This document shows positions 1 through 64,000 of a stretch of 64,000 bases of DNA, piece after piece. Source of the DNA: Hyphomicrobiales bacterium. GTDB taxonomy: Bacteria; Pseudomonadota; Alphaproteobacteria; Rhizobiales; NORP267. How positions within the stretch are numbered: position 1 is the stretch's first letter; every line of letters begins with the position of its first letter. Location of the stretch: NCBI GenBank assembly GCA_021775875.1, contig JAJFHA010000020.1, positions 89,544 through 153,543 on the forward strand, written 5' to 3'. Under the pieces are notes generated by a model. The model saw only the letters and a program-made list of their open reading frames with translations, ran no database searches and was not told the DNA's origin. The position numbers and the translations under genes were made by a program.

Positions 1-405
1 ATTCTTGACGATGAAATTTCAGCTTTGAGGTTTGTGTCAGCTGCTGAACAGGTTTTGGAAGAAGATGCAAAGCGATTGGAAATATTCGCCACGAGAACGC
101 GCTCTATGCCGGACCACGCGGACATGCATGCCCGGATAGCGGAGAATTCTTTTTTCCTGGATTTGGTTGCTCAATCTCTTGAAGATCGTATTTCAGCTTA
201 TCATCACGCGATCGAGCGTGCTGAACTTGAGTCTCCGTCGGGACATGTAGCGGAAGCAAATGAAGCTATCGCCGCGCTCGAATATCACTACCAACAGATT
301 GTCTGGTTGAGTGGTGATGGCAAATTGCCCGCTAACGAGCGGATTGCTTCAAACAATGGTTACCCGGTCATCCGGGTGCCGCTGGTTGACCTGTCAGGCG
401 ATTAA
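1..405 (+). CDS. Hypothetical protein, 5'-truncated by window edge
   Basis: The reading frame is open from base 1 to the TAA at 403-405, so the start lies outside the window; the first 24 bases are also coding in this frame. The visible 134 residues are acidic and mostly helical in character, with many Glu, Ala and His residues and no membrane segment or signal peptide. I do not recognise the family. The gene ends 14 bp before the stop of the convergent DUF1254 gene, so it is not in an operon with its right-hand neighbours. Calling it coding rests on the uninterrupted frame and normal codon use. Confidence 0.6.
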   Translation: MLDDEISALRFVSAAEQVLEEDAKRLEIFATRTRSMPDHADMHARIAENSFFLDLVAQSLEDRISAYHHAIERAELESPSGHVAEANEAIAALEYHYQQIVWLSGDGKLPANERIASNNGYPVIRVPLVDLSGD

Positions 406-418
406 AGAATTCTGACTT

Positions 419-1045
419 CTAATTCTCTGATGTCGTTGGCAGAATGGCTGGTACTGGAATTCCATCATCCATATCTGACGCACCCAGAATAGAGACATCG
501 ATCTGGCAGCTTGAGTTTTCCAGAGCTTCCAGGGCGCGACCGCGGAAACTTTCTTCCGGCACTATCACCCGCAATATTGCAAGTCCATAGCGCTCCGGAG
601 ATTTGATCAAGAGTAGTTCTTGGTTTTCCATTCCAATGTCTTCCTGGCCCTCCGGTATCAATGATAGAATTTGTTCTTGATCAGCAATCCACAAAGTTAC
701 TGTCTGCATGTCGGCACTGCGATTATTCAGAGCGTAGTAATTTCCGGCATGGCGGTCATAAATGGCGACCGACCAATAGCCAAGGGGGACATCGGCTTCG
801 ATACGAAGCGGGCCTTCAGCCAGGTCAAATCGGCAAATAGCATATTCAAGTGCCGGGTCCATATTGGCGATTGCCTGACCAAGTGGTGTTGCCGCAGGCA
901 GAATGTGCATGTGATTGAAATCGCCATAGCGGGCCAATCGGTTCCAGGCGTCCCCGGTTGCAAAGATCGGTAACACTAAGACCGCGACCAGATGGATAAT
1001 ACCGGCCAGAAACAGGACGCCAAGCGCCCAGGCAAAAGATCTCAT
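419..1045 (-). CDS. DUF1254-family membrane-anchored protein
   Basis: A 208-residue protein with an N-terminal hydrophobic segment (about residues 4-30), which should anchor it in the inner membrane with the rest in the periplasm. The body resembles the DUF1254 family, including the region around YWSVAIYDRHAGNYY. The ATG at 1045 is preferred over an upstream TTG at 1054 because GAGGAT lies about 8 bases upstream and because this gives a 4-bp ATGA overlap with the DUF1214 gene. The two families are commonly encoded side by side in alphaproteobacteria, which supports translational coupling here. The biochemical role is unknown. Confidence 0.75.
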   Translation of the reverse strand: MRSFAWALGVLFLAGIIHLVAVLVLPIFATGDAWNRLARYGDFNHMHILPAATPLGQAIANMDPALEYAICRFDLAEGPLRIEADVPLGYWSVAIYDRHAGNYYALNNRSADMQTVTLWIADQEQILSLIPEGQEDIGMENQELLLIKSPERYGLAILRVIVPEESFRGRALEALENSSCQIDVSILGASDMDDGIPVPAILPTTSEN

Positions 1046-1620
1046 TGCTGACAATCCTCTCGCAGAATTGTCGGAAGTACGGGATCTGATAGGCCGCCAT
1101 TGGTTTTCATAGCGGTATCGTAAAGCCGCAAGGTTAGCATGATCTGGTTGCCGTGCCCGGTCGGTATCCAGTTGCCAGCGCGAGCTTGAGACCCGATGTG
1201 GATTACAAAATCACCATTTGGCTCCCGCAATACGCTTTGGCTGTTGAACTCGTATCGCCCTGCGGGATTATCGATTAGTGCCCCATCCTGGGTCGTAACC
1301 GCAAGTGTCCACCAGCGCGCGTCAAGTGGTGAGCTGCGCAATTGAAACGTACAATTATTGCCGAGCGAATGGCCGTCATCATCCGTCAGGGCATGGAAAT
1401 AAATCGCCTCAGCCGCAGCTAAAGGAACGCGCCCTGTCCGTGCCAGCATGGCACGCGTATAGGGGTCAGCGTCTGGATCACCGGCTGCAATCCAAGAAAC
1501 CCAAGGCCCTTTGCGGACTTGCTCGATGCCGGCGCGCCCTTGGACTGTAAGCCAAACCGAGCCGAGCCCGATGATCATGGCGAGTGCCACAGCAATGGTC
1601 AGATTAAATAAAAATTTCAC
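1042..1620 (-). CDS. DUF1214-family exported or anchored protein
   Basis: A 192-residue protein starting MKFLFNLTIAVALA, with one N-terminal hydrophobic helix that could be a signal anchor. The remainder matches the general character of DUF1214, including a tract ending NQIMLTLRLYDT and a late SDPVLPTI segment. It overlaps the DUF1254 gene by four bases, so the pair probably forms one transcriptional unit. It lies 73 bp downstream of the penicillin-binding protein gene on the same strand, so a longer envelope operon is possible. No function is assigned. Confidence 0.75.
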   Translation of the reverse strand: MKFLFNLTIAVALAMIIGLGSVWLTVQGRAGIEQVRKGPWVSWIAAGDPDADPYTRAMLARTGRVPLAAAEAIYFHALTDDDGHSLGNNCTFQLRSSPLDARWWTLAVTTQDGALIDNPAGRYEFNSQSVLREPNGDFVIHIGSQARAGNWIPTGHGNQIMLTLRLYDTAMKTNGGLSDPVLPTILREDCQQ

Positions 1621-1693
1621 CGCATTTACTCGTCGTCACCAGTTATTCAGGATTTGAAAAAACAGAATAGCGGTTTGCCAATATCGTCAACCT

Positions 1694-3943
1694 TTATTGT
1701 GTGATTGTCCGTGGCACGCTTTCGTTACTTGCATCACGGTTCTGAACCATCCCTGTCCTAACTGATGCGGGCAGGGCCGATACGGGTGTTGGTACTGTTT
1801 CCACAGGTGGCTCAATTAAGTCAGTCGCATTCCGAAACATCTTCTCAAGATTAGACAAAGTATCAGTCATATTCCGCGTTAGGGTTGAAACCTGAGGTGA
1901 GGGACCGCTAACATTGTCGCCGCCCACTTCACCACCTGCAAGTAACTGATCGCGATTGCGCATCACGCCCCGAGGATCAAGCGCCCCGAGGATCGGCGGA
2001 ATATCGTGATCCCTGTGAGCCACGATCATGAATTGTTTCCAGGTCATGGCGGGCAAAGACCCGCCGGTCATGCGCCGTGTGGAGCTGAAATTGTCGTTAC
2101 CAAACCAGACCCCCGCCACGTATTTGCCAGTATATCCCATGAACCAGGCGTCGCGATAAGCCTGAGTCGTGCCCGTCTTGCCACCTGCAACCGTAAAATC
2201 CAGCTGCGCCCGTCTGCCGGTGCCGAATTCTACCACGCTGGTGAGCATCGAATTCATATAGGCAATATACTGGGGGTCAACGATCTGGTCGTTTTTCGGA
2301 CCGTCCGTTTCATGGTCGTATAAAACGGTGCCTGTCGTATTAGTGATTTCAAGAATCCCGTATGGTGTCGCCCGCCGCCCGCCATTTGCAAATACTGTAT
2401 ATCCGCCGGTCATATCCAGAACGGTCACTTCGTTGGTCCCGAGTGGCATTGACCTTGTCATGACAAAATCGTTGCGGAGTCCCAATAATTGAGCGGTCTC
2501 GACAATTTTGCGAATTCCGAATGACCGGGAAAGGCGCACCGGAATGGTATTGATCGATCGGGTCAGCGCCGTCATGAGGGTGACCGGCCCACGGTAAGAG
2601 CGCCCGTAATTTCGCGGAGACCAATTGCCGATGGTAATTGGCGCGTCCACAACAACGCTATCGGGCGTGAAGCCATTCAACATGGCGGTCATATAGACAA
2701 ACGGTTTGAACGATGATCCCGGTTGGCGCAGCGCATCAGCGGCGCGATTGAATTGGCTCTGGCCATAATCACGCCCACCCACCATGGCCCGCACTGCGCC
2801 ATCATGCTCGTTGACCACCATAGCGCCCTGTCCGGCACCATACCGGGTGCCAAACTGGCGAAACGAGGCATCCATTGCGCTTTCAGCGGCCTGTTGCAGG
2901 CCAACATCAATAGTTGTCCGCACGTTGAGAACAAAATCTTCGCCATTTCCGAGCCGCTGGGCCTCTCTGAAGGCCCAGTCGAGAAAATAATTTGGAACAT
3001 AATTATTGGAACGATCAACCGGCGTCGCCGGATGTTGGCGTGCCCCAAAAACCTCGCCTTCGGTCAGAAACTCCGCTTCCACCATATTGCTCAGCACTTC
3101 GTTGGCGCGGGCGCGAGCGGCAGGCAGATTGGCATGCGGCGCAAACCGGCTCGGGGCTTTGAACAGACCCGCAATCATCGCGGCTTCGGCAATGGTTACA
3201 TCGCGGACAGATTTGCCGAAATAATATTCAGCAGCCGCATCCGCGCCCACTGTCCCGGCACCAAGATATGCACGGTCAAGATACAGCTTTAGAATTTCAC
3301 GTTTTGTCAGCCGCACTTCGAGCCATAGGGCGAGGAAGGCTTCCTTGATTTTTCGCTGGATCGTGCGTTCCGAATTCAAAAACAGATTCTTGGCGAGCTG
3401 CTGGGTCAAGGTACTGCCGCCCTGGACAACGCCGTTGGCCTGAACATTCTCGGACATCGCCCGGACCAGTCCGATAAAATCGATGCCAAAATGAATGAAG
3501 AACCGGCGATCTTCAGTGGCCAGAACAGCCTGGATCATGTGATCCGGGAATTCCTCCAGCGGCACCGCATCATTATGCAAAATGCCCCGGTTGCCGATGA
3601 AATTGCCATACCGGTCGGTGAAGGTAACGCTATATTGGCTTGATTGCAGCCAGTCATCGTGGGTTTCGTCAAAGGCGGGAATAGCAAGAAACAGCATCAA
3701 TGCCGCGCCCAATACGCCAAACGACATGCCATCCGAGAGAAGTTCAACAACAAGACGCTTGAAACCGCCAACATGAAACCGGTTCATCCAGGTGGAATAA
3801 GCCTGATAGGAATGCCGAATGGTCTGGCCAGCCTGGAACATAGCAGTGTCGATCCATGAATCGACTTCTACAAGTCTGATTCCTGGCCGCTTGTTTTTTC
3901 TTCCAAGAAATGGATCGCGCAAGGTCCGGTCCTGCCAAAACAC
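1694..3943 (-). CDS. Class A penicillin-binding protein (PBP1A family)
   Basis: A 749-residue bifunctional peptidoglycan synthase: an N-terminal glycosyltransferase polymerises lipid II and a C-terminal transpeptidase cross-links stem peptides in the periplasm. A cytoplasmic tail and one membrane segment (about 65-90) precede the GT51 domain, with catalytic Glu near 144 in TEDRRFF and the GGSTLTQQLAKNLF motif at about 175-188. The transpeptidase shows all three motifs: SSFK with catalytic Ser about 410, SIN near 463, and KTG at 589-591. The C-terminal ~100 residues are proline-rich and probably disordered. Length and motifs fit an intact enzyme. The gene is divergent from the cysteine-cluster gene at 4069. 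Confidence 0.95.
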   Translation of the reverse strand: MFWQDRTLRDPFLGRKNKRPGIRLVEVDSWIDTAMFQAGQTIRHSYQAYSTWMNRFHVGGFKRLVVELLSDGMSFGVLGAALMLFLAIPAFDETHDDWLQSSQYSVTFTDRYGNFIGNRGILHNDAVPLEEFPDHMIQAVLATEDRRFFIHFGIDFIGLVRAMSENVQANGVVQGGSTLTQQLAKNLFLNSERTIQRKIKEAFLALWLEVRLTKREILKLYLDRAYLGAGTVGADAAAEYYFGKSVRDVTIAEAAMIAGLFKAPSRFAPHANLPAARARANEVLSNMVEAEFLTEGEVFGARQHPATPVDRSNNYVPNYFLDWAFREAQRLGNGEDFVLNVRTTIDVGLQQAAESAMDASFRQFGTRYGAGQGAMVVNEHDGAVRAMVGGRDYGQSQFNRAADALRQPGSSFKPFVYMTAMLNGFTPDSVVVDAPITIGNWSPRNYGRSYRGPVTLMTALTRSINTIPVRLSRSFGIRKIVETAQLLGLRNDFVMTRSMPLGTNEVTVLDMTGGYTVFANGGRRATPYGILEITNTTGTVLYDHETDGPKNDQIVDPQYIAYMNSMLTSVVEFGTGRRAQLDFTVAGGKTGTTQAYRDAWFMGYTGKYVAGVWFGNDNFSSTRRMTGGSLPAMTWKQFMIVAHRDHDIPPILGALDPRGVMRNRDQLLAGGEVGGDNVSGPSPQVSTLTRNMTDTLSNLEKMFRNATDLIEPPVETVPTPVSALPASVRTGMVQNRDASNESVPRTITQ

Positions 3944-4068
3944 TTTATCAATCGTCGCGGCTAAAGGTCATGTTATGTACCCTAAAAGCAGCCTGTACAA
4001 CCTTCCATCGAGATCGCGTCAGGTTGTTTGGTTATTCTGACAGATAAAGCTAAAATTGGGGAATTTCT

Positions 4069-4521
4069 GTGGCTGAGAACAATTTCTGGAAAGAAAAATC
4101 GCTCGACGAAATGTCGCGTGAAGAATGGGAATCTTTGTGCGACGGATGCGGACTTTGTTGTCTGATAAAGCTTGAAGACGAAGATACGGGCGAAGTTGCC
4201 TATACCGACGTGGTTTGTGCCTTGCTGGATATCGGGGCCTGCCAATGTACCGATTATTCCAACCGCCACGTGCGGGTCCCGACATGTATCCCGCTCACGC
4301 CTGAAAGCATAAAGGAAATTGGCTGGCTGCCGGTTACCTGCGCGTATCGCCGCCTTGATGAAGGGCAGGACCTGTTGCCTTGGCACCCCCTGGTATCGGG
4401 CGACCCGGAAGAGGTTCACAGAATGGGCGTATCGATCCGCGATTGGGCAGTGCCCGAAGGCCGCGTTGCCGAAGAAGATCTGCAGGATCATGTACGCTCA
4501 ATCGTCGGGAAACCGCGATAA
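4069..4521 (+). CDS. YcgN-like (UPF0260) cysteine-cluster protein
   Basis: A 150-residue cytoplasmic protein of the YcgN/UPF0260 family, which carries a CxxCxxCC metal- or iron-sulfur-binding cluster. Here it is C24, C27, C30 and C31 (LCDGCGLCC), with further cysteines at 50, 58, 60 and 73. The GTG start is supported by GGGGAA six bases upstream. The family's molecular function is not established as far as I know. It is the last host gene before the phage-like block, and no att-like duplication is visible around it. Confidence 0.85.
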   Translation: MAENNFWKEKSLDEMSREEWESLCDGCGLCCLIKLEDEDTGEVAYTDVVCALLDIGACQCTDYSNRHVRVPTCIPLTPESIKEIGWLPVTCAYRRLDEGQDLLPWHPLVSGDPEEVHRMGVSIRDWAVPEGRVAEEDLQDHVRSIVGKPR

Positions 4522-4541
4522 TGGGCGAAATTATGAATTAA

Positions 4542-4558
4542 TTTACGAAATATGTAAA
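4542..4558. promoter_or_regulatory. Inverted repeat upstream of phage-block promoter
   Basis: TTTAC-N7-GTAAA forms a perfect 5-bp inverted repeat ending six bases before the predicted -35 element of the phage-like block. Its position suits a dimeric regulator acting as activator or repressor. The regulator is not identifiable from the window, and the site could be chance in this AT-rich stretch. Confidence 0.35.
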
Positions 4559-4564
4559 AATTTA

Positions 4565-4593
4565 TTGACATCGTTACGGTTCCTGTGTATCTT
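4565..4593 (+). promoter_or_regulatory. Predicted sigma-70-type promoter of the phage-like/GTA block
   Basis: A consensus TTGACA (4565-4570) is followed by a 17-bp spacer and TATCTT (4588-4593), with an AT-rich upstream tract. It lies between the cysteine-cluster gene and the small terminase gene and would give a leader of about 75 nt. It is the best promoter candidate seen for the structural operon. Confidence 0.6.
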
Positions 4594-4675
4594 CCTGTTA
4601 CTGTCCGAAAATTGCGCTTAAGGCGATCCGGTCAGCCCTCTTTAAATTTTCAATAATCTGAATCGTTGTTCCGGC

Positions 4676-5146
4676 ATGTCAGCATCTGATGAGCGCCGTT
4701 GGGCCGATATTCGTCGTGGGTATGTAGAAGCGGGTGAAACCGTTCAAATGCTCTGCGCCCGGTACGAGGTTTCACCCAGCACACTTTATAGTCGCGCCCG
4801 GCGCGATAACTGGCCAAAGCGAAAGCAATCGATATCCGTCGTCAAAGCCGACTATCCTGAGCAGGCCAAACTGGTGGCGAGGCTCTACGCCGCGCTTCAC
4901 CAACAGATGTCGGCCATTGAAAGGCGCATGAAGGTGAAGCCCGAAATTGAAGATACCAACGCCACAGCAACCGCCGAGCGTGATGCTCGGACGTTGTCGA
5001 CCTTGGTGCGAACTCTGGAAAAATTGATTGAATTGCAGGACAGCAACAAATCCGTATCGGATAAGGCAGACAATGTCGGGGCGGACTTAGATGCAGCGCG
5101 TTTCAGAGACGAGATTGTCCGCCGCATTGAGGAATTTGGAAAGTGA
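4676..5146 (+). CDS. Small terminase-like protein (GTA g1 position)
   Basis: A 156-residue protein with an N-terminal helix-turn-helix region (about residues 8-50, including YEVSPSTLYSRARRDNWP) followed by a long charged helical part. Such proteins sit just before the large terminase gene in phages and in Rhodobacter-type GTAs and are thought to recognise DNA and regulate packaging. It overlaps the large terminase gene by 56 bp. The ribosome-binding site is weak (TTCCGGC). Assignment relies on position plus the HTH rather than on strong sequence identity. Confidence 0.7.
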   Translation: MSASDERRWADIRRGYVEAGETVQMLCARYEVSPSTLYSRARRDNWPKRKQSISVVKADYPEQAKLVARLYAALHQQMSAIERRMKVKPEIEDTNATATAERDARTLSTLVRTLEKLIELQDSNKSVSDKADNVGADLDAARFRDEIVRRIEEFGK

Positions 5147-6434
5147 GGGGGAGCTGGAAGCTTTTCTCTCCACTCTCGATGCCGCGTCGCTTGAGCGGAT
5201 TATTTTTGACTGGCCGCTCTGGGCTCGAAGCGCCCAATTGCCGCCCGATGATATTGATTGGACCACCTGGCTAATTCTCGGGGGCCGGGGCGCCGGGAAA
5301 ACCAGAGCCGGTGCCGAATGGGTCCGCAATCTGGCTCTTGACGATGCCGCACCGGAATATGGGCCACCTGCACGCATCGCCCTGATCGGGCGCACATTGG
5401 ATGAAGTTCGCAATATCATGATCGAAGGATCAGCCGGAATTTTGGCGGTCCATCCGGAATACGAGCGACCGGAATTTGTCGCCTCACGCGGACAACTGGT
5501 CTGGACGAATGGTGTTATTGGTGAAGCCCTGTCGGCGGAAACACCGGAATCTTTGCGCGGACACCAGTTTAGTGCCGCATGGTGCGATGAAGTATGTAAA
5601 TGGCGCCACCCGCGACAAACCTGGGACATGCTGCAATTCGCGCTGCGAACAGGTCGACGACCAAGACAGGTGGTAACTACGACGCCGCGGCCAATGGAAT
5701 TATTAAAATCATTGCTTGAAGACCCGGATGTTGTCATTTCGCGCATGGCAACGAGCGAGAACCGGGAAAATCTGTCGCCCGCATTCTTTACAGCGATCAT
5801 TGATCGTTATCAGGGAACCCGTCTTGGCCGACAGGAACTTGATGCTGACCTGCTTGAAGACCGTGAAGATGGTCTCTGGTCTCGCGAAGCAATTGATATT
5901 GGGAGAGTTGATCGCCCGCCGGATTTGTCGCGGATCGTGGTCGCGGTGGACCCGCCAGTAACGGCCCACGCAAAGTCTGACGCTTGCGGCATCATCGCTG
6001 CTGGCAAAGGACAAGATAAACGCGCTTATATTCTGGCCGATGCCACCTGTCAGGGCCTGACGCCAATTGGATGGGCGACAAAAGCGGTTGCGCTCTACAA
6101 CCGATTGCAGGCCGACCGGATCGTTGTTGAAGTCAACCAGGGCGGCGACATGGTGGAAGCCGTGATCCGCCAGATCGATGAAACCGTACCGGTAACTCCG
6201 GTGCGTGCCACACGCTCAAAATGGACGCGGGCGGAGCCAATCGCGGCTTTGTATGAACGCGGCCTTGTTGCCCATACCGGGATTTACCCGGAACTTGAAG
6301 ATGAACTTTGTGATTTCGGCCCGGACGGGCTGACCGGCGGTCATTCACCCGACCGGCTGGATGCCCTTGTATGGGCTTTGACCAACCTGATGCTCACACC
6401 CCTTGGGAATGGTCCGCAATTGCGGACCATCTAG
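5091..6434 (+). CDS. Large terminase subunit, DNA-packaging ATPase/nuclease (GTA g2-like)
   Basis: A 447-residue motor that pumps DNA into procapsids. Walker A is at 64-71 (GGRGAGKT); the acidic Walker B-like segment is AWCDEVCKW. The C-terminal RNase H-like nuclease has its acidic residues in VAVDPP and in the late DRLDALVWAL motif. The order and size match the alphaproteobacterial GTA terminase. Translation may begin at ATG 5091, overlapping the small terminase, or at an in-frame TTG slightly downstream. The frame is intact, so packaging activity is plausible. Confidence 0.92.
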   Translation: MQRVSETRLSAALRNLESEGELEAFLSTLDAASLERIIFDWPLWARSAQLPPDDIDWTTWLILGGRGAGKTRAGAEWVRNLALDDAAPEYGPPARIALIGRTLDEVRNIMIEGSAGILAVHPEYERPEFVASRGQLVWTNGVIGEALSAETPESLRGHQFSAAWCDEVCKWRHPRQTWDMLQFALRTGRRPRQVVTTTPRPMELLKSLLEDPDVVISRMATSENRENLSPAFFTAIIDRYQGTRLGRQELDADLLEDREDGLWSREAIDIGRVDRPPDLSRIVVAVDPPVTAHAKSDACGIIAAGKGQDKRAYILADATCQGLTPIGWATKAVALYNRLQADRIVVEVNQGGDMVEAVIRQIDETVPVTPVRATRSKWTRAEPIAALYERGLVAHTGIYPELEDELCDFGPDGLTGGHSPDRLDALVWALTNLMLTPLGNGPQLRTI

Positions 6435-6453
6435 GCAGGCGGAGACTATTTTA

Positions 6454-7698
6454 ATGCCTTCATTCTGGAATCGCCTTTATGGCGGCGTACGCGCTGCTTC
6501 TTTGGACCAATTCGCGCAAAAAGCAAGTAAAACGGGCGCTCTTGTTGCTCTGCACAGTCAAGGCCAGCCGGTCTGGACACCGCGCGATTATGCGGCTTTG
6601 GCGCGTGAAGGTTTTGCACGAAACCCGGTTGTTTACCGCTGCACCCGGATGATCGCCGAAGCAGCGGCGTCGCTTCATTGGCTCGCCTATGAAGGCGACC
6701 GTGAACTCGACCAGCACCCGGTCCTTGATCTGGTCACCAGGCCTAATTCAAACCAGGCCGGACCGGACCTGTTTGAATCTCTGTTTGGCTATCTGCTTCT
6801 CTCCGGAAACGGCTATCTGGAAGCCATCAATGTGGAAAATGAGGTTCGCGAATTTCATGCGCTGCGCCCTGACCGGATGAAAATTATCCCCGGTCGGGAT
6901 GGCTGGCCGGAGGCTTATGAATATACTGCTGGTGGTAAATCAGTCAGGTTTGACGCCAATCAGGACACTGGTATCAGCCCGGTTTTGCATGTCACTATGT
7001 TCAACCCGGTTGACGATCATTACGGCATGAGCCCGCTTGAAGCCGCGCAAATTCCGATTGATATCCACAATGCGGCTGGCGCCTGGAACAAAGCGCTTCT
7101 GGACAATGGCGCGCGCCCATCAGGGGCACTTGTCTATGCGCCAACCGACCGCAATTCCACTTTGACGAGCGACCAGTATGACCGCCTGAAAGCGGAGCTT
7201 GAGACGAATTTCCAGGGCACCGCAAATGCTGGACGGCCCCTTCTTCTTGAAGGCGGGCTGGACTGGAAATCCATGGGGCTGACGCCTCGCGATATGGATT
7301 TTATTGACGCCAAACACGCTGCAGCGCGTGAGATCGCGCTCGCCTTTGGGGTACCGCCCATGCTGCTTGGGATTCCCGGCGACAATACGTTTTCAAATTA
7401 CGCTGAAGCCAATCGTACATTTTGGCGGCAAACAATTCTGCCTCTCGCCACCCGAGTTGCCAAGGCGGTCAGCTGCTGGCTGGCCCCTGTCTACGGATCC
7501 GAATTGCGTCTTGGCTTCGATCTTGATCGCATTGACGCGCTTGGCACCGAACGTGAAGCGCTCTGGAAGCGGGTCGGGTCATCAAGCTTCCTGACCATCA
7601 ATGAAAAACGCAAAGCGCTTGGTTATGGCCCGATCACGGATGGCGACGAACCGCCAGTGACCAGAACCCCGTCGTACCGCAGATCGGCCGCCAATTAA
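6454..7698 (+). CDS. Phage portal protein (GTA g3-like)
   Basis: A 414-residue HK97-type portal forming the dodecameric ring at the capsid vertex through which DNA passes. Typical segments are NPVVYRCTRMIAEAAASL near the N-terminus, YLLLSGNGYLE, and a late FGVPPMLLGIPGDNTFSNY tract. The ATG at 6454 is chosen because GGCGGAG lies about ten bases upstream; an in-frame upstream ATG at 6403 would overlap the terminase gene and lacks a good ribosome-binding site. The gene is intact and in the usual place between terminase and protease. Confidence 0.92.
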   Translation: MPSFWNRLYGGVRAASLDQFAQKASKTGALVALHSQGQPVWTPRDYAALAREGFARNPVVYRCTRMIAEAAASLHWLAYEGDRELDQHPVLDLVTRPNSNQAGPDLFESLFGYLLLSGNGYLEAINVENEVREFHALRPDRMKIIPGRDGWPEAYEYTAGGKSVRFDANQDTGISPVLHVTMFNPVDDHYGMSPLEAAQIPIDIHNAAGAWNKALLDNGARPSGALVYAPTDRNSTLTSDQYDRLKAELETNFQGTANAGRPLLLEGGLDWKSMGLTPRDMDFIDAKHAAAREIALAFGVPPMLLGIPGDNTFSNYAEANRTFWRQTILPLATRVAKAVSCWLAPVYGSELRLGFDLDRIDALGTEREALWKRVGSSSFLTINEKRKALGYGPITDGDEPPVTRTPSYRRSAAN

Positions 7699-7699
7699 T

Positions 7700-7897
7700 A
7701 TGGAACATGCCGCGCGGGAATTTGCGGGGCGGGGAGATCTCGCTCATCTGGCGCTGTTTCTCTGGGCCAGCGGTGCCAGCGGATTGCTGATCTGGAGCCT
7801 GCGCGAATTGGTGCGATCAAACCGCCGCTTCAACGATTTTGTCACCGAATTATCCCGCCTGAACAGGGCCATGGAACAAGGACGCACACAGCGATGA
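7700..7897 (+). CDS. Small membrane protein in head module (g3.5-like position)
   Basis: A 65-residue protein starting two bases after the portal stop. It has one hydrophobic segment (about 18-36) followed by a basic, helical C-terminus. A small unassigned gene is found at the same place (between portal and protease) in the Rhodobacter GTA, but I cannot show homology by eye. It shares an ATGA overlap with the next small gene, so translation is probably coupled. Confidence 0.6.
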   Translation: MEHAAREFAGRGDLAHLALFLWASGASGLLIWSLRELVRSNRRFNDFVTELSRLNRAMEQGRTQR

Positions 7898-8094
7898 ATA
7901 TGATTTTTACTTGGTTACACAGATTGTTCGAACCCAGCCATGTCCAACCTGATTGTCCGGACAACCATTCCGAAATTGTGTGTGAATTTACCCGCAACCT
8001 CGAACAGCGGATGAGCGCCAAATCTGAACCGGCCAGACGTCGCAAAGCAAAACCGACCACCAAGAACGCTTCCTGGAGATCAAAACATGCATGA
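7894..8094 (+). CDS. Small basic hypothetical protein in head module
   Basis: A 66-residue product with a Lys/Arg-rich C-terminal third, including ARRRKAKPTTKN. It overlaps the preceding small gene by 4 bp and the protease gene by 8 bp, as tightly packed phage genes do. I do not recognise it, and the frame could be fortuitous, but the ATGA junction and the start spacing favour a real gene. Confidence 0.5.
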   Translation: MNMIFTWLHRLFEPSHVQPDCPDNHSEIVCEFTRNLEQRMSAKSEPARRRKAKPTTKNASWRSKHA

Positions 8095-8785
8095 CCTGAG
8101 CAGTCCGTTTGATCGCGAGATCAAATTCTCAAGTCTGGACCTGAAACAGGTTCAGGCTGACGGGGTTTTTGAAGGTTATGCCAGCCTGTTCGGCAAAGAA
8201 GACCTGGGCCGGGATATTATTCTGCCCGGTGCTTTTCGTGCGTCGCTGACCAAGCGCGGTGCGGCAGGGATCAAATTGCTGTTTCAGCATGATCCGGCTG
8301 AGCCAATTGGTGTCTGGCAGGTCATCCGCGAAGACGATGCGGGTTTGTTTGTACGCGGTCAGCTTATGCCAGATGTGGCACGGGCCCGTGAAATTTTAAG
8401 CCTGATGCGGGCTGGGGCGCTGGATGGTCTATCCATAGGTTTCAAAACCGAGAAAGGCCGCACAGATCCGAAAACCGGAATTAGAAAAATCGAAAAACTC
8501 GATCTCTGGGAAATTTCCATTGTGACATTCCCGATGCTGCCCGAAGCCCGGGTAAGTGCCATCAAGAATGTCAACAAACGCGCAGGGTTACCAACCCATC
8601 GCGAATTTGAACGCTGGCTCACGCGGGATGCCGGGCTGTCGCGTTCACAAGCCCGGACGGTGATCCGCGACGGCTACAAAACCTTGTCCGCCAAGCAGGA
8701 CGCTGACGGTAGGAACCCAACTACGAACCGCAGTCTTGCGGCAACCATTCGCAAGGCCGCCCAAACCATCAGCAATGCGAGGTAA
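8087..8785 (+). CDS. HK97-family prohead protease (GTA g4-like)
   Basis: A 232-residue serine protease that removes the capsid N-terminal scaffold during head maturation. The family motifs are clear: GVFEGYASLFG at about 26-36, the catalytic His near 69 in LLFQHDP, the catalytic Ser near 116 in GLSIGF, and the following DLWEISIVTFPM segment with the Glu. GGAG nine bases upstream supports ATG 8087. The C-terminal ~70 residues after the protease core are basic and may act as scaffold or tail. Confidence 0.93.
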   Translation: MHDLSSPFDREIKFSSLDLKQVQADGVFEGYASLFGKEDLGRDIILPGAFRASLTKRGAAGIKLLFQHDPAEPIGVWQVIREDDAGLFVRGQLMPDVARAREILSLMRAGALDGLSIGFKTEKGRTDPKTGIRKIEKLDLWEISIVTFPMLPEARVSAIKNVNKRAGLPTHREFERWLTRDAGLSRSQARTVIRDGYKTLSAKQDADGRNPTTNRSLAATIRKAAQTISNAR

Positions 8786-8790
8786 ACGCA

Positions 8791-10053
8791 ATGAAAATTG
8801 ACGATCTTGAAAAAAAGGCGGTCTCCGAGACACCGTCCAGCCTAGAAGTTGTCGACGCGTTCGACGATTTCATGCGCTCGTTTGAAGCCTTCAAGGAAAC
8901 CAACGACGAGCGGCTGGCCCAGCTCGAAAATCAGGTTTCGGTCGATGTTCTGACAGAAGAGAAAATGAACCGGATCAACCATTCCGTCGATGAACAGAAG
9001 CGGCGCATGGATGATCTGCTTCTGAAAGCCCGTCGCCCGGTTTTGTCGAGCAACGGTTCTTTGTCCGGATCGCCGTTTGCAGGCGAACATAAGCAAGTCT
9101 GGAACGCGTATATGCGCGCTGGCGAAACCGGCAATTTGCGCCAGATCGAAGGCAAGGCATTGTCTGTCACGTCTGATCCGGATGGTGGCTATCTGGTGCC
9201 GGAACAGACCGAAGTTGAAATCGGTCGACGGTTGGCGGAAATTTCTCCGATCCGGGAAATATCCAGCGTCCGGCAAGTGTCTTCGACTGTCTACAAGAAA
9301 CCGTTCTCAACCAATGGCGCTGCCACCGGATGGGTCGGCGAAACCGATGTGCGTCCGCAAACCTCAACCCCGACACTGGCTGAGTTGCAGTTCCCGACCA
9401 TGGAACTCTACGCCATGCCGGCAGCGACCAGCACCTTGCTGGATGATTCAGCGGTCAATATCGACCAGTGGATCGCGGAAGAAGTTCAGACCGTTTTCGC
9501 CGAACAGGAAGGCCAGGCCTTTGTTGCTGGTGATGGCGTCAACAAGCCACGCGGTTTTCTCAATTATACCAATGTTGCCGACGGCTCCTGGAGCTGGGGC
9601 AATATCGGCTATATCGCCACTGGCACCGCAGGCGGCTTTGATGCCACCAGCCCGGGGGACGCCATGATCGACGCGATCTACGCCCTTCGGGCAGGCTACC
9701 GCGCCAATGGCCATTGGGTCATGAACCGCCGCACCCAGGCCGAGATCCGCAAGATCAAGGATGCTGACGGCAATTATATCTGGCACCCCGGCACCCAGCC
9801 GGGCGGCAAGGCAAGTCTGATGAATTTCCCGATCGCGGAATCTGAAGACATGCCGGACATCGCGGCCGACAGCATGTCAATTGCGTTTGGTGACTTCAAT
9901 CGCGGTTACCTGATTGTCGATCGTCTCGGAGTCCGCGTATTACGCGATCCGTTCACCGCAAAACCTTACGTGCTGTTCTACACGACCAAGCGCGTTGGTG
10001 GTGGGGTGCAGGATTTTGAAGCCATCAAGTTCCTCAAATTCGGGATCTCATAA
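8791..10053 (+). CDS. HK97-fold major capsid protein (GTA g5-like)
   Basis: A 420-residue capsid subunit. Roughly the first 90 residues are charged and coiled-coil-like, as in the HK97 delta domain cleaved by the protease encoded just upstream. The rest has HK97-fold landmarks, such as DPDGGYLVPEQTEVEI, a WVGETD segment, the EGQAFVAGDGVNKPRGF region and a C-terminal LGVRVLRDPFTAKPYVLFYTTKRVGGGV tract (split here only in description). GAGGT precedes ATG 8791. The gene is intact. Confidence 0.95.
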   Translation: MKIDDLEKKAVSETPSSLEVVDAFDDFMRSFEAFKETNDERLAQLENQVSVDVLTEEKMNRINHSVDEQKRRMDDLLLKARRPVLSSNGSLSGSPFAGEHKQVWNAYMRAGETGNLRQIEGKALSVTSDPDGGYLVPEQTEVEIGRRLAEISPIREISSVRQVSSTVYKKPFSTNGAATGWVGETDVRPQTSTPTLAELQFPTMELYAMPAATSTLLDDSAVNIDQWIAEEVQTVFAEQEGQAFVAGDGVNKPRGFLNYTNVADGSWSWGNIGYIATGTAGGFDATSPGDAMIDAIYALRAGYRANGHWVMNRRTQAEIRKIKDADGNYIWHPGTQPGGKASLMNFPIAESEDMPDIAADSMSIAFGDFNRGYLIVDRLGVRVLRDPFTAKPYVLFYTTKRVGGGVQDFEAIKFLKFGIS

Positions 10054-10088
10054 ACCCTGTCTCCCTCCCCGGTGGCGGCCTGGTGGCT

Positions 10089-10109
10089 GGTTGGTCTTTA
10101 AGACCGACC
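10089..10109 (+). other. RNA hairpin in gap after capsid gene
   Basis: GGTTGGTC, loop TTTAA, then GACCGACC gives an 8-bp stem with one G-T pair. It sits in the only sizeable gap (110 bp) of the head module, between the capsid and connector genes, in otherwise GC-rich, structure-prone DNA. There is no T-tract, so it is more likely an mRNA-stability or processing element than an intrinsic terminator. Confidence 0.45.
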
Positions 10110-10163
10110 GGTTGCCGGGCCGCGATTGGTGACTTCTCAAATTTCCGAGTATTGGACAATTTC

Positions 10164-10742
10164 ATGACCGCAATCATTCTGACAGCACCGGCCACCGAGC
10201 CGGTAAGCCTTTCTGAGGCCAAGGCTCATCTTAAAATCGACACAGGCGACGAAGACATTCTGGTCCAGAGCCTGCTGACCGCAGCCAGGCTCCATGTGGA
10301 GACAATCACAAGCCGGGTGGTGATAACGCAAACATGGCGGATCACCCTCGATCATTGGCCCGTCCGCAACATTCTTGAATTGCCAATCGGTCCGGTCCAG
10401 TCGGTGGATGCGATCCGCATCTATGACGATGATGATATTACAATGACCATGGATCCGTCCCGTTACCTTGTGGACGTGGGATCGGTCCCGGCACGGATTG
10501 CCATGCGCGGGTTTGAGAATTGGCCGGACCCTGGCCGCATTCTCAACGGCATCGAGATCGACATCACCGCCGGATACGGGTTGACAGCAAGTGATGTGCC
10601 GGAGCCGCTCCGCCATTCAATCCTGATGCTGGCGTCCCACTGGTTTGAAAACCGCGAACCCTTGATGGGAACAGGCGGCCAATTGCCGGTCCCCGCTGCC
10701 GTATCGGCCCTGATCGCCCCCTACCAGACGGTGCGCCTGTGA
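10164..10742 (+). CDS. Head-tail connector/adaptor (gp6-like, GTA g6 position)
   Basis: A 192-residue protein of the phage gp6-like connector type, with an N-terminal PVSLSEAKAHLKID motif typical of the family, a central YDDDD loop region, and a C-terminal helix around LRHSILMLASHWFENRE. Such proteins form the adaptor ring beneath the portal. ATG 10164 is chosen over an upstream in-frame GTG at 10083 because homologues begin close to the PVSLSEAKAHL motif. It overlaps the next gene by 4 bp. Confidence 0.88.
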   Translation: MTAIILTAPATEPVSLSEAKAHLKIDTGDEDILVQSLLTAARLHVETITSRVVITQTWRITLDHWPVRNILELPIGPVQSVDAIRIYDDDDITMTMDPSRYLVDVGSVPARIAMRGFENWPDPGRILNGIEIDITAGYGLTASDVPEPLRHSILMLASHWFENREPLMGTGGQLPVPAAVSALIAPYQTVRL

Positions 10743-11062
10743 TCAGGGTCTCAAATATGCGGGCGCGGTTGATACTGGAACAGCCAACCGGCGCGAGTGA
10801 CAATAGCGGCGGCATTGATCTGGTCTGGACCCTGGTTGCGGCTCTATGGGGCAACATTCGCCCTGTTGGCGGCGGCGAACAGCTAAAATTCGACCGCGAA
10901 CACGCCACCTGTGATCACCTGATCCGCATCCGGTTTCGCAGCGACATAAATACAAATATGCGCTTTCGCTTCGCCACCCGGATATTCGAAATTCGCCGGA
11001 TTGCTGATCCCGATGGCCGTCGCCAATGGCTGGAAGCCTTGTGCGAAGAACGGCCCCAATGA
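10739..11062 (+). CDS. Head closure/stopper protein (GTA g7 position)
   Basis: A 107-residue beta-rich protein with the layout of phage head-tail adaptors (SPP1 gp16/HK97 gp9-like): a short basic start, a W-A-x-L-W-G-x-I tract near residues 30-40, and a late RIADPDGRRQWLEALCEER end. It starts GTGATC overlapping the previous stop and ends in an ATGA overlap with the following gene, so translation is coupled. Confidence 0.85.
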   Translation: MIRVSNMRARLILEQPTGASDNSGGIDLVWTLVAALWGNIRPVGGGEQLKFDREHATCDHLIRIRFRSDINTNMRFRFATRIFEIRRIADPDGRRQWLEALCEERPQ

Positions 11063-11430
11063 AGGTGGTTGCCAGATCAAAAGGCGCTTCATCATTTGGC
11101 CGGGCCATGCGACGGCGCGCTGAATTGCGTGGGCTGAACAGCGCCATGCAATCAATCGGCGAAGGTTTGAAGCAACGCGCTGAAAGCGGTCTTGAAGAAA
11201 CCGGATTGCCGGATTTTATTGTCCGTCGTCTTAAACGAAGCCTCAAGCTGGAAACCCGTCCAGACGGAAACATTGTGCTGTCGAGCGACGACCCTTTGGC
11301 CGCACAAATCGAAACCGGCAGCTTTGGCCGCGATGCGCGGCCCTGGTTGCTGCCAGCGCTTATGGATGTTCGCAAACAAATTCGAGCGCGGTTACAAACC
11401 ATTGTAACAGGTGAGGATATTGCAAAATGA
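11059..11430 (+). CDS. HK97 gp10-like neck/tail-completion protein
   Basis: A 123-residue basic protein resembling the HK97 gp10 family (neck or tail completion), with a final segment typical of that family around PWLLPALMDVRKQI. The ATG at 11059 makes a 4-bp overlap with the head-closure gene; the gene ends in another ATGA overlap. As I remember the Rhodobacter capsulatus GTA, no such gene is recognised between its g7 and g8, so its presence makes this neck more phage-like. Confidence 0.75.
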   Translation: MKVVARSKGASSFGRAMRRRAELRGLNSAMQSIGEGLKQRAESGLEETGLPDFIVRRLKRSLKLETRPDGNIVLSSDDPLAAQIETGSFGRDARPWLLPALMDVRKQIRARLQTIVTGEDIAK

Positions 11431-11834
11431 CAGACGCCGCATCGTCCCTGCAACAGGGCATTTATCAAACCCTGACCGCAGCAAATACCGTCACCGATTT
11501 GCTCGGCGGCCCCAACGTCTTTGATCATGTGCCGGCCAACGCGCGGTTACCGTATCTGACCATCGGCCAGTCGGTGACCCGCGACTGGAGCACTGGCACC
11601 GAAGGCGGGTCGGAACATATCGTCACCCTCCATGCCTGGTCGCGGGCAGGCGGGCGCAAAGAGGTTTTGGCAATCACAGGTGCGGTCCGCGACGCACTGC
11701 ACGACATTGCGATCTCGCTGGCCGATCACAATTTGGTCAATCTTCGCTATGATTTTTCCCAGGGTCGCCGCGACCCCGATGGCGAAACCTGGCACGGGCT
11801 GGTGCGCTTTCGCGCCGTTACAGAAGCAAACTGA
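11427..11834 (+). CDS. Tail terminator, DUF3168 family (GTA g8-like)
   Basis: A 135-residue DUF3168 protein. The family caps the tail tube and joins it to the head. Recognisable pieces are SLQQGIYQTLTA at the N-terminus, PYLTIGQS, the HIVTLHAWSRAGGRKE segment and a C-terminal WHGLVRFRAVTE. It is translationally coupled to the preceding gene and followed by a short gap to the tail-tube gene. Confidence 0.9.
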   Translation: MTDAASSLQQGIYQTLTAANTVTDLLGGPNVFDHVPANARLPYLTIGQSVTRDWSTGTEGGSEHIVTLHAWSRAGGRKEVLAITGAVRDALHDIAISLADHNLVNLRYDFSQGRRDPDGETWHGLVRFRAVTEAN

Positions 11835-11863
11835 ACATTTTGATATTTATGGAGGCATGAAAC

Positions 11864-12277
11864 ATGGCAGCTCAAAAAGGCAAGGATCTTTTGCTGAAAG
11901 TTGATTCCGACGGCGTCGGGACGTTCACCACAATAGCGGGCTTGCGCGCCCGCTCAATCTCGTTCAACGCCGAAAGCGTCGATATCACCCACGCCGAATC
12001 CGCCGGCCAATGGCGCGAATTGCTCGCAGGCGCGGGAATCCGCCGCGCCGCGCTGTCCGGTGCCGGCATCTTCCGCGACCAGGCATCGGACGAGATTGCA
12101 CGAAGTTATTTCTTCAACGGAACCATCCGCGACTGGCAAATCATCATCCCAGATTTTGGCACAATGACCGGCGCTTTTCAGATAGCAGCCCTCGAATTCT
12201 CCGGCCAGCATGACGGCGAAGTGGGTTTCGATCTAGCCTTGGAATCGGCGGGGGAAATTACGTTTGTGGGTGTGTGA
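11864..12277 (+). CDS. Major tail (tube) protein (GTA g9-like)
   Basis: A 137-residue tail-tube subunit of the TP901-1/GTA type, with MAAQKGKDLLLKVDS at the N-terminus, the SVDITHAESAGQWRELL segment at about 44-60, and the late beta-strand region GEVGFDLALESAGEITF. GGAGG lies ten bases upstream of the ATG. It is the last gene before a sharp drop in GC content; the adjoining DNA is described separately. Confidence 0.92.
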   Translation: MAAQKGKDLLLKVDSDGVGTFTTIAGLRARSISFNAESVDITHAESAGQWRELLAGAGIRRAALSGAGIFRDQASDEIARSYFFNGTIRDWQIIIPDFGTMTGAFQIAALEFSGQHDGEVGFDLALESAGEITFVGV

Positions 12278-12340
12278 TAATATTAGCTAGTTGATTGTGT
12301 TTTAGGAAATAGCCAAAGCTCTACAAAACTTTGTAACGAT

Positions 12341-12355
12341 GTTCATTTTTTGTTC
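12341..12355 (+). promoter_or_regulatory. Candidate LexA (SOS) box, GTTC-N7-GTTC
   Basis: GTTC at 12341-12344 and GTTC at 12352-12355 are separated by exactly seven bases, matching the direct-repeat SOS box of alphaproteobacterial LexA. It would link the downstream genes to DNA damage. A match of eight fixed bases can occur by chance about once per strand in a window of this size, so location rather than rarity is the argument. Confidence 0.5.
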
Positions 12356-12434
12356 TCTGTTGCCGCAATGTAACGCCCGATTCACATTGTTGACAACAAG
12401 TTCATTTTGTGACTTCCAAAAAAAATTGATCTTG

Positions 12435-12449
12435 TTAAGATGGCCTTAA
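12435..12449. promoter_or_regulatory. Candidate CtrA-binding site, TTAA-N7-TTAA
   Basis: TTAA at 12435-12438 and 12446-12449 flank exactly seven bases, matching the full CtrA consensus of alphaproteobacteria. CtrA influences GTA expression in Rhodobacter capsulatus. The site lies about 180 bp upstream of the 74-residue gene and 80 bp after the candidate LexA box. AT-rich DNA raises the chance of a random match. Confidence 0.5.
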
Positions 12450-12628
12450 GGGATAAGAGGTGAGAATCTATTGACTTTGAGATGATTTTATGTTTGTGAC
12501 GCTGCCTTGATGTCGCCATTAGTTGTCATTATATGATTTGTCAATGGATATCTTAGAACACAATTTTTTAGCTCAATTTAATGCGAATATGCGCGTTTTT
12601 TGGGTCCAACAATGAAAGGAGAGGTATT

Positions 12629-12853
12629 ATGTCAGTGGAACTTGATCGCCTTAAAGTCAGATTTGATGGCCTCTTCAATGAAGATGGTCTTACTAATATA
12701 AAGTTCTTTATTGACCGTCGGCCTGAAATAACCGGTGCAGAATTTGCATCTGAGTTAAACAAAATTCAGGATACAATTGCTGCCGGGGGTATAAGCCCGA
12801 TAGAAAGTATAGACAAAGACGCAAAAACTCGTAGATTTGACGAAGCCTTTTAG
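12629..12853 (+). CDS. Small hypothetical moron protein
   Basis: A 74-residue acidic protein beginning MSVELDRLKVRF. ATG 12629 is preferred over an upstream frame start at 12581 because AAAGGAGAGG lies directly before it. I do not recognise the family; there is no signal peptide, membrane segment or cysteine. Codon use and GC are lower than in the flanking tail genes, so the gene appears to have been acquired with its regulatory region. It is followed 23 bp after its stop by an intrinsic terminator. Confidence 0.7.
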   Translation: MSVELDRLKVRFDGLFNEDGLTNIKFFIDRRPEITGAEFASELNKIQDTIAAGGISPIESIDKDAKTRRFDEAF

Positions 12854-12876
12854 CCGAATCAAATTTCAACTTGGAG

Positions 12877-12901
12877 AAGGGGGCTTTTGCCCTCTTTTTT
12901 T
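12877..12901 (+). terminator. Intrinsic terminator after 74-residue moron gene
   Basis: Left arm AAGGGGGC (12877-12884), loop TTTT, right arm GCCCTCTT (12889-12896; one G-T pair), then a run of seven T ending at 12901. It is a textbook rho-independent terminator in the middle of the tail module and overlaps the start region of the next gene. Confidence 0.8.
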
Positions 12902-13537
12902 ATGTCTTATTTCAAATATGTCGATGCGCTACTGCGCAAGTATCACAAAGAGCACGATATCACGCGAGTTGAAATTAGCGTTGATAAGCTAAGGCCATTT
13001 TTTGAAGAAATGGGATATGTGGACAAGATTTTATGGGAAAAATTCGATTTCAATTCCCGAATCATACTTGCCCAAATAAAAACTTATGAAGCGCAAATGG
13101 GTGCTTATAAAGATATTGGGACATATGCCCGAATCCAAATTTCAAGCGGCCAAAATTATTGCTGGAAACGTTTTATTTTATGTAAGGAAATGTATCACTG
13201 TATTTTGGATGAGGAACAAGAAAACCGCATTACCGACACCTCCTCTCTTTTAAAATTAACAGATTATTTTACTAACAGTTTTTTGGATAGAATTGCAGAT
13301 GAAAATGGTACATTTAAACCATTCGTTACCGAAGAAGACGCAGAAGTGATGGCGCTAGAAACGTTGTTTCCAATGGAATTGAGACGTTCGTTCTGCGATG
13401 ATCTCGATGATGGAAAAATAACCGCGTATCAGTTGGCTTTAAGATTCAGAATCCCAGAAGTGTATGTTCAGACTGCTATGGTTGATTCATACTATTCTGC
13501 CGTTTCTCGTGGACGAGACCTCATCAATACCGATTAA
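12902..13537 (+). CDS. Degenerate ImmA/IrrE-like protein (first HExxH histidine lost)
   Basis: A 211-residue AT-rich gene. The central segment KRFILCKEMYHCILD lines up with the RFTLAHELGH helix of ImmA/IrrE zinc peptidases, and a later TEEDAEVMALETLFPMELRR segment lines up with the usual EANAFAAELLMP region, followed by a helix-turn-helix-like LALRFRIPEVYVQ. The first metal-binding His is Lys here (KEMYH), so peptidase activity is doubtful. ATG 12902 has no good ribosome-binding site; a TTG at 12887 with GGAGAAGG upstream is an alternative, but it lies inside the terminator hairpin. The assignment is by pattern only. Confidence 0.6.
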   Translation: MSYFKYVDALLRKYHKEHDITRVEISVDKLRPFFEEMGYVDKILWEKFDFNSRIILAQIKTYEAQMGAYKDIGTYARIQISSGQNYCWKRFILCKEMYHCILDEEQENRITDTSSLLKLTDYFTNSFLDRIADENGTFKPFVTEEDAEVMALETLFPMELRRSFCDDLDDGKITAYQLALRFRIPEVYVQTAMVDSYYSAVSRGRDLINTD

Positions 13538-13606
13538 AAATAGTGGTTGCCTGACCTGTGTTGATTTGGCGCGCCTACCGTGTATCTAACCCCCGGACCT
13601 CAAAAC

Positions 13607-13972
13607 ATGATCAACCTCCCAAATCCCGTGCGCGGCGAGATCGCTGCCACGCTGGACGGCGATCCTTATTGCCTGTGCCTGACGTTAGGCGCGCTGGCAG
13701 AACTTGAAGGCGTGTTCGCTGCTGATGACCTGATGGCGCTTGCCGTTCGGTTTGAGAATGGGCGGATGAAATCATCCGAGGCGATTGCGGTGATCGGGGC
13801 GGGGCTGCGGGCTTGTGGCAATGAGATCAGTAACGAAGATGTCGCCGGGATGCGTGTTGAAGGCGGCGCGGCGGGGTTTGTCTCAATCGTCGCCCGGCTG
13901 CTGACGGCAACATTTTCCAGCGCCGTTGAGCCATCGGACGCCGCGCCGGAGGCGCGTTCGCCGGGAAAGTAA
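13607..13972 (+). CDS. Tail assembly chaperone, short form (GTA g10-like, G-like)
   Basis: A 121-residue protein of the GTA gp10 family, with the typical LTLGALAELEGVF and LMALAVRFENGRMKS segments and a GAGLRACG helix. Such chaperones coat the tape measure during tail assembly. ATG 13607 gives the usual short N-terminus; a GTG at 13580 is also in frame. The gene ends G GGA AAG TAA, a classical -1 slippery heptamer placed directly before the stop, and the -1 frame continues as the second chaperone. Confidence 0.88.
   Translation: MINLPNPVRGEIAATLDGDPYCLCLTLGALAELEGVFAADDLMALAVRFENGRMKSSEAIAVIGAGLRACGNEISNEDVAGMRVEGGAAGFVSIVARLLTATFSSAVEPSDAAPEARSPGK
13963..13969 (+). other. Programmed -1 ribosomal frameshift site (GGGAAAG)
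   Basis: In the g10-like frame the heptamer reads G GGA AAG, i.e. X XXY YYZ, followed immediately by TAA. The same heptamer drives the lambda G/GT tail-chaperone frameshift. Slipping by one base enters the open frame that encodes the g10.1-like chaperone. No strong downstream pseudoknot is evident by eye. Confidence 0.75.
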
Positions 13973-14178
13973 CTGCCAAATCTGAACAAGCTTCCACCAT
14001 ATCCTGGGCCGAGGTGATGGCCTTCGGGTTTGCTGAACTTGGCCTGTCGTCTGCTGATCTTTGGGCCATGACGCCGCGCGAATTAGCGGCAGCGGCGGGC
14101 TATGGAACTGGCGTCGGGGTCCGGCTGGAGCTAAGCGGATTACAAAACCTAATGGCCCGGTATCCGGACCAAGCCTGA
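13969..14178 (+). CDS. Second tail chaperone domain (g10.1-like), probably made as a -1 frameshift fusion
   Basis: This frame adds 69 residues after the slippery site, giving a predicted 190-residue fusion with the g10-like protein. Its conserved parts, SWAEVMAFGFAELGL, LWAMTPREL and LQNLMARYP, match the small tail-assembly chaperone found after g10 in GTAs. The frame is open back to 13930 but has no ATG, GTG or TTG until GTG 14014/ATG 14017, which lie inside the conserved region and lack a good ribosome-binding site. This favours translation by frameshifting, though a separate short product of about 53 residues from 14017 cannot be excluded. Confidence 0.8.
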   Translation, partial: VTAKSEQASTISWAEVMAFGFAELGLSSADLWAMTPRELAAAAGYGTGVGVRLELSGLQNLMARYPDQA

Positions 14179-14196
14179 CACAAACAGGAAATTTCC

Positions 14197-14778
14197 ATGC
14201 AATTTGATGAAATGATAAATGTTGGCGTCAACGCCGACACGACACAATTTCGTGCGGAACTTGGCAGCCTCGAAGGGCTCGCCAGTGATTTCGGACGGTC
14301 CATGACCAATGCGCTTAAAAGCGCGGCGACCAACGGGCGCAGTTTCAAATCTGTGCTGCAATCGCTTGGCCAAAGCCTCTCCAGCCTGGCCCTGAACGCC
14401 GCGTTAAAACCGTTGCAGGACAGCCTATCCAGCGGCATCGGGTCGCTGTTTGGTAGCCTGTTCCCTTTTGCCAAAGGTGGTGTGGTTGGCGCGCCGATGC
14501 CGACACCATTTGCCAATGGCGGCATTGTCGCCAGCCCGACTTTGTTCCCAATGGGAAATCGTGGCACCGGATTGGCGGGTGAAGCCGGGCCGGAAGCCAT
14601 TTTGCCCCTGTCGCGTGGCAGCGACGGCCGGTTGGGCGTGCGCACGTCCGGGCAGGGCGGCGCGATCAATATCAATTTCAACGTGACCGCAACCGATGCT
14701 GAAAGTTTCCGCCGCTCGGAAACTCAAGTTGCGGCGATGGTCCACCGCGCCGTGTCGCGCGGCCAGCGAAATCTTTGA
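14197..14778 (+). CDS. Short tail tape-measure protein (GTA g11-like)
   Basis: A 193-residue protein of the GTA tape-measure type. It has an N-terminal helical part, a glycine-rich middle with FAKGGVVGAPMPTPFANGG, and the AGEAGPEAILPLSRG motif shared by GTA g11 and phage tape measures. Tape length sets tail length, so this short protein implies a short siphovirus-type tail, as in the Rhodobacter GTA. The gene follows the chaperone frame by 18 bp. Confidence 0.88.
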   Translation: MQFDEMINVGVNADTTQFRAELGSLEGLASDFGRSMTNALKSAATNGRSFKSVLQSLGQSLSSLALNAALKPLQDSLSSGIGSLFGSLFPFAKGGVVGAPMPTPFANGGIVASPTLFPMGNRGTGLAGEAGPEAILPLSRGSDGRLGVRTSGQGGAININFNVTATDAESFRRSETQVAAMVHRAVSRGQRNL

Positions 14779-14788
14779 GGAACACATA

Positions 14789-15427
14789 ATGGCATTTCAT
14801 GAAGTCAGGTTCCCCACAAGCATCTCCCTTGGTGCATCTGGTGGCCCCGAACGACGCACGGAAATCGTGACGCTCGGGTCGGGTTTTGAGGAACGCAACA
14901 GCCGCTGGGCTTCGTCCAGGCGGCGCTACAATGCGGGCTACGGGGTCAAATCCTTGAAAGACATGCACACCGTGCTGGCATTTTTCGAAGAACGCCGCGG
15001 CCGTCTCCATGCCTTTCGCTGGCGCGACAGGGCGGATCATCTATCCGGTGAACCAGGATCCGCGCCCACCGCGCTTGATCAGGAAATCGGGATCGGGGAC
15101 GGCGTAACCGCAGCGTTTCCGTTGAAGAAAACTTATGGCCAAGTTTATCTGCCCTACGAACGGGCAATCGACAAACCCGAACAGGGTTCGGTACGTGTTG
15201 CTGTGGGTGGCGTCGAGCAAACCATAGACATCGATTTCACCGTCGATACCTCGACCGGCATTGTGACATTTCTCGCAGGCCACATTCCCGCTGCCAGCGC
15301 AATCATCACAGCCGGGTTCCGGTTCGATGTGCCGGTGCGGTTCGATATGGAATTTCTCGAAATCAACCTCACATCATTTGATGCGGGGGAAATTCCAAAC
15401 ATTCCGCTTGTCGAGATACGGTCATGA
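14789..15427 (+). CDS. Distal tail protein, DUF2460 (GTA g12-like)
   Basis: A 212-residue DUF2460/TIGR02217 protein, the distal tail ring joining tube to hub. It starts MAFHEVRFPTSISLGASGGP, and contains the YNAGYGVKSLKD segment and FRWRDRADHLS, all typical. GAGGAA seven bases upstream supports ATG 14789. It ends in an ATGA overlap with the DUF2163 gene. Confidence 0.92.
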   Translation: MAFHEVRFPTSISLGASGGPERRTEIVTLGSGFEERNSRWASSRRRYNAGYGVKSLKDMHTVLAFFEERRGRLHAFRWRDRADHLSGEPGSAPTALDQEIGIGDGVTAAFPLKKTYGQVYLPYERAIDKPEQGSVRVAVGGVEQTIDIDFTVDTSTGIVTFLAGHIPAASAIITAGFRFDVPVRFDMEFLEINLTSFDAGEIPNIPLVEIRS

Positions 15428-16317
15428 GGACGCTCCCCGATGGGTTGCAGGCGCATCTGGATGCTGGTGCCACCACCATGTGCCATTGCTGGCGGTTAAC
15501 CCGCAACGACGGCCTGGTGCTCGGATTTACCGATCACGATCACGATCTGAATTTTGACGGTACTGATTTTATTGCCACCGGCGGGTTCGAGAAAACCGAT
15601 ATGGTGTCCGGCCTTGGTCTTGGTATCGACAATCTGGATGTAGCTGGAGCCTTGCAATCTGATCGCCTTGACGAAGACGCCCTAGGCGCCGGTCTGTTCG
15701 ATAACGCAGTCGTTGAAATTTTCACGGTCAACTGGCAGGACTTTTCCCAGCGTCTGCTCATCCGCAAGGGTAATCTTGGCGAGGTAACGCGCTCTGGCTC
15801 AGCCTTTGGTGCCGAAATTCGCGGGATCGCGCATGAATTGAACCAGCCCCAGGGGCGGCTCTACCAATATATTTGCGACGCTGATCTCGGTGATTCCCGT
15901 TGCGGTATCGACCTCGCCAACCCGCTTTACTCCGCAACGGCAGCGATAAACAGTGTGGTGGATAATCGCTTGTTGCAGACAAGCGATTTAGCGGGTTTCA
16001 CGCCGGATTGGTTCACGCGCGGATTGGTCACTTGGACTATTGGCGGCAACGTCAGTACTGCGATGGAAGTCAAATCTCACCGGGTGGAAGCCGGGATAGC
16101 GATTATTGAACTTTGGCAACCAATGCGTAAACCGGTTCTCGCGGGAGACACGTTCACCATCCAGGCAGGGTGCAACAAATTGTATGCGACCTGCCGGGAC
16201 AAGTTTCAAAACGGATTAAATTTTCGCGGCTTCCCGCACATGCCCGGCAATGACTTTGTTGTGTCCTACCCGAACCGGGGCGAAACCCGCAACGATGGTG
16301 GCAGTCTCAAACTGTGA
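15424..16317 (+). CDS. Tail hub protein, DUF2163 (GTA g13-like)
   Basis: A 297-residue DUF2163/phage BR0599 family protein. The N-terminal TTMCHCWRLTRNDG, the TDHDHDLNFDG segment and the C-terminal region with C-x(3)-YATCRDKF and GFPHMPGNDF are characteristic. In the Rhodobacter GTA the equivalent protein forms the baseplate hub and may bind an iron-sulfur cluster through its cysteines. It is coupled to both neighbours by 4-bp overlaps. Confidence 0.92.
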   Translation: MRTLPDGLQAHLDAGATTMCHCWRLTRNDGLVLGFTDHDHDLNFDGTDFIATGGFEKTDMVSGLGLGIDNLDVAGALQSDRLDEDALGAGLFDNAVVEIFTVNWQDFSQRLLIRKGNLGEVTRSGSAFGAEIRGIAHELNQPQGRLYQYICDADLGDSRCGIDLANPLYSATAAINSVVDNRLLQTSDLAGFTPDWFTRGLVTWTIGGNVSTAMEVKSHRVEAGIAIIELWQPMRKPVLAGDTFTIQAGCNKLYATCRDKFQNGLNFRGFPHMPGNDFVVSYPNRGETRNDGGSLKL

Positions 16318-16745
16318 GGGATAGCGATGATATTGTTTTATCGGCGCGGCGCTGGACCGGAACACCCTATTGCCATGGCGCCAGTATCGAAGGCGTCGGG
16401 TGCGATTGTCTGGGGCTAATCCGGGGCCTGTATTGCACTCTTGTTGGCCCATTGCCCGAAGCCTTGCCGCCCTATTGTACAGATTGGGCGGAAGCCACCC
16501 GCGCTGATTTGCTGACGCATGGTTTAAAACAATATCTGCATCAAAAACCTGTTGCTGAGGCTGATGTCGGGGACGTTTTGCTGTTCCGGCTGAAACCGGA
16601 TGGTTTCGCCCGACACGCGGCGATTTTAAGTGGTCCCGATCAAATGATCCATGCCTGGGAACGGTCCCCGGTTTGCGAAGTTTCATTGGGCCGTTTTTGG
16701 CGCAAACGTCTTGTGAATGTTTTCACGTTTCCTGAAAAGAGCTGA
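16314..16745 (+). CDS. NlpC/P60 tail-associated cell-wall peptidase (GTA g14-like)
   Basis: A 143-residue NlpC/P60 cysteine peptidase carried on the tail tip, expected to open peptidoglycan during DNA delivery. The catalytic Cys is C32 in GCDCLG, with His at 101 (RHAAIL) and a second His at 113. The GTG start overlaps the previous stop. Position between DUF2163 and the large tail-tip gene is exactly as in GTAs. Confidence 0.92.
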   Translation: MRDSDDIVLSARRWTGTPYCHGASIEGVGCDCLGLIRGLYCTLVGPLPEALPPYCTDWAEATRADLLTHGLKQYLHQKPVAEADVGDVLLFRLKPDGFARHAAILSGPDQMIHAWERSPVCEVSLGRFWRKRLVNVFTFPEKS

Positions 16746-16748
16746 CAC

Positions 16749-19700
16749 ATGGCTACACTTGTATTGCAGGTCGCGGGCCAGGCGGCCGGGTCGTTGCTTG
16801 GCCCTCTCGGCGCGGTTGCCGGGCGGGCGGCGGGCGCTCTGGTTGGCAATCTGATCGATCAGAGCTTGCTCGCCAGACTGGGCCCAACCCGCTCGGTGGA
16901 AGGCCCCCGACTGAATGATCTGGATGTGCAATCCTCAAGCGAAGGCTCGCCCGTTCCCCGACTTTATGGTCGCGCCAGATTGTCCGGCGAAGTTATTTGG
17001 GCAACCAGGTTTGAAGAAGAGATCGTATCCCAATCCACCCGTTCAAGTTCAAAAGGCGGGTCTGGCGGCAAAACCCAAACCACCACGTATTTTTACTATG
17101 GCAATTTTGCTATTGGGCTGTGCGAGGGTGAAATCAGCCGGGTGGGGCGTATCTGGGCCGATGGCAAATTGCTGGATGTCCGCGATATTACATTCCGAGT
17201 CCATCTGGGTGCAGAAGACCAACTCCCCGACCCCTTGATTGAAGCCAAGGAAGGGGCGGGCAACGCACCAGCCTATCGGGGACTCGCCTACATTGTTTTT
17301 GACCGCTTGCCATTGGAGCAATTCGGCAACCGCATTCCGCAACTTTCCATCGAAGTCTTCCGCGCGGTTGATAATCTGGAAAGCCGCATTCGCGCCGTCA
17401 CTGTTATTCCGGGTACAACAGAATTTGGTTATCATACCGCCGAAGTTCAGCGGATCACCGGCCCCGGAAAAACCGAGAGTGAAAATGTCCATTCCGGCGG
17501 TGGTCGCAGCGACTGGACTGCTGCGATTGATGATCTTCAGGCAGCATGTCCCAATCTGGAATCTGTCGCTCTGGTCGTTGCCTGGTTTGGCAATGATCTG
17601 CGTTGCGGCAATTGTTTGCTGAAACCGGGTGTTGATGCCTTTTCAAAAACCACAACCGGCGATACCTGGCAGGTCAACGGGGTCACCAGAACATTGGCCC
17701 ATCAGGTTAGCCTGGTGGACAGCAGGGCGGCATTTGGTGGTACCCCGTCGGATGCGTCGGTGCTGGCTGCCATTGCTGATTTGAAGGCGCGTGGCTTAAA
17801 AATTCTATTCTATCCGTTTTTGATGATGGACGTACCCGCAGGTAACAGCCTTTCTGATCCTTATACGGGTTCAGCCGGTCAACCGGTATATCCATGGCGC
17901 GGGTCGATCACGTGTGACCCGGCACCGGGTGTTTCAGGAACGGTGGATAAAACGGCTGCTGCAACGGCGCAAATTGACGGGTTTTTCGGAAACGCCCAAA
18001 CGCCTGACTTCAATACCAGTGGTACAATTGTAACCTATACCGGGTCAGCCGAATGGTCGCTGCGGCGCATGGTGCTGCATTACGCCAATCTTTGCGCACT
18101 TGCTGGCGGCGTCGATCGCTTCTTGATCGGATCAGAATTCCGAAACCTGCTGACGGTTCGTGACAGTGCAGATCATTATCCAGGTGTTGCCCGCATGGCG
18201 GCTCTTGCGGGTGATGTGAAGGCCTTGCTTGGCGCTTCGACGGAAATTTCCTATGCCGCCGACTGGTCCGAATATTTCGGTCACCACCCGCAGGACGGGT
18301 CAGGTGATGTGTATTTCCATCTCGACCCGCTCTGGGCGGATGGCAATATTGATTTTCTGGGCATCGACAATTATATGCCGTTTTCCGATTGGCGCGATGG
18401 CACCGGTCATCTTGATCGCGTCGCTGGCGCACCACATATCTACGATCTCGATTACCTGCGCGGCAATATTGCAGGCGGGGAGGGTTATGACTGGTTCTAC
18501 GGGTCGCAGGCTGACCGCGATAGCCAGACAAGAAGCCCTATCACCGATGGTGCTTATCAAAAGCCATGGGTCTTTCGCTACAAGGACATGAAAAGCTGGT
18601 GGGAGAATTCCCATTTTAATCGCCCCGGCGGCTTAGAGAGCGCAGCGCCAACAGTCTGGACGCCGCAATCAAAACCAATTGTATTTACCGAAGCGGGCTG
18701 CCCGGCAGTTGATAAAGGCACCAACCAGCCAAACGTCTTTGTTGATGCTAAATCATCAGAAAGTGCGCTGCCCTATTATTCGTCCGGTATCCGTGATGAC
18801 CTTGTTCAGCGCCGGTATCTGGAAGCATTATTGTCTTATTGGGACACCGGTGACCCGGTCCATGTGCCTGGCAATAATCCTGTATCTTCAGTTTATGGCG
18901 CACCGATGGTTGAGACCGGCGCGACCCATATCTGGACCTGGGACGCGCGTCCGTTTCCCTATTTTCCACAATTGGTGTCGGTCTGGTCAGACGGGCCAAA
19001 CTGGGATCGGGGTCACTGGATCTCCGGTCGCATGGGATCAGCTCCGCTCTGCCAGTTGGTCTCTGCCATTTTGATCGATTATGAGTTTGCAGATTTTCAA
19101 ACTGACAATCTGTTGGGTATCGCCGACGGTTTTATTATTGATAGGGTCATGTCAGCACGTCAGGCGCTGGAGCCATTGGGTCTGGCGTTTTTCTTTGATA
19201 CCCTCGAAAGCGATGGCACCATCACCTTTGCCCGCCGCGATGGTGATGCCGTTTTAAGCGTGACGGAAGATAATCTGGTTCCGTCCGGCAATGATGACCG
19301 TCTCAGCCTGACCAGGGCCCAGGAAAGCGAATTGCCTGTTGCCGTACAGTTGAGCCATATCGATTCAGTCGCCGATTATCGCCGTTCTGCCGTCGAATCC
19401 CGGCGGCTTGTAGGTCTGAGCAGGCGCGATGCTGCCGCAACCGTGCCCATCATCATGCCTTACGAACGTGCCCAGCAAATGGCGGATATCTGGCTGCAGG
19501 ATATCTGGTCAGGTCGCGAACAGGCGCGGTTTTCTCTGCCGCCGTCGCGGCTTGCAATTGAAGTTGGCGACAATATCGAAGTGACCGGGCCTTCAGGGTC
19601 TCACAATCTCCGCATAGGCGAAATTCGCGCTGGCGCCTTTCTTGAGGTCGAAGCACGTTCGGTTGAGCAATCGGTTTATGAATCCGGCCCCGCCATACAG

Positions 19701-20669
19701 CGCAATATTGAGCCGGATATCAGCCCAAATTTTGGAACGCCTGACATAGCATTTCTGGATTTGCCACTTCTGGGCGGGTCCGAAAATGCTGGTGGGCCGA
19801 CAATTGCCGGCTATTCAGACCCCTGGCCAGGAAGCCTTGCGGTATATCGGTCTCGCTCTGAAAGTTCGCTGGAATTGGCAAGCATCGTTGAAGCTCCGGC
19901 AACCATGGGGTTCTCAGTGGACATATTGCCGGCAGGACCGACCAGCAGGTGGGATCGCGCTAACGTTCTGAGGGTTCTCCTCTCGAACGGCGCGTTATCA
20001 TCCGCGCCCGAAATTGAAATCCTGTCCGGGACCAATCTGGCGGCGATTGGCCCTGAAAACGGCCCGTATGAAATTATCCAGTTCGCCAATGCGGAGCTGA
20101 TCGGGCCCGACACCTGGGATTTGACAAAACTGCTCCGGGGCCGCTTTGGCACCGAATGGGTGATGTCAACAATGCTCGCACCAGGCGCGCGGTTTATCAT
20201 GCTGGATGGTGCAACGATCAACCTCCCTGTTGATCAGGGCGATGTTGGTGTTGTCCTCACTTATCGCTTTGGACCGGCCAACCAGTCCCCTGACGCATCC
20301 AGTTACGGGGAGATGGAATTTGCCGGTGGTGAAGCTGCGGGCAAACCTCTGAGCCCGGTTCATCTTTCAGCCGGCCGCGAGGGCAACGACATAGCGTTCA
20401 ACTGGATCAGACGCGGCCGGGTCTCGGCTGACGGTTGGGATCAGGTTGAAATCCCGCTCGGTGAAATTAACGAAAGATACGAGTTGGATATTTTCGATGG
20501 TTTGAATTTGCTTCGCACCATTTCGGCCACCGCCACAGCAATGATCTATAGCGAAGCCGACCAGATTACTGACTGGGGCGGTTTGGCCTCGAATTTTGAT
20601 GTCGAGCTCTATCAACTTGGCGAAACGATGGGTCGCGGTGTGCCTCTAAAGGAGACAGTGAATGTCTGA
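16749..20669 (+). CDS. Tail tip/megatron protein with TIM-barrel domain (GTA g15-like)
   Basis: A 1306-residue protein forming the end of the tail. An N-terminal phage-tail domain begins with a glycine/alanine-rich start and continues through VPRLYGRARLSG. A central GTA TIM-barrel-like domain (about residues 430-760) contains FLGIDNYMPFSDWRDG and a GCPAVDKGTNQPN segment. The C-terminal third resembles the rcc01698-type receptor part. It is the largest gene of the block and intact. It overlaps the fibre gene by 8 bp. Confidence 0.93.
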   Translation: MATLVLQVAGQAAGSLLGPLGAVAGRAAGALVGNLIDQSLLARLGPTRSVEGPRLNDLDVQSSSEGSPVPRLYGRARLSGEVIWATRFEEEIVSQSTRSSSKGGSGGKTQTTTYFYYGNFAIGLCEGEISRVGRIWADGKLLDVRDITFRVHLGAEDQLPDPLIEAKEGAGNAPAYRGLAYIVFDRLPLEQFGNRIPQLSIEVFRAVDNLESRIRAVTVIPGTTEFGYHTAEVQRITGPGKTESENVHSGGGRSDWTAAIDDLQAACPNLESVALVVAWFGNDLRCGNCLLKPGVDAFSKTTTGDTWQVNGVTRTLAHQVSLVDSRAAFGGTPSDASVLAAIADLKARGLKILFYPFLMMDVPAGNSLSDPYTGSAGQPVYPWRGSITCDPAPGVSGTVDKTAAATAQIDGFFGNAQTPDFNTSGTIVTYTGSAEWSLRRMVLHYANLCALAGGVDRFLIGSEFRNLLTVRDSADHYPGVARMAALAGDVKALLGASTEISYAADWSEYFGHHPQDGSGDVYFHLDPLWADGNIDFLGIDNYMPFSDWRDGTGHLDRVAGAPHIYDLDYLRGNIAGGEGYDWFYGSQADRDSQTRSPITDGAYQKPWVFRYKDMKSWWENSHFNRPGGLESAAPTVWTPQSKPIVFTEAGCPAVDKGTNQPNVFVDAKSSESALPYYSSGIRDDLVQRRYLEALLSYWDTGDPVHVPGNNPVSSVYGAPMVETGATHIWTWDARPFPYFPQLVSVWSDGPNWDRGHWISGRMGSAPLCQLVSAILIDYEFADFQTDNLLGIADGFIIDRVMSARQALEPLGLAFFFDTLESDGTITFARRDGDAVLSVTEDNLVPSGNDDRLSLTRAQESELPVAVQLSHIDSVADYRRSAVESRRLVGLSRRDAAATVPIIMPYERAQQMADIWLQDIWSGREQARFSLPPSRLAIEVGDNIEVTGPSGSHNLRIGEIRAGAFLEVEARSVEQSVYESGPAIQRNIEPDISPNFGTPDIAFLDLPLLGGSENAGGPTIAGYSDPWPGSLAVYRSRSESSLELASIVEAPATMGFSVDILPAGPTSRWDRANVLRVLLSNGALSSAPEIEILSGTNLAAIGPENGPYEIIQFANAELIGPDTWDLTKLLRGRFGTEWVMSTMLAPGARFIMLDGATINLPVDQGDVGVVLTYRFGPANQSPDASSYGEMEFAGGEAAGKPLSPVHLSAGREGNDIAFNWIRRGRVSADGWDQVEIPLGEINERYELDIFDGLNLLRTISATATAMIYSEADQITDWGGLASNFDVELYQLGETMGRGVPLKETVNV

Positions 20670-22269
20670 ATCAACTTCGTTAAAACTGAAATTTCTGGAA
20701 GCGTCTCAAGCTCAAAAGCACGTAACCCACAATGAAGCATTGCAAACGCTTGATGTGTTGGTGCAACTCAATGTGCTGGATCGCGATATCTCCGTACCGC
20801 CTTCGGTCCCCGCAGAAGGTGACAGCTACATCGTGGCATCAATTGCAACCGGAGACTGGCTGGGTCAAGAAAATGCAATCGCGGCCTGGCAGGATGGATC
20901 GTGGCGGTTTTTCGTTCCGGAAACCGGATGGTCGGCATGGGTTGTCGATGAGACAAGCAATGTTCAGTTTGATGGCTCAGACTGGGTATCCGGCCAATCT
21001 GGCGGCACCACAACCTTTGGCATCAACGCCACGGCGGATCAAGTCAATCGCCTGGCGGTCGCATCAGATGCTATTTTGTTCAATCATGACGGCAACGGCG
21101 TTCAGACAAAGCTCAACAAAAACACAACGGCGGATACGGCGACGCTTTTGTACCAAACAGGTTCTTCAGGGCGTGCTGAAATTGGTCTTGCGGGAAATGA
21201 TGATTTAAGTTTCAAGATTTCAAACGACGGGGCCAATTGGCTTGAAGTACTCCGCGTTGACGGCACATCTGGCGACGTTGCAATGCCCCAGGGCATCACT
21301 ACAAACTCAGTCAATCAGGGTCCGTTAGCCGGGTTTCGCAATCTATTGATCAATGGTTGTTTCCGCATCTGGCAACGGGCAACGAGTGCGGCCCATGTTG
21401 GTGGCTATTCTTATGATGCTCCGGACCGATGGGGTGGGCGCCGGGGCAGCAACGTTTCCGGAATGAGCGTCTCGCGGCAGACAGGCGACAAAGGGCAATA
21501 TGCACTCCGAACCCAGCGCGACAGCGGAAATGCTGCCATCGAGTTTCTTATGGTTTCTACTGCGCTTGAGACGGCTGACGTCATCCCGCTACAGGGCCGC
21601 CCGGCTACGCTATCGTTTCGGGCCCGTGCCGGGGCATCATTCAGTGCCGCTTCAAACCAACTTGAAGTCAAAATTCAGTCAGGGTCCGGAACAGATCAAC
21701 GTTTAGACGATAATTTTACCGGTAATGTAGCTGTTGCATCTGACCTGATTGCGTTGACCATAAATTGGCAGGAATTCAGCCTGTCAGGAACAGTCTCTGG
21801 CACCGCATCTGGATTAGGCGCCAGTTTCAAATTCTCTCCAACAGGAACAGCGGGTGCTGACGACTGGTTTGAAATCGAGCAAGTGCAACTCGAAACCGGA
21901 ACCCTGGCGACCCCGTTCGAATTACGGCCCTCAGGAATCGAAGAGCAAATGTGCCTTCGCTATTTCGAAAAATGGGCACCGGGATCGGGGTCAGCGCTGG
22001 CAATCGTCGGCGTTAGGATATCGACCTTTTCAACGGCTGCATTAAGTTTCTCGCCAAAAAGAATAGCACCCGCAATATCCGAGACAGGGACCTGGGATTT
22101 GCTGGGCGTTGGGGGCGAAACAAATACATTGGCTTTTGCCGGGGTAACGCAACGAACATGCGCGGTGAATGTGACCACGTCTGGAACGGCTTTAATTGCG
22201 CGCGAAGCGTTGACACTAGCGGCCAGTGTAAGTGGAAATATTTTGCAATTTGATGCGGAGTTGACGTGA
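20662..22269 (+). CDS. DUF2793 tail fibre-like protein
   Basis: A 535-residue protein with an N-terminal DUF2793 domain (about 1-115, LKFLEASQAQKHVTHNEALQ and EGDSYIV) and a beta-rich C-terminal region resembling phage receptor-binding or carbohydrate-binding fibres (NLLINGCFRIWQRATS and following). DUF2793 proteins act as tail fibres or attachment proteins in GTAs. In Rhodobacter capsulatus fibre genes lie at other loci, but here the gene is coupled to the tail-tip gene. Confidence 0.82.
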   Translation: MSESTSLKLKFLEASQAQKHVTHNEALQTLDVLVQLNVLDRDISVPPSVPAEGDSYIVASIATGDWLGQENAIAAWQDGSWRFFVPETGWSAWVVDETSNVQFDGSDWVSGQSGGTTTFGINATADQVNRLAVASDAILFNHDGNGVQTKLNKNTTADTATLLYQTGSSGRAEIGLAGNDDLSFKISNDGANWLEVLRVDGTSGDVAMPQGITTNSVNQGPLAGFRNLLINGCFRIWQRATSAAHVGGYSYDAPDRWGGRRGSNVSGMSVSRQTGDKGQYALRTQRDSGNAAIEFLMVSTALETADVIPLQGRPATLSFRARAGASFSAASNQLEVKIQSGSGTDQRLDDNFTGNVAVASDLIALTINWQEFSLSGTVSGTASGLGASFKFSPTGTAGADDWFEIEQVQLETGTLATPFELRPSGIEEQMCLRYFEKWAPGSGSALAIVGVRISTFSTAALSFSPKRIAPAISETGTWDLLGVGGETNTLAFAGVTQRTCAVNVTTSGTALIAREALTLAASVSGNILQFDAELT

Positions 22270-22628
22270 TGAAAACTTTGAAATGGCTGAACGAAGAACA
22301 ATCAATCGCTCTGTTTGATGATGGCGAAGGGAAACGGACATCGATCCCGGCCGATCATCCTGTGCTGGCACAATTGATCGAGGGCGGTTTGGAGATTGCG
22401 GATCACGTTGCCCTTCCGACACCTCCGGCGCGGTTGCCGAAATTGCTTGTGATCGACCGGTTACAAGGGGCCGGAAAATTCGCGGCAGCCCTCGCTGCGT
22501 TGACCAGCGATGCCCTGATGTATGAGCGCTGGTCAGCCTCCAACACCGTTAATATAGAAGATACAGATGTACTTGGTTTGCTGGCAGCGATTGGTGCTGA
22601 TGCAAGCGCAATATTGGCTCCTGAATAG
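22269..22628 (+). CDS. Hypothetical protein after fibre gene
   Basis: A 119-residue acidic protein. It starts at the ATG overlapping the fibre stop (a GTG one codon earlier is also possible). The late region LPKLLVIDRLQGAGKFAAALAAL resembles small tail-fibre-associated proteins seen after phage fibres, but I do not recognise a defined family. It ends the tail module and is followed by a predicted terminator. Confidence 0.65.
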   Translation: MKTLKWLNEEQSIALFDDGEGKRTSIPADHPVLAQLIEGGLEIADHVALPTPPARLPKLLVIDRLQGAGKFAAALAALTSDALMYERWSASNTVNIEDTDVLGLLAAIGADASAILAPE

Positions 22629-22684
22629 CGCTCATATGGCGGACATCTGACCGAAGGACTAACCCAATGAAATTAATGTTCTCT

Positions 22685-22707
22685 ACCGCCATTTTTGGTG
22701 GTTTTTC
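22685..22707 (+). terminator. Predicted terminator at end of tail module
   Basis: ACCGCCA, a TTTT loop, then TGGTGGT followed by TTTTC gives a 7-bp stem with one G-T pair and a short T-run, 57 bp after the last tail gene. Moderate strength. The 191-bp interval around it holds no other supported gene. Confidence 0.55.
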
Positions 22708-22819
22708 TTTGAGCGCTGCGAAGCACCCAGGCCCTTAGACTGTTTTTTGTTAGGCTGATCAATCAGGAAATTATACAATCTGCGGGTCAATGTGAATTGT
22801 AGCGCTCAGAGGATATGCC

Positions 22820-23068
22820 GTGATTGATCAAGTGGAGCGGATAAACTGCCTGAACTCGGCCGGTGTTATATTTTTTGTTGTGGGATTGATCACGAGTTTG
22901 CTTTTTGCGCTGTGGATCGCAAAAACATACAACCTCACCGCCTGGAAGACCATCTTGGTGATGGTTGGTCAGAAGCATATTGTCCGCTCCTTCAAAATGA
23001 ACGTGTTTCATTTTCTTGCCATTGCAGTGCCATTTGGAGCGCTGTTGCCGATAGTTCTAAAATGCTGA
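22820..23068 (+). CDS. Small two-helix membrane protein (possible holin)
   Basis: An 82-residue protein with two predicted membrane helices (about 15-33 and 62-80) separated by a basic loop. The GTG start is supported by AGAGGA six bases upstream. It lies between two terminators and before the endolysin gene, so it may be an independently expressed holin or a host-derived membrane protein; the sequence alone does not decide. Confidence 0.55.
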   Translation: MIDQVERINCLNSAGVIFFVVGLITSLLFALWIAKTYNLTAWKTILVMVGQKHIVRSFKMNVFHFLAIAVPFGALLPIVLKC

Positions 23069-23093
23069 TCTAGACCGCCACATAAGACTATCC

Positions 23094-23120
23094 AAGCCAC
23101 CCTTTGAGGTGGCTTTTTTT
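23094..23120 (+). terminator. Intrinsic terminator before endolysin gene
   Basis: A perfect 8-bp stem AAGCCACC/GGTGGCTT with loop CTTTGA, followed by a run of T to 23120. It ends the transcript of the small membrane protein; the endolysin start lies only 12 bp beyond. Confidence 0.82.
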
Positions 23121-23132
23121 ATGGAGAAACAA

Positions 23133-23846
23133 ATGACAACTTTGGAGATACAAAAAGCCTTAAAGACCGCTGGATTTGATCCCGGCCCGGTCGATGGCTA
23201 CAGCGGAACGCTGACCATTTCAGCGATCCGGGCTTTTCAACGCGCCAATAACCTGAATGTTGACGGGATTGTGGGTCGGAACACATCTGCCAAATTGTTC
23301 AAGGGCAGGAAACCCCACGCGGCCGCGACATCCACGCGAAATCTGCGCGATAATATTATGCCCTGGTTCATGGAAGCGAAGCGTTTGCTTGGGCTTCGTG
23401 AGGTTGGCGGCAAGGGGTCAAACCCGACGATCCTGTGCTGGGCGGAACGCCTGAAAATCTGGTACCCGAATGATGGCGTACCCTGGTGCGGACTTTTCGT
23501 GGCCCAGTGTATTTCGTCGCAACTTCGCGATGAAGCGTTGCCGGTAAACCCGCTTGGCGCACGAAACTGGCTCAAATTTGGCAAAAGCTGCAAGCCGCAA
23601 CCGGGCGCTGTATTGGTTTTCTGGCGCGGCAAAAAGTCCGGCTGGTCCGGTCACGTGGGTTTCTACGTATCAGAAGATGCGGGCGCATATCATGTGCTGG
23701 GTGGAAACCAGTCAAACGCCGTCACCATTACCAAAGTTCGAAAAAAACGCTTCCTCGGCGCCCGCTGGCCAAAAACCGCCGCGCCCGCTGGAGGCCACGC
23801 CCGAACCCGACGCCGATCCGGCACTATCTCAACGAATGAAGCTTAA
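23133..23846 (+). CDS. Endolysin: peptidoglycan-binding domain plus TIGR02594/CHAP-like hydrolase
   Basis: A 237-residue lytic enzyme. The N-terminal ~58 residues form a PG_binding_1 domain (FDPGPVDGYSG and AIRAFQRANNLNVDGIVG). The catalytic part (about 75-210) has Cys near 119 in VPWCGLF and His near 174 in SGHVGFY, as in TIGR02594/NlpC-like amidases. No signal peptide is seen, so release would need a holin. GGAG six bases upstream supports ATG 23133 over ATG 23121. It begins a lysis-type cassette right behind the tail genes. Confidence 0.85.
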   Translation: MTTLEIQKALKTAGFDPGPVDGYSGTLTISAIRAFQRANNLNVDGIVGRNTSAKLFKGRKPHAAATSTRNLRDNIMPWFMEAKRLLGLREVGGKGSNPTILCWAERLKIWYPNDGVPWCGLFVAQCISSQLRDEALPVNPLGARNWLKFGKSCKPQPGAVLVFWRGKKSGWSGHVGFYVSEDAGAYHVLGGNQSNAVTITKVRKKRFLGARWPKTAAPAGGHARTRRRSGTISTNEA

Positions 23847-23848
23847 CC

Positions 23849-23876
23849 GCCCCGATCTCCGATCGGGGCATTTTTT
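23849..23876 (+). terminator. Strong intrinsic terminator after endolysin
   Basis: GCCCCGATC, loop TCC, GATCGGGGC (perfect 9-bp stem), then A and six T. It begins two bases after the endolysin stop, separating it from the small holin-like gene. Confidence 0.85.
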
Positions 23877-23890
23877 GAAAGGAATACGAG

Positions 23891-24064
23891 ATGACTTTTT
23901 TAGATGGAAACAAAACCTACATTGTCGGTGCTTTGATGTTGATCATTGCAGGCGCTGCGATGGTCGGCATTACTATCCCTGGCTTTGAAAGCATTGATGC
24001 CGGGCAGATGCTTATGGAAGCGTTTGGGTTGATCTTTCTGCGCAAAGGCATCGCGTCGGTCTGA
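23891..24064 (+). CDS. Small holin-like membrane protein
   Basis: A 57-residue protein beginning MTFLDGNKTYIVGALMLI, with a hydrophobic helix at about 9-30 and a second weakly hydrophobic stretch at about 40-52, ending LRKGIASV. Small proteins of this pattern (GNKTYI start, LR-G-I end) commonly follow phage lysins. GAAAGGA lies upstream. Its stop overlaps the next start (ATGA), so the two are coupled. It could be a holin or antiholin. Confidence 0.65.
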   Translation: MTFLDGNKTYIVGALMLIIAGAAMVGITIPGFESIDAGQMLMEAFGLIFLRKGIASV

Positions 24065-24297
24065 TGACCTGGCTGCAAATCCTCCGGCTGGTTTTGCAGG
24101 TTGCTGCAAGGCTGGCCCAATTAGCACGCAACAAGCGACTGATGGATGTAGGACAGGCCCATGCCGTCGCGGCGTCGCTGACCGAACAGCAGGGCCGGGT
24201 CGCGCATGCCATCAGCCTGCGCCGCAAAATTTTGCGGTCACAACGCGATTTTCCAGATCGTATTCGCGATGATGATGGCTATCGGAGAGAAAAATGA
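24064..24297 (+). CDS. Hypothetical lysis-cassette protein (Rz-like position)
   Basis: A 77-residue protein with an N-terminal amphipathic or weakly hydrophobic helix (WLQILRLVLQVAARLAQLA) and a strongly charged helical remainder ending DDDGYRREK. It lies between a holin-like and an Rz1-like gene with 1- to 4-bp overlaps. Its position suggests an inner-membrane spanin, but the membrane segment is weak and no family is recognised. Confidence 0.55.
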   Translation: MTWLQILRLVLQVAARLAQLARNKRLMDVGQAHAVAASLTEQQGRVAHAISLRRKILRSQRDFPDRIRDDDGYRREK

Positions 24298-24518
24298 GCA
24301 TTTGCCTCGTCATGGTGCTTGGCGTTGGTTTGGCATGCAGCCATACAGATGAAGCCAGGCCCCGTGTCATTGATACGGCATGTCAGGCCTATCAGCCATT
24401 TCACTGGTCAGTTGAGGATACCGTCGAAACAATACAACAGGCCCGTCAACACAACGCTGTTTATGATGATTTATGTCAGGGCACAGTCGTATCACCTGAG
24501 GTTGGTGAAATGCAGTGA
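24294..24518 (+). CDS. Small Rz1-like phage protein
   Basis: A 74-residue exported-looking protein with an N-terminal hydrophobic stretch and a cysteine at about 15, though the lipobox (GLAC) is poor. The part TACQAYQPFHWSVEDT followed by QARQHNAVYDDLC has the pattern of small phage proteins that follow lysis genes. GGAGAG upstream and a 4-bp overlap with the previous gene support it. Confidence 0.6.
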   Translation: MSICLVMVLGVGLACSHTDEARPRVIDTACQAYQPFHWSVEDTVETIQQARQHNAVYDDLCQGTVVSPEVGEMQ

Positions 24519-24620
24519 GCTGATAAATTGCATCCCAAAAATTGGGTGTTGCCATATTCTTGCCAAAGCTACGCGTGAACATTAGGATTATAAACCTATT
24601 TTATAAATCAGGATTTTCTC

Positions 24621-25052
24621 ATGCCCATTCAGATTTCTCAGGCCGATATGCACCATTATGCGAGCGCGATCTGGGCATTGGCACGCTCAGAATGCGCTGA
24701 TGCGCAGGTAGCCTTGGCCTGGCTGATACTCAACCGTATGGAAACAGCCGCCGGTGCGCAGAAATCGGACCAAAATGACAGTAACCGCTATGGCAATGGC
24801 ACGCTGACAGATGCTTGCAACTCTGTCCTTGCCGATGAAGGATTGAGCAGTGAGGGGCGTACGCCGTGCAAAACCGGATTTGGTGACAACGAATATTGCC
24901 GCGCTTTTTCGGTCGCTTGTCGCGTTTGGAACGGTGATCAGGCGGATCCAGCGAAAGGTGCGCTCGATTTTCATCGCCACGATGAGTGTCCGGATTGGGC
25001 GGCTGATCGCGAGCCAAGCGCATTAATTGGCCGTCGTTTTTTCTATCCGTAA
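24621..25052 (+). CDS. SleB-like cell-wall hydrolase
   Basis: A 143-residue protein resembling the Hydrolase_2/SleB family of lytic enzymes: YASAIWALARSE with Glu near 24 in the expected catalytic place, then VALAWLILNRM and a cysteine-containing middle. No signal peptide is visible. It is 102 bp from the lysis cassette and probably the last phage-related gene, giving the block a third predicted peptidoglycan hydrolase together with the tail peptidase and the endolysin. Confidence 0.65.
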   Translation: MPIQISQADMHHYASAIWALARSECADAQVALAWLILNRMETAAGAQKSDQNDSNRYGNGTLTDACNSVLADEGLSSEGRTPCKTGFGDNEYCRAFSVACRVWNGDQADPAKGALDFHRHDECPDWAADREPSALIGRRFFYP

Positions 25053-25092
25053 CAAAAATGTTTCATTCATCTGAAATTCAGTGACTTTGTCG

Positions 25093-25098
25093 TATAAT
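25093..25098 (+). promoter_or_regulatory. Perfect -10 box (TATAAT) upstream of feuN-like gene
   Basis: TATAAT at 25093-25098 with a poor -35 (TCTGAA, 17-bp spacing). The expected transcription start falls close to the ATG codons at 25105/25108, so the mRNA could be nearly leaderless. Confidence 0.4.
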
Positions 25099-25104
25099 AC
25101 TCAG

Positions 25105-25410
25105 ATGATGTATATGAAAAAAGTAGGCCGGACCTTGGCCGCCTTTATAATTGCCGTAGCAATCGCTGTCACAACATTTGGTTCGGCAGCGTCCGCCGCT
25201 TGTCTCGGTTCAGCCGCGGCCCGCAATCTCGTGAATGCGGGAAGCGTGTTGTCACTCGGGTCAATTGCGGCACGCCATAACATCCAGATTTATTCAGCCG
25301 AGTTGTGTTCGCGCGGTAATGGTTATGTTTATGAATTGATGGTCCGTGGTAACGGAGGCAATGTTCGTAAAATCATCATCAATGCCCAATCCGGGCAAAG
25401 AGTTTCGTAG
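25105..25410 (+). CDS. feuN: Small exported protein, FeuN-like
   Basis: A small protein of 101 residues (98 if it starts at ATG 25114) with a clear Sec signal peptide: MKK, hydrophobic core, and cleavage after SAASA. The mature ~70 residues contain two cysteines and a C-terminal region, YELMVRGNGGNVRKIIINA, reminiscent of PepSY-type domains. It lies 30 bp before a FeuP-like regulator. In Sinorhizobium, FeuN is a small periplasmic protein encoded before feuPQ that restrains the kinase. The name here rests on position, size and export signal. Confidence 0.65.
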   Translation: MMYMKKVGRTLAAFIIAVAIAVTTFGSAASAACLGSAAARNLVNAGSVLSLGSIAARHNIQIYSAELCSRGNGYVYELMVRGNGGNVRKIIINAQSGQRVS

Positions 25411-25440
25411 TCCCGGTCATATGAAGGAACAACCAGGTTA

Positions 25441-26112
25441 ATGCGTATACTTGTTGTTGAAGACGATCCCGACTTAAATCGCCAACTTTGCGAAGCACTT
25501 GCCGATGCCGGTTATGCGGTGGACAAGGCATTTGATGGCGAAGAAGGAAATTTTCTTGGCGATACCGAGCCCTATGATGCTGTCATTCTGGATATCGGGT
25601 TACCTAAAATGGATGGTCTGAGTGTCCTTGAACAATGGCGGCGCAATGACCGAAATATGCCGGTTCTGGTATTAACTGCGCGTGACCGCTGGAGTGACAA
25701 GGTCGCAGGTATTGATGCTGGTGCTGATGATTATGTCGCCAAGCCGTTTCACATGGAAGAAGTACTAGCCCGTGTCAGAGCACTTTTGCGCCGGGCGGCC
25801 GGGCACGCTTCAAGTGAAATCGAAGTTGGTGAAATTCGTCTCGATACCAGAACTGCGCGCGTGACACGCAACGGAAGTCAGGTGAAACTCACCTCATTGG
25901 AATTTCGCCTTCTTTCTTATCTCATGCATCACAATGGTCGACTGGTGCCGCGCATGGAATTGATTGAGCATCTCTACGAACAGGATTTTGATCGGGATTC
26001 AAATACCGTCGAAGTATTTATCGGCAGGCTCCGTAAAAAATTGGGAGCGGGATTCATCGAGACTGTAAGGGGTCTCGGTTATCAAGTCGGTGGCGGCGCC
26101 GATGAGGGTTAG
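25441..26112 (+). CDS. feuP: OmpR-family response regulator, FeuP-like
   Basis: A 223-residue regulator: receiver domain (1-115) with acidic residues at 8-9, phospho-acceptor D51 in ILDIGLPKMDG and K101 in AKPF, then a winged-helix DNA-binding domain (about 125-218, LTSLEFRLLSYL). It overlaps the kinase gene by 11 bp, so both are co-translated. FeuPQ systems in rhizobia control envelope and osmotic adaptation genes; targets here are unknown. Confidence 0.88.
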   Translation: MRILVVEDDPDLNRQLCEALADAGYAVDKAFDGEEGNFLGDTEPYDAVILDIGLPKMDGLSVLEQWRRNDRNMPVLVLTARDRWSDKVAGIDAGADDYVAKPFHMEEVLARVRALLRRAAGHASSEIEVGEIRLDTRTARVTRNGSQVKLTSLEFRLLSYLMHHNGRLVPRMELIEHLYEQDFDRDSNTVEVFIGRLRKKLGAGFIETVRGLGYQVGGGADEG

Positions 26113-27469
26113 GTCCCTCGCATTTCGGCTTTTTCTTGCGGCCTCAGGCTGGAGCATCGTGCTGTTGCTTCTTGGCGGATTGGTTCTTTCAAATTTGTAT
26201 CGTGATAAAGTTCAATCGAGTTTTGAGAAGAGCCTTGAGCTTTACCTGGAGAACCTGATTGCAAAGGTGAACTGGCAGGATGATGGTACAATTCTCGGAG
26301 TGGGGGCAATTACGGACCCGCGCTTTGATACCATCCTTTCGGGCTGGTACTGGCAGATCAGACAATTGGGAGCAGATGAAGACGTTATCTTTGCATCCCG
26401 GTCGTTATCCATGGATACGCTGGTAAACCCTGTCCAAAAAAATGATCCCAACGTCTCTGGGACGGTGGTTCATTTCGGCCCCAGAGGCGAGAACTTGCGG
26501 TCTGTCTGGCAGCTCGCCGGCCTTGCAGACAGTCCAAATCGTTATCTCTTCATGGTAGCTGGGAATCTCGAAGATATTGATTTGGAAACGCGCGATTTTC
26601 GACGAAGCGTGATCTCGGCACTTGCCATTCTCGGCTTCGCACTCATGATCACTGCTTATTTTCAAATCCGGTATGGGTTGAAACCGTTGCGGTCTATAGG
26701 AGATCGGATTTCTGCAATTCGCGCTGGGCGGGCGACCAAGTTGGAAGGAGATTTCCCAACTGAAATTCAACCCCTCGCGATGGAATTGAACGAATTGGTG
26801 ACTTCCAATACCGCAATTATAGAACGCGCCCGCACCCATGTAGGAAATTTGGCACATTCGTTGAAGACACCGCTCAGCGTTATTTCCAATGAAGCCCGGC
26901 AACTGGATAGTCCGGTGGGCAAAAAAATTCTGAAACAGTCTGAAATGATGCTGATACAGATTACCCATCATCTTGACCGTGCCAGAGTTGCGGGCCAGGC
27001 CAACGTGATAGGCGCTATCACGGAGGTATCATCAGTTGCCCAGGCCATCAAACGCACCATGGAACGGCTCAATACCGGCAGAGAAATTGCGATTACGATG
27101 TCCTGTCCGGAAGATGCACAATTTGCAGGTGAAAGGCAGGATTTAGAGGAAATCCTTGGAAACCTATTCGAAAATGCCTGTAAATGGGGCGAGACAAGGG
27201 TCGAGGTCACCATCGAAAAAATCACAATGCAGGACGTCAACAGCCCTGGATATCTCCAGATTGTCGTTGATGACGATGGTCCAGGCGTTAGCCCGGGCGA
27301 GCGGGAAAGAATGATGCGCCGGGGAGCCCGTTCGGATGAAACCAAACCGGGTTCCGGTCTTGGTCTTTCCATTGTTGCCGAACTGGTTGATCTCTATCAG
27401 GGAAAACTCGTGCTGGCGAACGCGCCGATGGGCGGACTAAGGGTTGAACTGAAGCTCCCCGCAGTCTGA
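26102..27469 (+). CDS. feuQ: Sensor histidine kinase, FeuQ-like
   Basis: A 455-residue membrane kinase with TM helices at about 12-32 and 170-188 enclosing a periplasmic sensor domain, a HAMP-like linker, a phosphorylatable His at about 252 (LAHSLKTPLSV), and an HATPase domain with an N-box (NLFENACKWG), DDDGPGV and GSGLGLSIV. The resemblance to PhoQ/FeuQ kinases (AHSLKTPL) supports the name. ATG 26102 is chosen over an upstream GTG. Confidence 0.85.
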   Translation: MRVRSLAFRLFLAASGWSIVLLLLGGLVLSNLYRDKVQSSFEKSLELYLENLIAKVNWQDDGTILGVGAITDPRFDTILSGWYWQIRQLGADEDVIFASRSLSMDTLVNPVQKNDPNVSGTVVHFGPRGENLRSVWQLAGLADSPNRYLFMVAGNLEDIDLETRDFRRSVISALAILGFALMITAYFQIRYGLKPLRSIGDRISAIRAGRATKLEGDFPTEIQPLAMELNELVTSNTAIIERARTHVGNLAHSLKTPLSVISNEARQLDSPVGKKILKQSEMMLIQITHHLDRARVAGQANVIGAITEVSSVAQAIKRTMERLNTGREIAITMSCPEDAQFAGERQDLEEILGNLFENACKWGETRVEVTIEKITMQDVNSPGYLQIVVDDDGPGVSPGERERMMRRGARSDETKPGSGLGLSIVAELVDLYQGKLVLANAPMGGLRVELKLPAV

Positions 27470-27592
27470 GAATCACCCTAGTTTAAAAGTTTACTAATGG
27501 TAACTGGATCAAGACAATCTTAATGTATCTTTGGGAGTCTGGGGTTCGGACGACTGTAATTGTTTTTTTGTTTTAAATGGTGCTGATTCCAG

Positions 27593-29011
27593 ATGGCTAA
27601 TTCAACATCCGTTGCTGAACGGCTTGAAGAATTTATGATCACCCTGACCCCTAAAGAAGTTGCGATGCTTGTGGGGGCTGCAGAGAAGTCGCGCCTTAAA
27701 TCTGAGAGCGACCCTATTTCAGAGATGATTTTACAGGCTGCGGCCAAACATTCCCGAAAATATGGCAATGAAATCCCTCGAAATACCGAGCCAGATCGTT
27801 TGCTGTTTTTGCCCATTGAAACATATCTTATTGATCGGGCGGTGGGGCCAAAACAGAGTGCTCGCATCGAACGTGCCTCGCTGCCAGTCATATGGACTTG
27901 GCTCTCCAGGGATCTCATCCCGGATGAAATAGCGAAGGCTGACCCTGTTATTCGTGAACATATTCTGGCTGGTCGAAGCGCTGGTGTCGAGAAACTTATA
28001 ATTGAATTACGCGGTGCGGCGGTGACCGCTATCACAAATGTTTTCGATAGGTTTCAGGAGCACCCGGACGAAAGGTTGCGAATTGCCAGCCAATTGGGGG
28101 GTGAACAGGCGCTTGAAGATGCCCACGATATAGCGATTGCATTTGGGCATTTTGATGAATTGTCAAAAATTGGCTCAGCCCTGCCGCAACATATAGCAGC
28201 ACTGGAAAACGATCTCCTGGTGACGACCTCCAGAATTCTTGGTGAAATATGTAACCGTACACCGCAATTGCGGTCTTTCGGACTTGCTCTGGTGATGGCG
28301 AGATTGGAGCACCCCTCAGAGATCGTTAGAATTGCCAAAGCTGCGGTGCATTCAGATACATCAATCAAACTCGAATCCCATGCCTACCGGGTCGCCATAG
28401 AATTGGTTCTCTATGAGGCCAACAACATGGCGCGGCAGGCCAAGGACGCCTTGGGTTCGATGAAGGACATAAAACAGATTTGCGCATATCTGCGCGATTA
28501 TTATTCCCTCGCGCATGGCTTGAATGCGGAGATCGAAATATCTTCAACCAGTGTCTGGGCGAAGAAGATCAGCGAAATGCGAGCCGGGCTATCTGACCGT
28601 ATTTCTTCGATGATTGGCGATACCCCGCGCCAGATCAAGGCAATCCTCAGCTATGACGAAAAGAGCCGTGCAGAAGTGCCGGAACACGAAATCGTAGCCG
28701 TAGAAAATCTGCTGAGACTCATGAACCAGTGTCGACGGGTTTCAGGAGAACTGGCTATTAACGAAACGCTTTCGCGGGTACGTCGAGATTCAGAGCAATA
28801 TCTGAATATGATGGGGGATGCGCTTGTCGAACGTATCCGACGGTCAAATTCGGCATCTCGCCTTCCGCTAACGTCCCGTCTGGATATTGCTGAACGCCTG
28901 ACCCGGATCGCACTTGGCAAAGAGGTTGCGGAACTTTTATCCCGCAGCGGGTCCCTGGCGATACAATCAGTTGAACCGGAAAATGCGGCGCCGACTGAGC
29001 AGTCCGCCTGA
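27593..29011 (+). CDS. Hypothetical alpha-helical protein
   Basis: A 472-residue, almost entirely helical, soluble protein with many Glu, Arg, Ala and Leu residues, reminiscent of HEAT-like or DUF2336-type alphaproteobacterial proteins, though I could not find that family's pattern with confidence. No signal peptide, membrane helix or catalytic motif is evident. It stands alone 123 bp after the kinase gene and converges on the GlxA-type regulator gene. Confidence 0.7.
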   Translation: MANSTSVAERLEEFMITLTPKEVAMLVGAAEKSRLKSESDPISEMILQAAAKHSRKYGNEIPRNTEPDRLLFLPIETYLIDRAVGPKQSARIERASLPVIWTWLSRDLIPDEIAKADPVIREHILAGRSAGVEKLIIELRGAAVTAITNVFDRFQEHPDERLRIASQLGGEQALEDAHDIAIAFGHFDELSKIGSALPQHIAALENDLLVTTSRILGEICNRTPQLRSFGLALVMARLEHPSEIVRIAKAAVHSDTSIKLESHAYRVAIELVLYEANNMARQAKDALGSMKDIKQICAYLRDYYSLAHGLNAEIEISSTSVWAKKISEMRAGLSDRISSMIGDTPRQIKAILSYDEKSRAEVPEHEIVAVENLLRLMNQCRRVSGELAINETLSRVRRDSEQYLNMMGDALVERIRRSNSASRLPLTSRLDIAERLTRIALGKEVAELLSRSGSLAIQSVEPENAAPTEQSA

Positions 29012-29031
29012 TCTATCCTGCTCAACGATTT

Positions 29032-30021
29032 TCAAATCTCTAGCGGTGTTGCCGTCTCGGTGGAAATTTCACTTGCATTCGAAGACGAAGTTCCTCGTTC
29101 CCGGTAGGGGGTCTTGCCATAAAATGCGCGGTAGCATTTGGAAAAATGCGATGGCGAAGAAAACCCGCAGCTTAGCGCTACATTGATGACCGACATATCT
29201 GTCTGCAACAACAATAGGCGCGATTTCTGCAATCTTAATTCCAGGTAATATCGCTTTGGCGTCCTTTGCAAATATCGTTTGAATAGGCGTTCAATCTGTC
29301 GCGGCGAAAGGCCTACGCGCTTAGCCAATTCAGTCGGTCTGACCGGGTCTTCGATATTTGTTTCCATTTCTTGAATGATCTGGTTGAGTTTTGGATGCCT
29401 GGTTCCAATACGCGCCGGCAGCGACCGGCGTTGATGTTCACTATGATGGCGGATCGGGGCATGGATGATCAAGTCTGCAACGGAGGCCGCAACCTCTTCA
29501 CCTTGTTGTGCCGTGATAATTGCCAGCATCATATCCAGCGCGGCGGTGCCGCCGGCGCAAGTGCTCCTGTCTCGGTCAATTTCGTAGAGATTGCCAGATA
29601 CTTCAATCTCCGGAAAATTTTCAGAGAATGAAGGGAGGTTCTCCCAATGAATGGTGCAGCGATACCCATTGAGCAATCCGGCCACGGCCAGTACATGGCA
29701 TCCGGTGCAAACTGACCCGATATTGTCACCAAGGCGGCTTCTGCGGCGAAGCCAGTTCAATACAGGTTTGCTATTGTGATCCTGTATATTTTCCCCGCCA
29801 CATACAATGATAGAGCTTTTGGCAGGCAGGTCTTCAGCCTTCAGAGAGGCATGCAATTCAGTACCGTTTGAAGCCGTTACCGGATTGCCATCCATCGATA
29901 TAGTGTGCCAACGATAAATTTCTTCGCCTACGGTTCTATTGGCAAGTCGCAACGGTTCGATGGCCGCCGTTACAGGCAACATCGAGAATTCTGGCATCAG
30001 AAGAAGTCCAAATGTCTCCAA
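29032..30021 (-). CDS. GlxA-type AraC-family transcriptional regulator
   Basis: A 329-residue regulator with an N-terminal DJ-1/PfpI-like domain (about 5-185; SSIIVCGGENI and GSVCTGCHVLAVAGLL) and a C-terminal AraC helix-turn-helix pair (about 215-310; LAKRVGLSPRQIERLFKR, FSSPSHFSKCYRAFYG). Relatives such as GbdR and SouR sense methylated glycines and choline derivatives. Lying 114 bp downstream of soxBDAG on the same strand, it probably controls sarcosine use. Effector specificity is inferred from context only. Confidence 0.85.
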   Translation of the reverse strand: METFGLLLMPEFSMLPVTAAIEPLRLANRTVGEEIYRWHTISMDGNPVTASNGTELHASLKAEDLPAKSSIIVCGGENIQDHNSKPVLNWLRRRSRLGDNIGSVCTGCHVLAVAGLLNGYRCTIHWENLPSFSENFPEIEVSGNLYEIDRDRSTCAGGTAALDMMLAIITAQQGEEVAASVADLIIHAPIRHHSEHQRRSLPARIGTRHPKLNQIIQEMETNIEDPVRPTELAKRVGLSPRQIERLFKRYLQRTPKRYYLELRLQKSRLLLLQTDMSVINVALSCGFSSPSHFSKCYRAFYGKTPYRERGTSSSNASEISTETATPLEI

Positions 30022-30135
30022 AACCCAATCCCCACAATTGGAAGTTTATTGTTGTCTAAAAGACTATTCCGACATTCGCTCTGCGACAATAGGTTAGCTG
30101 CTGGAAGCCAGTTGGCTTTTTCTTTGGTAAAATAA

Positions 30136-30756
30136 TCAGACCCCAGGAGGTAACTGGCTCCCATAGAGTTGGAGAGAGGCGGAAGCGCGCCCCGCAATTG
30201 TCAGCCATTGCCAGATATATGTGGCATAGGACCTAAATACATAAATATCGAAGCTGAGTGGCGCATCACTGACAAAGTGAAGAGCGACAGGTATTTCAGC
30301 GATCTGGGTCCGCCGCACATATCCTGGAGCCAGGTCATTGGCCAACAGGTCCAGATTGCAGCCTTTCATCAGAAGCTCGCGTGTCTGGTCTCCTGAAATG
30401 CGGATTACGCATCTGGCATCACTGACATTCGTGACCATAGAATGGGTGCGTCCAAGGGATGTTTCCAGTTTGGTTGCAAGGTCATGAGCACGTGCGCGGG
30501 CGCATGTTACAAGCCATTGATCCACCGACCACCATAGGGCAGTGCGACCACGCCCTGAAACACTGGTTCTCGGCAAATGCGGCAACGAAAAACCCAATTC
30601 CATTGTCGCGGCAGTCAGGGCTTTGCGCCCCTGCGGCAAAATCCTCACGTCCAGCATTCCAAGATTTTGTATCTCGGCAATGTCGACCCCGGAGCCGGAT
30701 GGTGACGCGACAATATTGCTGCCTGTCAGGGCACTATGGAAATTGAGATCAGCCAT
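30136..30756 (-). CDS. soxG: Sarcosine oxidase gamma subunit
   Basis: A 206-residue subunit of heterotetrameric sarcosine oxidase, structurally related to GcvT-like folate-binding proteins. It starts at MADLNFHSAL (ATG 30756), overlapping the soxA stop by 8 bp; an earlier in-frame start would run far into soxA. Typical elements are LWWSVDQWLV and ISGDQTRELLMKGCNLDL. It is the last gene of the soxBDAG unit. Confidence 0.88.
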   Translation of the reverse strand: MADLNFHSALTGSNIVASPSGSGVDIAEIQNLGMLDVRILPQGRKALTAATMELGFSLPHLPRTSVSGRGRTALWWSVDQWLVTCARARAHDLATKLETSLGRTHSMVTNVSDARCVIRISGDQTRELLMKGCNLDLLANDLAPGYVRRTQIAEIPVALHFVSDAPLSFDIYVFRSYATYIWQWLTIAGRASASLQLYGSQLPPGV

Positions 30757-33700
30757 TTTGCCGTATCCCTTCCTTGTCATAGAAAACGGGTTCGACAAGT
30801 GTCGCCGAAACAACCTTCCCTTCAATCGGGAAATACATGGTATCGCCGATACGGGCTTCGCCGTTTTTAATTAGCGCCAGCGCAATTGATCGATTTAGCG
30901 TCGGGCTCCAATAGCTAGAAGAAATATGCCCCTGCATGGTCGGTGGTGGTTGGACCTGATCCGTATCAATGGCTTGACACCCGATGGGCAAAACTTCCGC
31001 CGGGTCGTGGGTAAAAACGCCCACGAGTTGCTTGCGGTGGGGCCCCGGAACCATGAAAGAACGTTCCAAAGATCGCTTGCCGACAAAATCAGGTTTCTTC
31101 TTGGATACGGCCCAGCTCAATCCCAGATCAAGTGGTGTGACAGTACCATCGGTTTCGTCGCCAATGGCTATAAAGCCCTTTTCCGCACGCAACACATGAA
31201 GGGCTTCGGTGCCATACGGCGCAATGCCAAAATCATCACCCGCCGCCAAAATTGCTTCCCAAAGCGCCAAGCCATTATTGGCCGGTGTCGCGATCTCAAA
31301 ACTCAATTCGCCAGAATAGCTGATCCGATAAACGCGGGCGTCGGCACCAAGCAATTTCCCGAATTGTGCGGTGAGTGATGGGAACGCGTCAGCGCCCCAT
31401 TTGATCGTCCCTCGCAATTTTTTCAAAACATCGCGGGCATGTGGACCACCAACGGCAAACTGCGCCCATTGTTCGGTTACCGGAGTCACAAATACTTTGA
31501 GGTCCGGCCATTCGGTTTGCAGCCAAAGCTCAAGCCACGCGGCGGTCCGGTCTGAATTACCGCTCGTTGTGTGGATCAGAAACCGGTCTTTTTCCATCCG
31601 CACAACAACGCCGTCATCAAACAGAAAGCCCTGATCGTCCATCATCAGCCCATACCGGCAACGGCCGCGTTTCAGCGAGCTGATGATGTTGGAATAAACC
31701 CGGTCCAGAAATTCTCCGGCATCAGGCCCTTTGACCTCAATTTTTCCAAGGGTCGAAAGATCGATGATCCCGACCTTTTCCCGTACTGCCAAAACCTCAC
31801 GGTTGATCGCGTCTTCGCGGCTCTCGCCGACAGCCGGGTAACAGAATGGTCGTTGCCATTGCCCGACGGGTTCATAATCCGCGCTATTGTCAGCTTGCCA
31901 TGAAGAGACAGGTGATTGGCGTACCGGTTGGAACAATTCCTTTGCCTGAAGGCCTGCAATCGCCCCGAACGATACCGGCGTATAGGGTGGGCGAAAAGTG
32001 GTCGTGCCAACTTCCGGAATGGTTTTGCCAAGGGCTTCCGAAAGCAATCCAAGCGCATTGATGTTGCTGGTTTTGCCTTGATCGGTCGCCATGCCAAGGG
32101 TCGTGTAACGTTTGACATGTTCGACCGAGCGATAGCCCTCGCGCACCGCAAGTTCCAGATCGGCAGCGGTGACATCATTCTGGAAATCCACAAAATGCTT
32201 GCGGCCTTGATGTCCAGATTTCTGGCCGGCAACGAGCCAGATAGATTCCCATGGGTCTTCCTGAACGCCGACCGCTCCCGGAATTTTTGAAACGGGACGA
32301 TGAACCCGCGCTTTGCCCAAAACACGGCGCGCGACGCAGTCTCCTGCTTCGTCGGCCTCAACGATAATTTCCGCCAGACCAAATGTACCGTTGGCAGCGC
32401 CTACCACAGTTAGATGATCTTGCGCCGGACCTGGAAGGAAAATCTGGCGCTCGGCATCAAATGTCGGCTTCCCGCCCACATGGCAATAAAGATGTATGGC
32501 GGGGTTCCACCCACCGGATATTGCGACGAAATCGCAAGGGACAAGTTCACCATCGCCTGCCCGTCCGCTTTGTTGCAGCCCGCCAACCATCACACCCTTG
32601 ATCTGCTTGCCGCGCTGTTCTGTCAGCACATCATGGACCGCGCTACCGAACATCAATGGCATGCCGTTTGCTTTGGCCATGTTGACAGGATATCCGCTTG
32701 GATTTGCCCGCACATCAATAATGCGAGCGATGGAAACCCCGGCTTCCTGCAATTCAAGGGCGGTCAAATAGGCGTCGTCGTTATTCGTGAACAGAACGCC
32801 GCGCTCTCCGGGCGCGACACCATAGCGTCGCAAATTGGTGCGAATGGCGGCGGCCATCATAACGCCGGGCCGGTCATTATTGGCAAATGTAAGGGGGCGT
32901 TCGATGGCACCGGATGCCAGAATTATTTCCTTGGCTCGCAGCCGCCAAAGTCTGTGGCGTGGTGCGCCTGCCTCAACCATCGCCGGATCATGATCACCGA
33001 CCCGCTCCAGCATTAGAACAAAATTATGGTCGTAATGCCCGGCAACAGTCGTGCGCGGCAATAGCTGAACATTTTCAGCCTTTGCCAAAGAAGCAACTTC
33101 GCCGCCGATCCAGTCTAGTTGATCCTTATCCTCTATAGTGCCGCCCATACTATCTGCAAGGCCGCCAAAATGAGCGGTCTCGTCGGCCAATATTACCCGC
33201 GCCCCGGTTGCAGCAGCGGCTCTGGCCGCGGCAATACCTGCTGCCCCGCTTCCCACCACAAGGACATCACATACCGCGTTGAAATGTTCGTATCTGTCGG
33301 AATCGGCTTCATACGGTGCCGGTCCAAGACCTGCTGACCGACGGATAAAATTCTCGTACAGCATCCAGCCCGAACGACCAGGGCCCTTGAAGGTTTTGTA
33401 ATAGAAGCCCGATGGTAAAAACCGGCTTAGAGAATTATTGACCGCGCCTATATCAAACGAGAGACTCGGCCAGCGATTTTGGCTTCGCGCCGTCAGGCCT
33501 TCAAACAATTCAATCTGAGTGCAACGAACATTCGGCTCCATTTTGTTGCCAGCGCCAAGTGTTACAAGTCCGTTCGGTTCTTCGCTGCCAAGACCCAGAA
33601 TGCCTCTGGGACGATGATATTTGAAACTTCGGCCAACCACCCGCACGCCATTCGCAGATAACGCGGACCCGAGGGTGTCACCTTCAAGCCCGGTATAATG

Positions 33701-33808
33701 CTTGCCGTCGAAGGTGAATGAAACTTTAGAAGAGGGGTCGACCCATCGCCCAATGCGGGCGCGTTCGTCGAGACCAGCGCCAAGAGGAAGCCTGAATGGT
33801 TTGGTCAT
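30749..33808 (-). CDS. soxA: Sarcosine oxidase alpha subunit
   Basis: A 1019-residue subunit. The N-terminal domain (about 25-110) is of the 2Fe-2S-fold type; a dinucleotide-binding domain follows with GSGAAG at about 186-191; a GcvT-like tetrahydrofolate domain fills the C-terminal ~400 residues. The complex oxidises sarcosine to glycine with formation of methylene-tetrahydrofolate and H2O2 in the cytoplasm. Length and order match the family. It overlaps soxD by 4 bp and soxG by 8 bp. Confidence 0.95.
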   Translation of the reverse strand: MTKPFRLPLGAGLDERARIGRWVDPSSKVSFTFDGKHYTGLEGDTLGSALSANGVRVVGRSFKYHRPRGILGLGSEEPNGLVTLGAGNKMEPNVRCTQIELFEGLTARSQNRWPSLSFDIGAVNNSLSRFLPSGFYYKTFKGPGRSGWMLYENFIRRSAGLGPAPYEADSDRYEHFNAVCDVLVVGSGAAGIAAARAAAATGARVILADETAHFGGLADSMGGTIEDKDQLDWIGGEVASLAKAENVQLLPRTTVAGHYDHNFVLMLERVGDHDPAMVEAGAPRHRLWRLRAKEIILASGAIERPLTFANNDRPGVMMAAAIRTNLRRYGVAPGERGVLFTNNDDAYLTALELQEAGVSIARIIDVRANPSGYPVNMAKANGMPLMFGSAVHDVLTEQRGKQIKGVMVGGLQQSGRAGDGELVPCDFVAISGGWNPAIHLYCHVGGKPTFDAERQIFLPGPAQDHLTVVGAANGTFGLAEIIVEADEAGDCVARRVLGKARVHRPVSKIPGAVGVQEDPWESIWLVAGQKSGHQGRKHFVDFQNDVTAADLELAVREGYRSVEHVKRYTTLGMATDQGKTSNINALGLLSEALGKTIPEVGTTTFRPPYTPVSFGAIAGLQAKELFQPVRQSPVSSWQADNSADYEPVGQWQRPFCYPAVGESREDAINREVLAVREKVGIIDLSTLGKIEVKGPDAGEFLDRVYSNIISSLKRGRCRYGLMMDDQGFLFDDGVVVRMEKDRFLIHTTSGNSDRTAAWLELWLQTEWPDLKVFVTPVTEQWAQFAVGGPHARDVLKKLRGTIKWGADAFPSLTAQFGKLLGADARVYRISYSGELSFEIATPANNGLALWEAILAAGDDFGIAPYGTEALHVLRAEKGFIAIGDETDGTVTPLDLGLSWAVSKKKPDFVGKRSLERSFMVPGPHRKQLVGVFTHDPAEVLPIGCQAIDTDQVQPPPTMQGHISSSYWSPTLNRSIALALIKNGEARIGDTMYFPIEGKVVSATLVEPVFYDKEGIRQNG

Positions 33809-34143
33809 TTGCGGCGCCCTTGAATTGGCGTTCGGGTCTTGGTCGCAGATTTTTTTCCGGGCAGCGGCGGGATCGGGTCGCCAATTTTATAGAAAGCCAG
33901 GAATTGCAGGCTCAGGGTATCGCGCATGGCATTGAACCATTTCCCACAGCCCCGCACGCATTGCCACATTTCCCGGTGAGGTCCGCGCGGATTGTTGCGC
34001 ACATAGAGATATTCATACTGGGATTCGTCGGAAACATTGCCCGGTTTGCTGGAAGCTGGCCGTTTTACATGGGCTTCGCCACCGCAATGAAATTCGCTCT
34101 CGTCTCCGACCGCGCCACAAACCGGGCATGTGATTAAAAGCAT
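33805..34143 (-). CDS. soxD: Sarcosine oxidase delta subunit
   Basis: A 112-residue subunit with the zinc-binding cysteines of SoxD: CPVCG near the start, a further pair of sites in FHCGGEAH, and C near WQCVRGCGKWFNA. Typical SoxD proteins are about 90-110 residues. It lies 9 bp after soxB and overlaps soxA. Confidence 0.92.
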   Translation of the reverse strand: MLLITCPVCGAVGDESEFHCGGEAHVKRPASSKPGNVSDESQYEYLYVRNNPRGPHREMWQCVRGCGKWFNAMRDTLSLQFLAFYKIGDPIPPLPGKKSATKTRTPIQGRRK

Positions 34144-34152
34144 CCTGCCCTC

Positions 34153-35403
34153 CTAATGCGCCACGGCGGCAGCAGCGGATTCATCAATCAGCCTGCCTTC
34201 CCGGAACCGGTCCATGTTGAACGGTGCCGCAATCGGATGCGGACGGCCATTTGCGATCGTATCTGCAAACACAAAGCCTGAACCCGGAATGGCCTTGAAG
34301 CCACCGGTCCCCCAGCCGCAATTCACAAATAGCCCCTTGACCGGTGTTAGCCCGATGATCGGGCTGCGGTCGCCGGTCATATCAACAATCCCACCCCAAT
34401 GGCGCATCATGTTGAGACGACTGAAAACGGGGAAAATTTCCACCAGCGCCCGCACCGTATGTTCCCAGGATGTTATGCCGCCGCGCTGGGCGTAATTGTT
34501 GTAAGGGTCAGCGCCGCCACCAATCACAAGTTCGCCTTTGTCTGATTGGCTGACATAGCCATGTACGGTCCCAGCCATCACGACCACATCGATAATCGGC
34601 TTGATCGGTTCCGAGACCAACGCTTGGAGACCAAGGCTTTCGATCGGCATTTTGAAACCTGCCATGTCGGTCAGCATGGTGGTGTTGCCAGCGGTGACGA
34701 TTGCTACTTTTTTGGCCTTGATCTCACCTTTTGGCGTTTTAACACCGACCACCCGTCCGCGACGTTGCAGGATGCCGGTTACGGCGCAATTCTGGATGAT
34801 ATCGACGCCCAGATTGTCGGCCCCGCGGGCATATCCCCACGCCACGGCATCATGACGCGCAACCCCACCGCGCGGCTGATACAGTCCGCCAAGGATCGGG
34901 TAGCGTGCGTTTTTACCGGTCTCGATGATCGGCACCATCTTCTTGATTTCAGCGGGCGTAATCATCCGCGTCTCGATGCCTGCCAATTTGTTGGCATAGG
35001 CGTGGCGCTGGAACGCACGCATTTCATGCTCGGTCGCGCAAACATTGATCAACCCGCGCGGGCTGAACATGATGTTGTAATTCAACTCCCGGCTCAGCCC
35101 CTCATAAAGCGAGCGGGAAAGCTCATAGATCGCCGCGCTTTCGTCTTGCAGATAATTAGACCGGATAATGGTGGTGTTGCGGCCCGTATTGCCGCCGCCG
35201 AGCCAGCCTTTGTCCAGAATACAGACATTGGTAATGCCATGCTCTTTGGCCAGATAATAAGCGGTCGCTAAACCATGCCCCCCGGCACCGATTATAATCA
35301 CATCATATTCGGGCTTTGGTTCAGGGCTGCGCCAATGCTCCTGCCAGTTTTTGTGGTAAGAGAGTGCGTTGCGGGCTAGCGAAAAGATCGAAAAGCGTTG
35401 CAT
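34153..35403 (-). CDS. soxB: Sarcosine oxidase beta subunit
   Basis: A 416-residue flavoprotein; the FAD-binding motif is IIGAGGHGLATAYYL near the N-terminus, and ARHDAVAWG contains the His that carries covalent FMN in characterised enzymes. ATG 35403 (MQRFSIFSLARNAL) gives the canonical length; the frame extends upstream, but those residues do not fit the family. First gene of the operon and divergent from ccmI. Confidence 0.94.
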   Translation of the reverse strand: MQRFSIFSLARNALSYHKNWQEHWRSPEPKPEYDVIIIGAGGHGLATAYYLAKEHGITNVCILDKGWLGGGNTGRNTTIIRSNYLQDESAAIYELSRSLYEGLSRELNYNIMFSPRGLINVCATEHEMRAFQRHAYANKLAGIETRMITPAEIKKMVPIIETGKNARYPILGGLYQPRGGVARHDAVAWGYARGADNLGVDIIQNCAVTGILQRRGRVVGVKTPKGEIKAKKVAIVTAGNTTMLTDMAGFKMPIESLGLQALVSEPIKPIIDVVVMAGTVHGYVSQSDKGELVIGGGADPYNNYAQRGGITSWEHTVRALVEIFPVFSRLNMMRHWGGIVDMTGDRSPIIGLTPVKGLFVNCGWGTGGFKAIPGSGFVFADTIANGRPHPIAAPFNMDRFREGRLIDESAAAAVAH

Positions 35404-35590
35404 GATATTTTTTCTTGTATAGGTACATTTCAATCTGTGTGTGAAGGTATTATCACCGCTTATAGTCCGGTCTACAGCTTTTTTCGACATAAATGACGAT
35501 TTGTGCGACATGTCGGCTTTGGACTCCTAAAAACCGGGGAATCCGGAAAACCGGGCAATTAAGCGTTTTTAGATACCGATGGAGCTCGAT

Positions 35591-36706
35591 ATGTCTCTCT
35601 GGATCATGTTTGCCTTGATGGCTGCCAGCGTTGGCATAATCGTGCTTGTCGCGCTGCGCCCGGCAAGGGCGACGGAGCAAACCATCAACGCCGATCTGTT
35701 GGTCTACAGCGACCAGCTTGCAACACTGGAAGCCGATCTGGAATCCGGCCAGATCGAGACCGGTGAAGCAGAAACTGCGAAAATCGAAATTTCCAGACGT
35801 TTGCTGGCGGCCGGAAAATTCAGCGCTGGGAATAGCGATATTGGCACAGGTATTTTTTCCGGACCGACATTTCCTGTCTTTTTGGCAACCTCCGCCGTAC
35901 TTTTGTCGCTGGGAGTTTATGCTCTTAACGGCAACCCGGATTTTGCCGGTGTTCCATTTGCCGGGCGGCAAAGCGAATCTCCGCAAGATCAATCGATACC
36001 GGCCTTGCTGGCGCAAATCGAAGAACATCTGGCGCAAGCGCCGGAGGATGGTCAGGGTTGGGAATTGATCGCGCCGATTTATCTGCGCTTGGGCCGGTTC
36101 AATGAAGCGGTCAGGGCATTCGCTAATGCGGGACGCATTTTAGGGGCCAATGCGCCCCGTCTGGCTGGCCTCGGCGTGGCACTGGTTGGCGTCAATGGCG
36201 GCACGATCATTCAGGAAGCCCGGCAGGCTTTGGTCCAGGCGGTCAATCTCGACCCCACTCTGGTTCGTCCGCGATTGCTTTTGATCATCGCGCTTGAGCA
36301 AGACGGTAATTTGCTTGAAGCCCGCGAAGCCTGGCAGTCGCTGCTGCGCGAAAGCGCTGAAGATGCGCCTTGGCGTGAAGCCGTTACAACTAGGCTGGCA
36401 GCGCTTGAAGAACGTATCGAAGGTGCGCCCGGCCCCGACCAATCTCAAATCGATGCTGCCGGGCAAATGTCGCCTGAAGATCGCCAGGCCATGGTGACGC
36501 GGATGGTCGGTCAATTGGCGGCGCGGTTAGAAGCTGACGGCGGACCATTATCCGACTGGATGCGGCTGGTGCGGTCTTACATGGTCTTGCAGCAAGAGGA
36601 TGAGGCACGCGCTGCACTAGCCAACGCCCGCGCTCAATATGTTAGAGATGAAGTCGCCATGGAACAAATTGCCGCAACCGCGCGCTCTTTGTCGCTTGAA
36701 GAATGA
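35591..36706 (+). CDS. ccmI: Cytochrome c biogenesis protein CcmI
   Basis: A 371-residue protein with an N-terminal membrane helix (about 3-22), an acidic cytoplasmic loop with helices, a second membrane helix (about 90-108), and a periplasmic TPR-like region (about 130-360). CcmI chaperones apocytochrome c to the haem ligation complex. GGAG six bases upstream supports ATG 35591 over ATG 35579. It opens the ccmIEFH cluster. Confidence 0.9.
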   Translation: MSLWIMFALMAASVGIIVLVALRPARATEQTINADLLVYSDQLATLEADLESGQIETGEAETAKIEISRRLLAAGKFSAGNSDIGTGIFSGPTFPVFLATSAVLLSLGVYALNGNPDFAGVPFAGRQSESPQDQSIPALLAQIEEHLAQAPEDGQGWELIAPIYLRLGRFNEAVRAFANAGRILGANAPRLAGLGVALVGVNGGTIIQEARQALVQAVNLDPTLVRPRLLLIIALEQDGNLLEAREAWQSLLRESAEDAPWREAVTTRLAALEERIEGAPGPDQSQIDAAGQMSPEDRQAMVTRMVGQLAARLEADGGPLSDWMRLVRSYMVLQQEDEARAALANARAQYVRDEVAMEQIAATARSLSLEE

Positions 36707-36806
36707 GCTATATTGCTGACACAGGTGTGAATGGGTGTGATCCGGCAATGCGATCTAATCCCTTATGGCGCCGCTTGATTTGGCCCGACAGAACAGGACA
36801 GAACCG

Positions 36807-37250
36807 GTGACCCGGAAACAGCGTCGATTTACAGTCATCGGTCTGGCAATGGGCGTCCTCGCGATTGCGGCGGCTCTGGTCTTTGTTGCCCTGGAAGATA
36901 CAATCGTATTTTTCTACAGCCCCACCGATATCGTCGAAATGAAACTTGATCCCGGAACCCGTTTCCGTCTGGGTGGTCTGGTATCTGTTGGCAGTATCGA
37001 GCAAGACGGGCAGCATGTGAAATTTGTCATTACAGATACGACGACCGATATAAATGTCACCTATAATGGTATCCTGCCGGACCTGTTTCGTGAGGGACAA
37101 GGGGTGATCGCGGAAGGTGTGTTGGCGGTGGCAGGCGGATTTGAGGCCGATACCGTTTTGGCCAAACATGATGAGAATTACATGCCGCCGGAAGTCGCCG
37201 AAAAATTGCGCGAACAGGGTCATTGGCAAGGCGAGGGGCAAGCCGAATGA
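36807..37250 (+). CDS. ccmE: Haem chaperone CcmE
   Basis: A 147-residue membrane-anchored periplasmic haem chaperone. It starts with VTRKQRR and one TM helix (about 8-28), and carries the covalent haem-binding His at 121 in [12 protein letters not shown]. The GTG start gives the standard length; an ATG at 36765 would add 14 unusual residues. It overlaps ccmF by 4 bp. Confidence 0.93.
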
Positions 37251-39235
37251 TTGCGGAAATAGGCCATTTTGCGACCCTGTTGGCGCTGTCTCTGGCGTTG
37301 TTGCAGGGCAGCTTGCCGATTTGGGGCGCGGCCAAAGGCGATCTGCGGATCATGAATTCGGCACGCACTTTTGCCGTTGGGCAGTTTCTGTTTGTGGCCT
37401 TCGCATTTGCCTGCCTCATTGCCCTTTATGTGCGCTCGGATTTTTCCGTACTCAATGTCTGGGAGAATTCCCATTCTGCCAAACCGCTGCTTTATAAAGT
37501 CACTGGTGCCTGGGGCAATCACGAAGGTTCGATGCTGCTTTGGGTGTTGATATTGGCGTTTTTCGGGGCGTTGGTAGCTTTGTTTGGCGACAATCTTCCA
37601 CCCCGGCTGCGCGCCAATTCCCTTGCGGTTCAGGGCTGGATAAGCATCGCCTTTTTGCTGTTTATATTGATCACGTCGAACCCTTTTGCCAGGCTCTTTC
37701 CGGTGCCACTTGATGGTCAGGACCTCAACCCTATCCTTCAGGATATCTCGCTCGCTATCCACCCACCGCTGCTCTATGCGGGCTATGTTGGATTTTCGAT
37801 GGCCTTTTCGTTCGCCATCGCAGCTTTGATCGAAGGCAAGATCGATGCTGCCTGGGCGCGCTGGGTGCGGCCATGGACGTTGCTGGCCTGGATGTTCCTG
37901 ACAGCCGGAATTTCGATGGGATCCTGGTGGGCCTATTACGAACTTGGCTGGGGTGGCTGGTGGTTCTGGGACCCGGTTGAAAACGCGTCCTTCATGCCTT
38001 GGCTTGCAGGCACCGCCTTGCTGCATTCGGCCCTGGTGATGGAACGCCGCGACGCCCTCAAGGTCTGGACGATCCTGCTCGCGATCCTGACATTTTCCTT
38101 GAGCTTGCTTGGGACATTTCTCGTGCGCTCCGGGGTTCTGACCTCGGTCCACGCGTTTGCGGTGGACGCGGCGAGGGGAGTTTTCATCCTTGTCATTATG
38201 GGTATTTTTGTTGGTGGCGCGCTGACCCTGTTTGCGTGGCGTGCGCCGCGCCTGCGCCAGGGTGGGTTGTTCGCGCCCATAAGCCGGGAAGGGGCGCTGG
38301 TGCTCAACAACCTGTTCCTTGCAACAGCCACGGCTGCCGTATTTATCGGCACTTTGTATCCTTTGTTGCTGGAAGCGTTGACAGGGGAGAAAATTTCCGT
38401 CGGCGCACCTTTCTTCAATAAAACCTTCGGGCCATTAATGGTGCCGCTGCTCATTCTGGTGCCGTTCGGGCCGATGCTGGCCTGGAAACGCGGAGACCTG
38501 CTTGCGGTGGCGCAGCGGCTGGCGGTTGTTGCGGCCTTTGCGCTTATAGTTGCCGGTGCCGTATATTGGAGCCTCAATGGCGGCCCTGTGCTGGCAGCAC
38601 TTGGGGTCGGACTGGCGGTCTGGCTGATTGCCGGAGCAGTATTTGAAATTCTCTGGCGCGTAAAATTCATGCGCGCGCCATTTGCAGAGGCCTTTCGCCG
38701 CGCTGGCGGATTGCCGCGTGCGGCCTGGGGAACAATGCTGGCCCATGCCGGGGTTGGCGTGGTGTTGCTCGGAATTGTCGGTGTCACCTCGTGGAAAACA
38801 GAAGTGATAACAACGGTTGCGCCGGGTGAGACTTTGACGGTCGCTGGAAGCGAACTCACCTTTGAAGGAATATCGTCCCGCGAGGGGCCGAATTATTCCG
38901 AAGAGGTGGCGCAGTTTACCGTGCGCCGCGAGGGTGAAGTGGTCGCAATTCTTGAACCCGCCAAGCGGCTTTATACGGTGCGACGCCAACCAACGACGGA
39001 GGCCGGGATCAAGTCTTTCATCGGCGGAGATCTTTATCTGGTGCTTGGTGAGGCGACCGGCGATGGTAGTTATATCATTCGAATTTATGACAACCCTCTG
39101 GTGACCCTGATCTGGATTGGCACCTATATTATGGTGCTTGGCGGGATGGTGTCTTTGTCCGACCGCCGCTTGCGGGTTGGCGCACCGCGCAAACGAGCGG
39201 CAAAACCGGTTTCAGCACCGGCACCGGCGGAATAA
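37247..39235 (+). CDS. ccmF: Cytochrome c haem lyase subunit CcmF
   Basis: A 662-residue polytopic membrane protein, the core of the haem ligation complex. The WWD haem-handling motif [16 protein letters not shown] is at about residues 233-248, and family segments such as [13 protein letters not shown] and [14 protein letters not shown] are present. Length is normal. It is translated in overlap with ccmE and followed after one base by ccmH. Confidence 0.95.
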
Positions 39236-39236
39236 A

Positions 39237-39692
39237 ATGATGCGGGTTTTACTTTTTATTTTGTTGATGTTTGTCGTGGCAGACAATGCGCGTGCGGTTT
39301 TACCTCACGAAGTTCTCGATGACCCGATGCTTGAGACCCGCGCCCGCGAAATTTCGGCTCGCTTACGCTGCATGGTGTGTCAGAACCAGTCGATTGATGA
39401 TTCCGACGCCCCTTTGGCGGGCGATTTGCGGGTTCTTGTGCGCGAACGTCTGGTGATCGGCGAGAGTGACGAGCAGGTCGTCCAATATCTGGTCGATCGT
39501 TACGGGGCGTTTATCCTGCTTGAGCCGCAGTTCAACAAATATACCTGGCTGCTCTGGTCAGCGGCTCCTGTTCTGTTCTTGCTTGGGGCCGGGCTGATGT
39601 GGCGGCGCGATCGGCGGCAAGCGAGCATGGCGACCGAAGCGCTATCTGCGGAAGAACAGAAAGCCCTTGACGAAATTATGAAGCAGGATTGA
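39237..39692 (+). CDS. ccmH: Cytochrome c maturation protein CcmH
   Basis: A 151-residue protein with a signal peptide (about 1-20), the thiol-redox motif RCMVCQNQ (C45 and C48) and a C-terminal membrane helix (about 104-122). It reduces or holds apocytochrome c cysteines for haem attachment. Two adjacent ATGs (39237, 39240) could serve as start. Confidence 0.94.
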   Translation: MMRVLLFILLMFVVADNARAVLPHEVLDDPMLETRAREISARLRCMVCQNQSIDDSDAPLAGDLRVLVRERLVIGESDEQVVQYLVDRYGAFILLEPQFNKYTWLLWSAAPVLFLLGAGLMWRRDRRQASMATEALSAEEQKALDEIMKQD

Positions 39693-39753
39693 TCCCGGTT
39701 GCGTTTCTGTGCTGTTAAATAAGTAAAACAGAAAACCAACAAAGGGCGACCCC

Positions 39754-40974
39754 ATGGCGACAATCCGAAAACTTGAATTTGCTGGTAGCCAGGATGCGAT
39801 CCTCGCGGCGCGACTGGACCTGCCTGCAGGCAAAGTGCGCGCCTACGCCCTGTTTGCCCATTGCTTCACTTGCTCCAAAGATATTTTTGCCGCGTCGCGG
39901 ATCGCCAGCGGATTGGCAACCCAAGGGTTTGCCGTCCTCCGCTTTGACTTTACCGGTCTTGGTGCCAGCGAAGGTGAATTTGCCAGTACAAATTTTTCTT
40001 CAAATGTAGATGATCTGGTGAAGGCAGCGGATTATCTGCGGGATAATTTTGGTGCCCCTGAAATATTGATCGGCCATTCGCTTGGCGGAGCCGCGGTGTT
40101 GGCTGCCGCCGCCAAAATCCCCGACGTTCGTGCAATCGTTACCGTTGGTGCGCCAGCGGATGCGGAACATGTCATTCACAATTTTGGTGCTGATATCGAT
40201 CGCATTGAGGCGGAAGGTGAAGCGACCCTATCGCTGGCCGGGCGGCCCTTTACGATTCAAAAGCAATTTCTTGATGATGTGCGCGGCTCCAGCCTTGACG
40301 AGGCGGTCGCAAAATTGAAACGGCCCTTGCTTGTGTTACATGCTCCCGGCGACCAGACCGTGGGAATCGAGAATGCCGGGCGCATTTTCGCCAATGCCAA
40401 ACATCCCAAAAGCTATGTCTCCCTCGATACCGCTGATCATTTATTGAGCAAACGAACGGACGCCGCTTACGCTGCCGATATCATCGCTGCATGGGCGGCG
40501 CGATTCATCACGGACATTGAAGAGGCGCCCAAAAATGTCGGCAACTTGGTGCGGGTAGCTGAAACCGGCAATGGTCGTTTCCAACAAGCGGTCACCGTCG
40601 GCAATCATCATCTGGTGGCGGATGAACCTGTATCTGTTGGTGGCCTTGATACCGGTCCGTCTCCCTATGATTATCTCTCAATCGCGCTCGGTGCTTGCAC
40701 CACCATGACCCTGCGCATGTATGCGGACCACAAGAAAATCCCGCTTGCGCGGGTAGCAGTCGATGTGGATCACAACAAAATGCACGAAGAAGATTGTGAG
40801 CATTGCGACCAGAAGAGCAGTCGAATTGATCGGTTTGAACGCATTATTCAACTGGAGGGTGATCTTGACGAGGCACAGCGCCAGCGGTTACTCGAAATTG
40901 CCGACCGATGCCCTGTCCACCGGACCCTGGAACAAGAGTCTGATATAGTGACCCGCCTTGGAGCGCCGGACTGA
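39754..40974 (+). CDS. Alpha/beta hydrolase-OsmC fusion protein
   Basis: A 406-residue fusion. The first ~250 residues are an alpha/beta hydrolase with nucleophile Ser 109 in GHSLGG, Asp in LVLHAPGDQTV and a late His (DHLL). The C-terminal ~135 residues form an OsmC/Ohr-type domain with Cys 315 (LGACTT) and Cys 386 (DRCPVHR), which suggests thiol peroxidase activity. The bifunctional arrangement is known in bacteria; substrates are unknown. Confidence 0.9.
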   Translation: MATIRKLEFAGSQDAILAARLDLPAGKVRAYALFAHCFTCSKDIFAASRIASGLATQGFAVLRFDFTGLGASEGEFASTNFSSNVDDLVKAADYLRDNFGAPEILIGHSLGGAAVLAAAAKIPDVRAIVTVGAPADAEHVIHNFGADIDRIEAEGEATLSLAGRPFTIQKQFLDDVRGSSLDEAVAKLKRPLLVLHAPGDQTVGIENAGRIFANAKHPKSYVSLDTADHLLSKRTDAAYAADIIAAWAARFITDIEEAPKNVGNLVRVAETGNGRFQQAVTVGNHHLVADEPVSVGGLDTGPSPYDYLSIALGACTTMTLRMYADHKKIPLARVAVDVDHNKMHEEDCEHCDQKSSRIDRFERIIQLEGDLDEAQRQRLLEIADRCPVHRTLEQESDIVTRLGAPD

Positions 40975-41022
40975 ACATTACAAAAATTTAATCCGGCCTA
41001 CAGGCTTTTGTAATTGTTCAAG

Positions 41023-41030
41023 CCCCATAT
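41023..41030 (+). promoter_or_regulatory. Possible RpoH-type -10 element upstream of degP
   Basis: CCCCATAT matches the heat-shock sigma -10 consensus 46 bp before the degP start. The corresponding -35 is unclear (CTTTTG at poor spacing), so the site is tentative. Heat-shock control of DegP-like proteases would be expected. Confidence 0.3.
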
Positions 41031-41075
41031 ATCGTTCACGCTTAAAACTTGGAACCAGACCAGGAGACTATATTC

Positions 41076-42746
41076 ATGGCTGAACGCAACGCTACTCAAT
41101 CTGACGAACATTCAAAAAGCCCGAAATACCGCAAAGTCCGGGGCGCTTTGATCGCTGCACTCCTTGGATCGACAATGCTTGCCGTTCCTATGCTGGTTCC
41201 CTCCACAATGATTAGCCCACCATTGGCGCTGGCTCAAACCCAGGACGGTGCGCATCTCGCAAACAACGCCCCTTTCAGCTTTGCTGATCTGGTAGAAGAG
41301 GTCAGCCCGGCCGTTGTCAGTATCCGGGTTCAGTCACGCGGTCCAAACAGCGGTGAGAGCCGTGGCAACGATCAGCGCCGAAATGAAAATCGTCGTAATG
41401 ATGACCGCCGCGAAGATGACCGAGATGAAAACAGGCGCGGCAACGGCAAGGGCAACATACAACCCGATCGCCAGTCATATAGAGATAGCCAGGGCGACTC
41501 GCAATTCAACGAATTTTTCCGTCGTTTCTTTGATGAAAATGATGGTGATCGCGCGCAATCAAGAGGTCGTCGCGGCCAGGAACAGCGGCGATTTGCTACT
41601 TCACAAGGATCCGGATTTGTGATTTCAGAAGATGGCTATGTTGTTACCAACAACCATGTCATCGAAAACGCGGTAAATATCGAGATTTCCTTTGATGACG
41701 GATCCACTCACGAAGCGACATTGGTCGGAACCGACAGCCGCACGGATTTAGCATTATTGAAAATCGATAGCGATCGCACCTTCGAATATGTCCAGTTTGC
41801 AAGTCAAGATATCCGCATCGGCGATTGGGTGGTCGCGGTTGGTAATCCGTTTGGACTGGGCGGCACGGTAACCGCGGGCATTGTATCTGCACTTGGCCGC
41901 GACATTGGTTCGGGGCCTTACGACAATTATATCCAAATCGACGCCTCCATCAATCGGGGTAATTCCGGCGGTCCGGCATTCAACCTCAATGGCCGCGTGA
42001 TCGGGGTCAATACCGCGATCTATTCACCTTCCGGTGGCTCTGTCGGGATCGGCTTTGCGATTCCGGCAAGCGTTGTCCAGGAAGTCGTGAATGATCTGCT
42101 CCAGAATGGCATCGTGACCCGCGGGTGGCTCGGCGTCGGTATCCAGAATGTCACCGAAGACATTGCCGAAAGCCTTGGTCTGGGTGAAGCCGGTGGCGCT
42201 ATTGTCACCAGCGTATCGGAAGGCAGCCCCGCTGAAGATGCAGGTGTTGAAGAGGGAGATACCATCCTGACCGTGAATGGCGAAAATGTCGAAAATTCAA
42301 GAGGTCTTGCGCGTCGTATCGGCTCCCTTGAGCCGGATGATGACGTTGTCCTTGGCATCCTTCGCGAAGGCGAAAATATGGACGTTACCGTGACCCTTGG
42401 CGCGTTGCCATCGTCTCCTGAGGACAATGCCAACAACAATCATCGCGACGACAATGGCGATGAGCCGGAAGATGCCGGAGATGAATTGGAACGTCTCGGC
42501 ATGCTCATGGAAGTAGATCCCGACGAAGACAATGTTGTGATCACGGAAGTTGATCCCGACAGCTCAGCTTACGAGAAGGGCTTGCGCGAAGGCGACATTA
42601 TCGTCGAAGTCGCCGGTGTCCAGGTCAGCGATCTGAACGACGTTCTCGAAGGGCTTGGCAACGCCGCCGACCGGTCTCGCAAATCCGTATTGATCCGAGT
42701 TCGCTCAGGCGACCAGCAACGCTTCGTAGCCTTGCCGCTTGGCTAA
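41076..42746 (+). CDS. degP: DegP/HtrA-family periplasmic serine protease
   Basis: A 556-residue Do-family protease: N-terminal signal/anchor (about 20-52), trypsin-like domain with catalytic H194 (NNHVIEN), D224 (SRTDLALL) and S297 (RGNSGGPA), and two PDZ domains (about 370-460 and 480-550). It degrades misfolded periplasmic proteins. Between the start of the protease domain and the catalytic core lies an unusually long, very polar segment rich in Arg, Asn and Asp (about 88-172). CAGGAG is ten bases upstream of ATG 41076. Confidence 0.95.
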   Translation: MAERNATQSDEHSKSPKYRKVRGALIAALLGSTMLAVPMLVPSTMISPPLALAQTQDGAHLANNAPFSFADLVEEVSPAVVSIRVQSRGPNSGESRGNDQRRNENRRNDDRREDDRDENRRGNGKGNIQPDRQSYRDSQGDSQFNEFFRRFFDENDGDRAQSRGRRGQEQRRFATSQGSGFVISEDGYVVTNNHVIENAVNIEISFDDGSTHEATLVGTDSRTDLALLKIDSDRTFEYVQFASQDIRIGDWVVAVGNPFGLGGTVTAGIVSALGRDIGSGPYDNYIQIDASINRGNSGGPAFNLNGRVIGVNTAIYSPSGGSVGIGFAIPASVVQEVVNDLLQNGIVTRGWLGVGIQNVTEDIAESLGLGEAGGAIVTSVSEGSPAEDAGVEEGDTILTVNGENVENSRGLARRIGSLEPDDDVVLGILREGENMDVTVTLGALPSSPEDNANNNHRDDNGDEPEDAGDELERLGMLMEVDPDEDNVVITEVDPDSSAYEKGLREGDIIVEVAGVQVSDLNDVLEGLGNAADRSRKSVLIRVRSGDQQRFVALPLG

Positions 42747-42787
42747 GCTTGATTGCTACAGGTTGGACGAAAATTAGAGTAAAATAC

Positions 42788-42818
42788 CGGCAGCCGCTGA
42801 AAATTTCAGCGGCTGCCG
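42788..42818. other. Perfect 12-bp hairpin between degP and response-regulator gene
   Basis: CGGCAGCCGCTG, loop AAAATTT, CAGCGGCTGCCG. The loop itself can pair AAA with TTT. No T-tract follows on either strand. It ends 25 bases before the regulator ATG, so it may be a terminator of a non-classical type, an attenuating structure, or an mRNA-processing signal. Confidence 0.55.
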
Positions 42819-42843
42819 CGACCAATTCCATCTGGATAACAAT

Positions 42844-43524
42844 ATGAAATTGTTGTTGATAGAAGATGATATCGAAGCCGCCGAATATCTTCTGAAGGCC
42901 TTGAAAGAGCATGGCCATACCGCAGACCACGCGGTCGATGGCGAAGACGGTCTGGCGCTTGCCAGCAATGAACAATATAGCGTCCTGATCGTGGATCGGA
43001 TGATCCCGAAAATCGACGGCCTGACAGTTATTCAAACCCTACGGGACGTCGATAACAGAACACCCATCCTAATCCTGTCAGCGCTCAGCCAGGTGGATGA
43101 CCGGGTCAAGGGCCTGCGTGCCGGGGGCGACGATTATCTCTCAAAGCCTTATGCATTTTCAGAATTGCTGGCACGGGTCGAAGCGCTCGGGCGGCGCATC
43201 AATCCGGAATCAGCCCAGACGGAATATGTTGTCGGGGACCTTAAACTGGATCGGTTGGCGCATATTGTACAACGCGGTGAAGATACAATCTCGTTGCAGC
43301 CCCGTGAATTCAGGCTGCTGGAATATTTGATGCTGCATGCCGAACAGGTGGTGACCCGCACCATGCTGCTGGAAAGCGTTTGGGACTATCATTTTGACCC
43401 CCAGACCAACGTCATCGACGTGCATATTTCGCGACTTAGGGCAAAGATCGACAAGAATTACAAGACGCCGCTGCTACATACGGTGCGTGGCGCAGGTTAT
43501 GTGATCAGTGAAGAGCCTCGCTAA
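42844..43524 (+). CDS. OmpR-family response regulator
   Basis: A 226-residue two-domain regulator with acidic residues near 8-9, phospho-acceptor D51 in LIVDRMIPKIDG, KPYAFSEL, and a winged helix at the C-terminus (LQPREFRLLEYL and VRGAGYVI). It lies 97 bp after degP and overlaps the kinase gene by 17 bp. The pair resembles CzcRS/QseBC-type systems, but targets are not deducible. Confidence 0.88.
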   Translation: MKLLLIEDDIEAAEYLLKALKEHGHTADHAVDGEDGLALASNEQYSVLIVDRMIPKIDGLTVIQTLRDVDNRTPILILSALSQVDDRVKGLRAGGDDYLSKPYAFSELLARVEALGRRINPESAQTEYVVGDLKLDRLAHIVQRGEDTISLQPREFRLLEYLMLHAEQVVTRTMLLESVWDYHFDPQTNVIDVHISRLRAKIDKNYKTPLLHTVRGAGYVISEEPR

Positions 43525-44941
43525 ATTATTGACCAGTACCGCCTTCCGGCTGGCGGTCATGTTCACCTTCGTTTTCGCCCTCTCGGCGGCCCTGGTGATC
43601 GGTTATATCTATTGGAATACAAGCCTGCTGCTCAACCGCCAGGTTGAAGAATCTGTTCGCTCTGAAGCCGAAAATCTGTCGCGACAATATGAAACAGGCG
43701 GCATCGTGCGCCTCATAAACGTGATTGAACAACGCTCTGCTGCGCCCGGAAACACGATCTATTTGCTACTCGACCATGCCGACCGCCCGCTGGCGGGCAA
43801 CCTTTACAACGTGCCCGCGGCCCTTGATGGACCCCCCCGTTGGATCGAGTTTAAATACGACCGCTATGATGGCGGTGAGCGATCAGAATCGCTTGCCCGC
43901 GCCCGATTGTTCATTCTGCCGGGCGATTACACGCTTCTGGTGGGTCGGGCGATATCAGAACTACGCCGGTTTGAAAAAGTAATCACGTCGGCGCTGTTCT
44001 GGAGCCTCGGGCTTATTCTGGTGATTGGGCTATTAGCGGGCATCTTGGTCAGTCGGCGGATGCTGGTCCGCATCGACCGGATGGCGGCGTCAAGTCGCCA
44101 AATCATGGCAGGTGATCTATCCGAGCGGATCCACGAAACCGGATCAGGCGACGAACTGGACCGGTTGGCCCAAAGCCTGAACGCCATGCTGGAACGTATC
44201 GAAAACCTGCTGCAAGGTATGCGCGAGGTATCCGACAATATCGCCCATGATCTGAAAACCCCGCTAACGAGACTGCAAAACCGTGTGGAAGCAGTGTTGC
44301 GCGCCAAGCCTTCCATAAAAAATTATCGTGGTGCATTGGAAAAAACCATCGAAGAATCTGATTTTCTGATCCGCACGTTCAACGCGTTGCTGGCAATTGC
44401 CCGGGTCGGGGCAGGGGCTGGCGAAACAGAATTTGTGGAAATTGAGACCGCTGCCTTGCTCGGTGATATCGCGGAATTGTACGAACCAACGGCGGACGAT
44501 ATCAATGCGAATATTGTGGTTGTGCCCGGTGGCCCGACCAGGTTTTGGGGCGACCGCGAATTGATCAGTCAGGCGATTGCCAACTTGATTGATAATGCTT
44601 TGAAATATGGACGGGCCAAGGATGCGGTGAATTCCAAAACGGAGATAAAATTGCAAGCGGAAACTGACGGGAAAAAAGTTCGAATCTCGGTAACAGATTC
44701 TGGTTCCGGTATTCCGATTGCCGAACAGGTGCGGGTGTTAGATCGGTTTGTACGTCTGCAAACGGACCATTCAGAGCCCGGCAGTGGTCTCGGCCTTAGT
44801 CTCGTCGCTGCGGTGACCCGGTATCACGGTGGCAGCGTCGAGTTTACCGACCCCGACGCAAGCGCAGAAAAGGCTGGCGGAGGAGAAGGTTTTTCAGTCA
44901 CCATGGTGATCGCTAACAAGCGCAACCGTTTGGCCGGATAA
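43508..44941 (+). CDS. Sensor histidine kinase
   Basis: A 477-residue kinase with TM helices at about 15-36 and 160-182, a periplasmic loop between them, HAMP domain, phosphorylation His near 247 (NIAHDLKTPLTRL), and an HATPase domain (NLIDNALKYG, DSGSGIP, GSGLGLSLV). The GTG start overlaps the regulator gene. Probably partners the regulator immediately upstream. Confidence 0.88.
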   Translation: MKSLAKLLTSTAFRLAVMFTFVFALSAALVIGYIYWNTSLLLNRQVEESVRSEAENLSRQYETGGIVRLINVIEQRSAAPGNTIYLLLDHADRPLAGNLYNVPAALDGPPRWIEFKYDRYDGGERSESLARARLFILPGDYTLLVGRAISELRRFEKVITSALFWSLGLILVIGLLAGILVSRRMLVRIDRMAASSRQIMAGDLSERIHETGSGDELDRLAQSLNAMLERIENLLQGMREVSDNIAHDLKTPLTRLQNRVEAVLRAKPSIKNYRGALEKTIEESDFLIRTFNALLAIARVGAGAGETEFVEIETAALLGDIAELYEPTADDINANIVVVPGGPTRFWGDRELISQAIANLIDNALKYGRAKDAVNSKTEIKLQAETDGKKVRISVTDSGSGIPIAEQVRVLDRFVRLQTDHSEPGSGLGLSLVAAVTRYHGGSVEFTDPDASAEKAGGGEGFSVTMVIANKRNRLAG

Positions 44942-44952
44942 GTGAGGTAAAC

Positions 44953-47904
44953 GTGGCGACAAGTGATAATAGCGTAGATCAGCCTTTGATTGCTCTTCTT
45001 GAAGCGCCATCTGCCTATCCTGCCTGTACGGGCAACGAGCGGGTACAGGAATACCTTACCCGGGGAGATGTTATTGATCTTCTTACTCCGATACGTGAAC
45101 AAGATATCAGGAACGGGCTACCAGCTTTGCTTGGGCAGGTATTCTCCCATTCCCCCTATCTGACGGATATTATTGAGCGGTATCCAGAATATTTGGCTAC
45201 TATCCTCAGTGGAACACCAAAAATAGTTGTCCATAATCTTCTATCCCAACTTGCTGAAAATGTTGCTGGGGCGGAAGATTTTGCAGGCGCCGCCAGATTG
45301 TTGCGGATGTTCAAACTGGAACTCGCGTTGTTGACCGCGCTCTACGATATTGGCAGCATCTGGAATGTGGATGAAACCACGCGGGTGCTGACAATTGGCG
45401 CCGATGCTGCTGTAGATGCTGCCGTCAATTTCCTCCTGAAAGAAGCAGCGCAAAGCGGGAAATTCCTACCCGTTGATCCGGTGCGACCGTCCACGCGATC
45501 CGGCTATATTGTGATCGGCATGGGCAAGCACGGGGCGTTTGAACTCAATTATTCAAGCGACATTGATCTGATTGTTTTCTATGACCCCGACATTGCCCCG
45601 TTGGCCGAAGGCGTTGAGCCAACAATGTTTTTCGTTCGCCTGACCCGCAATCTTGTGAAGTTGCTGAACGAGCGCACGGAAGATGGCTATGTGTACCGCG
45701 TCGACCTGCGGCTTCGTCCGGACCCCGGCGCGACCAACGTCGCTATCTCCTATATGGGCGGGATGCAATATTACGAATCACAGGGCCAAAATTGGGAACG
45801 CGCTGCCATGATCAAGGCACGCGCGATTGCCGGGGACATCTCCCTGGGTGAAGAGTTTCTGGCAGAACTGCGCCCCTTCGTATGGCGGCGTTATCTGGAT
45901 TTCGCGGCTATCAACGACGTCCATGCCATGAAGCGGCAAATTCATGTGCATAAGGGCCATGGCACAATCGCGGTTGCCGGGCACAACGTAAAACTTGGTC
46001 GAGGTGGCATCCGCGAGATCGAATTTTTTGTTCAGACTCAGCAATTGATCGCTGGCGGCCGACAACCGGAATTGCGCGGCAGGGGCACCCTGGCAATGCT
46101 GGATCAACTCGCAGAAGCAAAGTGGATCACCCGTGAAGCGGTCCTTGATCTGGCAGCCGCCTACCGGTTTTTGCGCATGGTCGAACATCGCCTGCAAATG
46201 GTCCGCGACGAGCAAACCCATACCCTTCCTGATGATCCGGAAGAGTTGGAGGCAATAGCCCGGTTTTGCGGATTTGCAGATTTGGCGCAGTTTTCAAAAG
46301 ATCTGGTCAGCCACATGGTAGCTGTACAGTCGCATTATGTGGCACTGTTTGAAGACGCGCCGGAATTGTCGAGCGAGGTCGGAAATCTGGTTTTTACCGG
46401 TGATGATGAAGATAGCGAAACGCTCGTAACCCTGATGAAAATGGGATTTGAGATACCATCCCAGGTTATAGGCACAGTGCGAGGCTGGCATTATGGCCGC
46501 TACCGCGCGACGCGCAGTGCGACTTCGCAGGCGTTGATCACGGAATTGACGCCCGCCTTGTTAGAGTCTCTGGCTGAGTCCAGTAATCCTCAACGGGCGC
46601 TGACGGCGTTCGATGAATTTCTGGAATCGCTACCGGCAGGTGTGCAGTTATTTGCCCTGTTACGTGCAAATCCCGAAATGATGCGCCTCGTCACTACAAT
46701 CCTAGGGACCGCACCCCGATTGGCGAATTTATTGTCGCGGCGTCCCAAAATGCTGGACGCTGTGCTTGACCCGGATTTTTTTACGCGCCCGGAAGATGCC
46801 GAGGCACTTGTCCGGCATCTCGACCAGAGCCTCGCTCTGGCCCGCGATTATGAAGGCGTACTTGACCATGCGCGGATATTCGGACGCGAGCAAACCTTTA
46901 TGATTGGCGTGCGGCAATTATCGGGCTCCATAACGTCGTCCCAGGTTGGCCGCGCCTATACTGATCTGGCTGACGCACTGACCAAAGCAATGTTGGCGTC
47001 GGTTGAGACCGAGCTCGTCGCGATAAACGGAGAAATACAGGGTGGCCGGGTGGTGGTTTTGGCTCTGGGCAAACTTGGCAGTCGGGAAATGACGGCGAGT
47101 TCTGATCTTGATCTGATGCTGATTTATGATTTTCCGGAAAACGTGTCTGCGTCAGATGGCGCAAAGCCCATTGCTCCACAAGTATATTTCAGTCGCCTGA
47201 CACAACGCTTGATTGCAGCACTATCGGCGCCCACCGGCGAAGGGGCATTGTACGAAGTTGATATGCGTTTGCGCCCATCCGGCAATGCCGGGCCGGTAGC
47301 AACCAGCCTTGCGCGCTTCAGCGAATATCATCAATCGGAGGCATGGACATGGGAAACCATGGCGCTAACGCGAGCGCGTATTGTCGCTGGCGATGCCAGC
47401 CTTGGCCGTGAAGTAGAACAAGTCATAGAGGAATGCCTGTGCCGTCCCCGCGACGAGGCGATTGTGCGCAAGGACGTATTGGAGATACGTCAGCGCATTG
47501 ATGATGAGAAGGGGAGCGCGGACCATTGGGAAATCAAGACTGCGGTCGGCGGGTTGATTGATGTGGAATTTGTCGCGCAATTTCTACAATTAATTAATGC
47601 ATCCAAGAGCGACAAAGTATTAAACAGACATACTATTGGCGCACTGCAAGCCCAGATGGATTTCGGCTTTTTGGAGAGTGCGGTCGGTGAGACACTGATT
47701 GAAGCTGGCAAATTATATCAGGATATCACTCAGGTTATGCGTCTATGCATTACGGAAAAACGTGATGTAGCTTCCGCCCCTACTGGTTTTCAGGCGCTCT
47801 TAACGCGCGCTACTGGTTTACCGGATTTCAAAACCCTGGATGCTCATCTGATGAAAACACAATCAGATGTTCAGAAAATTGTCAGTGATCTGTTACGCGG
47901 CTAG
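44953..47904 (+). CDS. glnE: Glutamine synthetase adenylyltransferase/adenylyl-removing enzyme
   Basis: A 983-residue bifunctional enzyme that adenylylates and deadenylylates glutamine synthetase in response to PII signals. It contains two nucleotidyltransferase motifs: GKHGAFELNYSSDIDL at about 191-206 and LGKLGSREMTASSDLDL at about 703-719. A GTG start with GAGGT upstream lies 11 bp after the kinase gene, so it may be co-transcribed. Length is typical. Confidence 0.95.
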   Translation: MATSDNSVDQPLIALLEAPSAYPACTGNERVQEYLTRGDVIDLLTPIREQDIRNGLPALLGQVFSHSPYLTDIIERYPEYLATILSGTPKIVVHNLLSQLAENVAGAEDFAGAARLLRMFKLELALLTALYDIGSIWNVDETTRVLTIGADAAVDAAVNFLLKEAAQSGKFLPVDPVRPSTRSGYIVIGMGKHGAFELNYSSDIDLIVFYDPDIAPLAEGVEPTMFFVRLTRNLVKLLNERTEDGYVYRVDLRLRPDPGATNVAISYMGGMQYYESQGQNWERAAMIKARAIAGDISLGEEFLAELRPFVWRRYLDFAAINDVHAMKRQIHVHKGHGTIAVAGHNVKLGRGGIREIEFFVQTQQLIAGGRQPELRGRGTLAMLDQLAEAKWITREAVLDLAAAYRFLRMVEHRLQMVRDEQTHTLPDDPEELEAIARFCGFADLAQFSKDLVSHMVAVQSHYVALFEDAPELSSEVGNLVFTGDDEDSETLVTLMKMGFEIPSQVIGTVRGWHYGRYRATRSATSQALITELTPALLESLAESSNPQRALTAFDEFLESLPAGVQLFALLRANPEMMRLVTTILGTAPRLANLLSRRPKMLDAVLDPDFFTRPEDAEALVRHLDQSLALARDYEGVLDHARIFGREQTFMIGVRQLSGSITSSQVGRAYTDLADALTKAMLASVETELVAINGEIQGGRVVVLALGKLGSREMTASSDLDLMLIYDFPENVSASDGAKPIAPQVYFSRLTQRLIAALSAPTGEGALYEVDMRLRPSGNAGPVATSLARFSEYHQSEAWTWETMALTRARIVAGDASLGREVEQVIEECLCRPRDEAIVRKDVLEIRQRIDDEKGSADHWEIKTAVGGLIDVEFVAQFLQLINASKSDKVLNRHTIGALQAQMDFGFLESAVGETLIEAGKLYQDITQVMRLCITEKRDVASAPTGFQALLTRATGLPDFKTLDAHLMKTQSDVQKIVSDLLRG

Positions 47905-47928
47905 GGCGCTGGGCTTCATGGAGTCTGA

Positions 47929-50241
47929 TCAGTTGAAAATTGCGAGCTGCGATTCCGCCGGAATTTCCACGATTACCGTCGTGCCCACATGTTCCTTGCT
48001 TTCAAGGATAAGTTTCCCACCATGCAATTCCACAAGAGAGCGCGAGATGGCGAGTCCAAGTCCGCTGCCGCTGTGGCTCTTGGTGAATTGGTTCTGGACC
48101 TGCTCAAATGGTTGTCCAAGACGCTCAAGAGCCTTATTTGGAATGCCGATGCCTGTGTCTGCAATACGAAATTCAAAATGATCGTCTGTCTGGTTGGCTG
48201 ACACGACAATCTTGCCACCTGGTGGGGTAAATTTCACCGCGTTTGAGAGAAGATTGAGCATAACCTGTTTGATCGATCGACGGTCCGCAACCAGCCAAAT
48301 ATTGTCAGCGACCTGATGGGTGACCGACAAATTCTGCTCTTCGGCTTTAGCGGCGATGATCCGGATACTTTCCTTGACGATTTCATTGACCTGTAGATCT
48401 TCAGGTTCAAGGGTTTGGCATCCTGCCTCAATTTTAGCCATGTCAAGAATGTCGTTGATCACGTCGCGCAGGAATTCACCACTGGATTTAATATCCTTGC
48501 TGTACTCCAGATATTTTGAGGATCCGATGGCACCAAAGACCTGGGATTCCATTATTTCCGAAAAACCGATGATCGCATTCAAGGGGGTCCGCAATTCGTG
48601 GCTGATATTGGTCAGGAATTCAGACTTTGCCTGATTGGCGGCTTCGGCACGTTCTTTTTCAAGGGAATATTTGTCGGCCAGATCGATCAGTTGTTGGGCC
48701 TGTTCTTCAAGGGCTTGGCGTGAACGGCGCAAATCTGCGACCGTAGCCATCAAAACGCGTTCACCTTCCATCAATCGTTCTTCATGTTGCTTGAGCGCTG
48801 TAATGTCGGTTCCAACAGACACATAACCGCCGTCTTTGGTGCGTCGTTCGTTGGTCTGCAACCAGCGGCCGCCATCCATCTGGGCTTCAAAGGTTCGTGC
48901 GCCCCGTTCCCGCTCGCTGGAAACAGCAATGCGCGTTCGTACCACAGAATGCCTCGCTGCATTGATCACATCATCATAGGCGGTACCTGGCAGAATTGCA
49001 GCGTCTGGCAGGTCGTGAAATTCTTGATATTTGCTGTTGCACAACAGCATTTTGTTGTCGGTATCCCACAGTACAAAAGCTTCAGAGATAGTCTCAATCG
49101 CATCTCTAAGGCGAACATTCGCGGTCTTGCTTTTTTCAACCAGTGAGCGCTGTTCGGAAATATCAACGGCAATGCCAACAAGATGTGCTTTGGCATTGCC
49201 GTTTTCTTTCATCATCCGGCCTCGGGCGCGCAGCCAGACCCATTGGCCATCAGCGTGGCGCATGCGGAAATCATGATCGACACAGGTCTCATCACCCGCC
49301 AGCAATTGCTCGGCAATTGTATAAAGATCGGTATCGTCTGGATGCATACGCTCATGCATCTCGTCAATCGCGGTCACTTCATCACGCGCTTCAAGGCCAA
49401 GAATTTCAAACATTGATTTTGACCAGAAAATCCGCCCTCCCGATACGTCCCAATCCCAAAGACCACAACGCCCGCGCTCTAGAGCGATATCCAGCCGGGT
49501 CCGGGTTTCTTCGTAAATCCGGTCAGCCTCAGTTGCGCGTGCAGCTTGCCAGAAGAAAGCACCGCCGAGCAAAATCAGCACAAAGCCGGTAGAGGTAAAC
49601 AGCGAAATCGAGAAGGCCACATTCTGTTTCCACGGAGCCAGACTAAGCTCCATGTCTTGCAGTGCGGCAAGTTGGATGGGGCCCATCCCGATTTTGCGGA
49701 CGGTTGCCAGAACAGTGGAGCTTTCCCGGATATCTATTTCAAGAACGCCAGCACGGGCGGCGAGATCAACTAAAGGTTGGCTGTGGCTCAGAATTTCTGC
49801 CAATTGCCGACCTTCCCAAATATAGGGTTGGGCTGTCGCGCTACGCACAATTCCGCCGCCATCGGTCAGAAGGAAAATCTGACCGGGAGCGGGGGTTATA
49901 TTTTGTAAAGCCGCGGACAATAGCCCGGCTCCACTGGAATTACTGTTTTCGTCCGGCGCTGTATCTGCATCGGGCATCTGTAAGCGTGCTTCAACCAGAT
50001 CAGCGACAAGTGAGAGCGATGTTTTTGCGTCTCCGAGAACACGGGTATATTCGTTGTTGAGACGGATCGTGACTGTCGTTCCGATGAGAACGGCAAAAAT
50101 AATGATAAGGGCAAAAATCAGTTTTTTGAGGAAAGGTTCAACTTCCAAATTACGTTGGTATTTGGTGTGAACAAGGAGGCTGGCTAAGCCTTTCACACTG
50201 GACGTTGGTTGGAATCCTTCTGCACTTCGCGCCCGTATCAT
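47929..50241 (-). CDS. PAS-containing sensor histidine kinase, PleC-like candidate
   Basis: A 770-residue kinase with membrane helices at about 38-58 and 223-247 flanking a periplasmic domain, two PAS domains (about 262-375 and 385-490), a coiled coil, HisKA with ISHELRTPLNAIIGFSEIM, and HATPase (NLLSNAVKFT, DTGIGIP, GSGLGLAIS). Being next to glnE, which I recall as the location of pleC in Sinorhizobium, it is a candidate for PleC, a kinase/phosphatase that feeds the DivK-CtrA pathway. It converges on glnE with a 24-bp gap. Confidence 0.82.
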   Translation of the reverse strand: MIRARSAEGFQPTSSVKGLASLLVHTKYQRNLEVEPFLKKLIFALIIIFAVLIGTTVTIRLNNEYTRVLGDAKTSLSLVADLVEARLQMPDADTAPDENSNSSGAGLLSAALQNITPAPGQIFLLTDGGGIVRSATAQPYIWEGRQLAEILSHSQPLVDLAARAGVLEIDIRESSTVLATVRKIGMGPIQLAALQDMELSLAPWKQNVAFSISLFTSTGFVLILLGGAFFWQAARATEADRIYEETRTRLDIALERGRCGLWDWDVSGGRIFWSKSMFEILGLEARDEVTAIDEMHERMHPDDTDLYTIAEQLLAGDETCVDHDFRMRHADGQWVWLRARGRMMKENGNAKAHLVGIAVDISEQRSLVEKSKTANVRLRDAIETISEAFVLWDTDNKMLLCNSKYQEFHDLPDAAILPGTAYDDVINAARHSVVRTRIAVSSERERGARTFEAQMDGGRWLQTNERRTKDGGYVSVGTDITALKQHEERLMEGERVLMATVADLRRSRQALEEQAQQLIDLADKYSLEKERAEAANQAKSEFLTNISHELRTPLNAIIGFSEIMESQVFGAIGSSKYLEYSKDIKSSGEFLRDVINDILDMAKIEAGCQTLEPEDLQVNEIVKESIRIIAAKAEEQNLSVTHQVADNIWLVADRRSIKQVMLNLLSNAVKFTPPGGKIVVSANQTDDHFEFRIADTGIGIPNKALERLGQPFEQVQNQFTKSHSGSGLGLAISRSLVELHGGKLILESKEHVGTTVIVEIPAESQLAIFN

Positions 50242-50455
50242 GTGGCGTGTCCCCTACCGTTTAAATTTTTATGGTTACACGAACTTGTTAATCGCAACGC
50301 GAATCACTTTCATTTGAATCGCCCGATTCATCCTTGTCCAGACTTTTATGGCCAGAAGCCGGAAAAATTGACGTTTTGTTTACTTTTCAAGCCTTTGGGA
50401 GATGAATCTGAAGCAGCGGAAGCTCAGAAATTTTGGAAATCAAGCCGTATTCGGA

Positions 50456-53104
50456 TCAGTTAGAGAGGCAACGCGTCGCCATTTCGCCCGTATCGGGCGA
50501 TAATTTCGCTGTGCTCAACACGCATTTCAGAGCGGCCTCGGCATGGTTCCGCCGCCCGGCTTCCAATTGCCGCCAGCTTTTGAATTGGCCTAACAATCGT
50601 GCTGCAATTTGTGGGTTGATGGGATCCAGTTTTTTGACGATTTCGGCAACCAGATTATACCCCGCCCCGTCGCTGCGATGAAAATACTGGTAATTGTTAG
50701 CGGCGAAGGCACCAACAAGAGCACGCACCCGGTTTGGCTTTTTCAGGGAAAAGGCTGGATGGTCCAGAAGCCGCCCAATATCTTCAATGACCGTCTCACG
50801 CCTGGCTACGGCTTGCAGGGTAAACCATTTGTCCATGACAAGCGGGTTGTCTGAAAACCGCGCTGCAAATTCATCAAGTGACGCATCGCGTTCATCGCCA
50901 TCCATATGCGCCAATATCGAAAGCGCAGCCATCATCTCCGTCATATTGCTGGCCTGTAGATATTTTTTCCGGGCAAGACGCGCCTCACCCGGGCCGCCTG
51001 TGGCGCAATACAAACCAAGCGCAGCGGATATAAGCGCCCGTCTGCCAGCGCTTTCCGGATCGGGCGAATAAGGAATGCCAGTTTCCGCACCGGCAAGTAT
51101 TTCGGATAGAATGGGTTTCAATAGACACGATATTTCACCGCGAAAAATTCCCCTGACATCAGCTATTCTGTCCGGGTCTACATCATTTCCAATTTCACCG
51201 GCAATATCGGCAAGGCTTGGGAATGACAAAAATTCAGCCTTGTAGGCAGGCTCCAGGCCCGGGTGTTCCAGAATGGTCTGGAGACTGGTGGCAAAGGCAG
51301 CCATGCTGGCTTTCTGGTCGGTGTTATTCGCGCTATTATATCCCGCCATCAGGATGCGCATGGCTAGGGTTTGCGCTGCCTCCCAGCGATTGAATTCATC
51401 GCGGTCGTTGCGGATCAAAAACAACAGATCTTCGTCAGGGCGATCAATATGAAGTTTGACTGGCGCGGAGAAATTGCGCAGCAGGGACGCAACTGGCGGG
51501 GTGGAAATATTGATGAATTTGATGCGGGTCTCCACCTCACGGATATATAAAATATCGCCGTCCATATCAGGCGAGTTTTTACCTTCAAGCTCCAGGTCCA
51601 GTTCGCTGCCAGTCTGATCCAACAGAGCGAGGCGCAGTGGGATATGCAACGGTTTTCCGGGAGGATGGCCCGACGCGGTCGATTGTTTGATATCCAGAAT
51701 GCAGGAAGCAGTTTCTGCGTCGTGGGAAATGGAAATATCCAATTCCGGCGTCCCGGCCTGATCATACCAGAGACGGAATTGACCAAGGTCCACGCCATTG
51801 GCGTCTTCAAGAGCTTTTACAAAATCTTCAACTGTGGCGGCCGTCCCGTCGCAGCGCCGGAAATATAAATCCATGCCTTTGCGAAATCCGCCTTCGCCCA
51901 CGATGGCTGCGATCATGCGGACAAGTTCGGCGCCTTTTTCATAAACCGTAGCTGTATAAAAATTATTGATCTCCTGGAACGATTGTGGTCGTACCGGATG
52001 CGCCAACGGGCCAGCATCTTCGGGGAATTGCAACGCTCGCAAGGTTCGCACATCCTGAATACGGATAACGGTCCGGTTTCTGATATCGGATGAAAATTCC
52101 TGATCCCGGTAAACCGTCAGGCCTTCTTTCAGGCATAACTGGAACCAGTCGCGGCAAGTGACCCGGTTGCCGGTCCAGTTGTGAAAATATTCATGCGCGA
52201 TGATCGCTTCTATCCGGGCAAATTCATTGTCGGTCGCGGTTTCCCCGTCCGCCAGAATGAATTTGTCGTTGAATATATTCAGCCCCTTATTCTCCATCGC
52301 CCCCATGTTGAAATCAGGCACGGCAACGATCATGAAAACATCGAGATCATATTCAAGCCCGAACCGGGTTTCGTCCCAGCGCATCGATCGTTTCAGCGCT
52401 TCCATGGAATAGCCGCAAAGCGCCTCTTTGCCGGGCTCCATATATATGCACAGATCAACCGGCTTGCCTGATGCCGTCTCGAAGCTGTCGCTGATCATTC
52501 CCAATTGCCCGCCAACAAGTGCAAACAGATAGCTCGGTTTGGGATGCGGATCGTGCCAGATTGCAAAATGCCGGTCGGTGCCGTCAATTTTGCCAGCTTC
52601 ACCTGGATTGCCGTTTGAAAGCAATGTCGGGCAGGCGTCTTTGGGAGCTTCTATCCGCACGCTGTATGTCGCCAAAATATCGGGCCGATCCGGGAAATAG
52701 GTGATCCGGCGAAACCCTTCCGCTTCGCATTGTGTGCAATAAATATCGTTGCTGAGATACAACCCCGACAGGCTGGTATTGGCGGACGGGTTGCAGGCGG
52801 TAGTGATATCCATGACAAAAGACCCGGATGGCACCGCGACGAGGGTCAGTTTGTCTTTTCCCAGAATATAGGCTTTTGGTGCCAACTCCACGCCATCAAG
52901 CTGGATCGAGATGATTTCAAGGTCTTCCCCCTGAAGCTCCAGCGGTGACTGTTTCGTCCCATCCAGGTTGTGCCGGACATTCAGTTTAGAGTGAACAATT
53001 GTCCGCGTCGGGTCCAACAGAATATCAAGATGAACTTCATCGACCAGATAATTTGGCGGACGGTAATCTTTGAGGTGGAAGCGAGGCGAGGTGTCGGTGC
53101 GCAA
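50456..53104 (-). CDS. pepN: Aminopeptidase N
   Basis: An 882-residue M1 metallopeptidase that trims N-terminal residues from peptides in the cytoplasm. The exopeptidase motif GAMEN is at 268-272, zinc ligands HEYFH at 304-308 and Glu at 327 (KEGLT). Length and motif spacing match the bacterial PepN type. The gene stands alone; 214 bp separate it from the kinase gene downstream. Confidence 0.96.
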   Translation of the reverse strand: MRTDTSPRFHLKDYRPPNYLVDEVHLDILLDPTRTIVHSKLNVRHNLDGTKQSPLELQGEDLEIISIQLDGVELAPKAYILGKDKLTLVAVPSGSFVMDITTACNPSANTSLSGLYLSNDIYCTQCEAEGFRRITYFPDRPDILATYSVRIEAPKDACPTLLSNGNPGEAGKIDGTDRHFAIWHDPHPKPSYLFALVGGQLGMISDSFETASGKPVDLCIYMEPGKEALCGYSMEALKRSMRWDETRFGLEYDLDVFMIVAVPDFNMGAMENKGLNIFNDKFILADGETATDNEFARIEAIIAHEYFHNWTGNRVTCRDWFQLCLKEGLTVYRDQEFSSDIRNRTVIRIQDVRTLRALQFPEDAGPLAHPVRPQSFQEINNFYTATVYEKGAELVRMIAAIVGEGGFRKGMDLYFRRCDGTAATVEDFVKALEDANGVDLGQFRLWYDQAGTPELDISISHDAETASCILDIKQSTASGHPPGKPLHIPLRLALLDQTGSELDLELEGKNSPDMDGDILYIREVETRIKFINISTPPVASLLRNFSAPVKLHIDRPDEDLLFLIRNDRDEFNRWEAAQTLAMRILMAGYNSANNTDQKASMAAFATSLQTILEHPGLEPAYKAEFLSFPSLADIAGEIGNDVDPDRIADVRGIFRGEISCLLKPILSEILAGAETGIPYSPDPESAGRRALISAALGLYCATGGPGEARLARKKYLQASNMTEMMAALSILAHMDGDERDASLDEFAARFSDNPLVMDKWFTLQAVARRETVIEDIGRLLDHPAFSLKKPNRVRALVGAFAANNYQYFHRSDGAGYNLVAEIVKKLDPINPQIAARLLGQFKSWRQLEAGRRNHAEAALKCVLSTAKLSPDTGEMATRCLSN

Positions 53105-53224
53105 AAGCTGGATACTCCGGTGGAATCAAAAAGCCATCGGTCAACTTATGTCGCGTCTCTCTCCTATCCAAGCAGAGATTGTATTTCCCCTACCCGAAGT
53201 AAGGCATGTAGTGCCAATCCGGAT

Positions 53225-54061
53225 TTAACCGTTGGCTTGCAATAGCCGTTCAGGGGTTGGTGCATCCACCCGTGCACGCTGTCCGAATTGCGGCGCATGG
53301 TCTTCTATCGGCCGTTCGGTAATAGGTTCCTGACCGAAAGCGACAAGGGGCTCACGTATGATTGGAGGCGCCTGGACAGCGGGTCCTGGCGTAACTATCG
53401 GTAGCACGGGAGGAAATGTCTCGATTACGGCTTCCACAACAGGCTCCGAATCCGATGGCGACATTGCCTCAGGCGCGGTCTCAAACGCAGCTTCAAAAAC
53501 CGCAGGTGTACCGGCGTCATGGACTTCGTCGGTGGCGCAAATACCGGCTTCCGCCAATTGCTGTTGAGCGCGTTGGGCAAGGACCAGAATACCGTCCGGA
53601 ATATCCTCTTCCATGTCGTCGGCCTGTTTTACCAGAGCAATCAGAATGCCGGCAAATGTCGGCGTTTTGGCAATCATCATTGCCTGCAATTCAATTTGCA
53701 TTGGATCCCGGTTATATTCAGAACCCGGCACGCGCCATCCGCCCCAATCACGTTCAGACGTAATAATGAGAGGGTGGGTTCCGGGATATGGGTGATCAGG
53801 ACAATCTTCGGCGCTTCGCCATTTATTCTGGCCGCGAATAACTTTCCATTCACCATCGACCGAGACCGTCTTGGCATCGGTATCGCTCTCGGAATCCAGT
53901 TCGCTAGCGGAAAAATGTCGCCCCATGCCCACATCGTAATGAACCCGGATCGGCTCATCGACGCCTTGTGCCCATTGAGGAATAACCTGTTCGATCTGTG
54001 CCCAGGTACCGATCGGGGTTACATAGACACGCTGACCTTTGTGAAAAATTGCTTTTGCCAT
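53225..54061 (-). CDS. Hypothetical protein with proline/glutamate-rich C-terminus
   Basis: A 278-residue protein. The first ~170 residues are folded-looking, starting MAKAIFHKGQRVYVTPIGTW, with tryptophan-rich stretches (DWGGWRVPG); the last ~110 are rich in Pro, Glu and Ala and probably disordered. No signal peptide or membrane segment. I do not recognise it; the start resembles small beta-barrel domains. Its 227-bp upstream region holds no gene I can support. Confidence 0.72.
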   Translation of the reverse strand: MAKAIFHKGQRVYVTPIGTWAQIEQVIPQWAQGVDEPIRVHYDVGMGRHFSASELDSESDTDAKTVSVDGEWKVIRGQNKWRSAEDCPDHPYPGTHPLIITSERDWGGWRVPGSEYNRDPMQIELQAMMIAKTPTFAGILIALVKQADDMEEDIPDGILVLAQRAQQQLAEAGICATDEVHDAGTPAVFEAAFETAPEAMSPSDSEPVVEAVIETFPPVLPIVTPGPAVQAPPIIREPLVAFGQEPITERPIEDHAPQFGQRARVDAPTPERLLQANG

Positions 54062-54288
54062 TTAAAAAACCGATTCTTTCAAATTGATTTCGTTGTCATC
54101 AGGCTGATGACCTTTTGGTCGCAGATATCCTGATATGGCTTTTATACGCCCAAGACATTAGGCTTGGTTTAAGTGGTCCATTAAAATTAAAACTATCGCC
54201 GAATTTTCAGCATTTGGAGTGAGGTTTCGTTAACCGAAGGTTATCGCGACAATTTCAAGCGGTGTCGCAGGCAAGGCCAGCGGGAGGC

Positions 54289-55242
54289 TTAAAGTTTCAG
54301 GCCGCAGCTATCAAAAGCTGCCTTGGTAACTTCTTTTTCAGCCTCTGTCATTTGCAACATGGGGCGGCGCACCGGGCCACCAACCTGTCCCAGTAATTCC
54401 TGCCAGTATTTTTGATGCGCCTGGGGTTTGCCGCTGGGCCGGGTTGATTTCAGGGCACGACGCACGCCATCAAGGCTGTCGCGGACAGCGCGTGCCTTAT
54501 CTGCTTCACCGGCAAATGCCAGATTTGTATATTCCTGCATGCGCTTGTCGTTTGCGGTCTGGATCAGGTAGGGCGGCGACGAGCAGAGGTAAAGTTGCCA
54601 TCCAAGCTCCAGAATATTATCGCACCATTCTTCTTCTGACGCCGTGCTGACGATCAGCTTATTGCCGACCATCTTGGAAAGCCGCGCATACATGTCGCGC
54701 TCGACGCTGTATTTTATCGCAACAATATTCGGCAATTCGGCGATCCGGGTGCAAAGTTCCGGGCTCATCAAATAGCCACTATCCGGATGGCTCCACATGG
54801 CGATGCCTATATTTACTTGCTCGGAAATATATTTGTAATATTCGTAGAGCGTGTCGTCCTGGTCTGAGAGGAAATGCAGCAGCGGCGCGTGCACAACGAT
54901 ATAATCCGCACCAATGGCTTCAGCGTGATGTGCGAGATCCAGCACCACATCCATATTCTGGTCGGAACACGACATGATGGTCCCGGCCTTATCGCCAGTT
55001 TCTTCGACCGCGATTTCAAATGTACGTTTGCGTTCTTCAAGAGAGAGGGAGAAAAATTCGCCCTGTTTGCCAGCAATGAAAAACCCGGCAATGCCAAGAT
55101 CATCGACCCAATGGCGGATGTTGCTGCGGAACCCGTCTTCGTTGAGGGAAAAATCCTCGTTGAAAGGACAGAGCGCTGCGGCCCAGATGCCTTTCATGTT
55201 TTGACGGGCATAATCCATCGCGTCCAGACGGGAATAATTCAT
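54289..55242 (-). CDS. DapA/NanA-family aldolase-like protein with altered active site
   Basis: A 317-residue protein of the dihydrodipicolinate synthase/N-acetylneuraminate lyase superfamily. The Schiff-base Lys is kept (K177 in IVAIKYS), and GEFFSLSLEER follows the first loop. The usual PYYN tyrosine motif is replaced by PLLH (about 120-123), and the TTGE threonines by KQGE. ATG 55242 is set by GAGGAG upstream, which overlaps the end of the preceding molybdenum-enzyme gene, so the two form an operon. The true substrate is unknown. Confidence 0.8.
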   Translation of the reverse strand: MNYSRLDAMDYARQNMKGIWAAALCPFNEDFSLNEDGFRSNIRHWVDDLGIAGFFIAGKQGEFFSLSLEERKRTFEIAVEETGDKAGTIMSCSDQNMDVVLDLAHHAEAIGADYIVVHAPLLHFLSDQDDTLYEYYKYISEQVNIGIAMWSHPDSGYLMSPELCTRIAELPNIVAIKYSVERDMYARLSKMVGNKLIVSTASEEEWCDNILELGWQLYLCSSPPYLIQTANDKRMQEYTNLAFAGEADKARAVRDSLDGVRRALKSTRPSGKPQAHQKYWQELLGQVGGPVRRPMLQMTEAEKEVTKAAFDSCGLKL

Positions 55243-55246
55243 GCGT

Positions 55247-57409
55247 CTACTCCTCAAAACCGTTTTGCATCGCCTGCCAGATACGCTCGGATGTTAGCGG
55301 CATGGCCAGATTTTCGACTCCAAAGGGGCGCAGGGCATCAAGGATTGCGTTGAGCACAGCTGCAGGTACACCGATCGTGCCAGCTTCACCGACACCTTTG
55401 GCACCAATAATATTGTTGGGAGATTCTGTCACCGTTCGCCCCAATACGAAAGGCGGAACGTCGCTTGCCCGCGGCATGGCATAATCCATCAGCGAACCTG
55501 ATAGCAACTGGCCGCTTTCGTCATAGATCACTTGTTCCATCAGAGCTTCACCAAGCCCCTGAACGCCGGCACCAACGACTTGTCCATCAAACAGCATTTC
55601 ATTGAGCACCGTCCCGGCGTCATCTGCCGACACAATTTTCTCAATTTTTGGAATGCCCGTGTCGCCGTCAATTGAGGTAAGCGCGATGGTGCAGCCATGA
55701 GCCCACGATTCACCGTCAGCCGTATATCGCAAGTCTGCGGTTATCGGGGTTTCAGGCAGCGTGTTGGTCTGGCGCAATTTTTCAGCAACTTCGCGTGCGG
55801 CCATTCGCATGGCGCTGCCGCCAACGCTGGAGCTACGGCTGGCGAACGCGCCGACCCCTTCCGGCGTTAATCCGGTATCCCCATGAATGATGGTCACCTG
55901 ATCAGGCGTGACGCCCAACTCATCTGCGACAATCTGGGCGAACGCGGTTTCGCGCCCATGGCCCTGTGAACTGGAGCCTGTTGCCGCGATGATCGTGCCG
56001 TCCGGGTGCCAGGTAACGCGCGCACTTTCCCATCCGCCGCCGCAGGGTTCCGTGAAGCTGGCAATGCCAATGCCGCATATCTCTCCGTTTGCGCGTCGGG
56101 TAGCAATTTCGGCCTTCATGTTTTCGTATCCAGCAAGCTCTGTGGCGCACGCCAACACGTCTGCAAAATCACCTGAATCCGGTTCGCACCCGGTTGCAGT
56201 TACAAAGGGCAAATCTTCGGTGGCAACAAAATTCAGGCGGCGTATTTCAACTGCGTCAATGCCGACGGCAATCGCGGCTTTTTCCACGAGTCGCTCCATC
56301 ATGGCAGCGGCCTCGGGCCGTCCAGCCCCCCGGTAAATTCCAACCGGCGCGGTATTGGTGAGGTAGCCGTTGGCTTCGATATCGACAGCTGCAATCTGAT
56401 AAGGCCCCGGCATCATGCGCCCGGCATTCCACAAAGGGATTGCGGCACTGAAAGGCAACCAGTGACCAAGCGGTACATTGATTCGGGCTTTCAGTGCCAG
56501 AAATCGACCGTCTTTGTCTAACGCCAATTCGCCTTCATTTTGTCCACCTCGCGCGTGCCAGGCTGAGAGCATTTCTTCGCTCCGGGTTGCGGTCCATTTT
56601 ACCGGGCGCTCCAGCCATCTGGCGGCAAGGGCGACAAGGATTTCTTCGGGGTAAACCGAAGCTTTCATGCCAAAAGCGCCACCCACATCAACCGCAATGA
56701 CGCGCACTTTCTCAGGCTCCATCTCAAGCATGTCAGCGATACCATTCCGCGCGCGGAACGGGTTCTGGCTCGACATGTGAATGATCAGACCATCGGTTTC
56801 CGGGTCTGGCGTGGCGACAATGGTGCGCGGCTCCATCGGTGTTGGTGCCAGGCGCGGATGGGAAATGTGAGCAGTCACCACATGGGCGGCATCAGCAAAA
56901 AGCTGCGCCACATTGCCGGTCTGCCAATGTTTCGTCATGGCGTGATTATCGGGAATATCTTCAAACAGGTTTTGCCCGTCCTGCCCGGCCTGCAAGGTGG
57001 GAACGTCCTCATCTACTTCCAGTTCGATCAATTCAGCGGCGTCCTCGGCTGCTTGCTTGGATGTAGCGATTATGGCGGCGAGCGGTTGTCCCACAGACCT
57101 GATGCCGTGTTCCGATAAAAGCGGGTAAGGGGGCGCTTTAAGATCATCAAGCATTGCGCCATTGACGGCATGCTGGCCAATACCTTCAACATTCTCGCCA
57201 GTATAAATAGCAACGATTCCCGGATGCGCTTCCGCTGCCTCGACATCGAACTTCGTAATTTTACCGCACGCAATAGGGCTGCGGAAAAACAACATGGACA
57301 GACAGCCATCAACCTGTTCATCACCCGCATAATGTCCCTGACCTGTGACAAGCCGGGCATCTTCGCGCCGTCTCAGGGGCTGGCCGGTAAATTTTACAAC
57401 AGGCAACAA
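55247..57409 (-). CDS. Xanthine-dehydrogenase-family molybdopterin-binding subunit
   Basis: A protein of about 720 residues resembling the large subunit of molybdenum hydroxylases (CoxL form II type). Evidence: FTGQPLRRREDARLVTG at the N-terminus, the VGGAFGMKAS cofactor loop, IYRGAGRPEA at the form II position, and KGVGEAGTIG with the active-site Glu. The start is uncertain: TTG 57409 has AGGAG ten bases upstream, while ATG 57448 has none but would also be in frame. No small iron-sulfur or FAD subunit gene is present next to it, which such enzymes normally need. Confidence 0.85.
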   Translation of the reverse strand: MLPVVKFTGQPLRRREDARLVTGQGHYAGDEQVDGCLSMLFFRSPIACGKITKFDVEAAEAHPGIVAIYTGENVEGIGQHAVNGAMLDDLKAPPYPLLSEHGIRSVGQPLAAIIATSKQAAEDAAELIELEVDEDVPTLQAGQDGQNLFEDIPDNHAMTKHWQTGNVAQLFADAAHVVTAHISHPRLAPTPMEPRTIVATPDPETDGLIIHMSSQNPFRARNGIADMLEMEPEKVRVIAVDVGGAFGMKASVYPEEILVALAARWLERPVKWTATRSEEMLSAWHARGGQNEGELALDKDGRFLALKARINVPLGHWLPFSAAIPLWNAGRMMPGPYQIAAVDIEANGYLTNTAPVGIYRGAGRPEAAAMMERLVEKAAIAVGIDAVEIRRLNFVATEDLPFVTATGCEPDSGDFADVLACATELAGYENMKAEIATRRANGEICGIGIASFTEPCGGGWESARVTWHPDGTIIAATGSSSQGHGRETAFAQIVADELGVTPDQVTIIHGDTGLTPEGVGAFASRSSSVGGSAMRMAAREVAEKLRQTNTLPETPITADLRYTADGESWAHGCTIALTSIDGDTGIPKIEKIVSADDAGTVLNEMLFDGQVVGAGVQGLGEALMEQVIYDESGQLLSGSLMDYAMPRASDVPPFVLGRTVTESPNNIIGAKGVGEAGTIGVPAAVLNAILDALRPFGVENLAMPLTSERIWQAMQNGFEE

Positions 57410-57501
57410 TACGCGCGAACTCCTTGTAGTAATTTCGCAACCAACCATTAGAATGAATGCGTGGGCATGGAAACCATCATTATGATTTAAGGGAGGCACA
57501 C

Positions 57502-58059
57502 ATGGCCGCTCATCCAAAACTTTCCGCATTCAATTTCAGTAAGTGGATCGACGAGAACGAGCATTTGCTCAAACCGCCGGTTTCCAACAAACAATTGTTT
57601 GACAGCAAAACCGATATGATTGTCATGATCGTTGGTGGCCCCAATACCAGGGTAGATTTCCACGATGATCCGGTCGAAGAATTTTTCTACCAACTGCGCG
57701 GCGACATGATTTTGAAAATAGCGGATGAAAATGGAATTCAGGATGTGCAGATCCGCGAAGGCGAAGTGTTCATGCTGCCACCCCATACCCGCCATTCACC
57801 CCAGCGCCCGCAGGAAAATTCGATCGGCCTTGTGGTCGAAGGTGCCCGCATACCCGGTATGAAAGACGGCTTTGAATGGTATTGCTTTGAGTGCGGCGGA
57901 CTGGTCCATCGGGTCGAAGTGGATTTGCAGGATATCGTCAAAGACCTGCCGCCACTTTACGATGCCTTTTACGACAGCAAAGACGCCCGCACCTGCCCGA
58001 GTTGTAAAGCGTTACATCCCGGCCGAGGTGCGCCGCCTGCCGGGTGGGCCGATATTTAA
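57502..58059 (+). CDS. nbaC: 3-hydroxyanthranilate 3,4-dioxygenase
   Basis: A 185-residue cupin dioxygenase opening the ring of 3-hydroxyanthranilate. Iron ligands H54, E60 and H98 and substrate-binding R50, R102 and E113 can be matched, and the bacterial type's second, rubredoxin-like metal site is present: CFEC (128-131) and CPSC (165-168). GGGAGG six bases upstream sets ATG 57502. No other kynurenine-pathway gene is next to it; it is divergent from the molybdenum-enzyme operon. Confidence 0.93.
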   Translation: MAAHPKLSAFNFSKWIDENEHLLKPPVSNKQLFDSKTDMIVMIVGGPNTRVDFHDDPVEEFFYQLRGDMILKIADENGIQDVQIREGEVFMLPPHTRHSPQRPQENSIGLVVEGARIPGMKDGFEWYCFECGGLVHRVEVDLQDIVKDLPPLYDAFYDSKDARTCPSCKALHPGRGAPPAGWADI

Positions 58060-58072
58060 ATCGAGCTAAACC

Positions 58073-59071
58073 TTAGCCGCGCCGTTGGTCCGGATGCAGC
58101 GTGCGTCCGAGAATATGCTCGTTCGTTCCGATCACATCAGAACTGGAGCCGACAATTAGCGGGTCCGGCATGATTTCAATATCCGGGTTCTTTTCCGGAT
58201 AGGGCAAGGTCGAGAGAAAATGCTGCATACAATTCAGCCGGGCACGCTTCTTGTCATCGGATTTGATAATAATCCACGGTGCGTCAGCGGTATCCGTATA
58301 GAAGAACATGGCTTCCTTGGCTTCGGTATAATCGTCCCATTTATCACGTGATGCCCGATCAACCGGCGATAATTTCCACTGTTTAAGCGGGTCATTTTCA
58401 CGCGACTCAAAACGTTGGGATTGTTCTTCGCGGGTCACCGAAAACCAGTATTTATAGAGCCTGATCCCGCTGCGCGTAATCATCCGCTCGAACTCAGGGC
58501 ATTGGCGCATGAATTCCAGATAATCCTGCGGTGAACAGAAATTCATGACCCGCTCAACACCGGCACGGTTATACCATGACCGATCAAACAGAACGATTTC
58601 GCCACCTGCTGGCAGATGTTCAATATAACGCTGGAAAAACCAGAGTGTACGGTCCCTGTCGGACGGCTTTTCGAGCGCTACCACCTTGGCACCCCGCGGA
58701 TTAAGATGCTCCATAAAGCGTTTGATCGCGCCGCCTTTACCGGCCGCGTCCCTGCCTTCAAACAACAGTACAATTTTCTGGCCTGTCGCCCTGACCCATT
58801 CCTGCACCTTCAAAAGCTCAACCTGAAGCATGGCTTTTTGCTCTTCATAATCTTTGCGCTTGATCTTGTCGGGATACGGATATTGTCCGGTTTCAAAGGC
58901 ACGCCGCCTTGCTTCCTTATCATCGCGGGGGAAATGGGGTGGTGCCGGAATATCTTCCAACATCACGCCATTTCCGGATTCCGGATTTCCCGTCACCGGG
59001 TTGTCTTCTTGTTCAATTGTTGAAATGGCTTCGCCCGTAACTTTTTTGCCAGTGTTTGCATCGTCCGCCAT
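58073..59071 (-). CDS. ppk2: Polyphosphate kinase 2
   Basis: A 332-residue PPK2-family enzyme that transfers phosphate between polyphosphate and nucleotides. Walker A is GRDAAGKGGAIKR at about 106-118 and the lid/Walker B part is DRSWYNRAGVE at about 163-173. The N-terminal ~45 residues are polar and probably disordered. GGGGAGGAAACC before ATG 59071 fixes the start. Transcribed toward the nbaC gene, ending 13 bp from it. Confidence 0.93.
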   Translation of the reverse strand: MADDANTGKKVTGEAISTIEQEDNPVTGNPESGNGVMLEDIPAPPHFPRDDKEARRRAFETGQYPYPDKIKRKDYEEQKAMLQVELLKVQEWVRATGQKIVLLFEGRDAAGKGGAIKRFMEHLNPRGAKVVALEKPSDRDRTLWFFQRYIEHLPAGGEIVLFDRSWYNRAGVERVMNFCSPQDYLEFMRQCPEFERMITRSGIRLYKYWFSVTREEQSQRFESRENDPLKQWKLSPVDRASRDKWDDYTEAKEAMFFYTDTADAPWIIIKSDDKKRARLNCMQHFLSTLPYPEKNPDIEIMPDPLIVGSSSDVIGTNEHILGRTLHPDQRRG

Positions 59072-59179
59072 GGTTTCCTCCCCGGATTTCACAAGTTCAA
59101 TCAATTAGAAAATATGAATATGCCAGCCTGCGCCTTGATGCGGGTCAAGTCCAGCAGGAGAAAATCATTCGGAGGTAAT

Positions 59180-59641
59180 TCAATCAGCAGAAACCGGGAA
59201 ACCGCGCCACCCTTTGATTGAGCGAAGAGAAAAACGGGTTTTCATACTGGCAACACGGGGCAACCGCGACAGGCTTTCCCGATGGATCCGGTCAAAATCA
59301 CCAACGCTCCGCGCAGCGATCCGCAAGATATAGTCGGCATCTCCGGTGGTGAGGTGACATTCAAGAATTTCGCCAAGCCGCCCGACCTCGGTTTCGAACG
59401 CACTCAGTGCTTCCTCACTTTGGGAATCGAGCGTGATCTCCACAAAAACCATGATCTCATAGCCGAGTGAATGCTGGTCCAGCCGGGCGGAATAACCGAC
59501 AATATACCCACGTTCTTCCAGCAACTTGACCCGCCTGTGACAGGCAGATGGCGACAGCCCGATCTCGCTGGCAAGTTCAGCCAGAGGGCGGGAAGAATCT
59601 TCCTGCAGGTTACGCAATATTTGGGCATCGGTATGATTCAT
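59180..59641 (-). CDS. Lrp/AsnC-family regulator, probable regulator of ald
   Basis: A 153-residue Lrp/AsnC protein: winged helix (about 1-60; LASEIGLSPSACHRRVKLLEERG) and a RAM ligand-binding domain (about 65-140; VFVEITL, LECHLTTGDADYILR). It is divergent from alanine dehydrogenase across a 149-bp, very AT-rich region with two inverted repeats, the layout of AldR/Lrp-controlled ald genes. Effector (probably alanine) is inferred. Confidence 0.9.
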   Translation of the reverse strand: MNHTDAQILRNLQEDSSRPLAELASEIGLSPSACHRRVKLLEERGYIVGYSARLDQHSLGYEIMVFVEITLDSQSEEALSAFETEVGRLGEILECHLTTGDADYILRIAARSVGDFDRIHRESLSRLPRVASMKTRFSLRSIKGWRGFPVSAD

Positions 59642-59654
59642 GGGAAAATTTCCG

Positions 59655-59682
59655 AATTATTTTATGGTAGTCATAAATAATT
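59655..59682. promoter_or_regulatory. Long AT-rich inverted repeat near lrp start
   Basis: AATTATTTTATG (59655-59666) and CATAAATAATT (59672-59682) form an 11-bp inverted repeat with a one-base bulge around GTAGT. It lies 14-41 bp upstream of the lrp start, suitable for Lrp-type autoregulation. Confidence 0.5.
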
Positions 59683-59744
59683 ACAGATAAATTTATGTAT
59701 AGCGAGGAAAAATTGAAATAAATCACGATAAATTCATGAAATAA

Positions 59745-59759
59745 TCAATTTCAAATTGA
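59745..59759. promoter_or_regulatory. Inverted repeat near ald start
   Basis: TCAATT-TCA-AATTGA is a perfect 6-bp inverted repeat 32 bp before the ald ATG, a plausible Lrp-type operator. Confidence 0.4.
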
Positions 59760-59790
59760 AAATTTACGAATTAGGCTATGGGAGCGTGCG

Positions 59791-60912
59791 ATGATTGTCG
59801 GCACCACAAAAGAGATCAAGAACCACGAATACAGGGTGGGCTTAACTCCAGAAAGCGTTTTTGAGTTGGTCGGGCAGGGCAATGAGGTGATTGTGGAAGC
59901 TGGCGCCGGACTTGGTATTGGAGCGACCGACGAAACCTATGTTGAAGCTGGCGCTGAAATTCTCAGTTCAGCTGCTGATGTCTTCGCCAAAGCCGAGATG
60001 ATCGTCAAGGTCAAGGAACCGCAGGCCGTGGAGCGTGCCATGCTGCGCGAAGGTCAAATTCTCTATACCTATTTGCATCTGGCTCCGGACCCCGAGCAAA
60101 CCAAAGACTTGGTAAAATCTGGTGCGATCTGCATCGCATATGAGACGGTGACCGATGATGCCGGCACCTTGCCATTACTCAAGCCAATGAGCCAGGTTGC
60201 GGGTCGTATGTCGATCCAGGCTGGCGCGACCGCGCTCGAAAAAGCTCATGGTGGCCGGGGCGTGTTGCTTGGCGGTGTACCGGGCGTTGCGCCCGGCAAG
60301 GTAGCCGTCATTGGCGGCGGTGTCGTTGGCCTCAACGCGGCGCAAATGGCGGTCGGCCTTGGTGCCGATGTAACCATCCTCGATCGCAACCCTGATGCAC
60401 TTGAGCGCTTAGGCAATTATTTCGAAGCGCGCGCCAAAACCCGCTTCTCCAATCGTGCCAATCTGGCGGAATGTGTAGCTGAAGCCGATCTTGTTGTCGG
60501 CGCCGTGCTGGTGCCGGGTGCAGCGGCGCCAAAGCTGGTGTCTCGCGAAATGCTGGCAACCATGAAACCGGGTGCTGTATTGGCGGATGTGGCCATCGAC
60601 CAGGGCGGGTGCTTTGAAACATCTAAAGCTACCACCCATGATGATCCGACCTATATGGTTGACGGCATCGTGCATTATTGCGTGGCCAACATGCCGGGCG
60701 CGGTGGCGCGGACATCAACCTATGCGCTGAATAATGTCACCCTGCCGCACGCTTTACGGATCGCCAAAAAGGGCTGGAAAGATGCTCTCCGCGATGATCC
60801 ACATCTCGAAAACGGATTGAATGTCTGGAACGGTAAAATCACCTGCAAACCGGTCGCCGATGATCTGGGCTACGATTATACGCCAGCCAGCGAAGCCGTC
60901 GGCTCACTCTAG
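59791..60912 (+). CDS. ald: Alanine dehydrogenase
   Basis: A 373-residue NAD-dependent enzyme that interconverts alanine and pyruvate plus ammonia. It starts [20 protein letters not shown]; the Rossmann motif [11 protein letters not shown] lies at about 172-182. Length and conserved segments ([27 protein letters not shown]) are typical. GGGAG is located nine bases before the ATG. Its end overlaps that of hutC by 9 bp in convergent orientation. Confidence 0.96.
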
Positions 60913-61635
60913 GGCGTCTTTGCCATAGGGAATTTCATCGCGGGTAGTCATGGAAAACCGGTTGCCCGAATGGGAGAGCCGGACCCAGGTGATAATATTG
61001 CTTGCCTGCCAGGTTTTTCGTTCAATGACGAATACCGGTTCATCAGACTCGAGATCTAAATGCCGACGCTCAATCGAGCTGGCAGTAGCTGCGCGAAAAA
61101 CATGTTCGGCATTGCTATACGGAATTTCGCGTACCAGCCATTCATTTGGGCCGATGACATCGAATTTTTGTGCCTTGACTGTTGGTACGGCGGCAAGGTT
61201 GATCCACCTGTCTTCAAGTTGCCAAACAATATCGTCGGCAAAATGACGGCAGATAAGATGCATCGCCGGTGTTCTGGGCGTAAGCGACAGCTCTTTGGCA
61301 ATTTTTTTCGTGACTGGAACAATTTCTCTTGCGACCAGCTGATAGCTATAATAGCGCCCCATATCAGAGATCTGTTCGCCAATAATTGGAATTTGAACAA
61401 CCGCATCCCGGCTTCGGCGCGGCACAACGCGGGTGCCGGCCTTGCGGCGACGCTCGACAAATCCGGCATCGGCGATTTCCTGAATGGCGCGGTTTACTGT
61501 GGCGCGGGCGACGCCGAATTCTTCCGCTAAATCCTGTTCGTTGGGGATCAACTCCCCCACCGGCCAGATTTGCGACGTAATCCGCGCCATGACAATCTGG
61601 CGGATATCCTTGTAGGTTTTCAGTTGCTGGGTCAC
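60904..61635 (-). CDS. hutC: Histidine utilisation repressor HutC
   Basis: A 243-residue GntR/HutC-family repressor: winged helix (about 5-72; PNEQDLAEEFGVARATVNRAI) followed by a UTRA ligand-binding domain (about 90-238) that normally senses urocanate. The GTG start follows directly on the hutF stop, so hutF and hutC are co-transcribed. A candidate operator lies between hutF and hutI. Confidence 0.92.
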   Translation of the reverse strand: MTQQLKTYKDIRQIVMARITSQIWPVGELIPNEQDLAEEFGVARATVNRAIQEIADAGFVERRRKAGTRVVPRRSRDAVVQIPIIGEQISDMGRYYSYQLVAREIVPVTKKIAKELSLTPRTPAMHLICRHFADDIVWQLEDRWINLAAVPTVKAQKFDVIGPNEWLVREIPYSNAEHVFRAATASSIERRHLDLESDEPVFVIERKTWQASNIITWVRLSHSGNRFSMTTRDEIPYGKDALE

Positions 61636-63012
61636 CTACGTTTGCTCCAGCAATCCGGCAATCGCATCCCGGTATTTGGCAACAATCGCATCCCGTGAGA
61701 GATGGCGACCATCGCGCACTATATGGCGGCCCGCCGACCAAACGTCCCGGACCATGTTGTCATCGCCGCCAAACAGCCAGCCATCCAGATATTGCTCAGG
61801 GGCAAGGCCCGCAAGCGCGAAATTATCGGCATCAAGCGCAATTAGATCTGCCAGCTTGCCTTCAGAAATTTGCCCGGAATTTCGACCCAGCGCCTGTGCC
61901 CCGCCAGCGAGGCAGCGTCTGTAAATGGATGCCCCGACAGACCCTTCACCGGTCACAAGGATATTGCGGGAAAATTCGCGAAGCCGTTGACTATATTCAA
62001 GCATACGAAGTTCTTCGCTGAGTGAAATGCGCACATTTGAATCCGACCCGATGCCGATAACACCGCCTGCCTCCAGATAATCAGTACCATTAAACGGGCC
62101 ATCGCCAAGATTAGCCTCGGTGATCGGGCAAAGGCCTGCCACCACGCTAGATTTTGCCATTTGCTGCGTCTCGGTCTCGTTCATATGGGTCGCATGCACC
62201 AGGCACCAACGTGCATCCACATCCATATTATCAAGTAGCCATTGAACAGGACGGCTTCCAAGCCATTTTGAAATCTCTTCAACTTCGAGCGGCTGTTCGG
62301 CGATATGAATATGGACCGGGCAATCCGAAAAATGTCCGGTAACATCCCGCAATAATTCAGGCGATGTCGCCCGCAAAGAATGCGGCGCAATGCCGACTAT
62401 TGAATCTGCTGGCAGTGTTTGCGCGGCATTCTTTTTGGCAGCTTCAACAAGACGGGCAAACCGTTCACCGTCATTCCCGAACCGTGCTTGCCGCTCGTTC
62501 AGGGGTATTTCACCGGCCCCGCCAAATGCATAGAGAACCGGCAAATGGGTCAAGCCGATGCCGGAATTATTGGCGGCGGCAAAAATCCGGTTCGAGGTTT
62601 CCGCCAGATCGTCATACGGCATCCCGTCTGGCTGATGGTGCAGATAATGAAATTCGCCAACTGACGCGTAGCCCGCTTCGAGCATTTCCATGAAGACCAG
62701 ATCGGCGATTGCCTCGATCTGCTCAGGCGTCAGATTGGCCGTGAAGCGGTACATCAATTCACGCCACGTCCAGAAGCTGTCGCGCCCGGCCATGCGAATT
62801 TCTGTCCGCCCCGCCATCGCCCGTTGAAACGAATGGCTATGCAAATTGGCCATCGCCGGCAACAGAATTCCAACCTGCTGGCCGTCCCCGGAATTTGTTT
62901 CATTTGTGCCTGAGGTAATGGATCCGATGCGCCCATCCGGTGCAATCACCACATCAATATTTTGCGCCCAGCCATCGGGCAGGAGCGCGTGCCGGGCATG
63001 GAGAATGGTCAT
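61636..63012 (-). CDS. hutF: Formimidoylglutamate deiminase HutF
   Basis: A 458-residue amidohydrolase-superfamily enzyme converting N-formimino-L-glutamate to N-formylglutamate, which defines the five-step histidine degradation pathway. Metal ligands H58 and H60 are in ANLHSHSFQRAMAGR, with later conserved CLVHATHMNETE and IGSDSN segments. GAGGAT before ATG 63012 supports the start. Confidence 0.94.
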   Translation of the reverse strand: MTILHARHALLPDGWAQNIDVVIAPDGRIGSITSGTNETNSGDGQQVGILLPAMANLHSHSFQRAMAGRTEIRMAGRDSFWTWRELMYRFTANLTPEQIEAIADLVFMEMLEAGYASVGEFHYLHHQPDGMPYDDLAETSNRIFAAANNSGIGLTHLPVLYAFGGAGEIPLNERQARFGNDGERFARLVEAAKKNAAQTLPADSIVGIAPHSLRATSPELLRDVTGHFSDCPVHIHIAEQPLEVEEISKWLGSRPVQWLLDNMDVDARWCLVHATHMNETETQQMAKSSVVAGLCPITEANLGDGPFNGTDYLEAGGVIGIGSDSNVRISLSEELRMLEYSQRLREFSRNILVTGEGSVGASIYRRCLAGGAQALGRNSGQISEGKLADLIALDADNFALAGLAPEQYLDGWLFGGDDNMVRDVWSAGRHIVRDGRHLSRDAIVAKYRDAIAGLLEQT

Positions 63013-63033
63013 CGTTTATCCTCAGGCAATTTA

Positions 63034-63049
63034 TTATGTATGGACATAA
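63034..63049. promoter_or_regulatory. Candidate HutC operator
   Basis: TTATGT-ATGG-ACATAA is a perfect 6-bp inverted repeat whose core GTATGGAC fits the GT-N4-AC form of HutC/GntR operators. It lies between the divergent hutF and hutI genes, 22 bp from the hutF start. Confidence 0.6.
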
Positions 63050-63145
63050 TAATAATTGAGTCCTACGATAAGTCCAGAAAAACCGGAAAATTCGGCCAAA
63101 AGCGTCAGAAAGCTGAAGCAACCGGGAAAATCAAGGGAGGTGCTG

Positions 63146-64000
63146 GTGGAACAGTCCGCCGGTAAATTTGGTAATTGCGTTCTGGTGAATGCCCGCGTCG
63201 CGACCATGTTCGGCAGCGCGGCTCCCTATGGCTTGATCGAGAATGGCGCAGTGATAATTGAGGCCGGTCGCGTCGTCTGGGTCGGCAACAAAAGCGAATT
63301 GCCGGAAGGCGCTGCGAAATTACCGGCCCATGATCTTGATGGCCGCCTCGTTACCCCCGCGTTGATCGATTGCCACACCCATATCGTCTATGGTGGCAAC
63401 CGGGCACGTGAATTTGAGATGCGTCTTGAGGGCGCGAGTTACGAGGATATTTCCAAAGCCGGTGGCGGAATTGTTTCAACAGTCAAGGCCACCAGAGCGG
63501 CAAGCGAAGAGGCTTTGCTGGCGGCGGCCTTGCCGCGCGTGGATCGCCTGATCGCCGAAGGCGTCGGGACAATCGAGATCAAATCCGGCTACGGCCTCGA
63601 TGTTGAAATCGAGATGCGCATGTTGCGTGTCGCGCGACGCATCGGCGAAGTGCGGCCCATAAATGTGAAAGCCACATTCTTGGGTGCCCATGCCTTGCCC
63701 GCTGAATTTTCTGGCAAAGCCGACGCCTATATCGACATGGTCTGCAACGAAGCGCTCCCCAAAGCAGCCGCAAAAGGCCTTGTGGATGCGGTTGATGCGT
63801 TTTGCGAGGGAATTGCTTTTTCCCCGGAACAAGTAGCGCGCGTCTTCAAGACCGCCGCCGTATTGGGCCTGCCGGTAAAAATCCACGCCGAACAATTATC
63901 CAATCTGGGCGGGACTGCAATGGCGGCGGGTTTCAGCGCACTTTCGGCAGATCATCTGGAATATCTGGATGAGGATGGCGTCCGGGCAATGGCGGCGGCG
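63146..64000 (+). CDS. hutI: Imidazolonepropionase HutI, 3'-truncated by window edge
   Basis: The frame is open from GTG 63146 (AAGGGAGG just upstream; GTG 63140 is also in frame) to the window end, giving 285 residues. The [19 protein letters not shown] metal-binding segment and the later [10 protein letters not shown] and VKIHAEQLS segments are those of imidazolonepropionase, which hydrolyses 4-imidazolone-5-propionate to N-formimino-L-glutamate in histidine degradation. It is divergent from hutF-hutC and probably begins the rest of the hut operon outside the window. Confidence 0.93.

Follow-up and report, generated by a model that had tools for sequence, protein, structure and literature searches.

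RcGTA-like gene transfer agents (GTAs) are virus-derived gene-transfer particles found in many soil and water bacteria, RcGTA being the best studied of them. In Escherichia coli, the dnaX gene undergoes an SD-stimulated -1 frameshift, the SD-like element standing some 10 nt 5' of a heptamer whose last three bases are AAG. In lambda, the G/GT tail assembly chaperone, encoded between the tail tube and tape measure genes, acquires a second domain as a fusion through a -1 shift on GGGAAAG, at a ratio of about 30:1 (PMC5009743). A programmed frameshift in the tail chaperone has also been described in R. capsulatus phages (PMC8601537); the kind of frameshift is the same as that proposed here and the host is related, but these are phages and not GTA clusters, and they are likened by description only. 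The principle of a stimulator resembling a ribosome binding site has been described as well (PMC10885494). In RcGTA, the homologous genes g10 and g10.5 occupy the same place in the cluster and are treated as two chaperones, tail chaperones 1 and 2, with frameshifting unmentioned (PMC11409702). The activity of a rhizobial tailocin was lowered or lost on deletion of certain genes, a GTA-gp10 gene being one of them (PMC10811719), and the +1 shift proposed in the hydrolase of a Wolbachia element concerns a different gene (PMC10299305). A search of open-licence papers on gene transfer agents and frameshifting brought up no account of such a shift in GTA tail chaperones, an absence which is not proof, and a preliminary description of the present sequence likewise gave it as not known to be described for gene transfer agents. 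The mechanism is thus already known from phages, and what is added here is its distribution, an SD-like element and the contrast with RcGTA.

The window under analysis is a stretch of 64,000 nt from a Hyphomicrobiales bacterium (contig JAJFHA010000020.1, positions 89,544 to 153,543 of the forward strand). Its genes follow the head-tail order of RcGTA (terminase, portal, protease, capsid, connector, tail tube, chaperones) and further include DUF2460, a hub protein, NlpC/P60 and g15, which carries GTA_TIM (PF13547, E 9e-148) and Rcc01698_C domains. This gene content supports an RcGTA-like gene transfer agent cluster, in line with the preliminary description. The g9 tail tube protein (11864..12277, + strand; PF06199) matches Rcc01691 of RcGTA (E 2.3e-48), and its named relatives are mostly Hyphomicrobiales. 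It is followed by an insert, by g10 and g10.1, and by a gene at the g11 position (14197..14778, + strand; 193 aa) which returned no Pfam family above cut-off and, judging from position and length alone, probably encodes the tape measure protein. The chaperone pair lies, as in lambda G/GT, between the tail tube and tape-measure positions. The g10-like gene (13607..13972, + strand) encodes 121 aa from ATG 13607, or 130 aa if the ORF 13580-13972 is begun at GTG 13580, and belongs to PF11836 (Phage_TAC_11, E 2.2e-26). Its predicted model (pLDDT 85.5) resembles predicted proteins of phages that bear the name tail assembly chaperone (probability 1.0, TM about 0.6, E 0.0075-0.03), and a fold search against solved structures in the PDB gave no match (best E 3.6); the models lend moderate support to a tail assembly chaperone fold.

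The g10 frame ends in CCG GGA AAG TAA, where the heptamer G GGA AAG (13963..13969, + strand), a candidate slippery site in the X XXY YYZ register of that frame, abuts the TAA stop (13970..13972, + strand). The -1 frame is open over 13930..14178 (+ strand, stop TGA 14176-14178) and encodes the TAC_6 domain of the g10.1-like chaperone at about 14002..14172 (+ strand; PF09550 Phage_TAC_6, E 1.7e-15). No ATG, GTG or TTG occurs in this frame 5' of the domain, the earliest GTG and ATG (14014 and 14017) being located within it, with GAGG merely 0-2 nt away. A fusion read from ATG 13607 and using the -1 frame from GTA 13969 on would comprise 190 aa (121 + 69), with TAC_6 as its C-terminal part; its predicted junction, SPGK|VTAK, is an exact trypsin cleavage point, and the predicted spanning peptide for Glu-C is ARSPGKVTAKSE. 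The preliminary description had pointed to the same heptamer and stop (13963-13972), to the frame open from 13930, to first starts lying in the conserved region with a poor ribosome binding site and to a 190-residue fusion, all of which were recovered. Absent from it was an SD-like GGAGG (13948..13952, + strand), a probable frameshift stimulator placed 10 nt 5' of the heptamer. The arrangement GGAGG-N10-GGGAAAG-stop is identical in two loci of the same genus (L022 and L025), whose neighbouring codons differ. The junction alignment which the preliminary description proposed as a check was run, and with the heptamer conserved in these close relatives the outcome named as contrary to the signal, its non-conservation, did not arise. 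Sequencing error was ruled out as the same arrangement was found in many genomes, and transcriptional slippage is judged unlikely for GGGAAAG, a motif with no long homopolymer.

On the comparison of sequences presented below, it is highly probable that this RcGTA-like cluster carries, at the heptamer, a programmed -1 ribosomal frameshift signal of the lambda G/GT kind. The bulk of the ribosomes would end at TAA 13970 and release gp10 of 121 aa, while a minority would move back by one base on G GGA AAG, tRNA-Gly passing from GGA to GGG and tRNA-Lys(UUU) from AAG to AAA, and would read on through GTA ACT GCC into a minor gp10-gp10.1 fusion of 190 aa. Ten nt ahead of the heptamer, GGAGG probably base-pairs with the 3' end of the 16S rRNA and so drives the ribosome backwards, as happens in dnaX. 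If gpG/gpGT of lambda is a guide, the tape-measure protein would be coated by gp10, and recruitment of the tail tube protein gp9 would fall to the fusion. A family search, supplemented with stretches of the genome, yielded tRNA genes for Lys (TTT, CTT), Gly (TCC, CCC, GCC) and Pro (TGG, GGG, CGG), including the tRNA-Gly(TCC) and tRNA-Lys(TTT) which the slip requires. Since AAG is also decoded by tRNA-Lys(CTT), for which slippage to AAA should be poor, shifting may happen infrequently, but with a ratio like that of lambda a low level of slippage would be enough.

Between g9 and g10, the window contains an AT-rich insert (12281-13560, GC about 37% vs 57%), with two ORFs (12629-12853 and 12887-13537) for which no match was found in Pfam or PADLOC, and with a terminator-like hairpin (12873-12902, + strand) which could cut the GTA operon. 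A different insert occupies the same place in L022 (L022:470-1200) and resembles, as judged by eye, a toxin-antitoxin pair encoded on the other strand, and in L025 g9 and g10 adjoin without an insert; the gap looks like an insertion hot spot. Given the insert and its hairpin, the signal might be an inherited one in a cluster that is silent or decaying in this genome. We regard this as unlikely, since the ORFs g1 to g15 are all intact and the signal is unchanged with respect to L022, with its other insert, and L025, with none; in any case, a silent cluster would leave the frameshift reading of the site unaffected.

The survey of g10/g10.1 junctions covered loci with PF11836 or g9 sampled from the order of the window, its class and the R. 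capsulatus family, and drew also on 80 named genome contigs; g10 and TAC_6 were positioned by profiles built for this analysis, and the known lambda site was recovered by the same scan. Among 265 unique junctions, TAC_6 is in the -1 frame of g10 in 232, in the +1 frame in 27 and in the 0 frame in 6, and junctions that are start-less, as in the window, are nearly all in the -1 frame (97 vs 3). An in-register X XXY YYZ heptamer is present in 85 of these 97, vs 26.8 expected from codon shuffles, and the other two registers hold 6 each. The enrichment is found in the subset with a stop 5' of the TAC domain (44/51 vs 12.0 expected), and the rate of heptamers per codon in the start-less -1 junctions is 0.062 in the overlap vs 0.0013 in the g10 domain. 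It was replicated in unseen viral contigs of IMG/VR (75 loci), where 39 of 45 start-less junctions carry a heptamer vs 8.0 expected. Many sampled loci are related and z values consequently overstate independence, the safer figure being one vote per family, which gives heptamer with:without counts of 14:4 for start-less and 0:14 for start junctions (Fisher 7e-6); a tree-based test of independent pairs on supported branches found 9 pairs only and was not significant (median p 0.5), being underpowered.

These counts bear on the possibility that gp10.1 is made separately from GTG 14014 or ATG 14017, coupled to g10 termination, the heptamer being incidental. In-frame codons exist at those positions, and RcGTA and many relatives do start the second gene at a codon overlapping the g10 stop. 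Such junctions (ATGA, GTGA) have a short g10 tail (median 6 residues) and are usually without a heptamer, and the start-less type combines a heptamer with a longer tail (median 23 residues). Starting at 14014 or 14017 would drop the first Trp of the conserved domain, with an SD spacing of 0-2 nt; GGAGG is at least 62 nt from either codon and is followed by no in-frame start, and an incidental heptamer does not account for an enrichment among start-less junctions that is far beyond chance, register-specific and replicated. A separate start is accordingly improbable. Where ATG or GTG does occur anywhere before the domain, a heptamer is present in 26 of 112 junctions vs 12.5 expected, and, as 11 of these 26 are AAACCCT, the start may in some of them be incidental to a frameshift site. 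An internal ATG is also the start annotated for g10.1 in MW091529.1 (L286:5336-5563), a 52-aa hypothetical protein beginning about 70 nt past g10. The junction there is AAACCCT|TGA and the annotated start misses the beginning of the TAC_6 domain, a faulty annotation which the frameshift reading would explain. The search for annotated phage or plasmid relatives returned three phage records and one Shinella record, the latter carrying no annotation at this place.

The heptamer is absent from 12 of the 97 start-less -1 junctions (L052, L092, L116, L142, L219, L231, L260, L042, L050, L131, L134 and L140), where slippage on other motifs or initiation at non-standard codons may take place. In L035, AAACCCT lies near the end of g10, but TAC_6 falls in the +1 frame and lacks a start codon; this locus would need a -2 shift, or holds a sequence error.

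Over the set, SD-like 4-mers are enriched 7-20 nt 5' of the heptamer and peak at 10-11 nt (38 seen vs about 9 expected), and anti-SD pairing gives z = -5.3, -9.1 and -4.2 for the three heptamer classes. The IMG/VR replicate agrees, with 83 such 4-mers vs 22.5 expected at 7-20 nt and no enrichment at 0-6 nt (10 vs 11.4). With GGAGG-like elements conserved 5' of the junction, one might take GGAGG for the ribosome binding site of a gp10.1 begun at a non-standard codon soon after it, but the -1 codons 5-15 nt past GGAGG are GCC, GGG and AAA in the window, and AAA CCC or CCC TTT in the other classes, none a near-cognate start, and the register-specific heptamer would be left unexplained, making this account very improbable. 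Turning to the other side of the site, a search for simple downstream stem-loops gave chance-level values in the window (z -0.61, +0.82 and -0.84), and over the set class means of -0.55 to -1.04 vs -0.38 in start-type controls, weak at best.

The three main heptamers are GGGAAAG, found in the genus of the window and several other families, AAACCCT, which is widespread and includes Rhizobium relatives, and CCCTTTC, found in Hyphomicrobium relatives and also beyond the order of the window. Codon choice at these sites is constrained. Of 21 Gly-Lys pairs in start-less g10 tails, 17 are written GGA AAG, although GGA accounts for just 9.5% of all codons for Gly; 27 of 35 Asn-Pro pairs are AAC CCT, and CCT has a 0% share among the Pro codons that g10 domains of the AAACCCT class contain. 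PFPW opens with the Pro codon CCC in 39 of the 40 junctions which g10 overlaps vs 27 of the 62 which it does not, although the coding of PFPW in the -1 frame partly dictates the bases of CCCTTTC.

The window shares with lambda G/GT the heptamer, the -1 shift proposed, the place of the chaperone gene and a predicted fusion with a second domain, and differs in its sequence families (PF11836/PF09550), in the short tape measure gene (193 aa), in a heptamer that abuts the stop where that of lambda starts 22 nt before it, and in GGAGG at 10 nt, lambda having no SD-like element at that spacing. The spacing of the SD-like element and the AAG ending of the heptamer recall dnaX; the window has no convincing downstream hairpin, and gene and purpose are others. 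RcGTA places its second gene in the -1 frame as well, but its junction (L196) reads GGA TCG|TGA, with a short g10 tail, a GTG overlapping the stop (GTGA) and no heptamer. The genome in question, G976, was taken as R. capsulatus as its tail tube protein equals the solved Rcc01691 over 136 identical residues.

Beyond this locus, the lambda-type reading of the preliminary description is supported by the conservation of the signal, with the refinement that the signal is not universal. It is kept in the genus of the window and, with other heptamers, turns up again in many families of its order and some of other orders; start/stop overlaps take its place in Rhodobacteraceae and several families of the order, and none of the junctions examined in the R. 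capsulatus family has a heptamer. A tree of junction types needs 24 changes of type and has weak branch support. Tentatively, and at somewhat less than even confidence, we propose that across much of Hyphomicrobiales and in certain families outside that order selection makes RcGTA-like clusters hold the ratio of chaperone to fusion by SD-stimulated -1 frameshifting, that the slippery site switches repeatedly among GGGAAAG, CCCTTTC and A AAC CCT, the last of these being unconventional, and that the start/stop coupling of Rhodobacteraceae RcGTA is a derived exception.

If this is true, A AAC CCT would count as a naturally occurring slippery site in which Y = C, departing from the usual A/U rule. 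Its recurrent class offers a compact natural set for examining the way in which -1 slippage is driven by an upstream SD-like element. The frameshift reading indicates that RcGTA-like clusters outside Rhodobacteraceae carry an expression control absent from RcGTA, which is therefore not a full stand-in for them. Moreover, constraint on a recoding signal suggests that tails are, or recently were, still built, which bears on the question of GTA maintenance versus decay.
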